A stretch of DNA of 64,000 nt from Geoalkalibacter subterraneus. GTDB taxonomy: Bacteria; Desulfobacterota; Desulfuromonadia; Desulfuromonadales; Geoalkalibacteraceae. This document shows, in pieces, positions 1 through 64,000 of the stretch. How positions within the stretch are numbered: the stretch's first letter is position 1; every line of letters starts with the position of its first letter. Where the stretch lies: the NCBI RefSeq assembly GCF_000827125.1, contig NZ_CP010312.1, forward strand, positions 124,001-188,000, in the 5' to 3' direction. The notes under the pieces were generated by a model that saw only the letters and a program-made list of their open reading frames with translations, made no database searches and was not told where the DNA came from. A program made the position numbers and the translations under genes.

Positions 1-377
1 CTGGGTCGGTCGGAAAACCTTGTATAACAGGAATGAAGGCTTGTATCCATGACGGATTCGTTTATTTTCCTCGTCTGGAGATTGACCAACAGTGGCTTTA
101 TAGAATATTTGAGGCGAGTATTTGTTACGGTGGCCTCGGGAAAATGGGGACTCAACTCAACCTCAATACAGACACTGTTGGATCGATCCGGATTGCCGTA
201 CCACCACCTCAAGAACTTGACGCAATACTCGTCTTCCTCGATTGCGAAACCACCAAAATCGACGCTCTGATCGAGGAAGCCCAACACGCCATCGAGTTGA
301 TGAAAGAGCGCCGCACGGCCATGATCTCGGCGGCGGTGACGGGGAAGATTGATGTGAGAGGGTATTGCCCGGCATGA
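1..377 (+). CDS. hsdS: Type I restriction specificity subunit HsdS, C-terminal fragment
   Basis: The reading frame is open from the left edge, so only the C-terminal part of the protein is present. HsdS is the DNA-recognition subunit of type I restriction-modification enzymes. The visible part has the end of a target recognition domain (VGSIRIAVPPPQELDAILVF) followed by the long helix typical of the central or distal conserved region (ETTKIDALIEEAQHAIELMK, then ERRTAMISAAVTGKIDVR). The stop codon overlaps the start of the next ORF (ATGA), and hsdR follows, which fits an hsdM-hsdS-orf-hsdR operon with hsdM outside the window. The full start cannot be seen. Confidence 0.9.
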   Translation, partial: GSVGKPCITGMKACIHDGFVYFPRLEIDQQWLYRIFEASICYGGLGKMGTQLNLNTDTVGSIRIAVPPPQELDAILVFLDCETTKIDALIEEAQHAIELMKERRTAMISAAVTGKIDVRGYCPA

Positions 378-808
378 GAAGAACTTTGAGCGAAAGGATA
401 GTATCTTTCCTGGCGAACTTGGCCCATTTTCAGCACAAGAAAATTGACGGTACGTTCGCTGCGGAAAGAATTACAGACGGGACCTTGTTTCTCCCTTACA
501 TAGATCCAGATGGAGATGATGATCTCAGTCTCATCCGGGTTCGTTGGCAGGGAAACCCATCAAACGAGTCCGAGGTTTCGGGCCTCCAGATCGCCGAACA
601 TGAAATTATCGTCGCGGTACAACATTGGGTCGCTGTTGGCGACATGGACGATGAACAATCTTCTATTGAACACTTGTTCCGCCATTTTGGTTTCAAAACC
701 GGGGCCAGATTGCGGTTCGAGAAGGAAAACAGGGAATTTTCCAATACCCTTGAGAAGCTGATGAAAGACCTCGGCTGGTCTGCCTTCAAAAAGTTTCTCG
801 GGTTATAA
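374..808 (+). CDS. Hypothetical protein between hsdS and hsdR
   Basis: I do not recognise this 144-residue protein. The ATG at 374 overlaps the hsdS stop as ATGA, so I prefer it to the TTG at 365; this indicates translational coupling. It is acidic and soluble, with no membrane segment or metal motif. hsdR begins 11 bases after its stop, so it is co-transcribed with the restriction genes. Accessory ORFs between hsdS and hsdR are common in type I loci and may tune restriction or act as toxin-antitoxin or anti-nuclease partners, but nothing here shows which. Confidence 0.75.
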   Translation: MRRTLSERIVSFLANLAHFQHKKIDGTFAAERITDGTLFLPYIDPDGDDDLSLIRVRWQGNPSNESEVSGLQIAEHEIIVAVQHWVAVGDMDDEQSSIEHLFRHFGFKTGARLRFEKENREFSNTLEKLMKDLGWSAFKKFLGL

Positions 809-819
809 GCGAGGGGATA

Positions 820-3800
820 ATGACAACTGTTTTGCCTGTCAATACTCTTCATAAAGAATTCAAATTCGTTGACGAAATCTGCGAGCACTTAGGCAGCCAC
901 GGCTGGCTGTATGCGCCCGGGGATGCCCAAGACTATGACCGCGCCCGCGCTCTGTTCCCGGCGGATGTGGTGGCCTGGGTGCAGGCGACCCAGCCGAAAG
1001 CCTGGGATGCCTTGAGCAAAAACCACGGGCCTTCGGCTGAAACCGTCCTTCTGGATCGCCTGCGGAAGTCGCTGGATGATCGCGGTACGCTCGATGTCCT
1101 GAGAAACGGTGTCGAGATGATCGGCTTGCGCCAGCCGTTGCTGTTCGCGCAATTCAAGCCGGCCCTGGCGATCAACCCGGAGACGATGGAGAAATATGAG
1201 GCCAATCGGCTGCGGGTTGTTCGTGAGGTTTATCTTTCTCACGGCCCGGAACGCCTCGATCTGGTCTTCTTCCTCAATGGCATCCCAGTCAGCACCGCCG
1301 AACTCAAGACCGACTTCACCCAGTCCGTTCACGACGCCATCGACCAGTACCGCTTCGACCGCAACCCGAAGGTCAAGGGCAAAGGGATAGAGCCGCTCCT
1401 TTCCTTCCCCTGCGGGGCGCTGGTTCACTTCGCCGTCAGCAATATGGAAGTCCACATGACGACCAAGCTGGCTGGCCCGAAAACATCCTTTCTACCTTTC
1501 AACAAAGGGGACAACGGAGCCGCCGGCAACCCGGTCAACCCCCAGGGCGGACACCGCAGCGCCTACCTCTGGGAAGAGGTGCTGGAGCGGGAAAGCTGGC
1601 TGGAGATCATCGGCCGCTACCTCATCACCAAGCGGGACAACAAGAAGAAGGTCGTGGGGATCATCTTTCCCCGCTACCACCAACTCGCCGCCACGCGCAA
1701 GCTGGTCCAGGCGATTCTCGCGGAAGGGCCGGGAGGCAAATACCTCTTCCAGCACTCCGCCGGTTCCGGCAAGACCAACTCCATCGCCTGGTCGGCCCAC
1801 TTTCTCGCCGACCTTCACGATGAAAACCACCAGAAGCTCTTCGATACGGTCCTGGTCGTCTCCGACCGCACGGTACTCGATGCCCAGCTTCGGGATGCCA
1901 TCTTCGACTTCGAGCGCACCGCCGGCGTCGTCGCCACCATCAGCGGCGAGCAGGGTTCCAAAAGCGGAGAACTGGCCAAGGCCCTGGCCGACGGCAAAAA
2001 GATTGTGGTTTGCACAATCCAAACCTTCCCCTTTGCCTTGCGCGCCGTGCAGGAATTGGCGGCAACCGAAGGCAAACGCTTCGCGGTCATCGCCGACGAG
2101 GCCCATTCCTCCCAGACCGGCGAAGCCGCCGCCAAGCTCAAGGCGGTCTTGAGCGCCGAGGAGTTGATGGAACTGGAAGACGGCGGCGAGATCAGCACCG
2201 AGGATCTGCTGGTGGCGCAAATGACCGCCCGGGCCGCCGACTCGGGTATTACCTATCTGGCCTTCACCGCCACGCCGAAAGCCAAAACCCTCGAACTCTT
2301 CGGCACCCGTCCCGATCCGACCCGGAAGGCCGCCCATGACAACCTGCCCGCGCCCTTCCATGTCTACACCATGCGCCAGGCTATCGAAGAGGGTTTCATC
2401 CTCGATGTCCTGAAGAACTACACCCCGTACAGCCTGGCTTTCAAGCTGGCCCAGGACGGCAAGGAGCTCGACAGCACCCAGGTCGAGAAAAGCGCCGCCC
2501 TCAAGGGGATCATGCGCTGGGTACGGCTCCATGCCTACAATATCTCTCAGCGCGTTCAGATCGTCGTCGAGCATTTCCGAGAGAACGTCGCCGGCCTCCT
2601 TGACGGTCAGGCCAAGGCGATGGTGGTGGTCGCCAGTCGCAAGGAAGCCGTTCGCTGGCAAGTGGCCATCGACAAATACATCAAGGCCCAGAAGTATCCC
2701 ATCGGCACCCTGGTCGCCTTCTCCGGCGAGGTCAAAGACCCGGAGACCGGCGCCGACCCCTTCACCGAGAAAAGCACGATCCTCAACCCCAACCTGCGCG
2801 GGCGCGACATCCGCGATGCCTTCGACACCGGGGAATACCAGATCCTCCTGGTCGCCAACAAATTCCAGACCGGCTTCGATCAGCCTCTGCTCTGCGGCAT
2901 GTACGTCGACAAGCGCCTTTCCGGCATCCAGGCGGTGCAGACCCTCTCCCGCCTCAACCGATCCCATCCGGGCAAGGAGAACGTCTTCATCGTCGATTTC
3001 GTCAACTCCCCTCAAGACATTCTCGATGCCTTCAAGCCTTACTACGGGAACGCCGAACTGGAGAATGTGACCGACCCGGACATGATCTTCAACCTGCGAA
3101 GCAAGCTGGACGCCGCCGGGTTCTACGACGACTTTGAAATCGACCGGGTTATCGAGGTCTACCTGAATCCCGCCTCGAAGCAAAAGGATCTGACCGCCGC
3201 CATCGAGCCGGTCACCTCGCGGCTGCTGCAACAGTACAAGGAAGCCCGGGCCGCCCGAATCGCGGCCGAGAAGAAAAAGGACAAGGCGGCCGCCGAACAG
3301 GCCAAGAACGCCCTGGATGCGCTGGTGCTGTTCAAGTCCGACATGCAGAGCTTTGTCCGGGCCTATACCTTCCTTTCCCAGATTTTCGACTACGGCAACA
3401 CCGCCATCGAGAAACGGGCCATCTTTTTCCGGCTGCTGATTCCCCTGCTGGAGTACGGGCGAGAGCGTAACGAGATCGATCTGTCCAAGGTGATCCTGAC
3501 CCATCACAACCTCAAAAAGCACGAACAGCAATCCCTGACCCTGGAAGGCGGGGAAAAGCTCAAGCCGATGACGGAGGTGGGGGCAGGGTCGGTGCAGGAC
3601 AAGGAAAAGGCGCTGCTGCGGGAAATCATCGCCCAGGTAAACGAACTGTTCGAGGGGAATCTGACCGAGGACGACAAGCTGGTTTATGTCAACAACGTCC
3701 TCAAGGGCAAGCTGATGGAGTCGGAAGTCCTGGCCCAGCAAGCGGCCAGCAACACCAAGGAGCAATTCGCCAACTCGCCGGATCTCGCCCACGAAATCCT

Positions 3801-3957
3801 CGCCGCCATCATGGATGCCCTGACCGCCCACACCAGCATGAGCACCCAGGCCCTGAACAGCGAAAAGGTGCGGCAGGGGTTGCAGGATGTCCTGCTGGGA
3901 CCGGGGAATCTCTATGAGGCGTTGCGGGAGAAGGCGACGGCGGAGCCTACACTTTAA
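820..3957 (+). CDS. hsdR: Type I restriction enzyme endonuclease/translocase subunit HsdR
   Basis: This 1045-residue protein is the motor and nuclease subunit of a type I restriction enzyme, which translocates unmethylated DNA and cuts it at a distance. The N-terminal PD-(D/E)xK nuclease is visible near residues 144-162 (LDLVFFLNGIPVSTAELK, giving D...ExK). The helicase motor has Walker A (AGSGKTNS) near residue 315, DEAH near 427, motif III FTATPK near 482 and motif VI QTLSRLNRSHPGK near 707. Length and order are normal for the family and the frame is intact. The ATG follows a GAGGGGATA ribosome-binding site. HsdM is not in the window, so whether the system is complete cannot be judged. Confidence 0.95.
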   Translation: MTTVLPVNTLHKEFKFVDEICEHLGSHGWLYAPGDAQDYDRARALFPADVVAWVQATQPKAWDALSKNHGPSAETVLLDRLRKSLDDRGTLDVLRNGVEMIGLRQPLLFAQFKPALAINPETMEKYEANRLRVVREVYLSHGPERLDLVFFLNGIPVSTAELKTDFTQSVHDAIDQYRFDRNPKVKGKGIEPLLSFPCGALVHFAVSNMEVHMTTKLAGPKTSFLPFNKGDNGAAGNPVNPQGGHRSAYLWEEVLERESWLEIIGRYLITKRDNKKKVVGIIFPRYHQLAATRKLVQAILAEGPGGKYLFQHSAGSGKTNSIAWSAHFLADLHDENHQKLFDTVLVVSDRTVLDAQLRDAIFDFERTAGVVATISGEQGSKSGELAKALADGKKIVVCTIQTFPFALRAVQELAATEGKRFAVIADEAHSSQTGEAAAKLKAVLSAEELMELEDGGEISTEDLLVAQMTARAADSGITYLAFTATPKAKTLELFGTRPDPTRKAAHDNLPAPFHVYTMRQAIEEGFILDVLKNYTPYSLAFKLAQDGKELDSTQVEKSAALKGIMRWVRLHAYNISQRVQIVVEHFRENVAGLLDGQAKAMVVVASRKEAVRWQVAIDKYIKAQKYPIGTLVAFSGEVKDPETGADPFTEKSTILNPNLRGRDIRDAFDTGEYQILLVANKFQTGFDQPLLCGMYVDKRLSGIQAVQTLSRLNRSHPGKENVFIVDFVNSPQDILDAFKPYYGNAELENVTDPDMIFNLRSKLDAAGFYDDFEIDRVIEVYLNPASKQKDLTAAIEPVTSRLLQQYKEARAARIAAEKKKDKAAAEQAKNALDALVLFKSDMQSFVRAYTFLSQIFDYGNTAIEKRAIFFRLLIPLLEYGRERNEIDLSKVILTHHNLKKHEQQSLTLEGGEKLKPMTEVGAGSVQDKEKALLREIIAQVNELFEGNLTEDDKLVYVNNVLKGKLMESEVLAQQAASNTKEQFANSPDLAHEILAAIMDALTAHTSMSTQALNSEKVRQGLQDVLLGPGNLYEALREKATAEPTL

Positions 3958-3978
3958 CCATAAAGGTCCGATCTCATC

Positions 3979-5310
3979 ATGACCGACCTCTTAAATCTGC
4001 CCTGTTTGCGCGTGACGGACTATGAAGACTGTGGGGACCATTATTTTGTTGCCGCCCACGGACATCTTGAGCCGAGGCCTTGCAGCGGTTGCGGCCATGA
4101 TGATTACTATCGTCACGGGGCGCAGAAGCAGATCATCATGGACACGCCGATCCACGGTAAGCGGACCATGATCGAGGTTCACCGTCGGCGGTTTCGCTGT
4201 AAAATTTGCGGCAAGACCGCCTTTGAGCCTCTGCCCGACATCGACCCGAAGCGCCAGGCGACAAAGCGGCTGGTCGATTACATCGAGCATCGATGTCTTA
4301 CCGAGACTTTCATGTCCCTGGCCCGGGAAGTGGGCGTTGACAACAAGACGGTTCGCAACATCTTCGACGATATGTTGGCCCGGAAGGAGAGTCAGCATAA
4401 ATATCAGACGCCGGAAGTTCTTGGCATCGACGAACTGAAGATCATCGGTGATTACCGGGCCATGCTCACCAACATCAAGGAATTGGCCCTGTTCGACATG
4501 CTCCCGTCACGCAAGAAGGCCAATCTCCTCGATTACTTCAGAAACCTGCCGGACAAGGGAAGGGTCACGACCTTGGTCATGGATATGTGGAATCCGTACC
4601 GGCAGCTCGGCGTTCAGGAGCTCCCCGGACGGCTTATCGTCGTGGATAAGTTTCATGTCTTACGGATGGCCAACGAGGGGCTGGAGAGGGTTCGCAAGAG
4701 GATCAGGAAGGGGCTCGATCAAAAGACCAGGCTGAAATTGAAGAACGAAAGGTTCGTGCTGCTGAAGAGAAAACACGCCCTGTCGGATGAGGAAAAGAAG
4801 GACGCCCGCAAATGGTTCTCGCTTTTCCCTGAACTGGGCTGCGCTTACGACGCCAAGGAACGCTTTTTCGAGATTTACGATCAGCCTACCCGATCCGCCG
4901 CCGAAATCGTCGCCAGCCGTTGGACAAACACTCTTCCCACGGATGTTGCAAAGGATTTTCGTGATCTCCAAGTCGCCCTGGGGAACTGGAACAAGGAAAT
5001 CTTCAACTACTACGAAAATCCCGTTACCAACGCTTACACGGAGTCGCTGAACGCCATCGCCCGGCAAATCAACCGAATGGGTCGTGGTTACAGCTTCGAG
5101 GTTCTGCGGGCAAGGCTCCTCTTCGAGAAGCAGGCTATCAAGAAATCGCCCTCTCTGCGGAAGAAGCCTCGGCAACGCCCCGTGTCGGGGTACGAATTTA
5201 TCCAGGAATTTAAGCGCGGGCTGGAAGGCCCTGCCGAGGAGCCGGTAGTGGAGTACGGGGTGGATCTTCTCAAGCTGATTCAACTTTTCGAGGACGGGTA
5301 TTTCTCCTGA
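3979..5310 (+). CDS. ISL3-family transposase
   Basis: The 443-residue protein matches ISL3 transposases. An N-terminal zinc-binding region (CSGCG near 35, CKICGK near 75) is followed by an HTH-like segment and a DDE catalytic domain. Candidate acidic residues lie in GIDELKIIGDYRA (about 149), VMDMWNPY (about 199), VVDKFHV (about 220) and the conserved NAYTESLNAIARQINRMGRG block (about 350). It starts only 21 bases after the hsdR stop, so the element inserted right at the end of that gene or came with it. I searched the flanks by eye for ISL3 terminal inverted repeats and 8-bp target duplications and could not define them, so the element ends are left open. Confidence 0.88.
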   Translation: MTDLLNLPCLRVTDYEDCGDHYFVAAHGHLEPRPCSGCGHDDYYRHGAQKQIIMDTPIHGKRTMIEVHRRRFRCKICGKTAFEPLPDIDPKRQATKRLVDYIEHRCLTETFMSLAREVGVDNKTVRNIFDDMLARKESQHKYQTPEVLGIDELKIIGDYRAMLTNIKELALFDMLPSRKKANLLDYFRNLPDKGRVTTLVMDMWNPYRQLGVQELPGRLIVVDKFHVLRMANEGLERVRKRIRKGLDQKTRLKLKNERFVLLKRKHALSDEEKKDARKWFSLFPELGCAYDAKERFFEIYDQPTRSAAEIVASRWTNTLPTDVAKDFRDLQVALGNWNKEIFNYYENPVTNAYTESLNAIARQINRMGRGYSFEVLRARLLFEKQAIKKSPSLRKKPRQRPVSGYEFIQEFKRGLEGPAEEPVVEYGVDLLKLIQLFEDGYFS

Positions 5311-5370
5311 TTTTCAACAAGAGGGAATCCCTGGTGAAACCCTGAAGCTAGATGTTTTCAACAGTAGATT

Positions 5371-5399
5371 CCAAATACCCAAAATAAAAAGGTATTTGG
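5371..5399. repeat. Perfect 9-bp inverted repeat (hairpin)
   Basis: CCAAATACC at 5371-5379 pairs with GGTATTTGG at 5391-5399 across an 11-base A-rich loop. It lies about 60 bases after the transposase stop. It could be a transcription stop or part of the IS right end. It lacks a clear U-tract, so its role is uncertain. Confidence 0.55.
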
Positions 5400-5650
5400 G
5401 ATTCAGTGTTGATCGGCAAATCGTCTTGATGAAGTACCAATGTGGAATTTTAAGAGAAGTACCCCTCTTCCAGCAACCGAGCCAGTGTGTCAAGGTCTCC
5501 TACGGGATTGTTTTGCACAAAACACATTAGCGCTTAGGTTGACCTTTAAATTGATCTCCCCGGAGTTTTTACTTGTCCGAACAAGACATTACCTCGAACA
5601 TAATGGCGAATACAGGATGGTATAGGCTTAATAAAATAATATAAAAAAGA

Positions 5651-5679
5651 TTGACAAAAAACAAAAAAAAAGATACAAA
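5651..5679 (+). promoter_or_regulatory. Sigma70-like promoter with A-rich spacer
   Basis: TTGACA at 5651-5656 is followed by a 17-base, almost pure-A spacer and TACAAA at 5674-5679. The design matches the recurrent AT-rich promoters elsewhere in the window. It faces the ORF at 5784. Confidence 0.5.
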
Positions 5680-5783
5680 AAACAAAAAGGCTATCGTGAT
5701 CCCCGGATGAATAAAACCCGTCCCCGCTGATGCGATTGGATCTGCAGGGACCGGCAAATAACAAAGCGAGAACGGAGACGTTT

Positions 5784-6071
5784 ATGAGCGACTGGAAAAA
5801 ATTTACCGGGAAAGAACCCCTCTCTGGCGTGTTCTGGGTGCGCGGTTTGCGCCAGGAGGTCGACTGTGATGTTGACGACTACGGACGGCCGGTGTGGCAC
5901 TTCACCGACGAACAATCTTCTTTTCTTGCTCTCGTAGAGATCTCCTTCGACCCCGCGGAAGATTTGGACGTCTGTCCAGTAAACCAATACCTGACCGGAG
6001 ACTTCGATGAGCAAACCGACAGCATCACGCATTACAAAGAGTTTGCGATGCCAGAGGGGCCGGCGGTTTAG
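5784..6071 (+). CDS. Small acidic hypothetical protein
   Basis: This 95-residue protein is unknown to me. The ATG at 5784 is preceded by a CGGAGACG ribosome-binding site. The product is strongly acidic and rich in aromatic residues, with no metal or membrane motif. The stop lies just before the omega RNA of the downstream iscB. Insertion of the iscB element may therefore have altered its 3' end, but no intact copy is available for comparison. Confidence 0.6.
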   Translation: MSDWKKFTGKEPLSGVFWVRGLRQEVDCDVDDYGRPVWHFTDEQSSFLALVEISFDPAEDLDVCPVNQYLTGDFDEQTDSITHYKEFAMPEGPAV

Positions 6072-6109
6072 CGGACCAGAGACAGCGGTTACGAAGCGAT
6101 CCATCTGTA

Positions 6110-6438
6110 CGCCATAGACAAAAACTTTCAGGAGTCACAGTCAACGACCCGCCACCAAACCTAACGGTTATGGTGGGGGCTTGTGAAAGCAAGTCCGCAA
6201 GTTGACCAGGCACAGCCACTAGCGAGAGACCGCTGATGGGGCTACGTTAGCGGCGAATACATAGGCACCTTGGAATGCCCACCCAGTTCCAAGCTCTGCG
6301 ATCTGCGATTAAACAGGTGTACCGGGTTAAGCCAGTGTCGCAGATATAGAAAACCGCCGATTAACATTGCCGAGGGTAACATGACCGCCGCAAGGCGAGA
6401 ACCACCGGGGTAGCCCGGTAACTTAACAAGGGACAACG
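6110..6438 (+). ncRNA. Omega RNA (HEARO-type) of the IscB element
   Basis: IscB nucleases use a long structured RNA encoded directly upstream of the ORF, described as HEARO or omega RNA. This 300-base non-coding stretch ends at the iscB start and shows several stem-loops: CCACCA (6152-6157) with TGGTGG (6171-6176), CTTGGAA (6269-6275) with TTCCAAG (6287-6293), and ACCGGG (6404-6409) with CCCGGT (6414-6419). No protein frame fits. The family is known to take its guide from the 5' side of the RNA, so the guide would come from bases before about 6110. The exact 5' boundary is inferred. Confidence 0.75.
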
Positions 6439-7719
6439 ATGCAGCGTGTGTTCGTGCTGGACAACAACAAACAACCCCTTTCCCCATGCTCACCGGCACG
6501 GGCCAGAATGCTGTTGCGTGGTGGCAAGGCAGCGGTGATTCGCCGCTACCCGTTCACCATTATTCTCAAAGACCGCACTGGCGGAAGCACGCAGCCAGTG
6601 GAGCTGAAACTCGACCCGGGCAGCAAAACTACCGGCGTTGCCCTGGTTCAGCAGAAGGACAACGGCGCAGCGGTTATCTTCGCAGCTGAGCTGCAACATC
6701 GAGGCGCATCCATCAAGAAAGCACTCAGCACCCGCCGTGCCCTGCGTAGATCCAGAAGAAGCCGCAAGACCCGCTACCGTGCGCCGCGCTTCAACAACCG
6801 CACAAGAAGCAAGGGGTGGCTGCCGCCATCTTTGCAATCCAGAGTGGATAACGTACACAGTTGGGCAAAGCGCCTGCAACGCCTCTGCCCCATTGCCAAC
6901 ATTGCCGTGGAGACTGTGCGCTTCGACACGCAGAAGGTCGACAACCCGGAGATCCGTGGCGTCGAATACCAGCAGGGAACGCTCGCCGGGTACGAACTGC
7001 GGGAATATCTGTTGGAGAAGTGGCAGCGCCGTTGTGCGTACTGTGGAGCCGAAAACGTCCCGCTCGAAGTCGAGCATGTGGTTCCGAGAAGTCGGGGCGG
7101 CTCCGACCGGGCCAGTAACCTGACGCTTTCGTGCCGACCCTGCAACGAGAAGAAAGGCAGCCGCGCGGTGCAGGAGTTTCTGGCGGATCGGCCGGAGGTG
7201 TTGCGAAAGATCCTTGTCGGTTTGAAGCGACCGCTCAAGGATGCGGCGGCGGTCAATGCCACCCGCTACGCCATTGGCAAGGCCCTCAAGACGCTGGAGC
7301 TGCCCATATCCTTCTGGTCGGGCGGGCGCACCAAGTTTAATCGCACCGGTCAGCGCTACCCGAAAGCCCACTGGATTGACGCGGCCTGTGTGGGTGAGTC
7401 TGGTGCGTCGGTACGGCTCCAGCCCGGTCAGGTAGCGCTGTCCATCAAGGCCACCGGGCGGGGCAGTCGCCAGATGTGCCGGATGGACAAGTACGGCTTT
7501 CCCCGAACGGGTGCCAAGAAGGTGTCTTCTGAGAGCGGGTTTTGCACAGGGGATATCGTTGCGGCGCGTGTCCCAAAAGGTAAATTCGCCGGGCGGCACA
7601 CAGGAAGGATTGCTGTCAGAGGCAGACCGTCCTATCGGCTCACGACACAGGATCAGATATTTGATGTCCATCCGAAATATTTAACAGCGATCCATCGAGC
7701 AGACGGCTATGCGTATTAA
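6439..7719 (+). CDS. iscB: IscB RNA-guided HNH/RuvC nuclease
   Basis: The 426-residue protein has the full IscB architecture. A PLMP-type N-terminus (VFVLDNNKQPLSPCSPARAR) leads into RuvC-I (ELKLDPGSKTTGVAL, Asp near 58). Then come an arginine-rich bridge helix (about 95-125) and RuvC-II (IANIAVETVRFD, Glu near 157). The HNH domain spans about 198-235 (CAYCGAENVPLEVEHVVPRS and SCRPCNEKKG). RuvC-III is HWIDAACVG (about 311), followed by the C-terminal target-adjacent-motif interacting region. All catalytic residues I can locate are present, so it should be active. IscB is the ancestor of Cas9 and cuts DNA guided by omega RNA. No transposase is adjacent, as is usual for IscB. A ribosome-binding site AAGGGACAACG precedes the ATG. 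Confidence 0.93.
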   Translation: MQRVFVLDNNKQPLSPCSPARARMLLRGGKAAVIRRYPFTIILKDRTGGSTQPVELKLDPGSKTTGVALVQQKDNGAAVIFAAELQHRGASIKKALSTRRALRRSRRSRKTRYRAPRFNNRTRSKGWLPPSLQSRVDNVHSWAKRLQRLCPIANIAVETVRFDTQKVDNPEIRGVEYQQGTLAGYELREYLLEKWQRRCAYCGAENVPLEVEHVVPRSRGGSDRASNLTLSCRPCNEKKGSRAVQEFLADRPEVLRKILVGLKRPLKDAAAVNATRYAIGKALKTLELPISFWSGGRTKFNRTGQRYPKAHWIDAACVGESGASVRLQPGQVALSIKATGRGSRQMCRMDKYGFPRTGAKKVSSESGFCTGDIVAARVPKGKFAGRHTGRIAVRGRPSYRLTTQDQIFDVHPKYLTAIHRADGYAY

Positions 7720-7749
7720 AGCTGTCCGTCTGGCAACGGATCGCAATTC

Positions 7750-7784
7750 CCCTCCACCCAAGCGGCTACGCCCCCTCTGGAGGG
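7750..7784 (+). repeat. Hairpin at the probable right end of the iscB element
   Basis: CCCTCCA at 7750-7756 pairs with TGGAGGG at 7778-7784, 30 bases after the iscB stop. IS200/IS605-like elements, including those carrying iscB, have subterminal hairpins near their ends, so this probably marks the right end. The exact cleavage point is not visible. Confidence 0.45.
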
Positions 7785-7913
7785 AGTACCCTTGCGAGGT
7801 TCTGATGGAGACCCGGTGGTGCATGAAAGCGGGTGCGATCGCGCACTGGTATTTGCAAAAGCGTATGCCGCTCTCGCCAAATACCTCAGTGAAAAACGCG
7901 GCGGATATTAATT

Positions 7914-7961
7914 GCCTAACGCGATATTAACCGGCTTATCCGGTTGAACGCTTTGTTGTGC
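7914..7961 (+). other. attC-like integron recombination site
   Basis: GCCTAAC (7914-7920) and GTTGTGC (7955-7961) bracket an imperfect palindrome (GCG...CGC, then AACCGG...CCGGTT) with unpaired bases, the layout of an integron attC site. The right core differs at one position from GTTRRRY. A small cassette ORF follows. No integrase gene is present in the window. Confidence 0.5.
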
Positions 7962-8077
7962 GATTTTTGAGGGCAATATGATACGCGCACGATTTAAGGC
8001 AAACCCAGCAGACGACTATCGTCCGGCAAATCCTCCCCTGGATGAAACCAGAGGCTTCCTTGCGAGGTATTTACGAA

Positions 8078-8317
8078 ATGAACCCCTCCAAAAACCGAAA
8101 CGATTTCAGAATTGACCGCAACCACCCGGACTATCCGCAAAGTGCGGTCCTGATAGACCATGATGGAAACACACTGTACCGGTTCGACAAGGATTGGACG
8201 GACGACCATATTTTCGAGGCGCTGGACTTCGCCATCAAATCCTACTTCATCGGAGTGAGGCTTGGTCGGGAAAAGATGGCGAAAGAAATTCGTCAGATCC
8301 TTGATGCCAGACAATAA
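8078..8317 (+). CDS. Small hypothetical protein in an attC-like cassette
   Basis: This protein of 79 residues (90 if the upstream ATG at 8042 is used) is unknown to me. I chose the ATG at 8078, which follows a weak GCGAGG signal. The C-terminal half is helical and ends IRQILDARQ. It lies between two attC-like sites, so it behaves like a mobile integron gene cassette with a single ORF. Confidence 0.6.
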   Translation: MNPSKNRNDFRIDRNHPDYPQSAVLIDHDGNTLYRFDKDWTDDHIFEALDFAIKSYFIGVRLGREKMAKEIRQILDARQ

Positions 8318-8364
8318 AAACTCATTTGTAAGCAAATCGAGTCAAACGCAGTGCCTTGTTCGGC
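8318..8364 (+). other. attC-like site, degenerate
   Basis: CTCATTTG pairs with CAAAT-C-GAG, leaving one extra unpaired C, and GTTCGGC (8358-8364) resembles the GTTRRRY core with one mismatch. An extrahelical base in a short stem is a hallmark of attC. It closes the cassette carrying the 8078 ORF and precedes the DUF5131 gene. Confidence 0.4.
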
Positions 8365-8388
8365 GGCACGATCTGACCGGAGAAAGAC

Positions 8389-9123
8389 ATGGCAGAAGAA
8401 ACCGAAATTGCATGGACCGATAGCACATTCAACCCGTGGTGGGGCTGTTCCAAGGTTGGCGCCGGCTGCGATCACTGCTACGCCGAGAGCCTGGACAAGC
8501 GCACTGGGGGAGACCATTGGGGGCCGGACAAAACGCCGCGCACCATGAGCGGCGATAACTGGCGCAAGCCGCGCCGCTGGCAGAAGCAAGCCGAAGCCAA
8601 CGGCGAGCGCCGCCGCGTGTTCTGCGGCTCCATGTGCGACTGGGCAGACACAAACGCACCTGACGGAGAACGTGACAGGCTGTGGAACTTGATTCGGGAG
8701 ACGCCTAGCCTTGACTGGCAGCTTCTGACGAAGCGCGCGTCGAGGATTTCCGACTGCCTGCCGGAAGACTGGGGGGCCGGATACCCAAACGTGTGGATTG
8801 GCGTGACAGTTGAGAACCGCAAGCACGGCCTGCCGCGTATTGAGCGCTTGCGAGGTGTTCAGGCGCGAGTACGCTTCCTGAGTGTCGAGCCGCTACTGGA
8901 AGATCTGGGGCCGCTGAACCTTGGCGGAATCCATTGGGTGATCGTAGGTGGTGAATCCGGGCCGCTTGCGAGACCGATGCGACCTGAATGGGTGGCGAAC
9001 ATCAGGGCGCAGTGCGAAGCTCAGGGCGTTCCGTTCTTCTTCAAGCAGTGGGGAGGCCGCCGCGACAAAGGTGGATGCGTCGTATTCGGTGACGAAATTA
9101 AACAGTGGCCGCGAATCACGTAG
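8389..9123 (+). CDS. DUF5131 (phage Gp37/Gp68-like) protein
   Basis: The 244-residue protein matches the phage Gp37/Gp68 family. Visible family blocks are EIAWTDSTFNPWWGCSKVG and GCDHCYAE near the N-terminus, the middle WQLLTKRASR and VWIGVTVENR, and the C-terminal VIVGGESGPLARPM and PFFFKQWGG. Conserved cysteines (CSKVGAGCDHCYAE) suggest a metal or Fe-S site of the radical-SAM type. The biochemical role is not established. The gene sits directly after an attC-like site and has a good ribosome-binding site (GGAGAAAGAC), so it may be a captured cassette. Confidence 0.85.
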   Translation: MAEETEIAWTDSTFNPWWGCSKVGAGCDHCYAESLDKRTGGDHWGPDKTPRTMSGDNWRKPRRWQKQAEANGERRRVFCGSMCDWADTNAPDGERDRLWNLIRETPSLDWQLLTKRASRISDCLPEDWGAGYPNVWIGVTVENRKHGLPRIERLRGVQARVRFLSVEPLLEDLGPLNLGGIHWVIVGGESGPLARPMRPEWVANIRAQCEAQGVPFFFKQWGGRRDKGGCVVFGDEIKQWPRIT

Positions 9124-9294
9124 CGCCTCCGAAGCGCAGGTTGGGGCAAGATTGGCCCAACTAAAAACCTCCCGTTTCACCTTGTTCTGGAAAACAGGTC
9201 GACTTAGAAACTAAAATAGTATCGCCTTTAGCCTATAAGGATAAAAACCACTCTCGAACCTGCAAACTCTCACATCCAAGCCGAAAGGTTTTCT

Positions 9295-10386
9295 ATGTCC
9301 GAGCGCGACACCGAAAAATACTGTCTCGAATTCATCGTTTCCCAGGATGGGTCGGAAGGGCAGTTCGTAGAACCTCACACTGATCAAAGGATAAAACTGG
9401 AAGAAGAGTTCGATGACCTCTGGGGCTCGTTTGGGCGTTCAGGGGATAAAGAGAATACCTCTCGCGCATTGCGAAAAATGATCAAAGAACACCCGGATTT
9501 TGTCGATGCCTACGCTCACCTGGCTCTTCTTTCCATGCCGCCATATTCACATGATGAGTTTTCGAAAGCTGCCCGTTGGTATCGCCAAGGATACAAGGTT
9601 GCCGCAAGCTTGATTCCTGAAAACTTCAATGGACAAATTGATGGTAGGTCCTTCTCCAATCGTCCATTCTTTAGGATTCATCAAGGGTTGATTCTTTGCG
9701 CCCTCTGGCAGAAAAGATTTAAATCAGCTCTGCCCATGATGGAGAGACACCTCGCCTGGGATCCTGACGACCGACAGGGTATCCGTTTTCTTCTCGGTGA
9801 CATCTACCTTCTGCACTTTAAGTGTCAGGAAGCGAGAGAACTTCTGGAAGAAACATCGCAGGTGGATCCTTACTGTTGGTATTCTCTGGGCTTACTGGAA
9901 TTTTTCGAAGGCAATTTTGTGAAAGCCCTGACATGCCTTCGAAAAGGATTTGCCAGAAACCCTTATATTGCAGAAGGGCTGACCGGGAGAAATATTACGC
10001 CACATAGTTTCTGGCACCCTACGACATTCGGCAACGTAGATCAGGCTCAAGGATATCTCGATCTACTTGGCTACCATCTATGGGAGACTATGCCCTGGGG
10101 GAAAGATTTTATTGACTGGGCTTTTTATTGCTCCAGATCTCTTCAGGAAAGAGCCAGCTTTACACAAATCAACGAAGCACTCGGCAGCGCCCATGATTTC
10201 GAAACAAGACGGCAGGTTCTTGAAGATGAGAAAGCGTTGCTGAGCCAAATCGATGATGAGTCTTCAGCAACATGGATTGAGAAAATCCGCACCGAAAACG
10301 GCAATCTCGTTTGGCCCTGGGATAAAAAACAGCAGGAGCGGGTACGTCGGGCCGAAAAGATCATGAAAAGGATAAATAACCTGTAA
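9295..10386 (+). CDS. TPR-repeat protein
   Basis: This 363-residue soluble protein has tetratricopeptide-like helical pairs through its middle. Examples are FVDAYAHLALLSMPPYSHDE, RQGIRFLLGDIYLLHFKCQE and CWYSLGLLEFFEGNFVKALT. TPR proteins act as scaffolds for protein-protein contacts; the partner here is unknown. No enzyme motif or signal peptide is seen. The start is supported by a GAAAGG site 8 bases upstream of the ATG. It runs in the same direction as the RDD membrane protein gene 100 bases downstream. Confidence 0.75.
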   Translation: MSERDTEKYCLEFIVSQDGSEGQFVEPHTDQRIKLEEEFDDLWGSFGRSGDKENTSRALRKMIKEHPDFVDAYAHLALLSMPPYSHDEFSKAARWYRQGYKVAASLIPENFNGQIDGRSFSNRPFFRIHQGLILCALWQKRFKSALPMMERHLAWDPDDRQGIRFLLGDIYLLHFKCQEARELLEETSQVDPYCWYSLGLLEFFEGNFVKALTCLRKGFARNPYIAEGLTGRNITPHSFWHPTTFGNVDQAQGYLDLLGYHLWETMPWGKDFIDWAFYCSRSLQERASFTQINEALGSAHDFETRRQVLEDEKALLSQIDDESSATWIEKIRTENGNLVWPWDKKQQERVRRAEKIMKRINNL

Positions 10387-10489
10387 AGGGAGTCAATAGG
10401 CCTAAAATAAAGGTTTATTTAAGGGATTCAAAAGAGGATGTCTGACATAGACTCGGTAAAAACATCTACCGGAAAAGAAAGGATACTCT

Positions 10490-11035
10490 ATGTCCCACTC
10501 AGCTTTGCGCTACGCCGGTTTCTGGGCCCGGGTCCAGGCCACCATGATCGATTCACTTCTCTTCGCCCTGATTTTAATGTCAACAGCCTTCCTTGTTTAC
10601 GGCAAACAAGGCTTTCTCCACCTGGTTATGCAGGGACATGCTGGGTGGTCGGGCTTTTTTCTCAACTGGGTAATCCCCGCAGCCCTGACCCTTGTTTTCT
10701 GGAGCACGCTACAGGCCACCCCTGGTAAAATGATGTTCAAAATGAAGATTGTTGACGCTCAAACCGGCTGCGTCCCAAGCTTTTCGCAGCTGCTGATTCG
10801 CTACCTGGGATACATTGTGGCCACAATCCCGCTAGGACTTGGACTTCTATGGGTCGGCTTTGATTCCCGCAAGCAGGGGTGGCACGACAAGCTGGCAAAA
10901 ACCGTTGTCGTACAACCCCAACACCCTTCAGCTATCTTTGAGGAAAACATCTTCGATCCTCCCTTGAATCAACCACCCTCCCTGTCTGAGTTTGACAACA
11001 AAAATACACAAAGGAAACGTATGCCTAATATTTAA
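10490..11035 (+). CDS. RDD-family membrane protein
   Basis: The 181-residue protein carries an RDD domain: the N-terminal RYAGFWARVQATMIDSLLF begins the first membrane helix, and the TPGKMMFKMKIVDAQTG loop plus the final DSRKQGWHDKLAKTVVV are diagnostic. About three to four membrane helices are visible between residues 15 and 125. A proline- and asparagine-rich tail of about 40 residues follows. RDD proteins are of poorly known function; some have been linked to ion or small-molecule transport. The ATG at 10490 has a GAAAGGATACTCT ribosome-binding site. Confidence 0.85.
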   Translation: MSHSALRYAGFWARVQATMIDSLLFALILMSTAFLVYGKQGFLHLVMQGHAGWSGFFLNWVIPAALTLVFWSTLQATPGKMMFKMKIVDAQTGCVPSFSQLLIRYLGYIVATIPLGLGLLWVGFDSRKQGWHDKLAKTVVVQPQHPSAIFEENIFDPPLNQPPSLSEFDNKNTQRKRMPNI

Positions 11036-11067
11036 AGCCTTAAAGAATGGAAGTTAAATAAAAAGGG

Positions 11068-11096
11068 TTGCAAAATAAAATAAAATAGGCGATAGT
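11068..11096 (+). promoter_or_regulatory. AT-rich sigma70-like promoter
   Basis: TTGCAA at 11068-11073, a 17-base AT-rich spacer and GATAGT at 11091-11096. It is preceded by GTTAAATAAAAAGG, a sequence that recurs before the promoters near 11606 and 15851. Confidence 0.5.
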
Positions 11097-11209
11097 TTGG
11101 ACACAAAAAAAGAAACCGCCCATTTTTTAGGCAAAGAGCTAGATAGCTTGAGATTAAAAGAAAAGCGGCCGTGTTTGGGCTGCCGATAAACCGGGTTTTA
11201 CACAAAAGC

Positions 11210-11218
11210 TGTGGATAA
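11210..11218 (-). promoter_or_regulatory. Consensus DnaA box
   Basis: TGTGGATAA is the complement of the strict DnaA box TTATCCACA. It is a single site, about 30 kb from oriV, so a role in replication is doubtful. It could regulate the small genes just downstream. Confidence 0.4.
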
Positions 11219-11241
11219 TTTTTGCGAGGAGGGGGCTTACC

Positions 11242-11286
11242 GTGGAAGAGTGGATCGAAAAAATAAACCAAGAGAATTCGAGGTGA
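11242..11286 (+). CDS. Possible 14-residue leader peptide
   Basis: A GTG codon preceded by GAGGAGGGGGCTTACC opens a 14-codon frame (MEEWIEKINQENSR) whose TGA ends three bases before the ATG of the next gene. The ribosome-binding site is the best in this stretch, so translation of the next gene is probably coupled to this short frame. Confidence 0.4.
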   Translation: MEEWIEKINQENSR

Positions 11287-11288
11287 TA

Positions 11289-11537
11289 ATGAAAGGGATT
11301 ATTTGCAAAGCCTGCGGGAGTCACCCGTACAGCCTTACTTGCATCGCCAGCAGCAATCCCAATTCTACGGATTATTCACAAGCAGCTGAACGGATTGCCG
11401 CCCGACTTCAAAACGAAATGGCCGAGATAGACCATACATCGTGGAAGGCAGGGGCCTGCGCTCAAGACGAAAGAACTGCCGAGGCGCAGTGGAGACAGTG
11501 CGTGGCAGACATTGTGCGCCATGAACTCAGCCGGTGA
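11289..11537 (+). CDS. Small hypothetical protein with N-terminal Cys pair
   Basis: This 82-residue protein is unknown. It starts MKGIICKACGSHPYSLTC, a possible half zinc site, then a helical region with many glutamines and alanines. It has no strong ribosome-binding site of its own and likely depends on the short upstream frame. Confidence 0.55.
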   Translation: MKGIICKACGSHPYSLTCIASSNPNSTDYSQAAERIAARLQNEMAEIDHTSWKAGACAQDERTAEAQWRQCVADIVRHELSR

Positions 11538-11605
11538 ACAAAAGAAGTGCCAACGTGCAGTTCTCTACTATATTTTGAAAAGGCATATAGGTTAAATAAA
11601 AAACC

Positions 11606-11634
11606 TTGTTTATTTATTTAGAATGTGATACGAT
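11606..11634 (+). promoter_or_regulatory. Promoter of the C5-methyltransferase operon
   Basis: TTGTTT at 11606-11611, a 17-base spacer rich in TTTATT and TACGAT at 11629-11634. The upstream GTTAAATAAAAAA motif repeats that at 15836. Confidence 0.55.
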
Positions 11635-11661
11635 GACTTCACTTTCGTTAAGGAGGTCGTC

Positions 11662-13173
11662 GTGAACAATTCCATCTCTGCCGCCCCTATTGGTTTTCAG
11701 ATTTCAAAAGTTTCCCGTGATAAGCGCGGCACCGCCCGGTTGTGGTTCGAGGGCAGACGCCTGCTGCGTGCAGCCTTTGCCGTTGGCGCCAAAGTGAAAA
11801 AGAGCTTCGATGCCGACAAGCACACCCTCACCCTTGAAATCGCCGAAAACGGCGACACCACGATTTCGCGCAAATCGCGCAACGGGGAAGATCTGCCCGT
11901 CCTTGACATCGCCAACAAGAGCGTGGATGAAATCTTCGGTCGCGTTGAGCGCATCAAGGCAACCTTCTACCCGGGAAAGATCATTATCGAGATCCACCCG
12001 GACGAAGCCGCCAAGGCCCGTCGCGAATCACGCCTTCTGGGGAAACTCAAGCGCAATCTCTGCCTCTCTACTGCCTCCCTGTCTCACGGTGGCGGCATAA
12101 TGGATGCCGCAGCGCATAAAGGCCTCAAAATCTCAGGCGTCGAAACAAGACTCGGTTTTGCCTGCGAGATCGAACCTGAGTATCTGGAGACATCGTTGCG
12201 CAACAACCGTGTCTGGGCCGACAAGGACTCCAAGTTTTACTGCGGGCCCATGCAGGATATTCGCCCGGCAGATATTGGCAAGGAAGCAGACATCCTGATC
12301 GCAGGGCTGCCCTGCGTGGATGCCTCCAGCGCCGGACGTTCCAAGAAAAAGCTAAAGAACGCCGAGGCCGGCAAGGTCGGACACCTCTTCCACTCGTTTC
12401 TCAATGTCGTCAAGTGGGCCAACCCCTCTATTGTCCAGCTTGAAAACGTGCCGGAATACCAAAACACAACCTCGATGGCCGTCATCCGCGCCTGCCTGCA
12501 GGAGTGGGGTTATACCCTCCACGAGCAGGTTCTGAACGGCAACGACTACGGTGCACTGGAAAACCGGGACCGCTTCTTTCTTGTGGCTGTCTCATCCGGA
12601 CTGCCAAATCTGCTGGAAGGGCTTTCCCCCATCAGCCCCAAACCCGCAACACTGGGCGAGATCCTCGAGACTGTCCCTGAAGATGCCCCCAACTGGCGCA
12701 CCTTTGATTACCTGCACAAAAAGGAGCAGCGCGACAAGGCGGCCGGCAAAGGATTCATGATGCAGATTTTTGCCGCAGACAGCCCCCGCATCGCCACCCT
12801 TCGCGCAGGCTACCATAAAGGTGGCTCAACAGATCCTCTGCTGGCACACCCCAACAACCCACGCCTCAAAAGGCTTCTGACTCCGCGTGAGCATGCTGCG
12901 GTCAAGGGAATCAACCCCAAGCTGGTCGAAGGATGTTCAAACACACTGGCTCACCAAATTCTCGGGCAGTCGGTCATTTCAAAGGTCGTTGAGGCTCTTT
13001 ACGCAACCATAGGGCTCAATCTCAAAAAGCTTGTCGGGCACGAAACCAAAAAGTTCAACTATCCTCTTCAGAAAGAATGTGAGAAAAAAGATTCAGCAGC
13101 CAGCGTCCATCGCCAGAAAAAGAGCCCACAGACGACACTGCATTCGCAGATGGATCTGTTTGCAACACAATAA
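11662..13173 (+). CDS. DNA cytosine-5 methyltransferase
   Basis: This 503-residue enzyme transfers a methyl group to C5 of cytosine. The catalytic Pro-Cys is in motif IV (AGLPCVDASSAG, Cys about 219). Motif VI is QLENVPEY (about 260), and motif VIII-like residues are in ALENRDRFFLVAV (about 297). Motif I is displaced: SHGGGIMDAAAHKG (about 140) fills the usual FxGxG position. The N-terminal 115 residues are an extra domain without a match I know. The GTG start follows a near-perfect AAGGAGG site. No cognate restriction enzyme is nearby, so it may protect the plasmid as an orphan methylase. It heads an operon that also holds an ERCC4-type nuclease. Confidence 0.9.
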   Translation: MNNSISAAPIGFQISKVSRDKRGTARLWFEGRRLLRAAFAVGAKVKKSFDADKHTLTLEIAENGDTTISRKSRNGEDLPVLDIANKSVDEIFGRVERIKATFYPGKIIIEIHPDEAAKARRESRLLGKLKRNLCLSTASLSHGGGIMDAAAHKGLKISGVETRLGFACEIEPEYLETSLRNNRVWADKDSKFYCGPMQDIRPADIGKEADILIAGLPCVDASSAGRSKKKLKNAEAGKVGHLFHSFLNVVKWANPSIVQLENVPEYQNTTSMAVIRACLQEWGYTLHEQVLNGNDYGALENRDRFFLVAVSSGLPNLLEGLSPISPKPATLGEILETVPEDAPNWRTFDYLHKKEQRDKAAGKGFMMQIFAADSPRIATLRAGYHKGGSTDPLLAHPNNPRLKRLLTPREHAAVKGINPKLVEGCSNTLAHQILGQSVISKVVEALYATIGLNLKKLVGHETKKFNYPLQKECEKKDSAASVHRQKKSPQTTLHSQMDLFATQ

Positions 13174-13200
13174 AGTGACGACAAAAAGGATGAAAAGCCA

Positions 13201-13491
13201 ATGACAAAAACGCAGAACAGTGAAGATAAATCCTCCCGTGTGTCAGCGCCGGGCGTCGAAGGAATCGTCTCTTACGATGTGCAAGTCATGTGTCCTCACT
13301 GCAAAAAGCGCCTGCACCTGAATCAATATCCGTACAATGACAATCAAACGCAATATTGCTTGGCCGAAGACGACCTTGGTCTGGCTCTATTCGGAACCCC
13401 CAACGAGCCTGCAAAATGGACGGGGATTTCAGTTGAATACACTTGCTGCGAATGTCAGGGAAAATTCAGACTCGAATCCCTTGAGGTGTAG
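13201..13491 (+). CDS. Small zinc-ribbon-like hypothetical protein
   Basis: The 96-residue protein has CPHCKK near residue 31 and CCECQGK near 81, a likely four-cysteine zinc ribbon. It is second in the methyltransferase operon, 27 bases after the methylase stop. No family is recognised. Confidence 0.65.
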   Translation: MTKTQNSEDKSSRVSAPGVEGIVSYDVQVMCPHCKKRLHLNQYPYNDNQTQYCLAEDDLGLALFGTPNEPAKWTGISVEYTCCECQGKFRLESLEV

Positions 13492-13548
13492 TCCGTCTGT
13501 CGTAGACGGACTCTCTTATCAATCAACCCGAAAAGAAAAGAGGCAAAG

Positions 13549-13923
13549 ATGGGATATCAGGAAAGTTATGTCACAACCGTTGATCCGCAAAAATTCGATT
13601 CACTCGTTGAGGACATTCTTGCTCGCGGTCAGGATTTTTGGCGAGATGAGCGGTTTCTCAACGCTGTGGAAATTATCGAAATCCAAAAAACCGTGACTGC
13701 TGGTGGCCACACGTTTCCGCCCGGCAGCCGCTTTGTCTATGTCGTAGGCGAACGCCAGTACCAGCGCAGCACGGACACCTTTGAAAGCGAGCGCTCAGGC
13801 GATGTTGTAATCTACTGGACTGAGATGTTCCCCTCGGAAGAGATCTTCGAGGAAAACAGTGAATTTGCCCGCCATGAACCTTTTCCTTGGGACACTCCTG
13901 AAGAAGACCTTCCGGAAGGATAA
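13549..13923 (+). CDS. Hypothetical protein, acidic C-terminus
   Basis: This 124-residue protein is unknown. A beta-rich middle (VTAGGHTFPPGSRFVYVVGE) is followed by a strongly acidic tail (DTPEEDLPEG). Acidic plasmid proteins of this size sometimes mimic DNA, but that is only a thought. A GAAAAGAGGCAAAG site precedes the ATG. It lies in the methyltransferase operon. Confidence 0.65.
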   Translation: MGYQESYVTTVDPQKFDSLVEDILARGQDFWRDERFLNAVEIIEIQKTVTAGGHTFPPGSRFVYVVGERQYQRSTDTFESERSGDVVIYWTEMFPSEEIFEENSEFARHEPFPWDTPEEDLPEG

Positions 13924-13935
13924 CAGGAGACGCCA

Positions 13936-14451
13936 ATGCCCGAACTAAATGCCCCTTGTGAGCGCACCCATAATGCCCAATGGCAAGTCGGCACTCCTCG
14001 GTATTTCAGGGAAAGATTCCCCTTGCCTGCCGCGCCATCTCCGGATGCTTCACCTCTTTATTTCGTAGAGGTCTGGGAAAACAACGCAGGAGCCTGTCTG
14101 ACCCTGACTTTCACCCCGGCTTTCTGGTTCCTCAGTGATGACGGGCTGTGTACGCTAAATCCCCCACGGCTGGAATTAGAGCGTTCGGAAACTTTTCACC
14201 CGGCTGCACGCAAACCTTCAGGTTATTTCCATTTTGTAGCGGAAAAAACTTTTGAGGTGAGCAGCCATCTTCTTGTCAGGGACAGTTTTACCCGCACTCT
14301 CGATGAGTATTTTGTCGCGCGTTTTTGGGACGGAGAAAGAAACTGCGTCGAGGGAATCAACGATCTTCCGGGAATCGGCGCAACAATCCAGCGGCGCCAT
14401 TTTTCCAAAGCACCGCATGAGATTCTTGGCAAGACCGTCTTTTACGCCTGA
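13936..14451 (+). CDS. Hypothetical protein of the methyltransferase operon
   Basis: The 171-residue protein is not recognised. It is beta-rich with no clear metal site, and an AGGAGACGCC ribosome-binding site supports the ATG. It begins 13 bases after the preceding stop and ends 20 bases before the ERCC4 nuclease gene, so all are likely co-transcribed. Confidence 0.65.
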   Translation: MPELNAPCERTHNAQWQVGTPRYFRERFPLPAAPSPDASPLYFVEVWENNAGACLTLTFTPAFWFLSDDGLCTLNPPRLELERSETFHPAARKPSGYFHFVAEKTFEVSSHLLVRDSFTRTLDEYFVARFWDGERNCVEGINDLPGIGATIQRRHFSKAPHEILGKTVFYA

Positions 14452-14470
14452 GAAAGAAAGGACGCCCAGT

Positions 14471-15115
14471 ATGCTGACCATTGTCGCCGACATGCGCGAG
14501 CAGCGCTGCGGAATCTGCCGCGATCTCGCCTCTCGAGAAGATGTTTCTCTGTCCTACCGAGACCTTGAAGCAGCCGACTTCATCGTCGGCGAAGGCGTTG
14601 GCGTCGAGCGCAAGGAAGCGGTTGATTTCGTCAACAGTCTCATTCGCGACAAGCGCCTGTTTGAACAAGTGCGCTACCTCAAGTCTTCCTTCGACCGGGC
14701 GATCATCATGATTGAGGGTGACATCTTTGCTACCCGCTCCAAAATTCACCCCAATGCCCTGGTAGGGGCTTTAAGCTACCTGGTTGCGCTTGAGAATATC
14801 CAGATTATCCCCGTGCCCTCAGTTCGCCACAGCGCGCAAATGATCTACACCCTGGCCAAGCATCTTCAGACAGGCCTTGGTTATGAAATCCCTTTGCGTG
14901 GCGCAAAACCCAAGGCCCCAGATACTGCCTGCCAGTTCCTGCTTGAAGGCCTTCCCGGGGTCGGGCCATTGGCCGCGGCACGTCTGCTTGAGCACTTCGG
15001 GTCTCCCCGAGAGGTTTTCGCCGCAACACAGAAGGATCTGACAGAAGTCTCAGGCCTTGGCAAAAAAACAGCCGAGCGCATCTCTCTTGTTTTGGATCAT
15101 AAAAAAGAGAGCTAA
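14471..15115 (+). CDS. ERCC4/XPF-type structure-specific nuclease with HhH domain
   Basis: This 214-residue protein has an ERCC4 nuclease core. VADMRE opens it and GVGVERKEAVDFVNSL (about 42-57) carries the ERKxxxD catalytic signature. C-terminal tandem helix-hairpin-helix motifs (GLPGVGPLAAARLLEHFGSP and VSGLGKKTAERI) bind DNA. The layout matches archaeal XPF/Hef or Mus81-like nucleases, which cut branched DNA, but this copy is short and lacks a helicase. The ATG at 14471 is chosen because it starts the domain; the longer frame from 14273 runs inside the previous gene. It is unusual as a plasmid gene and may help replication, recombination or attack foreign DNA. Confidence 0.88.
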   Translation: MLTIVADMREQRCGICRDLASREDVSLSYRDLEAADFIVGEGVGVERKEAVDFVNSLIRDKRLFEQVRYLKSSFDRAIIMIEGDIFATRSKIHPNALVGALSYLVALENIQIIPVPSVRHSAQMIYTLAKHLQTGLGYEIPLRGAKPKAPDTACQFLLEGLPGVGPLAAARLLEHFGSPREVFAATQKDLTEVSGLGKKTAERISLVLDHKKES

Positions 15116-15131
15116 AGAAAGGAACTAATCT

Positions 15132-15407
15132 ATGCCAAAAACCCAGACCTGGCACATCGCCTGGATGTTTCCCACCGACGTTGGAGGCGTGGGATATGCG
15201 GACAAAACCCTCACTGTCCAGGGCGGACTAACTGCTCTGGCAATTACCGACCTTCGCGAAAAACTGGCCGAAGAAAGCGGACGATCATCCGATCAAATCA
15301 ACATCATCAACCTGACCAGAATTGAAAATGTCCCCTGCGGGCTCGTACCTGCCGATGACTGCAGATCCGATCAGTGTCTGCGATGCGACCTGGCTTATAA
15401 GCAGTAG
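15132..15407 (+). CDS. Small hypothetical protein with C-terminal cysteines
   Basis: This 91-residue protein is last in the methyltransferase operon. It ends with the cysteine cluster CRSDQCLRCDLAYKQ. Function unknown. An AAAGGAACTAATCT site precedes the ATG. Confidence 0.6.
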   Translation: MPKTQTWHIAWMFPTDVGGVGYADKTLTVQGGLTALAITDLREKLAEESGRSSDQINIINLTRIENVPCGLVPADDCRSDQCLRCDLAYKQ

Positions 15408-15562
15408 TACAAGGCAAGCTCTGCACAGCCTATCAAGATTTAAGGCGCAGCCGGCCATTCTTTGCAAGACGGGCCGGCTGCGCCACCCCCAAGCTCCACA
15501 GCTCAGACCACCACAGAGCCCCATCCTTTAAAGTCCGGCGGGGTTTACAGTCTGTATCTGAC

Positions 15563-15724
15563 TCAGAACCATCCAACCACCAAACCCAACAGATATCCGC
15601 CGCCACACGCCCCAGACAACAGCCCCGGGAGATAAAGAACCTCCCAGCAGTCAGGGAACCGTCTCATCAAGACATCCTGATAAACATCCAGTCCTTTACA
15701 TACAACCTGAAATAAATTCTGCAT
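15563..15724 (-). CDS. Small hydrophobic protein, 53 residues
   Basis: A minus-strand frame starts at ATG 15722-15724 behind a strong AAAGGAGAGAAAAG site. The product begins MQNLFQVVCKGLDV and ends in a hydrophobic segment LLSGACGGGYLLGLVVGWF, which could span the membrane. It fills the otherwise empty region 15408-15905. The ribosome-binding site is the main support. Confidence 0.45.
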   Translation of the reverse strand: MQNLFQVVCKGLDVYQDVLMRRFPDCWEVLYLPGLLSGACGGGYLLGLVVGWF

Positions 15725-15850
15725 CTTTTCTCTCCTTTGTTATTGAAAGGGACCCATTCCCCGCTTCTAAATAAACATTCTCCGGGGTGTGAACATTTTC
15801 AGAAAATATTTTTGAAAAAATGAAAAGGGTAGAAGGTTAAATAAAAAAGG

Positions 15851-15879
15851 TTGACTTTTTATATTATTTATTGCATAGT
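15851..15879 (+). promoter_or_regulatory. AT-rich sigma70 promoter
   Basis: TTGACT at 15851-15856, a 17-base spacer TTTTATATTATTTATTG and CATAGT at 15874-15879. It drives the run of small genes from 15906 to 17305. The GTTAAATAAAAAAGG just upstream is shared with other promoters. Confidence 0.65.
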
Positions 15880-15905
15880 GACCCTTGTAAACAAAGGAGG
15901 CAGTT

Positions 15906-16175
15906 ATGATCTATCCAGTACCGAATACCGTTATCGAGGGAGATGGGTTCTACATCAGCTACAACAACCATGACCACGCCATTTACGGCTGTGACACGAC
16001 TGCGTTGGTTTTCGGGCAGATGCAGGCCTTCTACATCCTCAACGGCGACCATCGCGCCGGTTATGCCGCTGTGATGAGTGATGGATACGACGCCTGCCTG
16101 TCGTATTTTTTGGCCCGGCCCGAGAAAATAAACAAGTTTAGCGACAAGGTTCCTGAAGCCGCGCTGCCTAAGTAA
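15906..16175 (+). CDS. Small hypothetical protein
   Basis: This 89-residue protein is unknown. It follows a consensus promoter and an AAAGGAGG ribosome-binding site, so expression is well supported. It is aromatic-rich (FYISYNNHDHAIYG) and probably a small soluble fold. Confidence 0.65.
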   Translation: MIYPVPNTVIEGDGFYISYNNHDHAIYGCDTTALVFGQMQAFYILNGDHRAGYAAVMSDGYDACLSYFLARPEKINKFSDKVPEAALPK

Positions 16176-16191
16176 AGGAAAAAGAGTCCCT

Positions 16192-16449
16192 ATGCCGAGC
16201 ATATCTCGCAAACTCGCACCCCCAATCGCCGCGCGCTTTCGCGTCATCGACCCCAACGGGCAAGAGCGCTCCTGCCGGGTCACCGGCTACTACAAGCAAA
16301 CCCGGAGGCCGACCGATATGGACTGGGTGACGCCAGCTTTTATGGGGGCCGAAGATCACGGCCAGGATCATGTGTTGCTGATCCACTGCTGCCGCAAGGA
16401 GGCTGAGTTCGTCTCGGGTTCAGACACAGCCTCGGTCGTAAAAGTATAG
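16192..16449 (+). CDS. Small hypothetical protein
   Basis: This 85-residue basic protein is unknown. It lies 16 bases after the previous gene and shares its promoter. No motif is seen. Confidence 0.55.
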   Translation: MPSISRKLAPPIAARFRVIDPNGQERSCRVTGYYKQTRRPTDMDWVTPAFMGAEDHGQDHVLLIHCCRKEAEFVSGSDTASVVKV

Positions 16450-16492
16450 AAATCTCAACAACCCTTAACCCCCGAAAGAAAGGAGCGCGCGC

Positions 16493-16663
16493 ATGAGTCG
16501 ACCCATAATCGTTTGCAGCAAAACCCTCAAACAAAGTCTGTTGTCGCACCTCGACACTCTTGATGGCGAAACGATCGCAAAAATCTACAACGAAATCTCC
16601 CCGCACCAGGCGACCTACCGGGGCGATGATCTGTGGGAGGTAACTCCCGCAACTTCGTGTTGA
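16493..16663 (+). CDS. Small hypothetical protein, 56 residues
   Basis: The ATG at 16493 has an AAAGGAGCGCGC site. The product begins MSRPIIVCSKTLKQSL and is otherwise featureless. Its stop is one base before the ATG of the next gene, so the two are coupled. Confidence 0.5.
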   Translation: MSRPIIVCSKTLKQSLLSHLDTLDGETIAKIYNEISPHQATYRGDDLWEVTPATSC

Positions 16664-16664
16664 A

Positions 16665-16871
16665 ATGGCTGTTGGAGTTTTCAATTCGACTTTGCTGGGA
16701 GGCTACACACCTGTTTGCTCAGAATGTGGAGTCCATCTTTGCTGGGATATCAGCTGGGATGAATATCGCGAAGCTCAAAAGTTTTGGGATAACTGGCGCT
16801 GCCGAGACTGCAATCCTGATTACGAAGGAGCGCTCAAGCTTTTTATGAAAGAAAAAGGAGAAAAAGATTGA
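16665..16871 (+). CDS. Small zinc-finger-like protein
   Basis: The 68-residue protein carries CSECGVHLC and CRDC, a four-cysteine metal site spanning residues 18-50. It is coupled to the preceding small gene. Function unknown. Confidence 0.55.
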   Translation: MAVGVFNSTLLGGYTPVCSECGVHLCWDISWDEYREAQKFWDNWRCRDCNPDYEGALKLFMKEKGEKD

Positions 16872-17305
16872 TTCATAGCATAGGTAAGGCGATTGGTATG
16901 GTGGTGATGATTGGTTGCGCTCTGGCCTTGATTTTCGTCATGTTTGGAGTGTTCTTTCCCGGCGACCAAGAACCCTTCTTCTCCAGGGAGTACGATGCTT
17001 CGGAAGTATGGTCTACAGATTCATCCGGCCTAAACAAATACCGCGAGGAAACGGTTTGTCTGGATAGAACTCAATATCTTTTCATCGGAAGTGGTTACCA
17101 GATGGGGATAACCCCGGATTACCTGACCAATAAAAAGGTAAGAAGCTGCGAAGAAAAAAAGTGGCCCCAAGGTGTTAAAGCTATGAATTTTTCCCGGATT
17201 TGCAGGGACGCAATTCTTTACTACCAGTTTTCAAAAAGCCGGGGCCTGGCCCTGACAGTCGCTGTCGATCAAAATGGGGTTCCTCGTAGCTGTAATGAAA
17301 ACTGA
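16868..17305 (+). CDS. Membrane-anchored hypothetical protein
   Basis: This 145-residue protein begins at a TTG overlapping the previous stop and preceded by AAAAGGAGAAAAAGA. One N-terminal membrane helix (residues about 8-30, MVVMIGCALALIFVMFGVFF) anchors a periplasmic or outer domain with four cysteines that could form disulfides. Function unknown. Confidence 0.6.
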   Translation: MIHSIGKAIGMVVMIGCALALIFVMFGVFFPGDQEPFFSREYDASEVWSTDSSGLNKYREETVCLDRTQYLFIGSGYQMGITPDYLTNKKVRSCEEKKWPQGVKAMNFSRICRDAILYYQFSKSRGLALTVAVDQNGVPRSCNEN

Positions 17306-17388
17306 TGTTCCCTTATCGCAAAAAGACGGTTATAGATCACATTTATTTGCCTTTTAAGTTGCTTCTTGACCATTTAAAAATGTTACTT

Positions 17389-17413
17389 AACGCGAATTGG
17401 TAGAATTCGCGTT
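17389..17413. promoter_or_regulatory. Perfect palindrome, probable operator
   Basis: AACGCGAATT (17389-17398) and AATTCGCGTT (17404-17413) form a perfect 10-bp inverted repeat with a 5-base centre. It lies about 17 bases after a TTGACC (17366-17371), so it would overlap a -10 region and start point. An operator bound by a dimeric repressor is the simplest reading. No U-tract follows, so a terminator is less likely. Confidence 0.45.
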
Positions 17414-17557
17414 GGATCATGTACGCTGTTTTGGTGCAAACCCTTTAGAATTTGGGTGTCCAAAATCCATGATTGATTCCCTTTATGTGTCCCCGAACTT
17501 AAAAACGGAACAAGTGATTGAAATAGGCTATTCTTCGAGCTAAAACAGGAGCACAAT

Positions 17558-18277
17558 ATGAATATAACCTTCGGTTTGAACACCGCCCCGCCGACCCAAG
17601 CCGCCATTGACCAGGAACGCGAACACCTCACCGATACCACCTCCAAGATGAAGCTGTGGGCGCGGCTGTTCTCCGTGATCGTCATCGTTCTCAGCGCCCT
17701 GATTCTCTTGTGGCTCTACAGCAGCAGCTTGCTGACGGGAGAACAGGTCGCAGTCGCAATCGCAGTCGCAATCGTAGGCGTAGTCGCAATCGCAGTCGCA
17801 ATCGCAGTCGTAGGCGCAGTCACAGGCACAGCCGCAGTCGCAATCGTAGGCGTAGTCGCAGCCGCAGTCGCAGCCGTAGCCGCAGTCGCAGTCGCAGCCG
17901 TAGGCGCAGCCGCAGTCGCAGGCGCAGTCGCAGCCGCAGTCGCAGTCGCAGTCGCAGTCGCAGTTGCCGCCGCCTGGTTTGGTGATCGCCTGACGAAAAT
18001 TCAGAGGGACCTCCGGCAACTCATCCCCCTCGATGCCCCGGAAAACAAGCACCGCTGCGTGGCCGCCTTCGCCGCCTGCGAGCAGGACAGTCTGTGCCGA
18101 GATTACGCTGCGGCCGTTGCGCGGCAAGGCCGGCCCCTGGTCCTGGCCGAAGCTGACCTGATCGAGACCTGGATAGCGAACACTAGCGTTCGGGCCAGCG
18201 AGGAAGAGAAGGCCCGATTGCAGGAGGTCGCCTGCGTCAAGCTTCGGAAAATGCACGAACTGGAGGGCGAAGGGTGA
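17558..18277 (+). CDS. Membrane protein with hexanucleotide-encoded Ala-Val tract
   Basis: This 239-residue protein has an N-terminal soluble stretch (to about 30), a membrane helix (LFSVIVIVLSALILLWLYSS) and then about 75 residues almost wholly of alanine, valine, isoleucine and glycine. Those are encoded by a GCAGTC-like hexamer array (17747-17970). After it comes a charged domain with cysteines (CVAAFAACEQDSLC). The repeat tract could form further membrane spans. Because the unit is six bases, gain or loss of units keeps the frame and would change the hydrophobic length. An ACAGGAGCACAAT site supports the start. Function unknown. Confidence 0.65.
   Translation: MNITFGLNTAPPTQAAIDQEREHLTDTTSKMKLWARLFSVIVIVLSALILLWLYSSSLLTGEQVAVAIAVAIVGVVAIAVAIAVVGAVTGTAAVAIVGVVAAAVAAVAAVAVAAVGAAAVAGAVAAAVAVAVAVAVAAAWFGDRLTKIQRDLRQLIPLDAPENKHRCVAAFAACEQDSLCRDYAAAVARQGRPLVLAEADLIETWIANTSVRASEEEKARLQEVACVKLRKMHELEGEG
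17747..17970. repeat. Degenerate hexanucleotide tandem repeat (GCAGTC/GCAATC)
   Basis: About 37 imperfect copies of GCAGTC, GCAATC, GCCGTA and GTAGGC run without a break. All frames on the plus strand and at least one on the minus strand stay open through it, encoding Ala-Val, Ser-Arg or Cys-Asp alternations. The antisense Cys-Asp frame is an artefact of the repeat. Confidence 0.85.
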
Positions 18278-18515
18278 GTTGCGCCGGTCATCAAGGCTGG
18301 ACCAACACTCATTGAAAAAATCGAAGCAGGAGATTTTTAGCCTATTTCAATCACAGAATCCGGATAGCCTAGAATTTAAGAATTCATCTGACAAAGAGAT
18401 ATCGCTCGGACAGTGCTGACTTCTTGAGCAAAGGTTTGACATCCAGGCAGAACATCTAGGCAGAAGGATCATGAGTCTTTGTTTGAAACCTCTTGTCTGA
18501 TCAGGAGTTTATGTC

Positions 18516-18752
18516 TTGAGCTTTTTTATTCTTCTCTATCTTTTTTCTGGATTCACAACGGCAATGCTTGTGATGGGAAAAATTTGGCAACACGGCCGAA
18601 TCGGGGATCTTCTCGCCCAGCATTCAAGGGAACTGGCTTCGCTTAAAGAGGAATATCCTGAGAAATTTAACGCTGTTGTTGAGTTTTTTGTAGCTCTGAT
18701 CTTGATTTTTCTTTGGCCGTTTATGGTGGCAGAACTTTTATCCCGAAAATAA
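18516..18752 (+). CDS. Small membrane protein
   Basis: The 78-residue protein starts at TTG behind an AGGAG site. It has two membrane helices, at residues 2-20 and 55-72 (FFVALILIFLWPFMVAELL), with a charged loop between them. Function unknown. Confidence 0.5.
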   Translation: MSFFILLYLFSGFTTAMLVMGKIWQHGRIGDLLAQHSRELASLKEEYPEKFNAVVEFFVALILIFLWPFMVAELLSRK

Positions 18753-18886
18753 CACTTTGGCCCAAAAAGGACCTCGATACGACGCCCCAGATGCGCACGG
18801 TTCCGGTATGTAGACAATATCCCTTCTCGTCTTTGAAAAATTGTAATCTCTGACTTCAAATCTATAAAAATCCCTCCCGGGAACCT

Positions 18887-18918
18887 CCTTTAAATAAAGC
18901 AGAAAAACCGCCCTTTTT
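18887..18918. repeat. Recurrent AT-rich intergenic element, copy 1
   Basis: The element reads CCTTTAAATAAAGCAGAAAA followed by ACCGCCCTTTTT. A close relative lies at 46161-46190. Shorter similar pieces occur near 11105 and 35955. CRISPR spacer 5 (36395-36432) resembles it. It may be a terminator or a regulatory site. Confidence 0.45.
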
Positions 18919-18999
18919 AAACGGTAGCCCCGGACCAATACACGATATCCTTGCCTCAAAATATCCACTCTCACAGCGACCAGAAAGGAAGTAGTGCCT

Positions 19000-19218
19000 A
19001 TGTTCAAGTATGAAGCGGTTCTTCTCGACCGTGCCGGCCAGCAGATCTCCACGATGCCCGCACCCACTTTACGCAAAGCAACCACGGTGGCCCAATACCT
19101 GATCAGTCCCCGCTATGCAGAAGAGCACCAAACCTGCCACACCGAATTAGGCACTCATAAGGTCGAAGTAAGACAGACAAAGAACCAGAAGTGCGTATGG
19201 GAAAAGACTCTGCACTGA
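19000..19218 (+). CDS. Small hypothetical protein, 72 residues
   Basis: I chose the ATG at 19000, which has AAAGGAAG at a better distance than the GTG at 18994. The product (begins MFKYEAVLLDRAGQ) is basic and unknown. Confidence 0.5.
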   Translation: MFKYEAVLLDRAGQQISTMPAPTLRKATTVAQYLISPRYAEEHQTCHTELGTHKVEVRQTKNQKCVWEKTLH

Positions 19219-19276
19219 TGTCTAAGTGGGACTCAGTATTTACGGTGGTTTTGTATAGAATTGTTATTTAGAAAAA

Positions 19277-19305
19277 TTGCCTTTTTATATAGCGTGATGT
19301 AAAAT
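19277..19305 (+). promoter_or_regulatory. AT-rich sigma70 promoter
   Basis: TTGCCT at 19277-19282, a 17-base spacer and TAAAAT at 19300-19305. It drives the genes from 19336. Confidence 0.6.
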
Positions 19306-19335
19306 AGCCCTGCATCTCAAACAAAGGAGTGGGGC

Positions 19336-19644
19336 ATGAAAAAAACAAGGCAGGACGTGATTGATTTTCTGCGAACATTTTGGCTGGGGCACAGATCCAG
19401 CTCGTTTCGGCGGGGCAACTATCTCTTTGCTCTTTGCGAAAACGGGCAGGGCCATTTTCTGGTCTGGGGCGACAGGCCGGGGGCTTCGGTGCTGACCCGT
19501 GAGGTTTTCGGGGAGATCGTCCGAGAAGCGAGAGCGCTGGGCGTTGCACGCCCATACCATATCTACGCCTCACGCCGCCTGTATTTTGGCCCGGGAATCA
19601 AGTTTCATCACATTCCTCACGCTGTTTTGCGCAAGGTCGCATAA
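19336..19644 (+). CDS. Hypothetical protein, 102 residues
   Basis: This basic protein is unknown. It has a consensus promoter and an AAAGGAG site. A histidine-rich C-terminal end (FGPGIKFHHIPHAVLRKV) stands out. It is followed 15 bases later by a zinc-finger gene. Confidence 0.65.
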   Translation: MKKTRQDVIDFLRTFWLGHRSSSFRRGNYLFALCENGQGHFLVWGDRPGASVLTREVFGEIVREARALGVARPYHIYASRRLYFGPGIKFHHIPHAVLRKVA

Positions 19645-19658
19645 GGGAAGGAAAAGGC

Positions 19659-20048
19659 ATGGTCAAGCTCGATTGTCCGTATTGCGGCAAACAGTCACAC
19701 CTGACCTCATCCAGAGAGGTTTACGGCGGCAGGGACTATGGTCCGATCTACCTTTGCCGACCCTGCGATGCGTATGTGGGGTGTCACCCGGGAACCACCG
19801 ACCCGCTTGGGCGCCTGGCAGACAAAGATCTGCGCAAGTGGAAGAAAAAGGCCCACGACGCCTTCGACCCCCTCTGGAAAGAGAAAGCCCGGCGAGAAGA
19901 GTGCGGCAATGGCCGCGCCAGGCGCGCTGGATACAGATGGCTTGCAGACCAACTGGGCATTGCTTTCGATGAATGCCATATCGGCATGTTCGATATTGAG
20001 ACCTGTCAGCGTGTGACGAAGATCTGCTCGGAATCCACCTCCATTTAA
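19659..20048 (+). CDS. DUF3268 zinc-finger-containing protein
   Basis: The 129-residue protein matches the DUF3268 family. It has LDCPYCGKQSHL near the N-terminus, IYLCRPCDAYVGCHPGTTDP (about 30-49), then RKWKKKAHDAFDPLWK. Two Cys pairs should bind zinc. The family is common on phages and plasmids; its role is unknown. A GGAAGGAAAAGGC site supports the start. Confidence 0.75.
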   Translation: MVKLDCPYCGKQSHLTSSREVYGGRDYGPIYLCRPCDAYVGCHPGTTDPLGRLADKDLRKWKKKAHDAFDPLWKEKARREECGNGRARRAGYRWLADQLGIAFDECHIGMFDIETCQRVTKICSESTSI

Positions 20049-20092
20049 GCGTGAAGAAACACGGAACCAATCACCTGAGAAAGGATTTAGAC

Positions 20093-20278
20093 ATGAAACA
20101 CACCGAATGTATCTGCCACAACTGCTGCAACGTCAAGCTCGCTTCGGCCGGGATGATGTATGGCTGCGGCTGTGAGACGGCCGGCCCGGTCTACGATGCC
20201 GAGGCCTGTGGCGAATGTCCCCAGAAGTCGGGGTGTGACGTGCCGAAAAACCCTGAACTCTACCAATTCACACCGTAA
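20093..20278 (+). CDS. Cysteine-rich small protein
   Basis: The 61-residue product holds 12 cysteines (CICHNCCN, YGCGCE, CGECPQKSGC), probably two zinc knuckles. Its stop codon lies inside a mini IS200/605-like element, so its last residues may come from the element. Function unknown. Confidence 0.5.
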   Translation: MKHTECICHNCCNVKLASAGMMYGCGCETAGPVYDAEACGECPQKSGCDVPKNPELYQFTP

Positions 20279-20311
20279 AGCCCCGTCACTTCAGGGCCGG
20301 GAGGATGTCAA
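20262..20311 (+). mobile_element. Minimal IS200/IS605-type element: left end fused to right end
   Basis: CACCGTAAAGCCCCGTCACT matches the left end of the element at 26769, and GGGCCGGGAGGATGTCAA matches the right ends at 23394 and 28142. The two are joined with no gene between, giving a roughly 50-base palindrome-bearing element that TnpA could mobilise in trans. The left boundary is approximate. Confidence 0.6.
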
Positions 20312-20832
20312 CAGAAATGACCCACGCAGAACTTATCCAGATAGCCGAGCGGTGGCTTTTGGGCTCAAAAGGCTGCTCATTCGCCTTCACGGAACTTAAA
20401 GCCATCACCCATAGTGGCGAAATTCCCGATGCCATCGGGTGGAAGAGCGACTACACGATCCTGGTCGAATGCAAGGCCACGCGGGCGGATTTTTTGTCGG
20501 ACAAAAACAAGAAATTCCGAAAGAATCCACATCTCGGAATGGGAACTTTTCGCTTCTACCTTTGCCCGCAAGGCGTGATTGAGCCGCAAGATCTGCCGGA
20601 AAAATGGGGGCTGGTTATTGTCGGCAAAAAAGGCAAGCCGCGTCAGGTCGTTGGGCCGAATGGAAATTGCTGGTCAAGAAATTCCGCCTTCTGCCATCAA
20701 CAAAAAAACCTCCGAAGCGAAACCCAGATGATGGCCTCCGCATTGCGCAGGCTTCATCTTCGTGGCGTGCTGCCCCTGATCTATGACAACCCTTTTGACT
20801 CAACCGAAGAGAGAAGCGCTGCATCCAGATAA
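20305..20832 (+). CDS. PD-(D/E)xK nuclease-like protein
   Basis: This protein of about 175 residues has IPDAIGWKSDYTILVECKAT, giving the D...ExK pattern of PD-(D/E)xK nucleases, followed by RADFLSDKNKKFRKNP as in MmcB-like proteins. It probably binds or cleaves DNA. The ATG at 20305 lies inside the right end of the mini IS element (GGGAGGATG); the original start is likely the ATG at 20317 (MTHAELIQ). Either way the IS end now sits as the leader. Confidence 0.7.
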   Translation: MSTEMTHAELIQIAERWLLGSKGCSFAFTELKAITHSGEIPDAIGWKSDYTILVECKATRADFLSDKNKKFRKNPHLGMGTFRFYLCPQGVIEPQDLPEKWGLVIVGKKGKPRQVVGPNGNCWSRNSAFCHQQKNLRSETQMMASALRRLHLRGVLPLIYDNPFDSTEERSAASR

Positions 20833-20893
20833 TTTCCCGGTCGAAACAAGACAAAGAAAATACGCCGCAATCACAAAAAAGGAGGAAACCACC

Positions 20894-21241
20894 ATGAAGG
20901 CCAACAAAAACGCCGCAGACGATGCTGCCAACCCAAATCCTTCTCCCAGGCGCACCCAAGGCCCCAGTATAGCAATTCCGGACTGGCAGGTCGTAGAAAA
21001 GATCTCTGAAGACTGCTTCTACGAGGTCGACCAACATACCGGCAGAAAACGCAAGATCGAAAAAAGCCGCTGCTGCTGCGGACAGCCGGTCCTAATTGAA
21101 AGGGAGGGCAACCTCGGGCGAGGCGACGGAAAACGTGTGTTCTACCCAGATGAACCCGATCTCGGCTGGGATGCTTTTCGTTGCAAATCATGCCATGCCC
21201 CCGTATCGGAGTCAGTGCCGGGAGCCGAATACGAAAAATAA
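20894..21241 (+). CDS. Small cysteine-bearing hypothetical protein
   Basis: This 115-residue protein starts at ATG 20894 behind AAAGGAGGAAACCACC. It has CCCGQPV and CKSCHAP, a likely zinc site, in its C-terminal half. Function unknown. Confidence 0.6.
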   Translation: MKANKNAADDAANPNPSPRRTQGPSIAIPDWQVVEKISEDCFYEVDQHTGRKRKIEKSRCCCGQPVLIEREGNLGRGDGKRVFYPDEPDLGWDAFRCKSCHAPVSESVPGAEYEK

Positions 21242-21265
21242 ATTCCTAAATCGTTTTAAAAAAGA

Positions 21266-21294
21266 TTGACTTTTTATTTAAAAAAGAGTATTGT
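21266..21294 (+). promoter_or_regulatory. Promoter giving a leaderless transcript
   Basis: TTGACT at 21266-21271, a 17-base spacer TTTTATTTAAAAAAGAG and TATTGT at 21289-21294. The ATG at 21301 begins seven bases after the -10, where transcription would start. No ribosome-binding site is present. Confidence 0.65.
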
Positions 21295-21300
21295 ATTCTT

Positions 21301-21462
21301 ATGAGCATTAAGGAAGATATCGGCTTCTGCTGGCAAACCAAAACCAGAGACACGCTTGAGCAGGAGTATCAAATCTACCGCGAGCAGGCAGACAACGGAC
21401 AGGGGCTCGACATTGCCACCGGAGAGCCGCTGCTAAGTTTTGATGAGTGGCTTGCTCGATAA
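21301..21462 (+). CDS. Small protein from a probable leaderless mRNA
   Basis: The 53-residue product begins MSIKEDIGFCWQTKTRD and ends FDEWLAR; it is acidic and unknown. The position of its ATG at the predicted transcription start suggests leaderless translation. Confidence 0.55.
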   Translation: MSIKEDIGFCWQTKTRDTLEQEYQIYREQADNGQGLDIATGEPLLSFDEWLAR

Positions 21463-21524
21463 CGTTCAAAGAAAAGCTAAAGGTTTATTCGCAGCGTTTT
21501 CAAAAAAACAGGAGGCCAAACATC

Positions 21525-21677
21525 TTGACACAAACAATCACTCCAGCAAATCTCCGCAGGGCATACGATCTGAGCACCGGCAATATTACGGAAAAAGATG
21601 ATAGCTGCCTTCGTTTTGCTTCAACCTGTCTTAACGGGCTTCCTTTTCGCGTTGAAGCCTATGAATACGGCTATTAT
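21525..21677 (+). pseudogene. 5' part of a gene split by the IS200/IS605 element
   Basis: A TTG start with AGGAGG upstream opens a frame of 51 codons that ends at TTAT, the insertion point of the IS. Joining the TTAT directly to GTGACC at 23395 restores one frame of about 111 residues. Function unknown. Confidence 0.65.
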
Positions 21678-21732
21678 CTGACGCACCGTAAAACCCGGTC
21701 AGTTCACGGCCGGGATATAAGGTGCCGGGCCG

Positions 21733-22140
21733 TCAGGCCCGTTGGTTCTCGATGTATTGACGGATAACACCCAGGGGCGCGCCGCCGCAGGACGCCGCGA
21801 AATAGGACGGCGACCAGAGCCCGCCCTTCCAGTAGTGCTGTTCGATCTCCGGGTGCCGCTTCCGCAGCAACCGCGAGGAGACCCCCTTCAGGCTGTTCAC
21901 CAGTTTCGAGACGGGGACCGTGGGCGGATAGTTCACCAGCAGATGAACGTGATCCTTCTCCCCGTCCGTTTCGATCAGCTCCGCGCCGAAGTCGGCGCAG
22001 ACGTTGGAGAAGACCTCCCGCATGGTGTCGTAATGAGACGGCGAGAAGATGCCGCGCCGGTATCTCGTGACAAAGACCAAATGCACATGAAGCTGAAAAA
22101 CACAGCTTCTTCCATGTCGTAACTCGGTTGATGTATTCAT
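21733..22140 (-). CDS. tnpA: IS200/IS605 transposase TnpA (Y1, HUH)
   Basis: This protein of about 135 residues is a Y1 single-strand transposase. It shows the HUH motif HVHLLV and the catalytic tyrosine in VIRQYIENQRA at the C-terminus. I start it at MNTSTELRHG rather than the upstream ATG because the latter overlaps tnpB. It is identical in sequence to the copy at 42448. Confidence 0.9.
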   Translation of the reverse strand: MNTSTELRHGRSCVFQLHVHLVFVTRYRRGIFSPSHYDTMREVFSNVCADFGAELIETDGEKDHVHLLVNYPPTVPVSKLVNSLKGVSSRLLRKRHPEIEQHYWKGGLWSPSYFAASCGGAPLGVIRQYIENQRA

Positions 22141-22154
22141 AGACCAATGATATA

Positions 22155-23318
22155 ATGATGTCCATGGCACGTCAAGCGTTCAAATATAAGCTCTATCACG
22201 CCGACCGGAACCGGCGTCTGGATCGGCAGCGGCGTATCGCCGGGCAGATATGGAACCACTGTATCGCCCTGCACAAACGGTATTACCGCCGCTACCGGAA
22301 GCATTTGAACCAGAAACGGCTCAAGTCCAGGATCGCCTATCTCCGCAATCACCTCCGCCCGGAATGGAAGAATCTGGGTTCCCAGGCGGTTCAGGACGTG
22401 ATCGAACGGATCGAGCGGGGCTACGAACTGTTCTTCAAGGCGTACCGGCTGCGGAAAGAAAAGAAGTCGAAACGGGTGGTGCGGCCGCCGTCTTTCCGCA
22501 AAAGCGTCAAGTACCGCTCCTTCACGTTGAAGCAGGCCGGGTGGAAGCTGATCTCTCCCGGCAAGGTGAAAGTTGGTGGATGCGTCTATCGCTTTCACCA
22601 ATCCCGCGCTATCGAGGGTAAGGTCAAGACCGTGACCATTGGCCGAGACAGCGTGGGTGATTTCTGGATCACCTTTTCCGTCGAGACGGAAGATGCCGCT
22701 CCGATCAAAGCCGCGACAGGTCGAACTGCGGGCTTCGATTTCGGGCTGAAGAGGTTTCTTACCGGCTCCGACGAAACGACGGTCGAGATGCCCGAGCCGC
22801 TGAAATCGGAACTCAAGCGGGTTAAAAAAGCAAACCAGCGGCTATCCCGGAAACTGAAAAAGAGCGGCGGACGCAAAAAAGCCCGACTGTCCCTGGCGCG
22901 ACTGCATCGGCAAATCGCCGACCGGCGGCGGGAATTTCACCATCAAACCGCCCGCGCCCTGTCCCGGAAATACGATGTGATCTGCATCGAGGATCTGAAC
23001 CTGACCGGCATGAAATCCCTTTGGGGCCGGAAGGCCTCAGATCTGGGTTTTGCCCAGTTCGTCGACATTCTCGCCCATCATTGCCGGAAAAACGGCAGTC
23101 GGTTGGTCAAGATCGACCGTTTCTTCCCGAGCAGCAAGACCTGTTCAGTCTGCGGGCATGTCCACCGGGAGCTGTCGCTTCGGGACCGGACCTGGGAATG
23201 CCCGTCGTGCGGATCGCATCACGACCGGGACAAAAACGCTGCTATCAACATCGAGCGGGAAGGCCTGCGCCTGATCGCTCACCAGGCGGGGCATCGCCTG
23301 GAAGGGGAGGCCGCGTAA
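22155..23318 (+). CDS. tnpB: TnpB RNA-guided nuclease, copy 1
   Basis: The 387-residue protein is a full-length TnpB, the ancestor of Cas12. The RuvC residues are visible: Asp in AGFDFGLKRF (about 195), Glu in CIEDLNLTGM (about 279) and Asp in HDRDKNAAINI (about 360). The zinc ribbon is CSVCGHVHREL...CPSCGS. It should be active with an omega RNA from the element right end. A patch of about 150 bases (22555-22706) is strongly diverged from the second copy while the rest is nearly identical. The start may be the ATG at 22164 (MARQAFKYK). Confidence 0.93.
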   Translation: MMSMARQAFKYKLYHADRNRRLDRQRRIAGQIWNHCIALHKRYYRRYRKHLNQKRLKSRIAYLRNHLRPEWKNLGSQAVQDVIERIERGYELFFKAYRLRKEKKSKRVVRPPSFRKSVKYRSFTLKQAGWKLISPGKVKVGGCVYRFHQSRAIEGKVKTVTIGRDSVGDFWITFSVETEDAAPIKAATGRTAGFDFGLKRFLTGSDETTVEMPEPLKSELKRVKKANQRLSRKLKKSGGRKKARLSLARLHRQIADRRREFHHQTARALSRKYDVICIEDLNLTGMKSLWGRKASDLGFAQFVDILAHHCRKNGSRLVKIDRFFPSSKTCSVCGHVHRELSLRDRTWECPSCGSHHDRDKNAAINIEREGLRLIAHQAGHRLEGEAA

Positions 23319-23394
23319 GACCAGCCTCGCAAGAGGCCGGCGGCAGCCGTTGATCCTTGGAATCCCGGTCTGTTCACGGCCGGGAGGATGTCAA
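23319..23394 (+). ncRNA. Right end / 3' part of TnpB omega RNA
   Basis: TnpB omega RNA comes from the 3' part of tnpB and the right end, and its guide is the flanking sequence. Here GGAATCCCGGTCTGTTCACG with CCGGGAGGATGTCAA forms the terminal hairpin, and the guide would be the DNA from 23395 on. This is known for the family and inferred here. Confidence 0.6.
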
Positions 23395-23574
23395 GTGACC
23401 CTGATTCAGGATTTCGATGAGTTTCTGGCCTCAGACAAAAAGCAAATCAAACAGGAAGGATTCTCGCAGGAATTTATCGCAATTCTTGAAAAAGCCGCCT
23501 ACAACAAGATCAGCCTGATTATCCTGGATCGCGACGGCAACCTCGACCCGGACCTTCCGAGCTTTTGCTGGTAG
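23395..23574 (+). pseudogene. 3' part of the gene split by the IS element
   Basis: The frame runs VTLIQDFDEFLASDKK to the stop at 23574 (60 codons). It may still be translated from the GTG at 23395, because the IS right end places GGGAGG seven bases upstream. It continues the 21525 frame if the IS is removed. Confidence 0.6.
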
Positions 23575-23586
23575 GAGTTTCCCAAG

Positions 23587-23796
23587 ATGCCTGAAGCAGA
23601 CAAAAAACCCCGGGAATGCACAGACGGCGATTGGCCGTGCGAAATGTCAGGCCACCTCTGTCACCTTGAGGCCGAAAACTACCGGTTGAAAAGCCTGCTG
23701 GCCGACTTGCGAGAGTGGGACGAGAAGCAGTGGACCGAACACAGGCGCCGCGGCATCCCGCCAGAAATAAGAAAAAGAATCCACCAGCTCTTGTAA
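23587..23796 (+). CDS. Small hypothetical protein
   Basis: This 69-residue charged protein has a helical middle (LEAENYRLKSLLADLREWDE), likely a short coiled coil. It is unknown and lies 12 bases after the split gene. Confidence 0.55.
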   Translation: MPEADKKPRECTDGDWPCEMSGHLCHLEAENYRLKSLLADLREWDEKQWTEHRRRGIPPEIRKRIHQLL

Positions 23797-23812
23797 AGAC
23801 AGGGAGAACCTT

Positions 23813-24469
23813 TTGGAGACCCCCAAAAAAATCAAAACAAACGATCATGTCCCACTTTCGGTTATCAAGGCGTTCGCCGCGCAAAAAGGACTGACCCTGA
23901 TTGTCTCTCCCGAAGACTCGGGCTTTCCTGACCCTTACGCCTTTCTGACTTCCCGGGACGGCAAAACAGAAATCAAATTGGTCCGAGAAACCGATGACGC
24001 AGATCCTGTGTATCGGCGTTCTCCTTTTTTCCATAAGAATGATAAATACGCTCGGCTTGCCGCAGAATTTAACCGCTGCGGCTGCGAGAATCCACACGCC
24101 AACACGCTCGAGGCTAAAGTCATTGACGTTGATTTTCAAAGGGCTGAGTATGAATGGCACACATCGAGAATGATCTATTACCTCTCGCCCTGCTCGAAGT
24201 GCAATAAAGACGTGCTTCACGCAACCACTTTTTGCGACTATCGCACCAAAGGGGTCACTCTCGCACAAAAAGCCGCCGCCTCGCTTCGAGTGTTCCGAAA
24301 AGATCCTTCGGGCCGTGTTGATGGTTTTGAAAAAATTCTCGATCTCTATTGTCGCTACACTGGAGTCCAACTTGGACTCGATATCTTTGAAAACACCACG
24401 AGTAAGCCAAAACCTTCGACTCCAAGAACCACTTTTACCGTCAACAACCCCTTTGGGGTCTGGTTCTGA
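23813..24469 (+). CDS. VWF-tail zinc protein family, member A
   Basis: The 218-residue protein starts at TTG behind AGGGAGAACC. It belongs to a five-member paralogous set in this window. The shared order is CxC (RCGC, about 85), VDVDF (about 105), a tyrosine/arginine strand, CxxC (SPCSKCNK, about 127), and the C-terminal end VNNPFGVWF. Pairwise identity is low, but the order, spacing and extreme C-terminus agree. It probably binds one zinc ion. I do not recognise the family or know a function. Confidence 0.7.
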   Translation: METPKKIKTNDHVPLSVIKAFAAQKGLTLIVSPEDSGFPDPYAFLTSRDGKTEIKLVRETDDADPVYRRSPFFHKNDKYARLAAEFNRCGCENPHANTLEAKVIDVDFQRAEYEWHTSRMIYYLSPCSKCNKDVLHATTFCDYRTKGVTLAQKAAASLRVFRKDPSGRVDGFEKILDLYCRYTGVQLGLDIFENTTSKPKPSTPRTTFTVNNPFGVWF

Positions 24470-24493
24470 CCAGCGACTTTCTGCGGAGGTAAG

Positions 24494-24775
24494 ATGGGAC
24501 TTGATGAACGAATGAAGGCAGCCGGGATGATGCCGGTCTCCGAAATGCTGGAGAAAGACCCCCTGGGCAAATTCGCCGCCCATGCAGGTGTGACAGACCT
24601 CGAATCGTTCGAGCAATGGATCCAGCAGCGCCGAGCTGAGTTTTTGCGAATGCAGGCACAGATGACGCTCGATGGAGAAGAAAAAGACGAAATGTTTGAA
24701 TGGGTGGTGGCTCACAACGCCGTACTGGCAGAGGTGATCGCGAACTTCCGGCAAGCAACGGGTCGAACCCCTTAG
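24494..24775 (+). CDS. Small hypothetical protein
   Basis: The 93-residue acidic, helical protein is unknown. GCGGAGGTAAG precedes the ATG. It follows the VWF protein by 24 bases. Confidence 0.6.
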   Translation: MGLDERMKAAGMMPVSEMLEKDPLGKFAAHAGVTDLESFEQWIQQRRAEFLRMQAQMTLDGEEKDEMFEWVVAHNAVLAEVIANFRQATGRTP

Positions 24776-24798
24776 CTCTTAATTCTACAGGAAAGATT

Positions 24799-24993
24799 AT
24801 GAAAGTTACTCAAAAAAATGGACAAGTCGTGTTGACCACTCCGGAGCGCGATGAGTTCGGAAAATCCTATTTTTGTGACCGGACCCTGGAGCTTAACACC
24901 GCGCGCCGGATCAGGGATGAACTTAACGCAGCAATCAAGGTTTGTGAATCAATGGCTGGGTTTGAAAATGGGGTGCATGTCGGAACTGATTAA
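24799..24993 (+). CDS. Small hypothetical protein
   Basis: This 64-residue protein (MKVTQKNGQVVLTTPERD) is unknown. The ATG follows CAGGAAAGATT. Confidence 0.55.
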   Translation: MKVTQKNGQVVLTTPERDEFGKSYFCDRTLELNTARRIRDELNAAIKVCESMAGFENGVHVGTD

Positions 24994-25011
24994 GCCGGCC
25001 AAGGTGAAAAT

Positions 25012-25049
25012 GAATAACTGCGCTATGCGGCCACAACCTGTTGTTATGC
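25012..25049 (+). other. attC-like site, weak
   Basis: GAATAAC and GTTATGC bracket a short imperfect palindrome. A small one-ORF cassette and a better attC-like site follow, which supports the reading. Confidence 0.35.
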
Positions 25050-25062
25050 ACGGAGGTTTCCA

Positions 25063-25239
25063 ATGAACGGAGTTGTTGTCTTTCTAGCTTTCTTCCTTCT
25101 ATTCAGTATTGCAGATGGCTATTGGTACAGGCAGGCGGTAAAGAAATTTGGATCACAATGGAAACTATGGCCGGGAAGTGGGTACTTTCTCCGGTGGAAA
25201 TATCGCCGCTACTGGAAAAGTGCACAACGATGGAAATAA
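25063..25239 (+). CDS. Small membrane protein in a cassette
   Basis: The 58-residue product has one N-terminal membrane helix (MNGVVVFLAFFLLFSIADGY) and a basic, tryptophan-rich tail. CGGAGGTTTCCA precedes the ATG. Its TAA overlaps the attC-like site, typical of integron cassettes. Confidence 0.6.
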   Translation: MNGVVVFLAFFLLFSIADGYWYRQAVKKFGSQWKLWPGSGYFLRWKYRRYWKSAQRWK

Positions 25240-25310
25240 CCGGCTGGCGCAGTTTGCCAGTCCGCGTTGATTGATGGGTTAGACTCTAAATCGGAGATGG
25301 GCCGTTAGGC
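25234..25310 (+). other. attC-like integron recombination site
   Basis: AAATAAC (25234-25240) opens the site and GTTAGGC (25304-25310) fits the GTTRRRY core. Inside, CGGCTGGC pairs with GCCAG-T-CCG, leaving one extrahelical T. A second core-like GTTAGAC is at 25278. This is one of the best attC candidates in the window. Confidence 0.55.
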
Positions 25311-25323
25311 CCATAGGGGGCAA

Positions 25324-25488
25324 ATGTATACAGAAGAGGTAGCTGAGATTTTCGCAAGAGGATATATGGCCGGTTGCAAAGATAGTAACGCCAAAGAAAA
25401 AGCGATTGAACTGGCAATCGTGTATGCGAAACCGCGCAATGATGGTGAGGAAGTTGTTATTCGTATGCAGCTGGAGAAGATCCTATAA
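25324..25488 (+). CDS. Small hypothetical cassette protein
   Basis: The 54-residue product starts MYTEEVAEIFARGYMAG. ATAGGGGGCAA precedes the ATG. It directly follows the attC-like site, so it is probably a one-gene cassette. Confidence 0.5.
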   Translation: MYTEEVAEIFARGYMAGCKDSNAKEKAIELAIVYAKPRNDGEEVVIRMQLEKIL

Positions 25489-25545
25489 GACATTACCACG
25501 GCACGCCAATAGGCCGGAACTAAAAGGAAGATTGGCTTAGAAAAT

Positions 25546-26088
25546 ATGACAGAGACCTGGAAACCGCTTCGCGGCAAATGGGGACAGCGCTACGAGATTT
25601 CGGAGAGTGGACAAATCCGTAACATCGATACCGGACGCCGCTTGAAACTCTATCGGCAACGCCTAAAGGGTGCAGAGAAGGACGCTGTACGGGTCATTGT
25701 CACGCTCGCGCTTAACAACGAGCGAAAGACGTTCCATGTCTCGCGCCTGGTGTACGAAACTTTCAAGGATGTGGACCTGAAGCCTTTACAGACGGTTGGC
25801 TTTCTCGATGGAGACAGCACCAATCTGCATTGGTCGAATCTGTTTATCGAAAAACAAAGAGAGCCCGAGCCGGAACAAGCTGTGGCGGTCGGAAAGATTT
25901 CTGCCGAGTACGAGCAAGCGGCCCGCAAAGGCGTGAGCATCACGGACTTCGCTCGGCAGCATGGATTGTCGGATCAAGCCATGCTGCGGCTGATCGGAGC
26001 TTTGGCCTGGAATGCGCTGCGGGAAGAAAAAGGGTTGGAGCCAGAAAGCATTCCTGCCCCTCGTGTGCGGCCTAACCGACGAAAATAA
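25546..26088 (+). CDS. NUMOD4/HNH-like protein with degraded catalytic site
   Basis: This 180-residue protein opens with a NUMOD4 motif (TWKPLRGKWGQRYEISESGQ). It then has the HNH_3-like block FHVSRLVYETF and VGFLDGDSTNLHWSNLFIEK. In active HNH_3 enzymes the second block reads like NHIDGDKTNN; here the catalytic histidine position is Phe, so nuclease activity is doubtful. The C-terminus has an HTH-like stretch (VSITDFARQHGLSDQAMLRL). It could be a DNA-binding regulator derived from a homing endonuclease. Confidence 0.7.
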   Translation: MTETWKPLRGKWGQRYEISESGQIRNIDTGRRLKLYRQRLKGAEKDAVRVIVTLALNNERKTFHVSRLVYETFKDVDLKPLQTVGFLDGDSTNLHWSNLFIEKQREPEPEQAVAVGKISAEYEQAARKGVSITDFARQHGLSDQAMLRLIGALAWNALREEKGLEPESIPAPRVRPNRRK

Positions 26089-26101
26089 AAAGGACAGTGT
26101 T

Positions 26102-26758
26102 TTGCACAAAACAATTCATGCCCTGACATTCACCCTGTTTCTTTTCCTCTTTTTGACCTCAAGCCTTTATGCCTTCACCGCACAGGTGGTCAAGGTCTCA
26201 GACGGTGACACCATCACCGTTTTGACCGAAGACAAAAAAGAGGCTCGGATCCGCTTTTACGGAGTTGATACACCTGAGAGGGGACAGGCATTTGGGCGTG
26301 TTGCCACAGAGCACTTAAAAACCCTTCTGACTCCCACGGTCGAAATAGAGGTCCTTGACCAGGATCGCTATGGGCGCCTCGTCGGGCTGGTTTATAATTC
26401 TGCCGGCACAAATCTCAATCAGCAGATGGTCGCCGACGGCTACGCCTGGGTCTACACCCGCTATTGCTCAAAAAGCTTTTGTTCCGATTGGAAACAATTG
26501 CAAAATGAAGCAAGATCCGCGGCAAGCGGTCTCTGGAGGGACCGAGACCCGGTGCCGCCGTGGCAATGGCGTCAAGGCAAAAGATCTTCGTCGCATCCAG
26601 ACAAGGAATTGTCGGCCCCCTTTAGCGGCAATACAGAAAGCCAGGTTGCTCATCGCGAAAGTTGCCGCCACTACGACTGCAAGCACTGCTCTGTGGAATT
26701 TCAAACCGCGGCGGAAGCAAAAAACGCGGGATTTCGGTTGTGTCGGATGTGCAATTAA
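26102..26758 (+). CDS. Secreted thermonuclease-like protein (SNase family)
   Basis: This 218-residue protein starts at TTG behind AAAAGGACAG. Residues 1-24 form a signal peptide (LTFTLFLFLFLTSSLYA). The SNase core follows: VSDGDTITVL, ARIRFYGVDTPERGQAFG with the catalytic arginine region, and VLDQDRYGRLVGLVY. A C-terminal extension contains histidines and two CxxC-type pairs (CKHC, CRMC), perhaps a zinc finger. It should degrade nucleic acids in the periplasm or outside. Such genes are frequent on plasmids. Confidence 0.88.
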   Translation: MHKTIHALTFTLFLFLFLTSSLYAFTAQVVKVSDGDTITVLTEDKKEARIRFYGVDTPERGQAFGRVATEHLKTLLTPTVEIEVLDQDRYGRLVGLVYNSAGTNLNQQMVADGYAWVYTRYCSKSFCSDWKQLQNEARSAASGLWRDRDPVPPWQWRQGKRSSSHPDKELSAPFSGNTESQVAHRESCRHYDCKHCSVEFQTAAEAKNAGFRLCRMCN

Positions 26759-26768
26759 CGTCAGTTAT

Positions 26769-28142
26769 CAAAGCGCACCGTAAAACCCCGTCACTTCAGG
26801 ACGGGGATATAAGGTGCTGACCGGGGACCGGGCATGAACGTCTCTTGCTTTTTAGGCGAACCGTGAGAACATCGAGCCATGCTGATACGAAAAGCCTACA
26901 AATTTGCACTGAACGTCTCTGCCGGACAGCAACACCAGATGTTGCGTTTTGCCGGGACGTGCCGCTACGTCTGGAATCGGATGCTGGCGTTGCAAAAACA
27001 GAGGCTTGATAGCGGAGAACCATACTGCGCTACAGCAAGGCGGCCTCTCTATTGCCTCAGTGGAAAAAGGAGCATCCTTGGCTTAAGACGCAAGCCCACT
27101 CCCAGGCATTGCAGCAAACCCTCAAATCGCTGGATCGTGCTTTGATGGACGCTTTCGACCGAAGCAATCCAAAGCAGTTCCCGCGCTTCAAGAAGAAAGG
27201 TGTTCATAACGCCTTCCGCTTTCCGCAGGGGATCAAGCTCGACCAGGGTAACAGCCGGATATTCCTGCCCAAGCTCGGCTGGCTGCGCTATCGCAACAGC
27301 CGGGAGATTCTGGGAGATGTAAAGAACGTCACCGTCTTACAGAGAGCCGGAAAGTGGTTCGTCAGTATTCAGACAGAACGAGAGGTTGCCGCTCCTATTC
27401 ATCCGTCCGGCTCCACGGTCGGAATCGACATGGGAGTGGCCCGGTTCGCAACCCTGTCCGACGGCACAGCGATATCTGCGCAGAACAGCTTTCAAAAACA
27501 CCAACGAGCGCTGCGTCTTGCGCAGCAGTCGCTTTCACGCAAAGTTAAACGCTCGAACAACTGGAAAAAGCAGAAACACAAAATTGCAAAAATCCACGCC
27601 CGGATCGCCGATGCGCGTAACGACTTTCTTCACAAAACCAGTACCGCAATCAGCAAAAACCACGCAGTTGTTGTACTGGAGGATCTGGCCGTGAAGAATA
27701 TGTCCGCAGCAGCGAAAGGCACCGTGGAAAACCCCGGTCGGAACGTCCGGCAAAAAACCGGACTTAACCGATCAATTCTCGACCAGGGGTGGTACGAGCT
27801 TCGCCGGCAGCTCGAATACAAGCTGGCATGGGCAGGTGGAATGGTCATCGCCATACCGCCCCGCAACACAAGTCGCACATGTCCGCAATGCGGTCACGTT
27901 TGCGCCGACAACCGTAAGTCGCAAGCCGTTTTTCTCTGCGTCCGATGTGGACACGCAGGACATGCCGACTTGGTTGCGGCAATCAACATCAAAAGGGCAG
28001 GACATGCCCGGCTCGCCTGTGAAGTGAGTGGTGCAACAATGCCGCCAGCAGCAGGAACCCTCCGAAGCGACTCAGTGGCAGCTCAATGCTGTGCCTGAGC
28101 GCCGTAGGAATCCCGGTCTCTTTAGGGCCGGGAGGATGTCAA
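26769..28142 (+). mobile_element. tnpA-less IS605/IS1341-type element
   Basis: The element begins after TTAT (26765-26768), with a left end like that of the 1717-bp copies (CGCACCGTAAAACC). It ends at GGGCCGGGAGGATGTCAA. It carries only a tnpB-type gene, which is frameshifted. It would need TnpA in trans to move; two intact tnpA copies are in the window. Confidence 0.8.
26879..28098 (+). pseudogene. tnpB: Frameshifted TnpB (second type)
   Basis: The N-terminal frame (MLIRKAYKFALNVSAGQQHQ) continues to about 27015. Reading then has to shift at CCATACTGCGC to continue as LRYSKAASLLPQWKKEHPWL. A single lost base explains it. Downstream the RuvC residues are intact (Asp in GIDMGVARF, Glu in VVLEDLAVKNM, Asp in HADLVAAINI), as is the zinc ribbon CPQCGHVCADN...CVRCGH. 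It is distinct from the other two TnpB copies. It is probably inactive unless the second frame is translated alone. Confidence 0.8.
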
Positions 28143-28154
28143 CTGGAGGACGAT

Positions 28155-28559
28155 ATGACCCTGGATCATATCGCTGAAAAAGCGATTTCCATCAGACAAC
28201 CCTGGGCGTGGCTGATCTTGAATGGCGGCAAGGACATTGAGAACCGCACATGGCCAACAAGATTTCGCGGGAAGGTGCTAATACATGCCGCAAAGGGAGT
28301 AACAAGGGATGAGTGGCGGGACGCCTGGAGCTGGGTGCGGCACGTTTGCCCAGAAGCATGGGAAAAAGGATGCCGAGAGATTAATGCGGGGACCATTGAG
28401 CGCGGAGGGATTATCGGAGTTGCCGAGGTCGTGGACAGCGTGACCCACTCGGATTCCAGATGGTTCGTCGGCCCGCACGGTTTCGTGCTACGCAATGTCG
28501 AACCTCTACCATTTTACCCGTGCAAGGGGGCGCTCGGCTTTTTCAAGCCAAAGCCTTAA
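28155..28559 (+). CDS. ASCH-domain protein
   Basis: The 134-residue protein shows the ASCH fold signature: AISIRQPWAWLILNGGKDIE, then NRTWPTRFRGKVLIHAAKG and GGIIGVAEVVD. ASCH domains bind RNA or modified nucleosides; some hydrolyse N4-acetylcytidine. The ATG follows CTGGAGGACGAT, just after the IS right end. The stop codon TAA lies in another IS right-end remnant. Confidence 0.85.
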   Translation: MTLDHIAEKAISIRQPWAWLILNGGKDIENRTWPTRFRGKVLIHAAKGVTRDEWRDAWSWVRHVCPEAWEKGCREINAGTIERGGIIGVAEVVDSVTHSDSRWFVGPHGFVLRNVEPLPFYPCKGALGFFKPKP

Positions 28560-28615
28560 CATCCTCCCGGCCCTGAAGTGAGCGGAATTCCAAGGATCGA
28601 CGGCGGCGGCCTGCC
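28557..28615 (-). mobile_element. Solitary IS605-type right end
   Basis: On the minus strand the sequence ends GGGCCGGGAGGATGTTAA after a copy of the GATCCTTGGAATTCCGC right-end stem. No tnpB remains. If transcribed, it would look like the 3' end of an omega RNA with a guide reading into the ASCH gene. Confidence 0.6.
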
Positions 28616-28624
28616 GATGGAGAG

Positions 28625-29197
28625 ATGAACAGGGCCGAGCCCTTTACGGCGAAAGCTGGGATCCTGCCACGGATCGCTTTCTCCCCAAAAAACCGAAATC
28701 TTGCCTCCAATACCGGGTACACAGGCATCTCCATCGTCCAAACGCGACGCGGGCCCTGCGCCATCACTCAGTGGCGCACAGGCAAGCCGGGGCAGCGCCG
28801 CACCCGAAAGGCCTCTGCCTCCATCGCCAAACACGCGGAGAAAGAGGCTATCGAGAGAGTCTTGCGAGCCAGAGACGAAGCGATCATGCAGGACCAGCAG
28901 CCGCCCTGTCGCAAAGATGTCGCGCAGGCGGGTAAAAATTTGCCGGCCCTCGAAAAAACCGAGCAGGTCTGGTCATTCTGGGCTGGGTCCAAGCGCTACG
29001 ATTTTTGCGAAGAAGACTACCAAAGTCTCGATGGGCAGCCGGCGCTTTTCTGGGCCTGGCTCGATACTGCAGGCAGCTTGGCTGAACTTGACATAGAAAA
29101 TGGCGCGATTGCCACGTTCAACACCCTCATTTTTAAAAACCTCACCCTTGCACGGCAAATTTTTAAACTTGCCCTCAAATCACCGAGTCTCACCTAG
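28625..29197 (+). CDS. Hypothetical protein, 190 residues
   Basis: A GGAGAG site abuts the ATG. The N-terminal half is basic and the C-terminal half acidic then hydrophobic. Several antisense frames compete, so it is only moderately supported. Function unknown. Confidence 0.45.
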   Translation: MNRAEPFTAKAGILPRIAFSPKNRNLASNTGYTGISIVQTRRGPCAITQWRTGKPGQRRTRKASASIAKHAEKEAIERVLRARDEAIMQDQQPPCRKDVAQAGKNLPALEKTEQVWSFWAGSKRYDFCEEDYQSLDGQPALFWAWLDTAGSLAELDIENGAIATFNTLIFKNLTLARQIFKLALKSPSLT

Positions 29198-29311
29198 ACA
29201 GGGTGCAACCGCAAAATATCCTCCCGACTCACACCGCCCAATTTCCCCTGAATATTCTCCCGCGAAAACTTCATTAGGCTGTTAAATTAACTTCTTTTTC
29301 TGTAAAAAAAA

Positions 29312-29340
29312 TTGACTTTTTATATAATTTATAGTAGATT
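29312..29340 (+). promoter_or_regulatory. Promoter of the type IV CRISPR operon
   Basis: TTGACT at 29312-29317, a 17-base spacer TTTTATATAATTTATAG and TAGATT at 29335-29340. Everything from 29363 to 35873 runs in the same direction with gaps of 31 bases or less, so this promoter probably drives the whole set. Confidence 0.7.
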
Positions 29341-29362
29341 GAATCAAACAAAGGGGGAGCCA

Positions 29363-30869
29363 GTGCAGATTGAAAACACAGAAAAGATCGACCTTTCACG
29401 TTACGTTAAACCGGGGTGCAGCTATCAACTCCCCGGCGATCCTCGAAAAGATCTCTATGTGGTGCCGGTTTCGGGCGGATTCAGCCAGCATGTCAATTTT
29501 GCTGAAAACCCTGTTCCCCCAAGTCGATTTCACCTATGTCTTTACAGACACCGAGGCCGAAGATCCGGAACTTTATGAATCACTAGAGCGTCTTGAAGAT
29601 TTTTTAGGACAAAAAATCCACCGGGTCGTCTCAGAAAAGGGCGGCTTTTACGATCTGCTGGACCATTTCGGCAACTTTCTGCCATCAGGTCGTGCGCGCT
29701 GGTGTACCAAGGAACTTAAGCTCATTCCTTTTAAAAAATGGCTTAAAAAAATCCGTCCGCAGTCAAGCACTCAAAGTATTTACAGCTTCGTTGGCATCCG
29801 CGCTGACGAGCCGGCCCGCGAAGGCTTTGCCGCAAGCCAGGACTTTATTCACACCGAATTTCCTTTCCGGGCGCTGGGCATGGAGCGAGAGCAGGTCTTT
29901 GCCCTTTTGTCCGACACGATCGGCGTGCCACGCCTTTATCGCCACCGCACCCGCTCCGGTTGCTCCTTTTGTCCGTTTATGCGCCGCTCGGAACTTCTGG
30001 GCCTCTACCGCTGGAACCCCAAATCGTTTGCCAAGGGAGCTTCTTATGAGAAGCTCTGTGACGCCGACCGCAAGCGCTACCAGGACAGCTCCACGCCTGT
30101 CTGGAAAGAAATAGGTTGGGGTTTGAACTGGACCACTCTCCCGGTGCCAGAGCGAGTCGACGCCCGTTTTGCCGACAGCAGCCCCTCGATGCGTTGGGCA
30201 AGAAGAATCAATCAAACCGCGCTTAATGGCGAGATGAAGCGCCACATGCCGCCCCAGCCCGAAGAGGAAATGGTTGAAGTCTGGTTTGGCGCGGAGTTTT
30301 TTGTTGATGAGATGATGAGTGCAATGGATCCAAGCTCTCCCGGGATCTGGTGGCAGGAACCTATTACATTTTCCTCCTCACGCTCAGGACTGACCCGCCA
30401 GCTCAAGCTTCACTACGAGCACCGCCTGCGCACGCCAGAGGCCCACATGATGAGCCTGGAAGAAATGCGGCGCAATTTGCGCCTTGCCGTCTACCGCGTC
30501 GAGATTCCAGCCCGCCTGGTCGACCTGGACACGCCGAGCAGGGCAGGGGAGAAGGACCAGGATTCAAGCTACACATGGAACAGCAACTTTGCCTTCTCCC
30601 AAATCAAGCAGGTTTACAACTGGGTACTTCGCACACTGCATGTCGCAGGGCTTTGCCAGCAGCTGCGCGAATTCTGGAACGCCCCTGAAGAAGGGTGGGA
30701 GGCTCAGAGGCGACAGAATCTGATTGAAGCGCTGGAGAAAATCACTGATCCGGTAGGAACGCTCACGGGGATGGATCTCTTTGACCCGCCTGTGGCTTGC
30801 GAGTCGCAACCGGACACGATTGATGCTTCCGTTTATCCGGAACAACAGCAGATGTCTTTGACTATCTGA
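29363..30869 (+). pseudogene. CysH-like (PAPS-reductase family) PP-loop protein, frameshifted
   Basis: A GTG start with AAGGGGGAGCC upstream opens a frame that reads to DLYVVPVSGG. The match to the PAPS-reductase family then continues in another frame (DSASMSILLKTLFPQVDFTY, TDTEAEDPELYESLERLEDF). The break, a net loss of two bases modulo three, falls inside the SGGxDS ATP-binding loop. The C-terminal half is intact: GRARWCTKELKLIPFKKWL, then GCSFCPFMRRSE, as in phage-type family members. CysH-like genes are known as ancillary genes of type IV-B CRISPR loci; here one leads a type IV-A operon. Total length is about 500 residues. It is either inactivated or a base-calling error. Confidence 0.75.
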
Positions 30870-30883
30870 AAGGATCGCTTTTT

Positions 30884-31522
30884 ATGTCCGAGCTCAATGC
30901 AAATATCTTCTACACCGATTTTGAAGCTGCTCCAGAAGTGGGGGCACTGGTCAACACAAAGGCGCTTGCCGTCTATGCCCATAAAAACGGTCTGGAGCAA
31001 GTCTGTTTTGAGGCAAATTCAGAACAGATGCAAATGCCCCATATCCTGCTTGAAGCTGCGGGAGTCAAGCAATACTACCGATTTGCCCCCAAAGCTTCGA
31101 CTGAGAAGCAGTCAGTCTATGTTCGGCTCGATGAAATCGAGGGGCTTAAGCTTAAAACAGCTCGCATGATGTGGAAACACAATCAATGCAAGTGCAAGGA
31201 TGCGCCCATAAGCCTTGAGGAAGAAATTCTGCTCGATGCCGATTTTGAACACCCGGAGATAGACACCCATCGCTATCTCTGGCTGGGCTACCCTTGCGAG
31301 GCCTGCGGCAAGAAAAAGGTGCATGCCGCCTTGTTTTGCCCCGCCGGCGCCTGCCTCGGACTCGAAGACCTGATAGAAAGAGCCCTTTTTCATCAAAAGG
31401 CCAGTCGGCAAGAAGTCAAAATGAAGCTTCGTGACCTTTTGGCCTGGCACACCTCCTGGCAGCCTCCGGAGAAGATTTTGTCTTCGATCGTTTTGCCCCA
31501 AAGCCCCTTTGTGTGGTTTTAA
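30884..31522 (+). CDS. VWF-tail zinc protein family, member B (in the CRISPR operon)
   Basis: The 212-residue protein has the family order: CKC near 102, LLDADF near 118, HRYLWLGYPCEACGK near 130-145, and the terminal LPQSPFVWF. It lies 14 bases after the CysH-like gene and 25 bases before the methylase. AAAGGATCGCTTTTT precedes the ATG. Being inside the operon that carries csf5-csf1-csf2-csf3 links the family to the CRISPR system or to the plasmid core. Function unknown. Confidence 0.75.
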   Translation: MSELNANIFYTDFEAAPEVGALVNTKALAVYAHKNGLEQVCFEANSEQMQMPHILLEAAGVKQYYRFAPKASTEKQSVYVRLDEIEGLKLKTARMMWKHNQCKCKDAPISLEEEILLDADFEHPEIDTHRYLWLGYPCEACGKKKVHAALFCPAGACLGLEDLIERALFHQKASRQEVKMKLRDLLAWHTSWQPPEKILSSIVLPQSPFVWF

Positions 31523-31547
31523 TTTTTACACGAAAGCGAGAAATTCG

Positions 31548-32498
31548 ATGGGTAAAAAAGAACGCCAGCGCTGGCAACAAAACGACCAGGCGGTTGAGTT
31601 GTTGAAAAAAGACGGTCCGCTAAGCGAGGCGGAAAAAGAACTGATTCGCCGCTGCTACAGCGGCTACGGAGGACTTTATGAAACCTTCGGGCAGTTTTTC
31701 ACACCTCCTGAAGTCGTCTCCTTCGTCCATCAACTTCTTGGTCTCGATACGACAACAACACCTCTTGACGTTCTCGAACCCTCGGCCGGCGCAGGGGCTT
31801 TTCTCGAAGGCCTTTCGTCTTCATGCAGGGTAACCGCTTATGAGATGATGGCCGAAGCAGCCCGCGTGGCTCAAATTCTGCATCCGCAAGCGACCGTGCA
31901 TCGAACCGATACGCTGGAGCACCTGGCCGATATCGAGGGAAATTTCGATGTTGTGATTGGCAACCCGCCATTTTGCAAACTTCACGACCCCTTGCGGTAT
32001 GAAGGATTTACAATTTCAAAGGATAAAGCCAGAAAGGCTGCAGAACACTACTTTGTTGAGTTGGCCGTGCGCGCACTGCGCCCCGGCGGGATGCTGGCTA
32101 TGGTTTTGCCGGAAGGAATTTTATCCAACAGCGCCACTTCTGCACTGCGTGCCTGGGTTCTCGATCACTGTTGGCTGCGCGCTGTCGTGAGCCTTCCTCC
32201 AGAGACCTTTGTTAAAAGCGGCACAACCGTAAAGACCTCGGTTGTCGTTTTTCAAAAGAAAGTCGAAGGAGTTGACCCCGGCGACTATCAGATTTTTATG
32301 GCAATAGCAGAGAGCCTTGGATGGGACTCCAGGGGACGCGAGAATAAAGCCAACGACCTCGAGGAGATTCTTCAAACCTACCGGCTTCACCATGCCGACC
32401 AAAGTCCTTTGAACCTGTTGGGCGCAGGCACGCCGCCCTGCACGTCTCAGCAAGACCATCAAGCTATCCCTGGAGAGCAACTGCTTTTAGCAATCTAG
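31548..32498 (+). CDS. N6-adenine DNA methylase
   Basis: This 316-residue enzyme has the N6_Mtase pattern. FGQFFTPPEVVSFV (about 45) is typical of HsdM-like proteins. Motif I is VLEPSAGAGAFLEGL (about 76-90) and the catalytic VIGNPPF is near 137. RALRPGGMLAMVLPEGILSN completes the fold. No HsdS or restriction subunit accompanies it. I start it at ATG 31548, the first residue of the conserved region; the upstream frame overlaps member B. It is in the CRISPR operon and may mark plasmid DNA or act with the CysH-like protein. Confidence 0.88.
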   Translation: MGKKERQRWQQNDQAVELLKKDGPLSEAEKELIRRCYSGYGGLYETFGQFFTPPEVVSFVHQLLGLDTTTTPLDVLEPSAGAGAFLEGLSSSCRVTAYEMMAEAARVAQILHPQATVHRTDTLEHLADIEGNFDVVIGNPPFCKLHDPLRYEGFTISKDKARKAAEHYFVELAVRALRPGGMLAMVLPEGILSNSATSALRAWVLDHCWLRAVVSLPPETFVKSGTTVKTSVVVFQKKVEGVDPGDYQIFMAIAESLGWDSRGRENKANDLEEILQTYRLHHADQSPLNLLGAGTPPCTSQQDHQAIPGEQLLLAI

Positions 32499-32528
32499 TA
32501 AAATAACGACTCAAAGCGGAGGTTAAAA

Positions 32529-33239
32529 ATGCGTTGGCAAACCCTATCTATCAAAACGCCGGAAGATACCTTGCGGCCCGATCAGGCCCGAAAGATTCTT
32601 GCGGCCCAGACCGGCACCGATCTGCCCCCGCAGATTCTTCACTACAAAAAAGACCTGCACCCTGCCTCTGGCCTCTCCCCCTTTCGCTTCGGCGCGCGGC
32701 GCGGCACAGTCTTGCTGCATGCCGTGGGCAATCAGGCGTGCGCGCAGCTAAGACCAAGCAGCGAGATGATCATCGCCGCTTTTGAATCCCACTACGGCCG
32801 CGCCATCGACAGCCAGATCACAAACGGGGTCTTCAACAAAAACCGGGGGCATCTGAAAAAATTCTGCATCCCCTACCTGATCCTGCAGCAGCACCCCAAT
32901 GTCTACAAGCGCATCAAAGATGACCTGCAAACCCCTGAGTGTCCCAAGGCGACAGCGTTGGCCGAGCAGAAAATCCGCGAGGGCATTGTGCGCCAGTACG
33001 AGGACATGGGGATGTATCTTGAAGATCACGAATATGCACTCTACGAGGTCAAAATCCGCGGCAACGATCACGGCCGATTTGTTCCTATCGCTATCAAACC
33101 GGGCGTATTCGGGCTTGCGGCGCGCAACGTGGAGTTTTTCTCGGATCTCAGCTTTACCGGCCCCTGGCATGTGGGTCACCTGGTAAGTCGCGGCTATGGT
33201 CTGATCCTGCCAGCCAAAGGAGGCAAGCGTGCTGTTTAA
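32529..33239 (+). CDS. csf5: Csf5, Cas6-like crRNA endonuclease of type IV-A
   Basis: This 236-residue protein precedes csf1 and fits Csf5, the Cas6-like RAMP that processes type IV-A pre-crRNA and stays on the crRNA. The C-terminal glycine-rich loop GPWHVGHLVSRGYGLILP is typical of Cas6-type proteins. FRFGARRGTVLLHAVG and the internal KFCIPYLI block fit the family. Its stop overlaps csf1 by 11 bases. A GCGGAGGTTAAAA site precedes the ATG. Assignment rests on position plus the RAMP loop. Confidence 0.8.
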   Translation: MRWQTLSIKTPEDTLRPDQARKILAAQTGTDLPPQILHYKKDLHPASGLSPFRFGARRGTVLLHAVGNQACAQLRPSSEMIIAAFESHYGRAIDSQITNGVFNKNRGHLKKFCIPYLILQQHPNVYKRIKDDLQTPECPKATALAEQKIREGIVRQYEDMGMYLEDHEYALYEVKIRGNDHGRFVPIAIKPGVFGLAARNVEFFSDLSFTGPWHVGHLVSRGYGLILPAKGGKRAV

Positions 33240-34005
33240 TCCAACTGAGTTTGCCTGCAAGGCCCTGGGCCTGGAACCGCAGGGCGAGCCCTGGGGTAAA
33301 AATCACCCGGTCAGCTGCACCTACTGTGGCAGAACCATTGAATTTGGAGATTTAAGCCTTAAAAAGGTGATCGGAAGCAATTTTCTTGACGCCCATGAAT
33401 TAACGGCCCCCGGGACCAATGTCTGCTGCGGCTGGTGTGCCCCCTGTAAATCCAAATCGTTTCTGGCCCGCTTGGGTGCAGCAGTCATTACCGAAGAGGG
33501 CGCCTATAGCATTCTTTCTGATGCCAACCGCACCTGGTTTCTGCTCACACCGCCCAAGCCGCCTTTCATGGTCTTTGCCCGCTCCATCGAGAATGCTCAA
33601 CATCTGGTGTGGCGCACTCCCATGACCTATGATATCGAAGCCATTCAGCTTCGCTTCGGGCCGCACCTCTTTGTCATCCGGCATAGTGTTTTGCTCAAAA
33701 GCATCAAGGTCTGTGAGCGCATGGGCAAAAAAATCACTGCGTATAAACAGGACAAGGCTGGAGCCAAGAAAAATTCCGGATTTCGGCACCGTCACCCCTT
33801 CGCTTCCCTGGACCGCATGGGCAAGGGCGCCAAAAGCGGCGTTTTCCTCCCCCACGTCCAGGATCTCTGCCATAGCGACCCGCAGTTTGCCGAAGACGCA
33901 GCCTTTATTCGCAAATTAAGCGACGGAGAACTGTGGGGGCTGGCCACACTGATGAAACAAAAACCTGAAGAACCGATAAAGCCGCAACCAGTTTCGCTCA
34001 AATAA
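33229..34005 (+). CDS. csf1: Csf1, zinc-finger large-subunit-like protein of type IV-A
   Basis: The 258-residue protein has the Csf1 zinc site: SCTYCGRTIEFGDL (about 28) and NVCCGWCAPC (about 63-72). Csf1 is the signature, Cas8-like component of the type IV effector complex. The start overlaps the csf5 end, showing translational coupling. Length fits the family. It lies directly before csf2, as in known loci. Confidence 0.88.
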   Translation: MLFNPTEFACKALGLEPQGEPWGKNHPVSCTYCGRTIEFGDLSLKKVIGSNFLDAHELTAPGTNVCCGWCAPCKSKSFLARLGAAVITEEGAYSILSDANRTWFLLTPPKPPFMVFARSIENAQHLVWRTPMTYDIEAIQLRFGPHLFVIRHSVLLKSIKVCERMGKKITAYKQDKAGAKKNSGFRHRHPFASLDRMGKGAKSGVFLPHVQDLCHSDPQFAEDAAFIRKLSDGELWGLATLMKQKPEEPIKPQPVSLK

Positions 34006-34035
34006 CCAAAAAACACATCGAAAGGAAATCAAGGC

Positions 34036-35160
34036 ATGGCAAAGGCACTAAAAAACATTGTAATCCACGGAGAGATCACCCTTCTGACCGGTATGACGGT
34101 CGCAAGTACCGAAGACACCTGGACCGATGGCAAGCGAATCTTCTCGGTCAAACCGCCAAGTCAGGTCGCACCCTGCACCTCAACGCAGAAATACGGCATC
34201 GTAGAAACGCTGCCCGACGATCAGGGCGAGATGCGCACACAGATTACGCGCGTACCTATTTTCCCGGCAAACGGCCTGCGAGGGCAGCTGCGGCGTGCAG
34301 CGGCCGACATGATCGCCAGCCATCTGGTCCGAAAAGGAGAAAAACTTGATCTGAGAGCCTTCCACATCCTGAACTGCGGCGCATCAACCGGCAGCCCCGA
34401 AGGCGTCGTCCCTCCGGTCTCCATGGTGCAGGAGTGGGCCGCGCATCCCTACTTCGGTCTTTATGGCGGCGGGCCCTTTCTGATGTCCTCCGGCTTTCGG
34501 ATCGATACCATGTGGATGAAATGTCGCCCAACCGTTGAAATAGGGATGGTCGCTCCGGACAGCGACGCATTGACCCTTGAGCCCTGGCAGGCGACCCAGG
34601 TGGTTATGTTCAAGCGCGTCGATGACGTTATTCAGTTTCGCAATCCCTTTGCCGAAAATCTGATTCTTGACTATGAAGAATCTGTCAACGCCTGGCTTAA
34701 ACACCGCGAAGGCGCCGGCGAGGCGCGCAAGAAAGCCAAAGAAGAAAACAGCGGCGAGAAAATCCAGGCCAAAATCGATAGCTGGAGCTTTTTTGAGATG
34801 GTTCTTCCCGGCGCGCGCTTTGATTTCAATACCACAATCCACTCACCCTTGGCCAATCAAGGACATGTGGGCCTGCTTGTAAAATCCCTTGAATCCCTGA
34901 TCAACAAACAGGCTCTGGGCGGCTGGTCACGCAACGGATTTGGGCGCTTTGCCGCAAACCTGGATTTTGTCGGCGAGGACGTAGACGGCAAGCGGGTCCA
35001 GGGTAGACTGATTCATTTTGACCCCACCACGCGCCAGCACATTCTGGGGGACCACGACGCCCTCAATGAAAGCATTGCAGCATGGCAAGACAGGCTGGAA
35101 GATATACAGGCCAAGGAGATCGAGCGTTTGTGCTTTTTGAGCAAAAAAGGAACGTCCTGA
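34036..35160 (+). CDS. csf2: Csf2 (Cas7-like backbone)
   Basis: The 374-residue RAMP forms the crRNA-bound backbone of the type IV effector. Conserved blocks are ITRVPIFPANGLRGQLRRAA (about 73-92), GGGPFLMSSGFRID (about 151) and the C-terminal LGGWSRNGFGRFAANLDFVG. The stop TGA shares bases with the csf3 ATG (TGATG). An AAAGGAAATCAAGGC site precedes the start. Confidence 0.93.
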   Translation: MAKALKNIVIHGEITLLTGMTVASTEDTWTDGKRIFSVKPPSQVAPCTSTQKYGIVETLPDDQGEMRTQITRVPIFPANGLRGQLRRAAADMIASHLVRKGEKLDLRAFHILNCGASTGSPEGVVPPVSMVQEWAAHPYFGLYGGGPFLMSSGFRIDTMWMKCRPTVEIGMVAPDSDALTLEPWQATQVVMFKRVDDVIQFRNPFAENLILDYEESVNAWLKHREGAGEARKKAKEENSGEKIQAKIDSWSFFEMVLPGARFDFNTTIHSPLANQGHVGLLVKSLESLINKQALGGWSRNGFGRFAANLDFVGEDVDGKRVQGRLIHFDPTTRQHILGDHDALNESIAAWQDRLEDIQAKEIERLCFLSKKGTS

Positions 35161-35873
35161 TGGATGCGCTCAAGATTAGCTGGGAGCTAAAAACCCCCAT
35201 CGTCCTGAAAGGGGACATGCCTTTGATGCTTGACTCTCTGCTGGCCTGGTGCGCTGTGCAAAAAGACCATAGAGAAAACGGTATAGGCGAATCCCCCTGG
35301 GCAGCCCAGGAGCGCCTGCCTCTGGGGCAGGTTTCCGGAATCTGGCAGGCCAGCCAGTTGCACTTTGAGTTTATAAGCGAAAGGCTGCCCTTTACAATGA
35401 CTCGGCGCCACGAACTGGATCCTTTTGCCAAAGTGCTTCAACCTGGCGCTAAGGGGTTTGAAAAAGGCATTCCTGAAGACCTTCTCCGGAAATCCTGGCT
35501 CTGCCAACAGAAAAAGGACACCTTTGAGGCCTCCAGTGGCCCTTATCGTGCTTTTTTGTTGCACCAGAAGTATCGCTGGGTTGAAAAAGCCCAAGCCTGG
35601 TGTGTCGGCGACAAAGACTCGGTGGAGGAGCTTCTGCAGGAATTGACCCACCTCGGGAGTCTGACTCGCAACGGATTTGGTGCCGTAAAAAGCACAACCG
35701 TTGAACTGGCCAGCGAAGATCAAAAGGAGAACTGGCGTATTCGCCCTTTGCCCGTCGAAGCAGGACTGGAAAAGCCGGGAATAACTTACGCCATGGCCAT
35801 GCAGTCAGTCAGACCTCCCTACTGGGACCGCACCCAGTATCAAAAGGTGCTGGTTCCAATCCTGCCCTTCTAG
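35160..35873 (+). CDS. csf3: Csf3 (Cas5-like)
   Basis: The 237-residue RAMP caps the 5' handle of the crRNA. The start at 35160 overlaps the csf2 stop as TGATG; the longer frame from 35082 lies inside csf2. It shows PIVLKGDMPLMLDSLLAW near the N-terminus and the RAMP loop LTHLGSLTRNGFGAVKST near 180. It is the last cas gene before the array. Confidence 0.9.
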   Translation: MDALKISWELKTPIVLKGDMPLMLDSLLAWCAVQKDHRENGIGESPWAAQERLPLGQVSGIWQASQLHFEFISERLPFTMTRRHELDPFAKVLQPGAKGFEKGIPEDLLRKSWLCQQKKDTFEASSGPYRAFLLHQKYRWVEKAQAWCVGDKDSVEELLQELTHLGSLTRNGFGAVKSTTVELASEDQKENWRIRPLPVEAGLEKPGITYAMAMQSVRPPYWDRTQYQKVLVPILPF

Positions 35874-36058
35874 CGCGAGCGGTGTGGTGAAGAAAAAAGA
35901 ACGGGCAGCTCTCGAACAAGATAATTGGTGAAACTTAAAGGCGTTTTGTATTTCTTGCATTTTTCAGAAAAAAGCCGGAGATCTTTCTGGACAAAGCTTC
36001 CAACCCTCTCGAAAAACAAAGGCTTAATGCCTATTAGGTGGGGGTAAACAAGAGGACA
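35874..36058 (+). promoter_or_regulatory. Probable CRISPR leader
   Basis: This 185-base non-coding stretch separates csf3 from the first repeat. Repeats on this side are perfect while the far end is degenerate, so new spacers would enter here. It is moderately AT-rich and includes CAGAAAAAAGCC near 35955, which resembles the recurrent intergenic element. Confidence 0.6.
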
Positions 36059-37202
36059 GTTGTAATAAGCTGTAAAGTGTTGCGGCTTTGGAAACCTGGC
36101 CGCAGGCATCAAGCCCGAAAAACAGTGGGTCGTTGTAATAAGCTGTAAAGTGTTGCGGCTTTGGAAACGAGCCCCTCACAGGACAAGGGCGCCAGATCAT
36201 GCATAGATGTTGTAATAAGCTGTAAAGTGTTGCGGCTTTGGAAACAGCAAGAATTCTTGGTTAATGTGAGGCGCGTAGATTCAGGTTGTAATAAGCTGTA
36301 AAGTGTTGCGGCTTTGGAAACCATACTTGGCGTCGCCGAAATAGTCATGTATCGCATGTTGTAATAAGCTGTAAAGTATTGTGGCTTTGGAAACAGATGT
36401 TTACCTTTAAATAAGGGCGAAAAACGACCTTTGTTGTAATAAGCTGTAAAGTGTTGCGGCTTTGGAAACACCCTTCTTCAAATTAACGCAGTACCGGTTT
36501 TGACCGGTTGTAATAAGCTGTAAAGTGTTGCGGCTTTGGAAACAGTCAATCCTTTAGTGAGATAGAGCTTCTGCGCGGCAGTTGTAATAAGCTGTAAAGT
36601 ATTGCGGCTTTGGAAACCTCGACGAGCAGTAGGCCCTGATTACCCATCGACCTGTTGTAATAAGCTGTAAAATATTGCGGCTTTGGAAACAAGTATTTCC
36701 CTCGCTTCGATGGAAAGAGAAATTCACGTTGTAATAAGCTGTAAAGTATTGCGGCTTTGGAAATACGTGTTTTTGGCGGATGGGACCGGGCGCAAGGCAA
36801 ATGTTGTAATAAGTTGTAAAGTGTTGCGGCTTTGTAAACTAGCGCAAGCTAGTGCCATCGATCATACGATGCTTAGGGGTTGTAATAAGCTATAAAGTGT
36901 TGCGGCTTTGGAAAATGATTGGTTTTGGTGATTCTTGCATACAATTGCCCCGTTGCAATAAGCTGTATTTTGTTACGGCTGTGAAAATGGCCTTCTCACA
37001 AGTTGCGAAATCTCGATATCACACGTTGCAATAAGCTGTATTTATTACGGCTTTGGAAACATGTGTGAAATATCATACTCGCCCTGATTGTTGCAATAAG
37101 CTGTTAAAGTATTGCGGCTTTGGAAACTTCTGGACACTCTGGCGTATCCGCCGATTCGTCTGCAGTTTGCAATAAGTTGTAATAACTTATGGCTTTGAAA
37201 AA
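36059..37202 (+). CRISPR. Type IV-A CRISPR array, 16 repeats and 15 spacers
   Basis: The repeat is 37 bases: GTTGTAATAAGCTGTAAAGT followed by GTTGCGGCTTTGGAAAC. Repeats begin at 36059, 36132, 36209, 36285, 36358, 36433, 36507, 36581, 36654, 36728, 36803, 36879, 36952, 37025, 37090 and about 37165. Spacers are 36, 40, 39, 36, 38, 37, 37, 36, 37, 38, 39, 36, 37, 29 and 37 bases. Repeats 1-4, 6 and 7 are identical; later ones gather changes, and the last four are strongly degenerate (GTTGCAATAAG...). A short AAAG/CTTT stem lies in the repeat. The array points the same way as the cas genes and lies between csf3 and csf4. Confidence 0.97.
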
Positions 37203-37224
37203 TAGACAAAAATAAGGAAAAACA

Positions 37225-39120
37225 ATGACTCATGCCTTAGCCCCGGCTTTTCGTACCCATCAACAAAAGTTCTATAACAACCTTATATCTTCTTTTGACA
37301 AGGAGCGAATATCTCTAAACGAGGGTGCGACAGGAATGGGCAAAAGCCGTGCGATGGTCCAGGCCGCGCTCGACCTTCTCGATCAGCACGACCAGCCTGT
37401 AGTTATCTCCTGTCCAAGCATCAGCGGCCTGCAACAGATGTTAGGCGAGCTTTATGCGCTAGAATCAAAGTCTCGACACCGGGTTGCGGTTGCGCTGGGA
37501 CGAGCCAACTTCTTTGAGCCGAGTCGCGTGATTGATTATTTGGAAAAAGAGATGTCCGAGCAGGAATCTGCACCGATCCTGCAGTGGATTAAAGACGGTG
37601 CGCGCTCAACAAACCAGCAGGACGGAGGCCCCCTGTCGCGACTTTACCCACAGATCGGGTTTTTGCTTGAGGACCTGGTGCACAGGCTCCCGGAAGGATT
37701 TAGCATCCCCGATGCTGCCCTGTCACAGTATGACGAGGAATCTGAAGCGGAAGAGATGTATCAGCAGATGCGCGCAAGCTTACTTGATGCAAAACTTATT
37801 TTCTGCTCCCACATTATGCTTGCCTGTGATCAGCGACTGAGAAAAAACAGGGAGGCCTCGGCAGAAATTTTGCCTGAATATGCCTACCTGATGCTCGATG
37901 AAGCTCATCTTTTCGAGAGTGCAATTGCCAGCATGGAATCACGATGCTTCTCTCCCTTTTCTCTTAAATCTCTACTTCTTCGTGAGCAAGTCGGCAGCAA
38001 GGCCAATCGCTGCCGAGCTGTTGGTCTGTGCGACGAAATTATAGCCCGAGCCAAAAGAGTAAAAAAAACCAATTTTTTTATCTATTTCAACGAATGGAAT
38101 AAAAAAGATTTTGTCGTCCCCTCTGAAGTCGACCTGTTTCTAAAGGATCTCTCAAAAATGGCCCAGGCTTTGGACGCGATTCTTAAAGGCAGAAAAAATA
38201 AGGGGGCTTCCAAGGAACTTCTTGACTACAAATACGTTCTTTCAGCGCTGATCTCGAAAAAAAACAACTTAAGCATCAATATCTCGCCCGTGCGGCGCTA
38301 TCCAACTTTCTGCTGCGGACCTTTCACGCTCAACCACGTCCTTTCCCCCATCTGGCAGCAACCGTCTCTACGCGGTGCGGCAATTGTTTCGGCAACGCTT
38401 TTTTTGCCCGGCGCCGGTGCAGACCATATTATCAAAACGCTTGCGCTACCCAAAGATCGCTTAGATATTCATCCACCCATCATCCCTTCCTGGGTGACGG
38501 ATCCGGTTGTGCTGCACCGCCCTCGCAACCCTATGCCATGGCTTCCGCCCCAGGAAAATGAGTTTGATGAGAACCGCGCCGATGACTTCGAAACAGCTCA
38601 CCACCTGTGGTGCGCAAGACTCGCGGCCCAGACACTTCTTATCGCCCAGGACGCCAGATCAGCCACCCTGGTTCTCACCACCTCTTACGAGACGGCAGAG
38701 GAGATCGGAAGCAAGCTTTCTTCGCTGGGAGATCGTCTGATTGTCCAAAAACAAAACGAACCCTTCGCCAATACCAGGCGCACATTCGAGAAGCTGACCG
38801 CTGCAGGAAAAAAGCCCGTCTGGGTCGCAACAGGACAGGCATGGACAGGGCTTGATTTAGGAGACGCCTTAAGCGATCTGGTTATTACCCGCATCCCCTT
38901 TGCCGGCCGCGGCAGTCGCGTAGGGGCCGGTCGCGGCGCCAGCAAATTCGACGCAGCCTTTACTCTGCGCCAGGGCATTGGGCGCCTGGTTAGAAAAGAA
39001 GGATGTCAGACAAAAAATTTGTGGGTCTTTGATGGACGAATCTGGCTGCCGCAAAAACAAAAATTCTACAAAATGTTCAAAGATATTTTTGAGGTCTACG
39101 ACAAAAGGGAAAAAAGCTAG
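37225..39120 (+). CDS. csf4: DinG-family helicase Csf4 of type IV-A
   Basis: This 631-residue superfamily 2 helicase marks the locus as subtype IV-A. The N-terminal SLNEGATGMGKSRAMVQAAL holds Walker A (about 33). DEAH is in YLMLDEAHLFES (about 223), and motif VI-like QGIGRLVRKEG is near 582. WVATGQAWTGLDLGDAL carries motif V. In type IV-A systems DinG unwinds DNA 5' to 3' and is needed for interference. The start lies 22 bases after the last degenerate repeat, behind AAGGAAAAACA, so the array and csf4 are likely co-transcribed. Confidence 0.93.
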   Translation: MTHALAPAFRTHQQKFYNNLISSFDKERISLNEGATGMGKSRAMVQAALDLLDQHDQPVVISCPSISGLQQMLGELYALESKSRHRVAVALGRANFFEPSRVIDYLEKEMSEQESAPILQWIKDGARSTNQQDGGPLSRLYPQIGFLLEDLVHRLPEGFSIPDAALSQYDEESEAEEMYQQMRASLLDAKLIFCSHIMLACDQRLRKNREASAEILPEYAYLMLDEAHLFESAIASMESRCFSPFSLKSLLLREQVGSKANRCRAVGLCDEIIARAKRVKKTNFFIYFNEWNKKDFVVPSEVDLFLKDLSKMAQALDAILKGRKNKGASKELLDYKYVLSALISKKNNLSINISPVRRYPTFCCGPFTLNHVLSPIWQQPSLRGAAIVSATLFLPGAGADHIIKTLALPKDRLDIHPPIIPSWVTDPVVLHRPRNPMPWLPPQENEFDENRADDFETAHHLWCARLAAQTLLIAQDARSATLVLTTSYETAEEIGSKLSSLGDRLIVQKQNEPFANTRRTFEKLTAAGKKPVWVATGQAWTGLDLGDALSDLVITRIPFAGRGSRVGAGRGASKFDAAFTLRQGIGRLVRKEGCQTKNLWVFDGRIWLPQKQKFYKMFKDIFEVYDKREKS

Positions 39121-39215
39121 CCGTTTTCCTTCAAGCCAGGGCGGCTCAGGCAAAATTTCCTTTTAAATACTCATCAAAAGCAAATGTCTTTGCAGAGTAT
39201 TTAAAATTAAATCTC

Positions 39216-39244
39216 TTGATTTTTTATTTAAAAATGTGATACAT
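39216..39244 (+). promoter_or_regulatory. Promoter with start codon at the predicted transcription start
   Basis: TTGATT at 39216-39221, a 17-base spacer TTTTATTTAAAAATGTG and ATACAT at 39239-39244. The ATG at 39252 is eight bases after the -10 and has no ribosome-binding site. The spacer is nearly the same as those at 21272 and 43895. Confidence 0.6.
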
Positions 39245-39251
39245 TTTATAC

Positions 39252-39866
39252 ATGAACAGGGATGAGAGAATATGTAATAGATATCGTCCGGGTGATATTA
39301 TCTCACCCGACGAATTTGACCGCTTGCTGGAAACAGCTCACTCTTCCTGCAGTGTTGTTCTGGGCGGCACAGAGTTCTGGGCCCTTCGCAATGATCTTGG
39401 CGCTGTTACGCTGGCCGCTACAAAACAGCTAAAGTCTTCCGGTAAAATCAAACTCTGCGCATCGCAGACCACACGTCAGAAGCTGCTGCTTTTTCCTGAA
39501 GACCGCTGTACCTGCTCTGCTCAAAAAGAGTTAGCAAATATCAAGCCTTTCGCCCGGCATATTGCCGACATCGATTTTCAACAACTCCACACCCCTCTGC
39601 CTCGTTATCTCTGGGTCAAAGGCCCCTGTATCCATTGCTCAAAGACAATTGTGACAGGCATTGAAATTACGCGCCGTGCAACCGGCTCCAGCCTGATCGA
39701 CATTGTAAGGCGCAAGTTTTCACAAAAAGACCCCTCACCGCAAGCAGACCCGCAGCGGGTTGAAAGACTTTTTGCCTTCTATCAAAACTCTCTTTTCTGG
39801 CAGTACGGAGACGCACTTGCTTCCGGACATCTGAATGTCGACAATCCTCTCGGAGTCTGGTTCTAA
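39252..39866 (+). CDS. VWF-tail zinc protein family, member C
   Basis: The 204-residue protein shows RCTC (about 86), HIADIDF, PRYLWVKGPCIHCSK (about 118-132) and the terminal VDNPLGVWF. It lies directly downstream of csf4 and has its own promoter. Translation is probably leaderless. Member D follows seven bases later. Confidence 0.72.
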   Translation: MNRDERICNRYRPGDIISPDEFDRLLETAHSSCSVVLGGTEFWALRNDLGAVTLAATKQLKSSGKIKLCASQTTRQKLLLFPEDRCTCSAQKELANIKPFARHIADIDFQQLHTPLPRYLWVKGPCIHCSKTIVTGIEITRRATGSSLIDIVRRKFSQKDPSPQADPQRVERLFAFYQNSLFWQYGDALASGHLNVDNPLGVWF

Positions 39867-39872
39867 GAGAAT

Positions 39873-40532
39873 TTGATGAAAGAACATCCCATCAAACCTG
39901 GTCAACGCTATACCTATCGCGAAATTATCAATTTCGCCGATGAGAATGTCTTGGATACGCACCGCTTCGGAGAAACGCCTGACGCCAAAGAGCGCACCTT
40001 TCTGGCCGTAGTCAACCATGAAGCGCCCGTGGCTTACTACATGCGCATCACTTTCGAGCGCTCGGATCAGGACACCTACCTCTGTCTTGAAAAGCTGCCA
40101 AAGATTCAGGCCATGCTCGCTGCCGCAAGAACCTTCAACCCCAAAGGCTATTGCAGTTGTGGGACGGATTTAAAAGATACAATTTTGCAAAAGCCTATCT
40201 TGGTCGGGGCCGATTTTCACAGTCCCAACCAATCAATGGACCGGCGATGTCTTTATTTCAGCACTTTTTGCCCCAGTTGCGCAAAAGGCCGGATTGAAGC
40301 AGTCGATCTCGATACGCCAGACTTTACGCCAAAGATTTTGGGCAAAGAGATCTTCGCCTGCGCCAAGGTCTGGCTGGGCAATCACTCATGGGCAGACGAC
40401 GAAACTCACCAGAACTCCGGCCTGCTGGAGTTAGCGTGGAAACGGCACCGTGCGGTCGACCACCTGTTTGAGCCAAGTCGTAACCTGCCCATCAGCTTTA
40501 ACCTGCCCAGCGCTCCCTTTGTATGGTTCTAA
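39873..40532 (+). CDS. VWF-tail zinc protein family, member D
   Basis: The 219-residue protein shows YCSCG (about 91), VGADF, CLYFSTFCPSCAKG (about 125-138) and the terminal LPSAPFVWF. It is in tandem with member C and ends 72 bases before the first oriV iteron. Its N-terminal VAYYMRITFERSD resembles the LPAYFFRLEF segment of member E, so an N-terminal beta domain is shared. Confidence 0.72.
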   Translation: MMKEHPIKPGQRYTYREIINFADENVLDTHRFGETPDAKERTFLAVVNHEAPVAYYMRITFERSDQDTYLCLEKLPKIQAMLAAARTFNPKGYCSCGTDLKDTILQKPILVGADFHSPNQSMDRRCLYFSTFCPSCAKGRIEAVDLDTPDFTPKILGKEIFACAKVWLGNHSWADDETHQNSGLLELAWKRHRAVDHLFEPSRNLPISFNLPSAPFVWF

Positions 40533-40603
40533 AAGTCCAACTACGACAAAGAAAGAGATTGTCCTTATGCGAAAAATAGGTGAAAGATTGAAACGACAGA
40601 CAA

Positions 40604-41181
40604 ATAGGGGGATAATACGGACGGGTCTTTCGATATCCCAATGTCACACAGAATTTTATCCCCCACCGTGAATAGGGGGATAACACGGACACTGGAGTTA
40701 AACAACCGCTTGACCTTCCCTGTTTTTAAGAGCCAGGAGGAGGTCAAGCGGACCTTGCAGAGAAATCCAATGGATCTTAGAGGCCCGATTCGAGACTGAT
40801 GAAGACGGATACTGGAACTGCCAGAGCCATAGAAGCTTGCGCTGGTGGGAAGCGGCTGTGCTCATGATTCGAGGTTCAGACCGATCAAAAAGCGCGGCAA
40901 GTCCAGTCACTTCAAACCAAAAAGATTTATAGGGGGATAATACGGACAGGGGAGGGGATAACACGGACACAATAGAGGGATAATACGGACAGGTTCGGGG
41001 GATGAAGCGGACGGGTAGGGGGATAACACGGTCACTCTTAGAGGGATAGCGCGGACCAGGGTAGGGGGATAATACGGACGGAGGTTTTTTGAAAAAGAAT
41101 TTTGTTTCAACTATTTAGACCTTCATAACACTGTCTAAAACCGATCTTAAAACCTTTGTAAAACCTACCTCCTGTGAATAA
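40604..41181. other. Plasmid origin oriV: nine iterons, AT-rich region, DnaA box
   Basis: Nine copies of a 19-base unit (ATAGGGGGATAATACGGAC) start at 40604, 40672, 40929, 40950, 40972, 40994, 41015, 41038 and 41061, all in plus orientation. The last seven are spaced about 21-23 bases, two helical turns. An AT-rich stretch (41085-41160) follows, with a DnaA box TGTGAATAA at 41173-41181. The gene for a TrfA-type initiator is nearby and has one more iteron at its start. This is the layout of an RK2-like iteron origin. Confidence 0.9.
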
Positions 41182-41269
41182 CTTTGCCTCAAGTTGACAT
41201 CCTCCCGGCCGTGAACAGACCGGGATTCCAAGGATCAACGGCTGCCGCCGGCCTCTTGCGAGGCTGGTC

Positions 41270-42433
41270 TTACGCGGCCTCCCCTTCCAGGCGATGCCCC
41301 GCCTGGTGAGCGATCAGGCGCAGGCCTTCCCGCTCGATGTTGATAGCAGCGTTTTTGTCCCGGTCGTGATGCGATCCGCACGACGGGCATTCCCAGGTCC
41401 GGTCCCGAAGCGACAGCTCCCGGTGGACATGCCCGCAGACTGAACAGGTCTTGCTGCTCGGGAAGAAACGGTCGATCTTGACCAACCGACTGCCGTTTTT
41501 CCGGCAATGATGGGCGAGAATGTCGACGAACTGGGCAAAACCCAGATCTGAGGCCTTCCGGCCCCAAAGGGATTTCATGCCGGTCAGGTTCAGATCCTCG
41601 ATGCAGATCACATCGTATTTCCGGGACAGGGCGCGGGCGGTTTGATGGTGAAATTCCCGCCGCCGGTCGGCGATTTGCCGATGCAGTCGCGCCAGGGACA
41701 GTCGGGCTTTTTTGCGTCCGCCGCTCTTTTTCAGTTTCCGGGATAGCCGCTGGTTTGCTTTTTTAACCCGCTTGAGTTCCGATTTCAGCGGCTCGGGCAT
41801 CTCGACCGTCGTTTCGTCGGAGCCGGTAAGAAACCTCTTCAGCCCGAAATCGAAGCCCGCAGTTCGACCTGTCGCGGCTCGGTTCGGAGAGGGTTCGTCC
41901 GTTTCGACGGAAAAGATGATCCAGAAGTCGCCGACGGCATCGCGAGAGATCGTCACGGTCTTGATCGTCCCGTCGATGTCGCGGCCGGCGTGGTAGCGAT
42001 AGGCCGCCCCGCCGATTCGTACCTTGCCGGGAGAAAGGAGTTTCCACCCGGCCTGCTTCAACGTGAAGGAGCGGTACTTGACGCTTTTGCGGAAAGACGG
42101 CGGCCGCACCACCCGTTTCGACTTCTTTTCTTTCCGCAGCCGGCACGCCTTGAAGAACAGTTCGTAGCCCCGCTCGATCCGTTCGATCACGTCCTGAACC
42201 GCCTGGGAACCCAGATTCTTCCATTCCGGGCGGAGGTGATTGCGGAGATAGGCGATCCTGGACTTGAGCCGTTTCTGGTTCAAATGCTTCCGGTAGCGGC
42301 GGTAATACCGTTTGTGCAGGGCGATACAGTGGTTCCATATCTGCCCGGCGATACGCCGCTGCCGATCCAGACGCCGGTTCCGGTCGGCGTGATAGAGCTT
42401 ATATTTGAACGCTTGACGTGCCATGGACATCAT
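41270..42433 (-). CDS. tnpB: TnpB RNA-guided nuclease, copy 2
   Basis: The 387-residue TnpB is the same as copy 1 except for one Tyr/Cys change near residue 98 and a diverged segment around residues 134-185 (VRIGGAAYRYHAGRDIDG here, VKVGGCVYRFHQSRAIEG in copy 1). Catalytic residues and the zinc ribbon are intact. Confidence 0.93.
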   Translation of the reverse strand: MMSMARQAFKYKLYHADRNRRLDRQRRIAGQIWNHCIALHKRYYRRYRKHLNQKRLKSRIAYLRNHLRPEWKNLGSQAVQDVIERIERGYELFFKACRLRKEKKSKRVVRPPSFRKSVKYRSFTLKQAGWKLLSPGKVRIGGAAYRYHAGRDIDGTIKTVTISRDAVGDFWIIFSVETDEPSPNRAATGRTAGFDFGLKRFLTGSDETTVEMPEPLKSELKRVKKANQRLSRKLKKSGGRKKARLSLARLHRQIADRRREFHHQTARALSRKYDVICIEDLNLTGMKSLWGRKASDLGFAQFVDILAHHCRKNGSRLVKIDRFFPSSKTCSVCGHVHRELSLRDRTWECPSCGSHHDRDKNAAINIEREGLRLIAHQAGHRLEGEAA

Positions 42434-42447
42434 TATATCATTGGTCT

Positions 42448-42855
42448 ATGAATACATCAACCGAGTTACGACATGGAAGAAGCTGTGTTTTTCAGCTTCA
42501 TGTGCATTTGGTCTTTGTCACGAGATACCGGCGCGGCATCTTCTCGCCGTCTCATTACGACACCATGCGGGAGGTCTTCTCCAACGTCTGCGCCGACTTC
42601 GGCGCGGAGCTGATCGAAACGGACGGGGAGAAGGATCACGTTCATCTGCTGGTGAACTATCCGCCCACGGTCCCCGTCTCGAAACTGGTGAACAGCCTGA
42701 AGGGGGTCTCCTCGCGGTTGCTGCGGAAGCGGCACCCGGAGATCGAACAGCACTACTGGAAGGGCGGGCTCTGGTCGCCGTCCTATTTCGCGGCGTCCTG
42801 CGGCGGCGCGCCCCTGGGTGTTATCCGTCAATACATCGAGAACCAACGGGCCTGA
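42448..42855 (+). CDS. tnpA: IS200/IS605 transposase TnpA, copy 2
   Basis: It is identical in protein sequence to the copy at 21733-22140, with HVHLLV and the YIENQ tyrosine. It is divergent from tnpB and should be functional. Confidence 0.9.
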   Translation: MNTSTELRHGRSCVFQLHVHLVFVTRYRRGIFSPSHYDTMREVFSNVCADFGAELIETDGEKDHVHLLVNYPPTVPVSKLVNSLKGVSSRLLRKRHPEIEQHYWKGGLWSPSYFAASCGGAPLGVIRQYIENQRA

Positions 42856-42896
42856 CGGCCCGGCACCTTATATCCCGGCCGTGAACTGACCGGGTT

Positions 42897-43772
42897 TTAC
42901 GGTGCGTCAGATAAATTTGCATAATCTAGTAAGACTGATTTTTTACGGACAAAATACAAAACATTGGACTCAGTGAACCAGTATTCCTCAAGGATGTTCA
43001 TTTTTTTCATTTCTTCCAACGCTTGTTTCAGATCCGCTTTGAATTTTCGTGTCTCTCTCTGTGATCCGCTCAAGTTCTTTAAATTTTCGACTTTTATATA
43101 ATGCGGATGTGAAGCTGTCGCCTTATGACTCAAGATATAGGCATGGAGCCATTTCAAAAAATTGGAACCCAGTTGCTGCCTGACCGCAAGGGGAATCTGC
43201 GTATAATCATCAGTGAAAAGTTTGGCCAAGCGGGGATTGACCGAAAATATAAAACACTCCTGATGCTTGTCGTAGAAAAACTCTCTGATCAAATTTCCTG
43301 AATAAACAGCCCCTTCCGTCTCTATCTCAACAGAGCACGCAACCATTCTATTCACCGAAGACTTCAACCATTCCCGGTCGCTTTTTCCACGGCCTTTGCG
43401 CCCCATATCCCTCAAAAGGCTATAAAGAGAACAGGGCACCTTGTTACCCAGACCGTCCTTTTTGGAACGCTTTATTGCTTGCATCCAGACATCAAGATCT
43501 CCCTGGTCAAGCATCGACCCTGTATACCTGATTGTCACCCCTCCCCAGGACGCAATTTTTTCACGATTAACAAATCTTCTAGCCCCCTTTTTGACCAGGC
43601 CGAAAAGAGCTGATCGCACAACCGTTGACGGAACCCCTATAACCTTGGCCGGCCAGTCAGGCAAGGGAAGAACCATCTGCTCCTCCTCCTTTTGGCGACT
43701 TCGCTGAATTTCCTGAATCCTGCGCGTGGATTGTTCCAAAAAATCATCCAAATCATCGCCTCGTTTTGTCAT
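42897..43772 (-). CDS. trfA: TrfA-type plasmid replication initiator
   Basis: This 291-residue protein matches TrfA of broad-host-range plasmids. Matching blocks include VIGVPSTVVRSALFGLVKKG (about 40-60) and ASWGGVTIRYTGSMLDQGDL (about 75-95), then a winged-helix region and the C-terminal NLKNLSGSQRETRKFKADL. TrfA binds iterons and opens oriV with DnaA. An iteron (43773-43791) directly abuts the ATG and contains the only purine-rich site, so binding could shut off its own translation or transcription. The last three residues are altered by the IS insertion. Confidence 0.92.
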   Translation of the reverse strand: MTKRGDDLDDFLEQSTRRIQEIQRSRQKEEEQMVLPLPDWPAKVIGVPSTVVRSALFGLVKKGARRFVNREKIASWGGVTIRYTGSMLDQGDLDVWMQAIKRSKKDGLGNKVPCSLYSLLRDMGRKGRGKSDREWLKSSVNRMVACSVEIETEGAVYSGNLIREFFYDKHQECFIFSVNPRLAKLFTDDYTQIPLAVRQQLGSNFLKWLHAYILSHKATASHPHYIKVENLKNLSGSQRETRKFKADLKQALEEMKKMNILEEYWFTESNVLYFVRKKSVLLDYANLSDAP

Positions 43773-43791
43773 GTCCGTATTATCCCCCTAT
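43773..43791 (-). promoter_or_regulatory. Single iteron at the trfA start, probable autoregulatory site
   Basis: The minus strand reads ATAGGGGGATAATACGGAC and then ATG. It is an exact copy of the oriV iteron. AGGGGG may also act as the ribosome-binding site. Confidence 0.75.
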
Positions 43792-43888
43792 CAACCGTTA
43801 CACAAATTCCGCTCATCTCTCGGCTGGAAGATACAAAAACTAGATATTAACATTAAGGACACAGATCGAACAAACTATATTAAAAAAC

Positions 43889-43917
43889 TTGACTTTATAT
43901 TTAAAAATGTTATTATT
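43889..43917 (+). promoter_or_regulatory. AT-rich sigma70 promoter
   Basis: TTGACT at 43889-43894 and TATTAT at 43911-43916 (16-base spacer) or ATTATT at 43912-43917 (17-base). It diverges from trfA. Confidence 0.65.
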
Positions 43918-43939
43918 TATTTGTTTCAAAGGAGACGTT

Positions 43940-44539
43940 ATGCCAAAAAAACCTGAAATTTCCGAAACCATGACTCCCGCCAAATTACGGAATCTGGCAA
44001 ACCGCAAAAAGTGGCGTACTGTGCCAATAAGCGAGCAGGGTGAGCCGTTGGTGGTCGCCATTTTTACGCAAAACGGACTCCCCGCGTACTTCTTTCGGCT
44101 TGAATTCGCTGTTTTTCATCTCCTCCCTCCCGCTTCACGGCTTAAACAAAAGGCTTTGCGAGAGGTCTGGCATCAATGTCGTTGCGCGATATCTTTTGTC
44201 CAAATAAATCAAAAGATTCTTCTTGATGTTGACCTGGAATATCCACGCCAGCGCCGCTCTCGCTACCTCTGGTATCGCTACCAATGTCCTGAATGCGGCA
44301 AAAATGCGCTCACGAAGGCTCTTTTTGACGACAAGATCGCAGTCGGAGAATCCGCGATTTTAAAAAAAGCCGAAAAAGCACTGTCCATTTCCGACCCCCA
44401 GCATAAGCTGGTCGACCTTCAAGACTTTTACAACAAATTCTGGCCGCAGGATCAGGATATGCTCTCTTCCAAATTGGAAAGCGATAATCCGCTTGCGTCA
44501 TTGCGCCTTCCCCCGACTCAGATTGGCGCATGGTTCTAA
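43940..44539 (+). CDS. VWF-tail zinc protein family, member E
   Basis: The 199-residue protein starts at ATG 43940 behind AAAGGAGACGTT. It shows CRC (about 76), LLDVDLEYP, SRYLWYRYQCPECGK (about 107-121) and ends PPTQIGAWF, an Ala variant of the tail. Divergent from trfA and beside oriV, it may belong to the plasmid core. Confidence 0.72.
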   Translation: MPKKPEISETMTPAKLRNLANRKKWRTVPISEQGEPLVVAIFTQNGLPAYFFRLEFAVFHLLPPASRLKQKALREVWHQCRCAISFVQINQKILLDVDLEYPRQRRSRYLWYRYQCPECGKNALTKALFDDKIAVGESAILKKAEKALSISDPQHKLVDLQDFYNKFWPQDQDMLSSKLESDNPLASLRLPPTQIGAWF

Positions 44540-44554
44540 CAAAGGAGCAAAATA

Positions 44555-44929
44555 TTGAAGCGTGAAGAAATAGAAACCTTACTGCAAAGCCAGCGCATCG
44601 ACTCTCAGCTGCCTTTACATTTTGATTCAACCGATTTTACGTTAACGGCACTTGAAGGTGACTGCGCCAAGTGCCAAAAAAGCATAGAGCCTCAAAATTT
44701 TCGCGGCCACATCAATACCCACTTCAAGGACATCGCCATCTTCCGGGCCATAGGCATCTGCCACCAATGTCGTACCTTGACTCCTTTTATCATCCGCATT
44801 CGCGCCGATGGGCGCTTTGAAACCATGATCAATAACAGTTGGCGCCAAGGACAGATGTTTTCTCGCAGAACCTGGCGGCAGCGCATAGCATCGGTGTTTT
44901 GCTGGCGACCACGAAAACAAAAAGGTTGA
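44555..44929 (+). CDS. Small zinc-site protein next to member E
   Basis: This 124-residue protein starts at TTG behind AAAGGAGCAAAATA. CAKCQKS (about 37) and CHQCRTL (about 71) give a four-Cys site, and IFRAIGICHQCRTLTPF resembles the second Cys block of the VWF family, but the tail is absent. The C-terminus is basic. Function unknown. Confidence 0.6.
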   Translation: MKREEIETLLQSQRIDSQLPLHFDSTDFTLTALEGDCAKCQKSIEPQNFRGHINTHFKDIAIFRAIGICHQCRTLTPFIIRIRADGRFETMINNSWRQGQMFSRRTWRQRIASVFCWRPRKQKG

Positions 44930-45034
44930 CCACAAAAGTTTTTGGTCCGAATAGGCATTAATTTTGGGGTTCATTCAATGTGAAAAATTGTCTTGATCAA
45001 GGGTATTGTTAAGAAAATACCCGAAGGAGGCTCG

Positions 45035-45370
45035 ATGAAGATCATGAAAGAAGATATTTTCCACGGTGATACGAGAACCGGGCAGGTTTGGGTTCGAGGT
45101 CATCTTATTTCACCCGGACCCTCTCTGGCTCTTCGCAGACACTCTCCGGCTGGGTTTGCCTGGGGCTATCACGGAAGCGGCCCGGCTCAACTTGCCTTGG
45201 CGATTTTGCTTCTTTTTTCCACACCCGAAGAAGCTCTCGATCTTTACCAACAATTTAAGATCGACGTGATTTCAACCTTTGATTCCTGTCAGGACCTGAT
45301 TCTACCGGCTAAGGATGTCTCTGCCTGGCTCCGTGAGCAACGAAGCCAGCAGCACCTTTTGGCGGTTTGA
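45035..45370 (+). CDS. DUF6166-like protein
   Basis: The 111-residue protein carries FAWGYHGSGPAQLALAILLL (about 40-59), the DUF6166 hallmark, then FKIDVISTFD. A GAAGGAGG site decides the ATG at 45035. Such proteins are common on phages and plasmids and have no known function. Confidence 0.75.
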   Translation: MKIMKEDIFHGDTRTGQVWVRGHLISPGPSLALRRHSPAGFAWGYHGSGPAQLALAILLLFSTPEEALDLYQQFKIDVISTFDSCQDLILPAKDVSAWLREQRSQQHLLAV

Positions 45371-45389
45371 CTTGGACAAATGCAGAAAT

Positions 45390-46091
45390 ATGCGCAGATC
45401 TGAACAGGCCGCAAAGACCCTTCAACTTAAAAGCGACTTTCGTGACTGGTACGATTGTGCTTTTGACCTTCAAGGGCAGATGGTCTTCGAGCGGCTCTCT
45501 ACCGCCGGGATGTCTCGCAGGCAAATGTTTGCCTTTCTGCAGAAATTAGGTCTTCGCACCCCGCGCCATGGCCTGGTTGAAGATCTCGTATCTGCCCTTA
45601 CTCATGATTGTGAAGATTGGCCCAAGGACCTTCAGAGGCGTTTTCTTGATCAGGCCGTAGATGTTGTGATCTACCACGACGAACAGGCTCATTGCGGAGA
45701 AGGAAAACAGAAAATATCCGCCGGCAAAGCCCTGGATCTCTACCCCGATACTTACGCCAGCGAATTCATTCCATCAGTGGCCGGCCGGGGCAGTGTCTCG
45801 CTGAGATATCTGCAGGTAGGTCAGCGCCGTTGGTGGCTTCGGTACTGGTCGCAAGACGACTGGAGAAGCAATGCCGGAGAGGGAGACTGCGAAATCCTTT
45901 GCGAAGAAAAGCCGGGCCGGCCCCACGAAATAAACGATCCTCTTTTCGCTGTTGATTTTATTCGTGCAGGAAAAAAGCTCTATGCCATCGATTTCAACAT
46001 TGCGCCAGGGCTGGCGCCCTTAAACGGTTTGCTGCTCCCGAGCGAAGTTGTCAGTCAGATTTCATCTTTTATCCAACCCCTACAGCAGTAA
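45390..46091 (+). CDS. Hypothetical protein, ATP-grasp-like phage/plasmid type
   Basis: This 233-residue protein starts with a DFRDWYDCAFD segment, has an FERLSTAGMSRRQMFAFLQK block and ends in a beta-rich part. I recall similar unnamed proteins in phages, some with ATP-grasp-like folds, but cannot confirm it. The start is uncertain: TTG at 45372 is an alternative. Function unknown. Confidence 0.55.
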   Translation: MRRSEQAAKTLQLKSDFRDWYDCAFDLQGQMVFERLSTAGMSRRQMFAFLQKLGLRTPRHGLVEDLVSALTHDCEDWPKDLQRRFLDQAVDVVIYHDEQAHCGEGKQKISAGKALDLYPDTYASEFIPSVAGRGSVSLRYLQVGQRRWWLRYWSQDDWRSNAGEGDCEILCEEKPGRPHEINDPLFAVDFIRAGKKLYAIDFNIAPGLAPLNGLLLPSEVVSQISSFIQPLQQ

Positions 46092-46160
46092 TTTGCCGCA
46101 AACTCCTCACTATTCCTTCCCCTCGCGACCCCAACCCTCCTGTATTGCTTTCAAGTTTTT

Positions 46161-46190
46161 CTTTAAATAGGACAGAAAAAAGCCCTTTTT
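46161..46190. repeat. Recurrent AT-rich intergenic element, copy 2
   Basis: It reads CTTTAAATAGGACAGAAAAA then AGCCCTTTTT, close to 18887-18918 and similar to CRISPR spacer 5. Confidence 0.45.
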
Positions 46191-46308
46191 CAACAGGTTT
46201 TCCTCCTGAAAATCACGCTACCCTGAAGAGTAAAATTGATAGGCACTTAAAATTTTATCTTCAACACTCACGATCCTGTCTTATCAAGACCATAAAAAGG
46301 AGGAAACA

Positions 46309-47457
46309 ATGAAGAGGATTTTGATTTTATTAACAATGATTGGAAGCGTTTTGCTTCTGGCGCAAGGGGTGCTGGCAGCAGCGCCGCCGACCTCTCTGGA
46401 TTTTGGTTTCAATCAAGAGCTGCCGGTGACGCAGACCAACATATCTTCTGAGTACCGGCTGCAGCTCGCTAATGTTGTGGTTGAAGGCGAGGCGGGGGAA
46501 TATCTTTCCCTTTATGAGTATACTGTAGAAACTTTTGATTCATCAGGAAACTTGGTTTACGGAAGTAGCACATGGAGAGACGGCAGATACCTCGAAGGAG
46601 AGACTGTCCTCTTTATATGGACACAAAATGCTCCTGGGATGCACTCCGTCAGGGTTCGCGTGAAAAACAAGGGGGCTCTGGACACTGAGTATATCGAAGC
46701 AACAAAAACCTTTGAAATCCTTCCTGCTCCGCTGCCGACCGTATTTGATTTCGGCTTCGACAAGACAAATCCCTCAATGCAGGTGGATACCTACCCAGAA
46801 TACATGGTGAAATTTGCTGACGTCGTATTTACCGGGGAGGCTGGCGGAGAAAATGTTTATTATTACGAATTTTCCTACGAGACAAGAAGCCCAACAGGAG
46901 AAAAGATCGCAGGCAGCTTTGACTACTGGGAGCGCATAGAATTAATGCAGTATCGAACTGCTCTTTTACTACACGCCGATCCGGGGACATACACAATTAC
47001 TGCTAGATTGAGAAATAAACTAGCTTCAGATTATGTCGAAGTCGTCAAAACTTTCGATGTTTTGGTTAGCGACTCCCCAACCGCAGCAAGCCTCTCCATA
47101 GATGGCCCGGTTTACCAGGACACTGCCACAACAGCTCAGGCGTCGGTAGAAGGCCCAGGCATCTACACTTACCGCTTCTGGCACGATTCGGGCAGCGGAT
47201 ACACGCTGCTTAGCGACTGGTCCAGTAGCCCGTCTGTGAGCATTCCCGCTTCGGAGACGGCAGAGGTCGGCACCAACCAGGTCAAACTCGAAGTACAGGC
47301 CCAGGATAGCGGGTCCATTACCGTGCGCACAGCGTCCTACCAGGTCGAGTTGGGCGACAATATTCCGTTTAAATTCGATCCGCCGGAGAAAGACGATCCG
47401 GCCTATGCGCCGGAACTCGGAAAAGGCCGCGTGTTTATCATGCTTGAAGCCTACTGA
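46309..47457 (+). CDS. Secreted two-repeat beta protein
   Basis: This 382-residue protein has a signal peptide (residues 1-23, LLTMIGSVLLLAQGVLAAA). Two homologous repeats of about 110 residues follow, beginning SLDFGFNQELPVTQ and VFDFGFDKTNPSMQ. The third part is Ser/Thr-rich and Ig-like, ending FIMLEAY. No catalytic motif is seen. It is likely periplasmic or extracellular with an adhesive or structural role. AAAGGAGGAAACA precedes the ATG and a terminator follows. Confidence 0.7.
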   Translation: MKRILILLTMIGSVLLLAQGVLAAAPPTSLDFGFNQELPVTQTNISSEYRLQLANVVVEGEAGEYLSLYEYTVETFDSSGNLVYGSSTWRDGRYLEGETVLFIWTQNAPGMHSVRVRVKNKGALDTEYIEATKTFEILPAPLPTVFDFGFDKTNPSMQVDTYPEYMVKFADVVFTGEAGGENVYYYEFSYETRSPTGEKIAGSFDYWERIELMQYRTALLLHADPGTYTITARLRNKLASDYVEVVKTFDVLVSDSPTAASLSIDGPVYQDTATTAQASVEGPGIYTYRFWHDSGSGYTLLSDWSSSPSVSIPASETAEVGTNQVKLEVQAQDSGSITVRTASYQVELGDNIPFKFDPPEKDDPAYAPELGKGRVFIMLEAY

Positions 47458-47472
47458 TCAGGAGTTGTATAT

Positions 47473-47506
47473 AAAAACCCGCTGGGAACTTTTTCGGCGG
47501 GTTTTT
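47473..47506 (+). terminator. Rho-independent terminator
   Basis: AAAAACCCGC and GCGGGTTTTT form a 10-bp stem that ends in a U-tract, 15 bases after the secreted protein gene. Confidence 0.85.
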
Positions 47507-47531
47507 AGTTTAATATAAAAAATAAAAAAGA

Positions 47532-47560
47532 TTGACAAAAAAATAAATATAAACTATAAT
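47532..47560 (+). promoter_or_regulatory. Consensus-like promoter
   Basis: TTGACA at 47532-47537, a 17-base A/T-only spacer apart from one C, and TATAAT at 47555-47560. It is one of the strongest promoters seen here and is followed by AAAGGAGG. Confidence 0.8.
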
Positions 47561-47587
47561 TTACTTATAAAACAAAGGAGGTTGTTG

Positions 47588-47974
47588 ATGCAAAACATTG
47601 AAAAGATGAATCGGGTTGTTTGTCAAAAGGTTTCCGAAGAAGCCATGAAGGCTCTTGAGAAGGTTGCGCAACAATTCGGGCTGAGCGTTGAGCAGGGCAA
47701 GGGAAGCTTTGACGATGCAGAGTTTGGCTTGAAAATTTCCTTCAAGGTGCCGGCTGCAGCCGAAGAAAAGGCTAAAAAGGAGTTTGAACAAATGGCGCCC
47801 CTTCTTGACTGCGATCCGTCTTGGTTTGGACGATCCTTTACCGAAGGTGGAGGTAAAACCATGACTGTTGCGGGGATTAATCCGCGGGCCCCGAAAAACT
47901 GCATCAGTCTCAAGGACCAAGAAGGAAAAAGCTACAAGTGCCCTCCGAGCTATGTCCGGCGCTATCTTAAATAG
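47588..47974 (+). CDS. Hypothetical phage/plasmid-type protein
   Basis: The 128-residue protein starts MQNIEKMNRVVCQKVSEEAM and ends SYKCPPSYVRRYLK. It is small, charged and unknown. Its promoter and ribosome-binding site predict high expression. Confidence 0.65.
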   Translation: MQNIEKMNRVVCQKVSEEAMKALEKVAQQFGLSVEQGKGSFDDAEFGLKISFKVPAAAEEKAKKEFEQMAPLLDCDPSWFGRSFTEGGGKTMTVAGINPRAPKNCISLKDQEGKSYKCPPSYVRRYLK

Positions 47975-48049
47975 TTCTGCAAGAGTCTTTGTCCGGCGAA
48001 GCCAAGGCAAAGACTCTTGCCTTCAAACTTCACCGAGGAGTTATACACG

Positions 48050-48454
48050 ATGGACAGCAAAGAGCTTCAAGAACTTATATCCCGGCTAAGCCGGTTTCGC
48101 GAAAACTTGCTCGATCATATCAACGATCAAGACCTCAACGACGACGGTGGCCCCTTCGATAACGGCACCGACGGCTATCGATGTATGCAGGAGCTGGCCG
48201 AGCTAGAAAGTGCCTTTCAACAATTCTCGGAAGCCGTCCAGGCTCCAAGGTACTACCTTCTTGAAATCGTGGATGACGTTGAGCCCGACCTGATCGGTCC
48301 CTTTGCCAGCGAAGACGAGCGAGACGACGAAGCCAAGCTGGTTCGACATGAGACTGCTGGAGAAAGCGGCGTCTTTATGTTGGACCTAATCAACAACGAA
48401 CCCTCTGTGTGCCCCTACAGCGGAGGATTTTTCATGCAGGAAGAACAAGAATAG
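48050..48454 (+). CDS. Acidic hypothetical protein
   Basis: This 134-residue protein is very acidic. GAGGAGTTATACACG decides the ATG at 48050. Function unknown; it lies in the operon begun at 47588. Confidence 0.6.
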   Translation: MDSKELQELISRLSRFRENLLDHINDQDLNDDGGPFDNGTDGYRCMQELAELESAFQQFSEAVQAPRYYLLEIVDDVEPDLIGPFASEDERDDEAKLVRHETAGESGVFMLDLINNEPSVCPYSGGFFMQEEQE

Positions 48455-48477
48455 CCCGGCAAAACAGGAAATAGCCA

Positions 48478-48687
48478 ATGTCCTCGAAAAAAGACCTCAG
48501 CCATCTGGATTGGAAACCCAGCCCAAGCGAGCTTGCCGCCTATGTCGCCAAAGGCCCTCGCGGCTCAAACTACTGCTTGATTCGCACCGACCCAAAGCCT
48601 GATCTTCTTTTTGCGGTCAACCAGAATATGCGCACCCTGCCTGGGTGGTATACCGACAAAAACGGCAGCATAGAAAAAGTGGGCTGA
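48478..48687 (+). CDS. Small hypothetical protein
   Basis: The 69-residue protein (MSSKKDLSHLDWKPSPSE) is unknown and ends the 47588 operon. Confidence 0.55.
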   Translation: MSSKKDLSHLDWKPSPSELAAYVAKGPRGSNYCLIRTDPKPDLLFAVNQNMRTLPGWYTDKNGSIEKVG

Positions 48688-48841
48688 CCTCGTGGGATGT
48701 CTGAAAAGAGAATCAATCAGATTGACCAAATAAAGTGCAATATGATAAATTTTTAACAATCATTCTGAGGGCAATCTTTGCTGCCCATTGACCGTGGTCC
48801 CCTCCTTCAGCGGTCAAGCCTCCTATACACCGATCTGGCGC

Positions 48842-48878
48842 TGCCGGCCCGTCACGCAAAGAAGGCCGGCAAGTTTTT
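48842..48878 (+). terminator. Rho-independent terminator
   Basis: TGCCGGCC (48842-48849) pairs with GGCCGGCA (48864-48871), followed by AGTTTTT. Confidence 0.8.
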
Positions 48879-48930
48879 GTCTAGAATCCACAATTAAAGG
48901 CATATTTTATGTTGTTTTGAATAAAAAAAA

Positions 48931-48959
48931 TTGACATAAAAATAAGATTAAAATATCAT
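48931..48959 (+). promoter_or_regulatory. Promoter of the nfeD-stomatin operon
   Basis: TTGACA at 48931-48936, a 17-base spacer and TATCAT at 48954-48959. Confidence 0.7.
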
Positions 48960-49015
48960 GTTTTTTGTTTAAAAGGAAAATTTGACGAATACTCCTTTCT
49001 TGTAGCGAGGTTTTT

Positions 49016-49498
49016 ATGAACGACTCCCTTATCTCTGCCTGGGTCATCTGGTTTGCGGCAGGCATTGGCCTGGCTTTTCTCGAACTGGTTGCCCCCGGCT
49101 TCATCTTGATTTTTTTCGCGGCCGGCTGTCTTCTGACTTCCATCGTTTTATGGATATGGCAGCCGGAACTTTCGACCCAAATGGTTATTTTTCTCACCTT
49201 CTCCCTCTCGTCGCTTTTTCTGCTGCGCGGCAAGATGACAAAGATTTTCCGCGGAGAGTCGCATCAAGACGCCGATTTGGGCGCTGGCGACAACCCCAAG
49301 GGCGAGATTGTCACCGCGGTCACCCCTATTGGCCCCAACCTCAAAGGACGCATTCGCTACCGAGGAACCGACTGGTATGCAGTTTCCGACCAAGACATAG
49401 AAACCGGGACTCTGGTTGAGATCCTGGGATATGAAAAAAGCTCAAAACAGATCTTTCGTGTCAAAGTGGCACAATCTAAATCAAACCAAGGAGATTAA
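49016..49498 (+). CDS. NfeD-like membrane protein
   Basis: The 160-residue protein has N-terminal membrane helices (WVIWFAAGIGLAFLELVAPG and the next) and a C-terminal OB-fold (GEIVTAVTPIGPNLKGRIRY, EILGYEKSSKQIFRVK). NfeD proteins pair with SPFH proteins, as here, and are thought to act in membrane quality control. The partner gene starts three bases after its stop. Confidence 0.88.
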   Translation: MNDSLISAWVIWFAAGIGLAFLELVAPGFILIFFAAGCLLTSIVLWIWQPELSTQMVIFLTFSLSSLFLLRGKMTKIFRGESHQDADLGAGDNPKGEIVTAVTPIGPNLKGRIRYRGTDWYAVSDQDIETGTLVEILGYEKSSKQIFRVKVAQSKSNQGD

Positions 49499-49501
49499 AA
49501 G

Positions 49502-50440
49502 ATGAACGAAACATTGATTGCAGTTGGATTACTTACAGTATTTATTGTTATTATTCTGCTTAAAACGGCAGTTATTGTACCTCAAAAAAGTGAATACGTG
49601 ATTGAGCGTCTTGGAAAATTCAGTCGTGTTCTTGGCGCAGGGTTTCACGTTCTTGTGCCTTTTTTGGATAAGGTCGCATACAAGTATAGTCTTAAAGAAA
49701 AGGTCACAGATATCCCAAGTCAGACCTGCATAACGAAGGACAATGTTACGGTGGACATTGACGGGCTCTTATATTTGCAGGTCGTAGATAGTAAAGCTGC
49801 CGCTTATGGAATAAATGATTATGAACTTGCGGCAAGTCAACTTGCACAAACGACTCTTCGATCATGTATTGGTCGCATTGATCTGGATAAAACATTTGAG
49901 GAGCGTGAACATATCAATGCCAAGGTCGTTGAAGAAATCGACAAAGCGGCCTTGACCTGGGGGTGCAAGGTCTTGCGCTACGAAGTCAAAGACATCATTC
50001 CTCCGGTCTCGGTCAAACAAGCCATGGAAGCTCAAATGACAGCGGTGCGGCAAAAGCGCGCCGAGATTGCTCGCTCTGAAGGTGAGCGTCAAAGCACGAT
50101 CAACCTGGCCGAAGGGCATCGTCAGGACGCCATCTTGCGATCGGAAGGGGAGAAGCAGCGCCGGATCAACGAGGCAGAAGGCCGGGCCCAGGAGATTTTA
50201 CAGATTGCCAATGCCACAGCTGAAGGCCTGCGGGCCATCGCCAAAGAACTGCAGGCCGAAGGCGGACAGCAGGCGGCCAACCTGCGTGTAGCCGAGCAGT
50301 ACGTGGGTGAGTTCGGGAAACTGGCCAAAGAATCGAACACCCTGATCCTTCCCAGCAATACCGCCGATATCGCATCGATGGTTTCAACGGCCATGAGCGC
50401 TATGAGCAAGCTGTCTCAGTCTGACAAGAAAACTGCCTAA
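49502..50440 (+). CDS. SPFH/stomatin-like protein (QmcA/paraslipin type)
   Basis: This 312-residue protein has one N-terminal membrane anchor (residues 4-22), the SPFH domain (IVPQKSEYVIERLGKFSRVL, VDIDGLLYLQVVD, ALTWGCKVLRYEVKDIIPP) and a long coiled coil rich in Ala/Glu. It should form ring assemblies on the inner membrane with NfeD. It is unusual as plasmid cargo. Confidence 0.9.
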   Translation: MNETLIAVGLLTVFIVIILLKTAVIVPQKSEYVIERLGKFSRVLGAGFHVLVPFLDKVAYKYSLKEKVTDIPSQTCITKDNVTVDIDGLLYLQVVDSKAAAYGINDYELAASQLAQTTLRSCIGRIDLDKTFEEREHINAKVVEEIDKAALTWGCKVLRYEVKDIIPPVSVKQAMEAQMTAVRQKRAEIARSEGERQSTINLAEGHRQDAILRSEGEKQRRINEAEGRAQEILQIANATAEGLRAIAKELQAEGGQQAANLRVAEQYVGEFGKLAKESNTLILPSNTADIASMVSTAMSAMSKLSQSDKKTA

Positions 50441-50500
50441 AAACTTAGGGCTCTGGGGAACCAGGGCCCTAACTACTTCAAAAAAACAAAAGGAGGTTTT

Positions 50501-51073
50501 ATGGAAGCAGAATACAACGAGCGCGAGGTTCATCCTGAACAAATGCCGCCAAAAGAGATGACTCCGGAAGAGAAAAGCATCGAAGCCCTGGGAGGGCATC
50601 CCTTAAAAGCAAATCTTAAAATGTCAGCGAAAATTTTCTTTCTGGCCTCGGTCGTCACGGGGGCTCTCTACTGGTTCGATGATTCAAAGATCTTTTTTAT
50701 TCTGGGCGGTACTCTCATCTTTGGTTTCTGGGCACTCGTTTCTTTTTTCGGTATTCTCTCAGCCCCTCTTGAAATGAGTCGCTACAACAAAATAAAGAAA
50801 CTGATCAAAGAGGGAAAGCTTGAAGTTTCTTACACGGGAGCCGGGAGCATAGTTGTTGACAAAAAGAACCGCCAAATCTATTGGGGTGGGACCCTTTATA
50901 GCTTCGATGATGTGAAGAAAGTGAACTGGCATTCTTTTACAAAAAGAAAGCATCGCCTTGAATTGCATCTGTCAAAAGGAGATAAACCGGTTTTGTGGTG
51001 CCATGCCTTTACAAGCGAGGGGGAAATAAGAACCTTCGCTGTTCGACTTTGTAACGATTTAGGGTTTAGTTGA
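50501..51073 (+). CDS. Membrane protein with cytoplasmic C-terminal beta domain
   Basis: This 190-residue protein has an acidic N-terminus, two membrane helices (about 48-90, IFFLASVVTGALYWF and IFFILGGTLIFGFWALVSFF) and a C-terminal PH-like region. AAAGGAGG precedes the ATG. It probably belongs with the SPFH pair and is closed by a terminator. Confidence 0.65.
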   Translation: MEAEYNEREVHPEQMPPKEMTPEEKSIEALGGHPLKANLKMSAKIFFLASVVTGALYWFDDSKIFFILGGTLIFGFWALVSFFGILSAPLEMSRYNKIKKLIKEGKLEVSYTGAGSIVVDKKNRQIYWGGTLYSFDDVKKVNWHSFTKRKHRLELHLSKGDKPVLWCHAFTSEGEIRTFAVRLCNDLGFS

Positions 51074-51097
51074 TCCTCTCAATTTAAAATCTCACGC

Positions 51098-51129
51098 AAA
51101 AAGCCCGACGATCTTTCGCCGGGCTTTTT
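51098..51129 (+). terminator. Rho-independent terminator
   Basis: AAAAAGCCCG and CGGGCTTTTT form the stem after the membrane protein gene. The symmetric U- and A-tracts may let it serve both strands, since a minus-strand gene ends at 51193. Confidence 0.85.
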
Positions 51130-51192
51130 GCGTATTCGGATTGTCAAAACACTTTGCGGATCAACGCTGAATTCCAAGTGCCCTATAAATCG

Positions 51193-51540
51193 CTACCTCG
51201 AAAACTCCTTAACCAAATTCGGATGGTCAAAAAAAGCCTGGGCGGGGATCGGCTTGCCATCAAGAAGTCTTTGCCGCAAGATCTGCTCCTCGCCACTTTT
51301 TATGCTGGCAAAATAGACCTCGCAGATCTCCGCAATCACTTCATGCCTGCTCAGTTTTGATCGTCGCAACGCAGGCCCAAGGTGCGTAAGCCAAAAAACA
51401 CCTTCGGTCTTTTCAATAACAACCTTTCCTAATACCTGCAGGGCATTGTTATCGCTGATCCCATCCAAGAGACTGTCGACAAAATCTAAAGTCGGCATGC
51501 TCTCGGCCACAGAATCAAAGTAACAGCAATTCTCACGCAA
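51193..51540 (-). CDS. Hypothetical protein, third gene of a minus-strand operon
   Basis: The 115-residue protein is unknown. It overlaps the gene upstream (51533-51730) by eight bases, so translation is coupled. Confidence 0.6.
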   Translation of the reverse strand: MRENCCYFDSVAESMPTLDFVDSLLDGISDNNALQVLGKVVIEKTEGVFWLTHLGPALRRSKLSRHEVIAEICEVYFASIKSGEEQILRQRLLDGKPIPAQAFFDHPNLVKEFSR

Positions 51541-51730
51541 GACAGCCCTCCTTTGCCGGAAGCAGGCCTAGAAGGCCAAGTCCTTGAGCAAGGCTCCAGC
51601 ACTGAGCGGCCGAAATTTCAATACCACAGCTATCCTCAAATTCCAGAGGAATAGCACCAAAATGCTCGATATGGTCCCGCGCAAACTCCTCGAACTCACC
51701 TTCATTGACTGCCCCACTATTTCTTAGCAT
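51533..51730 (-). CDS. Small acidic hypothetical protein
   Basis: This 65-residue protein is acidic and ends in a hydrophobic stretch (LAQGLGLLGLLPAKEG). It lies six bases after the 51737-52123 gene. Confidence 0.55.
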   Translation of the reverse strand: MLRNSGAVNEGEFEEFARDHIEHFGAIPLEFEDSCGIEISAAQCWSLAQGLGLLGLLPAKEGCLA

Positions 51731-51736
51731 TCAGGA

Positions 51737-52123
51737 TCACTCCACTGAAATTTCGTAGGATTCCACTTCGGCCGGACTGTCCCCGGTCAACGCCCCGTTT
51801 CCGATCTCGGTAAAGATGGCATCTTGAAGCCTTTGCCGCAGATATTCGATATCTTCGCCCTGAAGGTCGTAGAGGACATCAAGTGTCAGCCTCACTTGGC
51901 CGGCTGGCCGCTCCAACGGTTTGAATTCAATCTCTTCACCATCAGGCGGGCAAAGACCGGCTTCGTTAATCGCTTGGGAAATGCAATCAAGCGTATCTGA
52001 ATTCCACTCTTTGTCGCGGTTGAAGAAAAAACCCTTTTCGGTTGCTTCCAGGTAGAGATTCTGCTGAATCTTGTCGATCAGCGCCTCCTTCTCCGCGGTA
52101 CTTAAATCCGATGCTCTTTTCAT
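51737..52123 (-). CDS. Acidic hypothetical protein, first gene of a minus-strand operon
   Basis: The 128-residue protein (MKRASDLSTAEKEALIDKIQ) is acidic and unknown. It has a consensus promoter and an AAAGGAGG site. Confidence 0.65.
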   Translation of the reverse strand: MKRASDLSTAEKEALIDKIQQNLYLEATEKGFFFNRDKEWNSDTLDCISQAINEAGLCPPDGEEIEFKPLERPAGQVRLTLDVLYDLQGEDIEYLRQRLQDAIFTEIGNGALTGDSPAEVESYEISVE

Positions 52124-52142
52124 ATAACCTCCTTTTTGCTAA

Positions 52143-52171
52143 ATATTACAAAAACGTAAACAAAAAGTCAA
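52143..52171 (-). promoter_or_regulatory. Minus-strand AT-rich promoter
   Basis: On the minus strand TTGACT (52166-52171), a 17-base spacer and TAATAT (52143-52148) precede the 52123 start. Confidence 0.65.
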
Positions 52172-52322
52172 GAAAAAATATATAACAAGCAAGAAGGGGT
52201 TTAATTTTTAGCAGTGTTGACAGGTCCGCCCCGTAGTCGATCTCCTGGTCCTCGTCCGCCGTGGTCAGCATGTACCGGATAGAACTCTCCAATCTGCGGA
52301 TACCATCTTTTCACAAATATTT

Positions 52323-53315
52323 TCAAGACTGTGCGTTCTCTGCTGCAACAAAAACGGGCGCAAGCCATTTGTAGTGAAACGTGCGCTCTCCCGTGCGAGG
52401 CCCTTTCCAATATCCATGCCAGTGAGCGCGGCGCAGGTGGGGCCGCGGCCCTTGGCGCTCAGATCCGCTGCGTGCCCTTGTGCGAGCTTGAACGATCTGC
52501 TCTCCTGCAGCAAATCCCACATTCCAGGTTCGAGAAGAGGGCGGGGCAAACAGTTTCATACCCCCTTTAACTTTTTTGGCGCGAGGGTAGGCGGGGCTGG
52601 TGCCGGGCTGTCGCGCATCATCGATCTGTGGCTCGTCCGAGCAAAGATAAAGAAGAAGGGAAATCATCGAGGAGAAAAAAGGCGCCATCCTCTTCGGCGC
52701 AAAAGGATCCTCAAACATCTCTTTACCTTCATGATTGAGGCGTTGAGCCTGACTCTGGGCTTCGCAGAGACTGCGCCTGATGGCCTCCTCGACACTCCAC
52801 CTGCCAAGGTGAAGGGGGAACCCAAAAAGACCGCTTTGAACATCGATGACGATCCGAAGCTCTTTGCGGCCGCTGTTTGAATCGTGCTCAAGATGGGCAA
52901 AGAAGCCAAACATCTGCTCATCCCCAAAACAAAGTCCCGGCGTCTCGATGTAGACGCACCACTCAGGCAGTCGCAACAAGACATCAGCAGGCAGATCCCC
53001 GGAAATCTCCGTTCCGCATAAAGCCTCATAGATTTCTGGATGAAAGCGGTAGATCCCCTGGCTATATCTCCAGGCACCAAGCGCAGCCAGCCGGCCGATG
53101 TCGGCGGTTCTCTCAAGAGGAACTTCTTGACCACCGCCCACAATGGCATGCCAACCTCCCATAGGCAGAAAACACCACCGAGGCCAGTCCGGAAGATCTT
53201 TCCCTCTGTCTTGCCAAAAGCTCTGGGCCTGCTTCCAGGCATGCGGATATTTGTGCCCCAACTCACGAAGGTACTTCAGAGGTCTGGGAACTTCATTTGT
53301 CGACATAAAATTCAC
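52323..53315 (-). CDS. AcrVA2-like protein (anti-CRISPR family)
   Basis: This 330-residue protein matches my memory of AcrVA2-family proteins. The N-terminus has PRPLKYLRELGHKYPHAW and DLPDWPRWCFLPMGGWHAIV, and the C-terminus has RPHLRRAHWHGYWKGPR and KWLAPVFVAA. AcrVA2 of Moraxella blocks Cas12a production by acting on its mRNA. Wider relatives are common on plasmids and their targets are unknown. The gene is alone on the minus strand. The start could be the ATG three codons later. Confidence 0.65.
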   Translation of the reverse strand: MNFMSTNEVPRPLKYLRELGHKYPHAWKQAQSFWQDRGKDLPDWPRWCFLPMGGWHAIVGGGQEVPLERTADIGRLAALGAWRYSQGIYRFHPEIYEALCGTEISGDLPADVLLRLPEWCVYIETPGLCFGDEQMFGFFAHLEHDSNSGRKELRIVIDVQSGLFGFPLHLGRWSVEEAIRRSLCEAQSQAQRLNHEGKEMFEDPFAPKRMAPFFSSMISLLLYLCSDEPQIDDARQPGTSPAYPRAKKVKGGMKLFAPPSSRTWNVGFAAGEQIVQARTRARSGSERQGPRPHLRRAHWHGYWKGPRTGERTFHYKWLAPVFVAAENAQS

Positions 53316-53423
53316 GATGATTTTAAGGGTTGGCGGTTTGGCGGCTTAAGAAAAACTTTTACACCCGACAATATCTTTCACCACCATACCGTCCCACATA
53401 AACAAAGTCAATAATAAAGTATG

Positions 53424-53452
53424 TTGACCTAAATAAAAAATAAAGATAAAAT
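53424..53452 (+). promoter_or_regulatory. AT-rich promoter
   Basis: TTGACC at 53424-53429, a 17-base A-rich spacer and TAAAAT at 53447-53452. Confidence 0.65.
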
Positions 53453-53479
53453 AAAAATAAAAACAAGAAAGGACATGCA

Positions 53480-53857
53480 ATGAAAAACGTCCAGGAAATG
53501 CAAAAACACATAGAGTCTTTGTGCGACAAACATCGCATCGAGGTCTGCTCCCATTCCAGCGGCGGCAGGGCTTGGAGAAAAAAGCGCCGCATCGCAATCC
53601 GCCCGGTTAAAAGTTCTATCACCTATGCAATTGCTTTGCACGAGATCGGCCACATCCTGGGAGACCATCAAGGCGGCACACGTCTCGACAAAGAATACGG
53701 TGCCTGGTGCTGGGCCAAAAAGAATGCGGCCACATGGTCTCACACCATGGAGAATGCGATGAGAAAACGGCTGCGAAACTATATCGACCGGGCGAGAAAC
53801 CATAAAACGGCCAAGTGCCCCGAAAACCATCCCATATTCTCTTTGCTTGAGGTTTGA
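53480..53857 (+). CDS. HEIGH zinc metallopeptidase-like protein
   Basis: The 125-residue protein contains ALHEIGHILGDHQGG (about 55-69), an HExxH zinc site with a glutamate-bearing continuation EYGAWCWAKKNA. This matches the ImmA/IrrE/ArdC-type minimal metallopeptidases. These often cut repressors or act on plasmid-entry functions; no repressor partner is adjacent. AAGAAAGGACATGCA precedes the ATG. Confidence 0.78.
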   Translation: MKNVQEMQKHIESLCDKHRIEVCSHSSGGRAWRKKRRIAIRPVKSSITYAIALHEIGHILGDHQGGTRLDKEYGAWCWAKKNAATWSHTMENAMRKRLRNYIDRARNHKTAKCPENHPIFSLLEV

Positions 53858-53983
53858 ACACTTTTTGCATGAGAGGAAAACACAAAAAAGTCTCGAATAA
53901 GGTCAAAAAAAGGCTTTATTCGCCACCTTTAACTTCTTCAGAGAAATGTATCCTGTCAAAGATCGAATAGTGTCGACCTATCA

Positions 53984-54721
53984 TTGAGAGCAAATTCGCT
54001 TTTCACGGAAGGATTTTTGATCGTGGCGATTCTGGCCGATCTTCTGATTGCAATTGGCAGCGGGCTTTTTTTAAGCACTCTCATTCTGCTTTTTTTCTTC
54101 GGCGTCATTTTCGTCCTGGTTATCTGCTACCTCTCTGCTCGTATCACAAAAGACATCTCCAGACTCTGCCGCCTTGAACACGAAGTCATCACAAACCCCC
54201 TGACAGGGGCCGACAACCGTCGCTATGTCCGCTATATGGATGTCTGCTTGCGACAGGAAGCTGCCAAGATCCGCCGCTATAATCTCCATCTGTCCGTTCT
54301 TTTGATCGATGCTGATCACTTCAAAAAAATCAACGATACCTATGGCCACCTCGTGGGCGATCAGGTCCTTAAAAATATTGCCCAGACAGTAAAGGGAAGC
54401 GTTCGAGATTTCGACCTGGTGTTTAGATATGGGGGAGAAGAGCTTTTGGTCCTTCTTCCCTACACAAACGCTCAAGGGGCGAAAATTCTGGCCGAAAGGC
54501 TTCGTCAGTGGATCTCCGACAGACCCATGCTGAGCGAGGGGCAAGACCACCGTCATCATGACATTCGCCTAACCGTCAGCATCGGCGCCAGCTCCTTTTT
54601 ACATACCCTTGAAGATGAGGCGCAGATGGTGGAACGCGCCGATCGAGCTTTATATCTGTTAAAAAAATCAGGCCGCAATACCGTAACCTATATGGATAAG
54701 GCTGTTAAAAGAATAGCCTGA
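53984..54721 (+). CDS. GGDEF-domain diguanylate cyclase
   Basis: This 245-residue protein has two N-terminal membrane helices (about 10-55) and a GGDEF domain: DADHFKKINDTYGHLVGDQV and the active-site RYGGEELLVLLP (a GGEEL variant that is normally active). It would make cyclic di-GMP at the membrane. The TTG start is uncertain because no clear ribosome-binding site is seen. An EAL remnant lies near the window end. Confidence 0.85.
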   Translation: MRANSLFTEGFLIVAILADLLIAIGSGLFLSTLILLFFFGVIFVLVICYLSARITKDISRLCRLEHEVITNPLTGADNRRYVRYMDVCLRQEAAKIRRYNLHLSVLLIDADHFKKINDTYGHLVGDQVLKNIAQTVKGSVRDFDLVFRYGGEELLVLLPYTNAQGAKILAERLRQWISDRPMLSEGQDHRHHDIRLTVSIGASSFLHTLEDEAQMVERADRALYLLKKSGRNTVTYMDKAVKRIA

Positions 54722-54739
54722 TATTGTATATATAAAAAA

Positions 54740-54768
54740 TTGACAATAAATTAAATAAAGTGTATAAT
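54740..54768 (+). promoter_or_regulatory. Consensus promoter with very short leader
   Basis: TTGACA at 54740-54745, a 17-base spacer ATAAATTAAATAAAGTG and TATAAT at 54763-54768. The first ATG is at 54780, so the leader would be about five bases. Confidence 0.75.
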
Positions 54769-54779
54769 AGTCTGGATTT

Positions 54780-55439
54780 ATGATGAAAGAAATAAGCAAA
54801 GGATCTCTCCCTATGGAAACGACAGCTCTTCAGGAAATTTTCGATTACCCCTCCCTCGCTCTGGGCCTTAATGTCGCTTCTCATTCTAAGGACATCTCAC
54901 TTTGTCTTTATTATTTCCAGCGCCTAAGCACCCGCACTATGCGACTCTCAGCCATGGAAGAATGGACGATTGGCTTGGTTGGGGAAAGCGCAGAGGTCCT
55001 CGATTGTCTTAAGAAAGTTTTGTTTCACGACCACCCCCTGGACCAAAGTTACAAAAAAATCCTGACCGAGATAGGAGACACCCTTTGGTATCTGTCTGCA
55101 ATCGCAACCGAGTTGGGGATTGATATCAACACAATCGCAGATCTTGACTCCATCTCAAAAACCTCCGAACCCATGGATGTCGGAGAATGGGCCCAGGAAA
55201 CTGTTGCGCGCTGCATAAGCCTATCCAGGGACGCGAAAAAAGCAGCTCAAATCCCAACCAGCAACAATAAAATGCTGGTCCGCATGGGTATCTACGATGT
55301 TTTGGTTCGCGTTCAGATTTTATGCCTTGATCTAAATCTCGATTTCACTCAAGCCCTTGTGTTTAACGCCGAAAAGCTCCAGGAGCGCTACCCTGATGGC
55401 TTCAGCGCAAAGGCCAGCTTGTTTCGCTGCGTAAAATAA
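54780..55439 (+). CDS. MazG-like nucleotide pyrophosphohydrolase
   Basis: This 219-residue protein has the all-alpha NTP pyrophosphatase pattern: GLVGESAEVLDCLKKV (about 62) and EIGDTLWYLSAIATEL (about 101), ending LQERYPDGFS. It would hydrolyse (d)NTPs to monophosphates. With thyX next, it suggests tuning of the nucleotide pool. ATG 54780, 54783 or the internal ATG 54813 are possible starts. Confidence 0.8.
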   Translation: MMKEISKGSLPMETTALQEIFDYPSLALGLNVASHSKDISLCLYYFQRLSTRTMRLSAMEEWTIGLVGESAEVLDCLKKVLFHDHPLDQSYKKILTEIGDTLWYLSAIATELGIDINTIADLDSISKTSEPMDVGEWAQETVARCISLSRDAKKAAQIPTSNNKMLVRMGIYDVLVRVQILCLDLNLDFTQALVFNAEKLQERYPDGFSAKASLFRCVK

Positions 55440-55491
55440 AAGTTCACACCAAGCTAAAACCTAAAAATCTCAACAAGAAAGGTCTTAAATT

Positions 55492-56250
55492 TTGAATCCC
55501 CAGCAACCTTCCCAATCAGCCGTCACGCTTCTGGCCTACTCGCCGGATCCGGAAAAAACTGTCGCTGCAGCTGCAAGGCTTTGCTACTCGGATTCAGATA
55601 TTGCCGGGCTTGTCGCTAAATTCAAGGAAAGCGACCATGTATCCTTCCTGCAAAAAATCATGGAACTCGGCCATTTCAGTGTCCTTGAGCATATCAGTTT
55701 CACCTTTGGGGTTGAGGGCATCAGCCGCGCCTGCAGCCATCAGCTTGTCCGACACCGACTGGCAAGTTTCTCGCAGCAATCGCAGCGCTATGTCGACGCC
55801 TCGGCACAGGCTGATGATTATATCGTTCCGCAAAGCGTTATTGATGCCGGCCAGCAGCAACGATACAAGCAGGCGATGGAATCTGCCTGGGCGTATTATC
55901 GAGCGATGCGAAATGCGGGCGTGCCGGCCGAAGACGCACGTTTTGTTCTGCCCAATGCCGCGGAGACCAAGATGGTCTTGACCATGAATGCCAGAGAACT
56001 TCTGCATTTTTTCAATCTGCGCTGCTGCAACAGAGCTCAATGGGAGATTCGCGCCCTTGCCGAGAAGATGCTTGAAATTGTCCACCCAGAAGCTCCGACA
56101 ATTTTCAGTTACGCAGGGCCGCCATGCTTGCATTCTGCTTGTCCCGAAGGGTCAAAAACCTGCGGCCAAGCAGCGCAGGTCAAAGAAAAATACGCCAGAA
56201 ATTGGAAAAAGGAGGGAAAATGTTTTTACGCGAAAAGCTTTGGGAGATGA
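55492..56250 (+). CDS. thyX: Flavin-dependent thymidylate synthase ThyX
   Basis: The 252-residue enzyme makes dTMP from dUMP using FAD and folate. The ThyX signature RHRLASFSQQSQRY is at about 85-98, with HFSVLEHISFTF before it and NARELLHFFNLRCCNRAQWE after it. The TTG start follows AAGAAAGGTC. It overlaps the next gene by 31 bases. Confidence 0.95.
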   Translation: MNPQQPSQSAVTLLAYSPDPEKTVAAAARLCYSDSDIAGLVAKFKESDHVSFLQKIMELGHFSVLEHISFTFGVEGISRACSHQLVRHRLASFSQQSQRYVDASAQADDYIVPQSVIDAGQQQRYKQAMESAWAYYRAMRNAGVPAEDARFVLPNAAETKMVLTMNARELLHFFNLRCCNRAQWEIRALAEKMLEIVHPEAPTIFSYAGPPCLHSACPEGSKTCGQAAQVKEKYARNWKKEGKCFYAKSFGR

Positions 56251-56591
56251 CCTGGGAAGAATGCAAAGCCGCCGCTGCCAAAGGGTGTAACCTAAATTCC
56301 TGGGAAGGGTACACACTGGCCCGCGACAAAATCTGGATCGACAAACGCAACCAGAAAATAAACCTTGAAGACCAGGCTGTTGAGCGAAAAATCCTCCCCT
56401 TGTACCAGGACACCCTCAAGGTCGCTTACGAGCGCCGGGAAAAACACGGCATTATTTTCAGACAAGAGGTGGTCGAGGAACAATCGGCTTTCTTCAAAAA
56501 AATCGGTGCCGATATCGAACAGCTCCTAGCTCAGGCTCATCCGAAAACAGACACCCAAATGCAGCACGAAGAAGATTTTCAGGAAGAATGA
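56220..56591 (+). CDS. Hypothetical protein downstream of thyX
   Basis: The 123-residue helical, charged protein starts inside the thyX end behind AAAGGAGGG. The function is unknown. Its stop overlaps the regulator start. Confidence 0.6.
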   Translation: MFLREKLWEMTWEECKAAAAKGCNLNSWEGYTLARDKIWIDKRNQKINLEDQAVERKILPLYQDTLKVAYERREKHGIIFRQEVVEEQSAFFKKIGADIEQLLAQAHPKTDTQMQHEEDFQEE

Positions 56592-57184
56592 TGAGTCACT
56601 CTATGTCAGAACTCGGGGAATTGATACACAAGCTGCGCACGCAGGAACAGCCGGCCAGATCAATCACCGATCTGGCCCAACTCCTGGGCATCTCAGCTTC
56701 GTACCTGAGTCAAATAGAAAAGGGGCATAAATGTCCCGCTCCCGAGATTGCCGAAAAACTCTCCAAAATCTACGGCCAAACCGAAATACAGCGCCGAAAG
56801 ATTTTTGAATCGCTGTTGCAACGTATCATCGTCTTTCGTTACCCCCAGGCCCAAGGGCTTTTTGCTCGCGGAGAATATCCCAATCCCCACTTTCTCAAGC
56901 GCGTCAAAAAAGACTTGGACACCTATGTGGTTCCGTTTGAGGAAATTGCTGAGAATCTGGGAGTTTCCGTCGATGCGTTTGAGGACATTCTTGAAGCTGA
57001 GCACCCGATTACCCGAGAACAGATCTTTTTGCTGGCCCGCACGCTGGGGCAAAACCCTACGGAGTATCTGCTTCTCGCCGGTTTTATGCCTTATGAGACC
57101 ATGGAGGTCTTGATAGGGGCGCCCAATTTGCTCAAAACGCTTGCGGCGGCCGCCCAAATTGTGCAACAGAACAAGGAGAGTTGA
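56588..57184 (+). CDS. XRE-family HTH regulator
   Basis: The 198-residue protein has an N-terminal HTH (SITDLAQLLGISASYLSQIEKG, about 26-47, split here by SITDLAQLLG and ISASYLSQIEKG). A second HTH-like region (FEEIAENLGVSVDAFEDIL) follows at about 117-137. It may regulate the thyX-linked genes or the plasmid. Its stop codon TGA is supplied by an IS right-end remnant. Confidence 0.8.
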   Translation: MMSHSMSELGELIHKLRTQEQPARSITDLAQLLGISASYLSQIEKGHKCPAPEIAEKLSKIYGQTEIQRRKIFESLLQRIIVFRYPQAQGLFARGEYPNPHFLKRVKKDLDTYVVPFEEIAENLGVSVDAFEDILEAEHPITREQIFLLARTLGQNPTEYLLLAGFMPYETMEVLIGAPNLLKTLAAAAQIVQQNKES

Positions 57185-57266
57185 CATCCTCCCAGCCCTG
57201 AAGTGAGCGGGATTCCAAGGATCGACGGCGGCAGCCTCCCCTTCCAGGCGATGCCCCGCCTGGCAG
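57182..57266 (-). mobile_element. IS605-type right-end remnant with tnpB 3' tail
   Basis: On the minus strand the last codons of tnpB (CAGGCGGGGCATCGCCTGGA) run into a shortened right end that finishes GGGCTGGGAGGATGTCAA. The rest of the element is gone. It separates the XRE gene from a decayed defence operon. Confidence 0.7.
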
Positions 57267-57386
57267 GAACGCGACTACGCCGTCATCGTCGCCGTGGCCG
57301 ACAAGATCCCCAACAAGGTCCTGGAAGAAGATCCCAAACTGCTCATGTGGTACGACCAGGCGGTAACAAGAATGGGAGGCGAATAA
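57267..57386 (+). pseudogene. C-terminal remnant of an unknown gene
   Basis: A frame without a start reads RDYAVIVAVADKIPNK and ends VTRMGGE; its TAA overlaps the next ATG (TAATG). The coupling shows that the ATPase gene was once the second gene of an operon whose first gene was cut by the IS. It may be the tail of a restriction-related protein; I cannot name it. Confidence 0.55.
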
Positions 57387-58609
57387 TGATCGTTGGTATC
57401 TCCATTAAAAACTTTAAGGGTATTCAAAAAATTACGAATCTCCCACTATCGCGATTTCATGTGTTGGTTGGACCGAATGGCGTTGGGAAAACAACATTTC
57501 TTGATGCTATAGACTTTGTTCGTGATTGCTTGGCGCAAAGTCCTGCCATGGCCGTTGAGTCTCGCCATATAGCAGATTTTAATGACCTTACCTGGATGCG
57601 TCAGGGCGGAGCGATTGAAGTTGAACTATGGCTTGATCTTTCGGATCAGCTGTCAGCACTGGCTGAAAGTTTGGTCAATTACCGGCTTGGCATCAAACAG
57701 GATCAGAAACTAGGTGTTTGTGTAGAAAATGAGCTGCTTCAACGATATTCCAAAAGCTGGCTTCCGAGCGGTAAAACAATCGAGTTCAGCCGTAATGTAA
57801 CGCCTAAGCGGTTATTGGGCAAAACTTCAAAAGGAACAGACTTTTATACACGCGAGAAAGGAACCTACCAAGACTCGTTTAATTTTGGGCTGGACAAATT
57901 GACACTCGCTCTCACACCACCGGATGAGGAGCGCTATCCGACAGCGAATGCCGTGCGGCGATTCTTGATGCAAGGTGTTCGATACATTCAACTCAATAGC
58001 CCGGCGATGCGTTTACCGTGCCCATCCACTCGTCCAACCGATTTAGAGCTGGATGGAACCAATCTGGCACGTGTCGTTGGTCGTCTTCTTGGCGCCAATG
58101 GTGGTTTGGGGCCTTACTGGGCTGAGGCTGGGACTCCGGTTTCTAACTGGGCTGAGCATTTACGTTATGCGTTGCCTGATCTGATAAACATCGGTTGGGC
58201 ACGGAGACAGGCGGATAATGCCGAATATCTTATGCTCCGTTATGAAAACGGCCTTGATGCTCCAAGCTGGGTGCTATCGGATGGCACATTGAGAATGCTT
58301 GCATTGACTTTGCCAGCATTCTTGCCCCCGGAGCCTGCCATTTACATGGTTGAAGAACCGGAAAACGGCGTGCATCCGAAGGCATTGGAAATCATCCTGC
58401 GCTCACTTTCAACAGTGCCGGGTTCTCAGATGTTACTGGCAACCCATTCACTATTTGTCGTACAGCAGTGTGGCATTGAACCTCTGCTTTGCTTTAGCCG
58501 TGATGCCGACGGTGCGCATATCATTGCAGGAGCTAATCACCCCATGTTGAAGGACTGGGATGGTGCGCCTGATCTGGGAATTGTGTTTGCGGCGGGGGTA
58601 CTTGAATGA
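57386..58609 (+). CDS. AAA ATPase, RecF/OLD-like (AAA15/AAA21)
   Basis: The 407-residue protein has ISIKNFKGIQ and Walker A VGPNGVGKTTFLDAI (about 27-41). The ABC-type signature region is WVLSDGTLRMLAL (about 296), and Walker B is IYMVEEPENGVHPKAL (about 320), then LLATHSLFVV. These ATPases work with nucleases in defence systems. The next gene overlaps as ATGA but is broken. Confidence 0.85.
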   Translation: MIVGISIKNFKGIQKITNLPLSRFHVLVGPNGVGKTTFLDAIDFVRDCLAQSPAMAVESRHIADFNDLTWMRQGGAIEVELWLDLSDQLSALAESLVNYRLGIKQDQKLGVCVENELLQRYSKSWLPSGKTIEFSRNVTPKRLLGKTSKGTDFYTREKGTYQDSFNFGLDKLTLALTPPDEERYPTANAVRRFLMQGVRYIQLNSPAMRLPCPSTRPTDLELDGTNLARVVGRLLGANGGLGPYWAEAGTPVSNWAEHLRYALPDLINIGWARRQADNAEYLMLRYENGLDAPSWVLSDGTLRMLALTLPAFLPPEPAIYMVEEPENGVHPKALEIILRSLSTVPGSQMLLATHSLFVVQQCGIEPLLCFSRDADGAHIIAGANHPMLKDWDGAPDLGIVFAAGVLE

Positions 58610-58810
58610 AGGATTTGCTCCTCTATGCCGCCGACGCCGATGCTCAATCCTTTATGAACTCTCTCTTGAATAAACTATGGCCATAAAATCGAATTCATTT
58701 TGTTCCTGTGCGGTTACTTCGATAGCGGCTATCTCGGTTACGAGGCCGCCGAAGGCATTGATTGGGTTTGGGAACATCGAATTGAAGACTTTCTAGAGTT
58801 CGATCTATGA
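58606..58810 (+). pseudogene. Broken partner gene of the ATPase
   Basis: The frame starts MKDLLLYAADADAQSFMNSL and stops after 26 codons. In another frame the sequence continues GYEAAEGIDWVWEHRIEDFL to a stop that overlaps the methylase ATG. The gene has lost its middle and is frameshifted. Pairs of AAA ATPase with such a small partner are known in defence loci. Confidence 0.6.
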
Positions 58811-60387
58811 CAGAAATTAACAAAATTGAAAAAAAACGCCTTGCGCTCCAAGCTAAACTTGATGGCGGCAAAACCCCCGAGGACCGTAATCACATGGGGC
58901 AGTTCGCGACCCCAACCACGCTTGCTAGAGAGATCCTTACTCATGGAGTCCGCCTTTTGCCCGCCAGCGAGAAGATCAGATTCTTTGACCCTGGCATTGG
59001 GACCGGTTCTTTCTATTCAGCCTTGCGCGCTGTTGTAGTCGCCGAGAGGATCGAGAGTGCCGCCGGCTTCGAAATTGACCCACACTATGGAAAACCCGCC
59101 AAAGCCTTTTGGAAAGGCACAAAATTAAATATCCGGCTAGAGGACTTTACCCAAGCCGAGCCAGAAGAGCGGCTTAAGGCTAACCTGCTAATTTGCAATC
59201 CGCCTTATGTCCGACACCACCACATGGACGCTGCCAAGAAGGCCGACCTACAGTGTCGCACGGAAAAAGCTTGTGGTGTAAAAATCAATGGCCTGTCAGG
59301 GCTTTACTGCTACTTCATGGGGCTCTCGCACAAATGGATGGAGCAGGATGGTATCGCTGGATGGCTTGTTCCAAGTGAATTCATGGGCGTAAACTACGGT
59401 AAAATGCTCAAATCCTACCTGCTTGACAAGGTAACCCTCCTGCAAGTTCACCGCTTTGATCCAGAAGACGTTCAGTTTACTGATGCGCTTGTGTCGTCGG
59501 CAGTCGTCTGGTTCAAAAACGCGCCACCTCCCTCAAATCACGACGTAATTTTCTCGTATGGCGGCACGCTGACAGAACCTGCTCTTTCGCGCAAAGTTCT
59601 AGCCTCTGAACTCGCGCATGAAGGTAAATGGACCCGTTACCCCCAAGCCGATAAAGCCACCATACGAGTTGAGATCACACTTGGAGATCTGTTCGATATC
59701 AAGCGCGGTCTCGCAACTGGAGATAACAGCTTCTTCATCATGGACCGAAAAAAGATAGAGGCTTACAATTTACCGATGGAGTGCTTCAGGCCAGTCCTGC
59801 CAGGATCACGTTATATTCCAAGTGACGAGATTAAGGCCGATAAGGACGGGCTGCCGCTAATCGACATGCAATTTTTTTTACTCCACACCAGTCTCTCGGA
59901 AAACGATATAGCGCAACGCTATCCCACGCTCAAAGCCTATCTCGACACCGGCAGGAAAGGTGAAAGGCCCGTTGCAGAGCGGTATCTTTGCCGATCACGT
60001 CGTCCGTGGTATGCCCAAGAAAACCGGCCTGCTGCACCTATTATCTGTACCTACATGGGCCGGAGCAGGAAAGGATCTAAGCCTTTTCGCTTTATTCTTA
60101 ATCACTCTCAAGCGACAGCATGTAATGGATATCTGATGCTCTATCCCAAACCGCTCCTCGCACATGCAGCTGCAAAGGATCCAGAGATAATGCGCACGGT
60201 CTGGAAGTTCTTGAATGGAATTAAGGTGGACGAGTTGCTTTCACATGGCCGCGTCTATGGTGGTGGACTTCACAAGTTGGAACCTAAGGAACTCAGAGGC
60301 TTCCCGGCTGAAGGCCTCATCGCACGCATTCCAGAAATTGGGGCACTTCACAGACAGCTTAGCCTGTTCGAGAAAGCTGTCATTTAG
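58807..60387 (+). CDS. Eco57I-type N6-adenine DNA methylase
   Basis: This 526-residue class I methylase shows HMGQFATPTTLAREIL (about 31), motif I FDPGIGTGSFYSAL (about 61) and the catalytic LICNPPYVRHHH (about 128). The C-terminal half is the target recognition part (LPGSRYIPSDEI, RVYGGGLHKLEPKEL). It resembles M.PstI/Eco57I-like enzymes. No restriction gene follows, so it is an orphan or the survivor of a decayed system. Confidence 0.88.
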   Translation: MTEINKIEKKRLALQAKLDGGKTPEDRNHMGQFATPTTLAREILTHGVRLLPASEKIRFFDPGIGTGSFYSALRAVVVAERIESAAGFEIDPHYGKPAKAFWKGTKLNIRLEDFTQAEPEERLKANLLICNPPYVRHHHMDAAKKADLQCRTEKACGVKINGLSGLYCYFMGLSHKWMEQDGIAGWLVPSEFMGVNYGKMLKSYLLDKVTLLQVHRFDPEDVQFTDALVSSAVVWFKNAPPPSNHDVIFSYGGTLTEPALSRKVLASELAHEGKWTRYPQADKATIRVEITLGDLFDIKRGLATGDNSFFIMDRKKIEAYNLPMECFRPVLPGSRYIPSDEIKADKDGLPLIDMQFFLLHTSLSENDIAQRYPTLKAYLDTGRKGERPVAERYLCRSRRPWYAQENRPAAPIICTYMGRSRKGSKPFRFILNHSQATACNGYLMLYPKPLLAHAAAKDPEIMRTVWKFLNGIKVDELLSHGRVYGGGLHKLEPKELRGFPAEGLIARIPEIGALHRQLSLFEKAVI

Positions 60388-60612
60388 GCCACGACGTTGA
60401 ATCTTAGGCCCTGCGAACCTGATTCGCGGATGTTAGCAATCCAATGACAAGGTAGAAAACCACCCAAGCCAAGAAATTTGGATATTTGCTGCCATCATCG
60501 CCATCCTATTTTTATTAGGGGCTTTTTCGGATTTTCACGACCGACTAGACGTGTTGTAACACGGCTAATCGGCTATCTAATCTATGTTATATGAATAAAG
60601 CGAGATCGTAGA
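60388..60612. other. Intergenic, possible lost cassette
   Basis: A start-less frame encodes a hydrophobic stretch (IWIFAAIIAILFLLGAFS) ending in a TAA at a TAACACGG...GTTATAT palindrome that is weakly attC-like. This could be the remains of a small membrane-protein cassette. Confidence 0.3.
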
Positions 60613-61365
60613 ATGGGTTTTTCACAAATCGTCAGTCAAATAGTCAGTGCGCTTTGGCATCTTAAATCACCTTGGTTCAAAGGTGTTGTTGGCGAGTTTA
60701 ACGTCAATTTATCAGCAAAGTTTTTACTGGATAAAGAAAAATACCATTTGATCAAGAACGTAACCCTACCAACAGAAGATGGAAGCACACAGATAGATCA
60801 CATCATCGTTTCTGAATTTGGCGTTTTCGTTGTTGAAACAAAAAACATGAAAGGCTGGATATTTGGGAGCCCCAACCAGAAAACATGGACTCAGAAGATT
60901 TATAAACATTCAAACAAATTTCAGAATCCATTGCATCAGAACTATAAGCATGTAAAAACCCTTGAGTCATTGTTGGGCCTAAATGAGCAGCAAGTACATT
61001 CTGTGATTGTTTTTGTAGGTGACAGCACATTTAAAACAGAAATGCCAGAAAATGTGACCTATGGCGGTGGCTATGCGAGGTATATCAAATCAAAGAAAAC
61101 GCCAGTTCTAAGCGAGTCACAAGTAATAGAAATCGTGAAACAAATAGAGCAGGGAAGGCTCACTTCATCATTTAAAACAAATCGCGAGCATGTTAGGCAC
61201 GTAAAAAATATCGTGGCCGAAAAAGAAAATAGCAATGTCCCGAGTTGCCCAAAATGCGGTAGTGCAATGGTTCTGCGGGAAGCCAAGAAAGGTCAAAATG
61301 TCGGTAAGAAATTCTGGGGTTGTACAAAGTTTCCTCAATGCAGAGGAATCATAAATGGCACATAA
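60613..61365 (+). CDS. NERD-domain nuclease-like protein with C4 zinc finger
   Basis: The 250-residue protein has an N-terminal membrane-proximal segment and a NERD domain (TQIDHIIVSEFGVFVVETKN, about 60-79, giving D...ExK). The C-terminus is a topoisomerase-type zinc finger (CPKCGSAMVLREAKKG and GCTKFPQCRG). NERD proteins are predicted nucleases. The gene is followed by an attC-like palindrome. Confidence 0.88.
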   Translation: MGFSQIVSQIVSALWHLKSPWFKGVVGEFNVNLSAKFLLDKEKYHLIKNVTLPTEDGSTQIDHIIVSEFGVFVVETKNMKGWIFGSPNQKTWTQKIYKHSNKFQNPLHQNYKHVKTLESLLGLNEQQVHSVIVFVGDSTFKTEMPENVTYGGGYARYIKSKKTPVLSESQVIEIVKQIEQGRLTSSFKTNREHVRHVKNIVAEKENSNVPSCPKCGSAMVLREAKKGQNVGKKFWGCTKFPQCRGIINGT

Positions 61366-61416
61366 CAATCACATGCACTCGGACAACCAAAAGCGCCGCT
61401 CGGAGTGTATGGGCGA
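61363..61416 (+). other. attC-like palindrome
   Basis: CATGCACTC and GAGTGTATG pair with one mismatch around a loop, next to the stop codon and a TAACAA start as in many attC sites. The right core is degenerate. Confidence 0.35.
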
Positions 61417-61419
61417 ATG

Positions 61420-62427
61420 GCGGTCATAAATATGTTCAATCCGCTTACTCCTAACGAAATTTACCACGGAGACTCCAGAAATCTATTAAATAGAATTGAG
61501 AAAAATTCAATTGCTTTAAGTATATGGTCTCCGCCTTATTTCGTTGGAAAAGAATATGAAAAAGATTTGTCATTTGATGATTGGAAAAAACTATTAAGAG
61601 ATGTTATTGCTTTGCACTTTCCAATTATCAAGCCTGGTGGATTTTTGGCGATCAATATTGCAGATATTTTATGCTTTAGGGATGAAGGTATGCCCAAAAT
61701 TATGGCGGAAAACATCTCCCGAAGAAAAATTTCGCTTTCCAAGGAAGATATATTGGCAGTCAAGAAAAAACATCCTGACTGGAACAGATACAAACTCGCT
61801 GAGCACTTCGGATGTAGTGAACAAACTATTGATAGAAGGCTTAACGGAAATAACATCAGAGGTGGAAAATACCAATCGCAAACCAGAGTTTTCTTAGTTG
61901 GAGGGTTAATAGAAGAAGCAGCTTTATCCGCTGGATTCTATTTGTATGATCGTAGGATATGGGTAAAAGATGCAACATGGGAAAATTCACGGTGGCATAC
62001 CATATCCTATCGCTCTGTGGACGAGTCTGAATATCTGTATATTTTTTGGAAGCCGGGGATTACTAAGGTTGATCGTTCAAGATTAACAAAGGAAGAATGG
62101 GTAAATTGGGGTTCAAGAGGTGTATGGGAAATACCATCTGTTCGTAGCAACGCAGATCACGATTCGAAATTTCCAGTTGAGCTTCCGAGAAGAGCGATAA
62201 AGATTTTTACCGAACCAGGGGAGATTGTTCTTGATTGTTTTATGGGAAGTGGAACAACTGCGGTGGCAGCCATTAGTGAAGGAAGGCAATATATTGGTAT
62301 TGAGAAAGAGGAAAAATCGGTAGCAATTGCAAAAAAGGCTACAGATTCAATCAATACGTATACGAAGGAACCTGTTCAGATGGATTTAATGATCAGGGAG
62401 TTAGAAACATCATACGGCACAGAGTAA
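61420..62427 (+). CDS. DNA N4/N6 methyltransferase with internal HTH
   Basis: This protein of about 335 residues is a beta-class methylase: the catalytic SIWSPPYFVGKEYE comes first (about 35) and motif I DCFMGSGTTAVAA last (about 272). An insertion near residues 107-130 (HPDWNRYKLAEHFGCSEQTI) reads as a helix-turn-helix and may bind DNA. Starts at 61405, 61420 or 61432 are possible. It is flanked by attC sites, so it is a likely integron cassette. Confidence 0.85.
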   Translation, partial: AVINMFNPLTPNEIYHGDSRNLLNRIEKNSIALSIWSPPYFVGKEYEKDLSFDDWKKLLRDVIALHFPIIKPGGFLAINIADILCFRDEGMPKIMAENISRRKISLSKEDILAVKKKHPDWNRYKLAEHFGCSEQTIDRRLNGNNIRGGKYQSQTRVFLVGGLIEEAALSAGFYLYDRRIWVKDATWENSRWHTISYRSVDESEYLYIFWKPGITKVDRSRLTKEEWVNWGSRGVWEIPSVRSNADHDSKFPVELPRRAIKIFTEPGEIVLDCFMGSGTTAVAAISEGRQYIGIEKEEKSVAIAKKATDSINTYTKEPVQMDLMIRELETSYGTE

Positions 62428-62429
62428 CC

Positions 62430-62500
62430 GCACAACAAGGCGCTGCACCGGCGGCAATTCCGCTGCGCTCCATTGCCGCCGGTGAGCTTGGTCGTTGGGC
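62430..62500 (+). other. attC integron recombination site
   Basis: GCACAAC (62430-62436) and GTTGGGC (62494-62500) bracket a near-perfect palindrome with ACCGGCGGCAA and TTGCCGCCGGT as inner arms. Core, spacing and symmetry all fit attC. It follows the methylase stop by three bases. Confidence 0.75.
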
Positions 62501-63238
62501 GGCCTACTCTTAGATGACAGTCAAATCAACCATGATCGTTCCCCTTTTTAGTTGTTCTGGGGTCATTAAGTGACCGGGCTATGTCACCTTCAAACAGGTT
62601 TCATCACCACTACACCCGGCGATAGTGGTGCATAGGGCAGATTGCTTGCCCTTTCGTAGGGGCTGGATACCGGCGGCAATCCAGGATTGACAAAAATCCT
62701 GCTATCCGGCAGTGCCTGTCCGTGTGTGCCATCGGACAGCGCCGTGCGATACGGCCGGGTGGCGAATCCGGCGCGACTCAGGGGGAGGGCAGCCTACTGC
62801 ATAAGAATGCGCCCGCGTTTCAGCGGATCGGCTTCGGCATCGTGCCGCTACTTCCCATGCCCATGGGGTTCACTGGACCGACACCCTGAGCTTTTCTAGT
62901 TGCCCAGTTTTCACTGAGCAACCTTATGCTGGTTGCTTTTAAGAGGCCAGCTACCTCTTATGTTCCTTAAAAGCGCAAGGCTTTCAAGGAACCGCTCTGA
63001 TCAGGGCGCAATGCCTGAACAGAATTGATCCCTCGATGCAATACCGAGAAGATCTAACCTCTACGAACGCAATGTCATAAAGGTGAATATGGTGCAACTA
63101 TAACAGAAAAATTTATTGCCAGCCCCCTAAATAAGGTCAAATTGCTGCCTTATTTATGGATTTTTTCGAAAACTTTCCCCATTTCTTCCGCTTTGGACCC
63201 GAAAACATCGATAACATGCTTGCCGGCCAGATGCCAGA
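62501..63238. other. Long region without a supported gene
   Basis: About 740 bases follow the attC site. The 70-codon frame at 62687 lacks a good start signal and similarity. No integrase, repeat or terminator is clear to me. It may be decayed DNA of an integron or IS. Confidence 0.5.
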
Positions 63239-63417
63239 ATTCGGTGCGATTCGTTACTTCCATTGCTCGCAGCCTGGGCATGGTCTCGGTGGCAGAAGGC
63301 GTAGAGACCCCGGAGCAGATTGCCTTCTTGCGGCAGTGCCAGTGTGACCATTTCCAAGGTTGTTACTTTGGCCGCCCACTTGCCTCCCTGCAGTTTACCA
63401 CCGACAACCTTTCCTGA
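63239..63417 (+). pseudogene. C-terminal remnant of an EAL phosphodiesterase domain
   Basis: The frame reads FVTSIARSLGMVSVAEGVET, then CQCDHFQGCYFGRPL, the end of an EAL domain that hydrolyses cyclic di-GMP. The EAL motif and the rest of the domain are absent, so it is inactive debris. Confidence 0.75.
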
Positions 63418-63426
63418 CCCGAAAGG

Positions 63427-64000
63427 TCAGCAGGCCGGCGCAAACTGAGCGTTGCACTCGACACACAGTATCTTTATCTCAGGCTTCCCCCAAACGTTGG
63501 TGCTACACTTGGGACAGCTATATTTGACCCGGTTTGATCCGTTGGTCTTTTTCTTGCCCGAGCTTTCATCGACGTCGACCACAACGCCAATCTTTCGCAG
63601 CTCCTCGAATTTCTCTTCGATATCGCGCCCCGGGTCCGTCTCAACCATCTTGCGTACTTCATCGACCGCATCACGGTCTTGCTCATCCTCAATATCAATC
63701 CCTCTGTCCTCTGCCTGCGCACGGGATCGAGACTGATGCTCCATACTCTCTATTCTGGCCTTGTTGCGCAAATCCTCCAGATACCAATCCGGAGGGAAGC
63801 GATCCATCCATGAGAGCTTGAACTTCTCCGTCAGAAGAAGACTGCATGCTTTCTCGAACTGCCCCCCTTCGAGAATATAGTGATGCACATGCTGCCCCGT
63901 GCGAGACCCTCCAGGCTCTCCGGTGGAAGAGGGCATAAGTCCCACCTCCTCCATAGCATCGGCCCATTCCTGGTTGTGGTAACCCCCGCGGCTTTTTCTC
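63427..64000 (-). CDS. SprT-like zinc protein, C-terminal part
   Basis: The frame continues past the right edge, so the N-terminus is missing. It shows GYHNQEWADAMEEVGLMPSS and TGQHVHHYI, as in SprT-like proteins, then a charged helical segment and a zinc ribbon (CPKCSTNVWG, CVECNAQF). The protease HExxH would lie outside the window. Confidence 0.7.
   Translation of the reverse strand, partial: RKSRGGYHNQEWADAMEEVGLMPSSTGEPGGSRTGQHVHHYILEGGQFEKACSLLLTEKFKLSWMDRFPPDWYLEDLRNKARIESMEHQSRSRAQAEDRGIDIEDEQDRDAVDEVRKMVETDPGRDIEEKFEELRKIGVVVDVDESSGKKKTNGSNRVKYSCPKCSTNVWGKPEIKILCVECNAQFAPAC

Follow-up and report, generated by a model that had tools for sequence, protein, structure and literature searches.

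An in-frame hexanucleotide coding microsatellite within an orphan ORF for a predicted membrane protein on the megaplasmid of Geoalkalibacter subterraneus Red1

Locus and open reading frame

The genome of Geoalkalibacter subterraneus Red1 consists of a chromosome of 3,475,523 bp and a megaplasmid of 242,122 bp (PMC4357744), and the 64-kb window (the whole stretch of DNA that was analyzed) belongs to the megaplasmid. An ORF of 239 amino acids at 17558–18277 on the forward strand contains a hexanucleotide array and encodes an orphan predicted membrane protein, as judged from the ORF list, its translation and the coding score of the sequences flanking the array. A Shine-Dalgarno-like AGGAG (17547–17551, forward strand; read from the sequence) lies 6 nt ahead of the ATG, and the codon scores of the ORF frame in the two flanks, 0.38 and 0.41 bits per codon, are above those of every other frame. 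We infer that this ORF is translated as a membrane protein.

Two further ORFs overlap it, both beginning with GTG and without a visible Shine-Dalgarno site, and neither is probably a gene. The first, in a shifted frame of the same strand (17656–17985), reads the array as Arg-Ser/Asn repeats and has a negative coding score; the second, an antisense shadow ORF (17540–18256, reverse strand), reads it as Cys-Asp repeats, and its flanks score below the forward-strand frame.

The hexanucleotide array

Tandem Repeats Finder delimited a period-6 array at 17747–17964 on the forward strand (218 bp, consensus GTCGCA, 36.3 copies, 79% matches, 0% indels), which codes for the Ala/Val-rich residues 64–136. 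A preliminary description, made from the sequence by eye, had placed an array of GCAGTC-like units at 17747–17970; its position was right, and its unit is the GTCGCA consensus shifted in phase. Its further points, that a six-base unit keeps the frame and that a change in copy number would alter the length of the tract, also hold, as the array contains no indels, the ORF stays open and in frame across it, and each unit adds or removes two residues. The array is thus an in-frame hexanucleotide coding microsatellite, 6-bp tandem units within an ORF whose frame is kept.

No other period-6 array was found within the window by Tandem Repeats Finder. Identity at a lag of 6 nt, measured in 90-bp windows, peaked at 0.86 inside the array, compared with a maximum of 0.49 and a mean of 0.26 elsewhere in the window, and when an 18-mer of three units was searched against the whole genome allowing at most one mismatch, all matches fell within the array.

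The assembly was built from PacBio reads (N50 6.6 kb) with 250x polishing to QV 50, and 100-bp Illumina reads were used in polishing (PMC4357744). Since the array is longer than the Illumina reads, its length might be an artefact of assembly or sequencing. At an N50 of 6.6 kb, however, single PacBio reads should span all 218 bp, and the variant units leave the frame open without indels, so that an artefactual length is extremely improbable.

In bacterial in-frame coding microsatellites and variable-number tandem repeats, units in multiples of three change the length of the protein and not its frame, and the unit found here is likewise a multiple of three. The tetranucleotide phase-variation repeats of Haemophilus influenzae are described in PMC2651432 as switching expression, which the hexamer array could not do by shifting the frame. 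A phase-variation (contingency) locus was rejected on the same ground and because the array lies inside the ORF and outside any promoter.

Variation among the units

Both third codon positions are invariant across the units (36/36 each; 0/72 changes), while 27 deviations fall at the first and second positions, so that units vary at 4/6 positions. The deviations comprise five kinds of base change; three replace Val (by Ile, Ala or Gly) and two replace Ala (by Val or Thr). A block of four units, GTCGCA-ATCGTA-GGCGTA-GTCGCA, occurs again at a distance of 72 bp, and toward its 3′ end the array consists of pure GTCGCA units; duplication combined with recent expansion through slippage would be expected to leave both features.

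Had the Val-Ala frame been under selection, the third positions should be the variable ones, the opposite of the pattern observed. The 27 deviations stem from five distinct changes, and with so few independent events the positions of the changes give a weak test ((2/3)^5 = 0.13). The test showed no codon-level constraint or purifying selection within the tract, and with independent events so few, selection in another frame is not claimed. Nor does the hydrophobic composition need selection, because each of the four transitions observed gives a residue that is small or hydrophobic, and GTC GCA is never one substitution away from a stop codon.

The same data bear on whether the functional reading is one of the other two frames, Arg-Ser/Asn or antisense Cys-Asp, with the Val-Ala ORF as its shadow. 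Both of these frames are open. Read as Arg-Ser, roughly half of the deviations leave the amino acid unchanged (CGC/CGT, AGT/AGC), which is not so for the Val-Ala reading. Five distinct base changes lend this little statistical weight, however, and the repeat codons score −0.40 and −0.47 in these frames versus +0.34 in the Val-Ala frame, with lower scores in the flanks as well and no recognizable ribosome-binding site ahead of either start. We regard this reading as very unlikely.

Features of the predicted protein

Hydropathy was calculated on the biological scale, as had been proposed with the preliminary description. A first membrane helix is predicted at about residues 35–55 (17660–17722, forward strand), where the hydropathy sum falls to −2.7 per 19 residues; this segment is also helical in a low-confidence structural model. 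The residues encoded by the array (64–136, ~73 residues) are Ala, Val, Ile, Gly and Thr, with Ala and Val dominant, and lie within a 79-residue uncharged run (64–142). The sum per 19 residues is −2.6 at residues 65–83 and about −0.9 to +1.6 over most of the remainder. Since the sums at the beginning of the tract are plainly below zero, its first part should insert in the membrane, and insertion of the rest would be marginal. An Ala/Val/Ile tract following a membrane helix, as first described, was therefore recovered by both translation and hydropathy, whereas the suggestion that it might form a coiled segment was not borne out: no coiled coil was seen, and the tract is Ala/Val-dominated and of membrane type.

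The C-terminal part (17965–18274, forward strand) is unique, contains charged residues and had no family match in searches of Pfam, NCBIfam, PHROGs and PADLOC. For the ORF product as a whole, no Pfam or NCBIfam family scored above its own cut-off, and PHROGs and PADLOC gave no match for the intact protein. A single-sequence AlphaFold model was all-helical and poor (pLDDT 60.7, pTM 0.35); it yielded no useful PDB match and was given no weight.

The best family match was to the SLATT_1 / SLATT domain (NCBIfam NF033634), at 18.5 bits for the intact protein and 22.8 bits after the tract had been shortened. SLATT is a two-helix membrane effector domain, and the ORF product resembles it in a predicted order of helix, membrane helix, loop and second hydrophobic segment. 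Both scores are far below the curated cut-off of 41 bits, and membership was rejected, the match being kept as a lead only. With respect to a possible association with conflict-system genes, PADLOC matched neither the ORF product nor that of its upstream neighbor, the two proteins scanned.

Searches for relatives

Searches of 136 genomes from the order, 395 from the phylum, the GTDB contigs, IMG/VR, phages and plasmids yielded no relative of the ORF; the genus is represented by one genome in the searched set. Queries consisting of the C-terminal part, the N-terminal part or the repeat-free protein gave only chance-level matches in the 136 order genomes (E about 0.004–0.006), one of them a coiled-coil protein encoded beside a flagellar-type ATPase gene. 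The best N-terminal match (L026, E = 6.6e-4) is a short alignment to a membrane helix of an unrelated protein and was likewise set aside. A search of the literature on hexanucleotide coding repeats and variable membrane tracts found no report of the case presented by this ORF.

Comparison with other hexamer arrays

Array stretches of the same degenerate unit were found in collections of bacterial contigs and of viral contigs, more than 100 in each. Where the frame could be clearly assigned in genomes, all six frames were represented (VA 11, SQ 12, RS 8, C/Y-G/D 10, T-A/P 13, RL 9). That arrays of this class occur in all six frames indicates that the unit expands as DNA regardless of coding and is not chosen for Val-Ala.

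Two of the clear Val-Ala-frame cases from genomes are membrane proteins, one from Bryobacter (L119) and one, with a related tract, from Calothrix (L131). Neither of these types of protein is related to the ORF product described here. The first is a pentapeptide-repeat membrane protein encoded by a Bryobacter metagenome-assembled genome (JALHNI010000016.1). Its unit, TGCGAC, is the reverse complement of GTCGCA and is present in 25.8 copies in the same frame, and it codes for a hydrophobic tract of Ala, Val, Gly and Phe that immediately follows membrane helices. It differs in that pentapeptide repeats flank its membrane region, and no homology to the ORF was detected. Relatives of the Bryobacter protein were sought in 120 genomes, and none was found.

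The second is one of the pentapeptide-repeat membrane proteins (L131, L279–L308) of the cyanobacterial family that includes Calothrix; in these proteins the membrane region consists of hexamer-coded X-Ala dipeptides and differs in length among homologues. Unlike the orphan ORF described here, this group of proteins is widespread, with homologues of L131 in 46 of the 60 genomes of its taxonomic family, and the hexamers are different, GCCGTA-type variants. Several of the homologues have hexamer-coded A/V/G/F/I tracts of differing lengths, and the span between two anchor motifs ranges from 131 to 219 residues in the repeat-bearing members. Pentapeptide repeats were also looked for in the flanks of the ORF, where no A(D/N)LXX match was present, and a pentapeptide-repeat membrane protein was rejected.

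In-frame expansion of hydrophobic hexamers thus recurs in membrane proteins of bacteria. A broader generalization, in which GTCGCA-type slippage would be a recurrent and independently arisen route (in the plasmid ORF, in Bryobacter and in cyanobacteria) by which membrane segments grow and vary, giving heritable differences in length or in the number of passes, is doubtful.

Long (GCCGTA)n arrays were also observed in IMG/VR contigs (L153, L156, L195, L203, L219, L244, L245, L256, L208), with the number of units differing between contigs; these adjoin a conserved flank that reads approximately DVDMPxGAEIFCVP on the reverse strand. In another contig, L183, (GCCGTA)n arrays extend to 107 units.

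Probable origin of the array and possible length variation

The reading we prefer, with a probability of roughly 0.7, is that the array is a coding microsatellite that grew by replication slippage and was tolerated because a 6-bp unit keeps the frame. Its starting point would have been a short run of GTCGCA (Val-Ala) units that adjoined, or lay within, the second hydrophobic segment of an orphan membrane protein encoded on the plasmid. This stretch may have grown to about 36 units through replication slippage, which we infer as the origin of the array, together with larger duplications within it, and single-base variants would have arisen and then spread through those duplications. The ORF would have survived this growth, as a unit of six bases always preserves the frame and GTC GCA has no one-step stop. 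The resulting protein would have a clear N-terminal helix, a 79-residue uncharged tract and a charged C-terminal part, and the tract could supply additional membrane helices, one of them strong and one to three marginal. If tolerated slippage is all that took place, the locus is a tidy case of a microsatellite lengthening a protein with hydrophobic sequence while leaving the gene intact.

Against mere tolerance stand the unrelated Bryobacter protein, in which the same hexamer occurs in the same frame within a membrane segment, and the repeated occurrence of hexamer-coded hydrophobic tracts among the cyanobacterial homologues of L131; together they suggest that such tracts in membrane proteins may be favored beyond being tolerated. 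The array could be a tunable device, in which reversible slippage would alter the number of Val-Ala units and supply a population with variants in hydrophobic length or in the number of membrane passes. An in-frame unit whose hydrophobic product adjoins a membrane helix fits such a device, as do the 25.8 copies of the identical hexamer in the membrane region of the Bryobacter protein and the variable anchor-to-anchor span of the repeat-bearing cyanobacterial homologues. On the other side, the tract shows no codon constraint, no homologue of the ORF was found in a search set with one genome of the genus, and an in-frame unit cannot toggle expression; moreover, one unit amounts to two residues out of ~73, and single steps should matter little. 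Lack of codon constraint, together with similar arrays in all six frames, favors tolerated slippage over a device, which we consider unlikely; by analogy, the cyanobacterial and Bryobacter parallels keep length variation alive as a possible idea. Should the copy number prove variable, the locus would provide a natural set of membrane proteins, graded in steps of two residues and simple to score, and a link to the hexamer-coded membrane tracts of the cyanobacterial pentapeptide-repeat proteins.

Other features of the window

A TrfA-family replication initiator gene (Pfam E = 1.5e-11) is located at 42897–43772, and Tandem Repeats Finder detected about seven 21–22-bp direct repeats, TAGGGGGATAACACGGACAGG-like, at 40930–41079. 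These repeats and the nearby initiator gene likely constitute an iteron-type plasmid origin. They bear on the proposal that the hexamer array is a DNA-level site that lies within the ORF by chance, such as a set of plasmid iterons or some other array bound by protein. A long array on a 242-kb plasmid might be read in that way, but the direct repeats and initiator gene are a better candidate for the origin, and the variation of the hexamer units, at four of their six positions, counts against it. Direct repeats of ~20 bp near a rep gene, the mark of plasmid iterons, are found at 40930–41079 and not in the hexamer array. A DNA-level site is accordingly highly improbable, and tolerated slippage is kept as the preferred reading.

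A TnpB-type insertion-element ORF lies between the direct repeats and the TrfA-family gene. It is one of two near-identical TnpB-type ORFs (387 amino acids, start MMSMARQAFKYKLYHADRN), at 21733–23318 and 41270–42433; the one in the 21733–23318 region adjoins a TnpA-like ORF, and the two represent copies of an IS200/IS605-type element.

The window also encodes five divergent paralogues of ~200–220 amino acids (23813–24469, 30884–31522, 39252–39866, 39873–40532 and 43889–44539). They have 19%–24% identity to the first of them (23813–24469), share paired CxC and CxxC motifs, end in VWF or AWF at the C-terminus, and gave no match in Pfam.

A HEARO RNA (Rfam RF02033, 139.6 bits) is present at 6140–6385, directly upstream of a gene for an RRXRR/HNH protein (6439–7719), and the two probably represent a guide RNA and its IscB-type nuclease.
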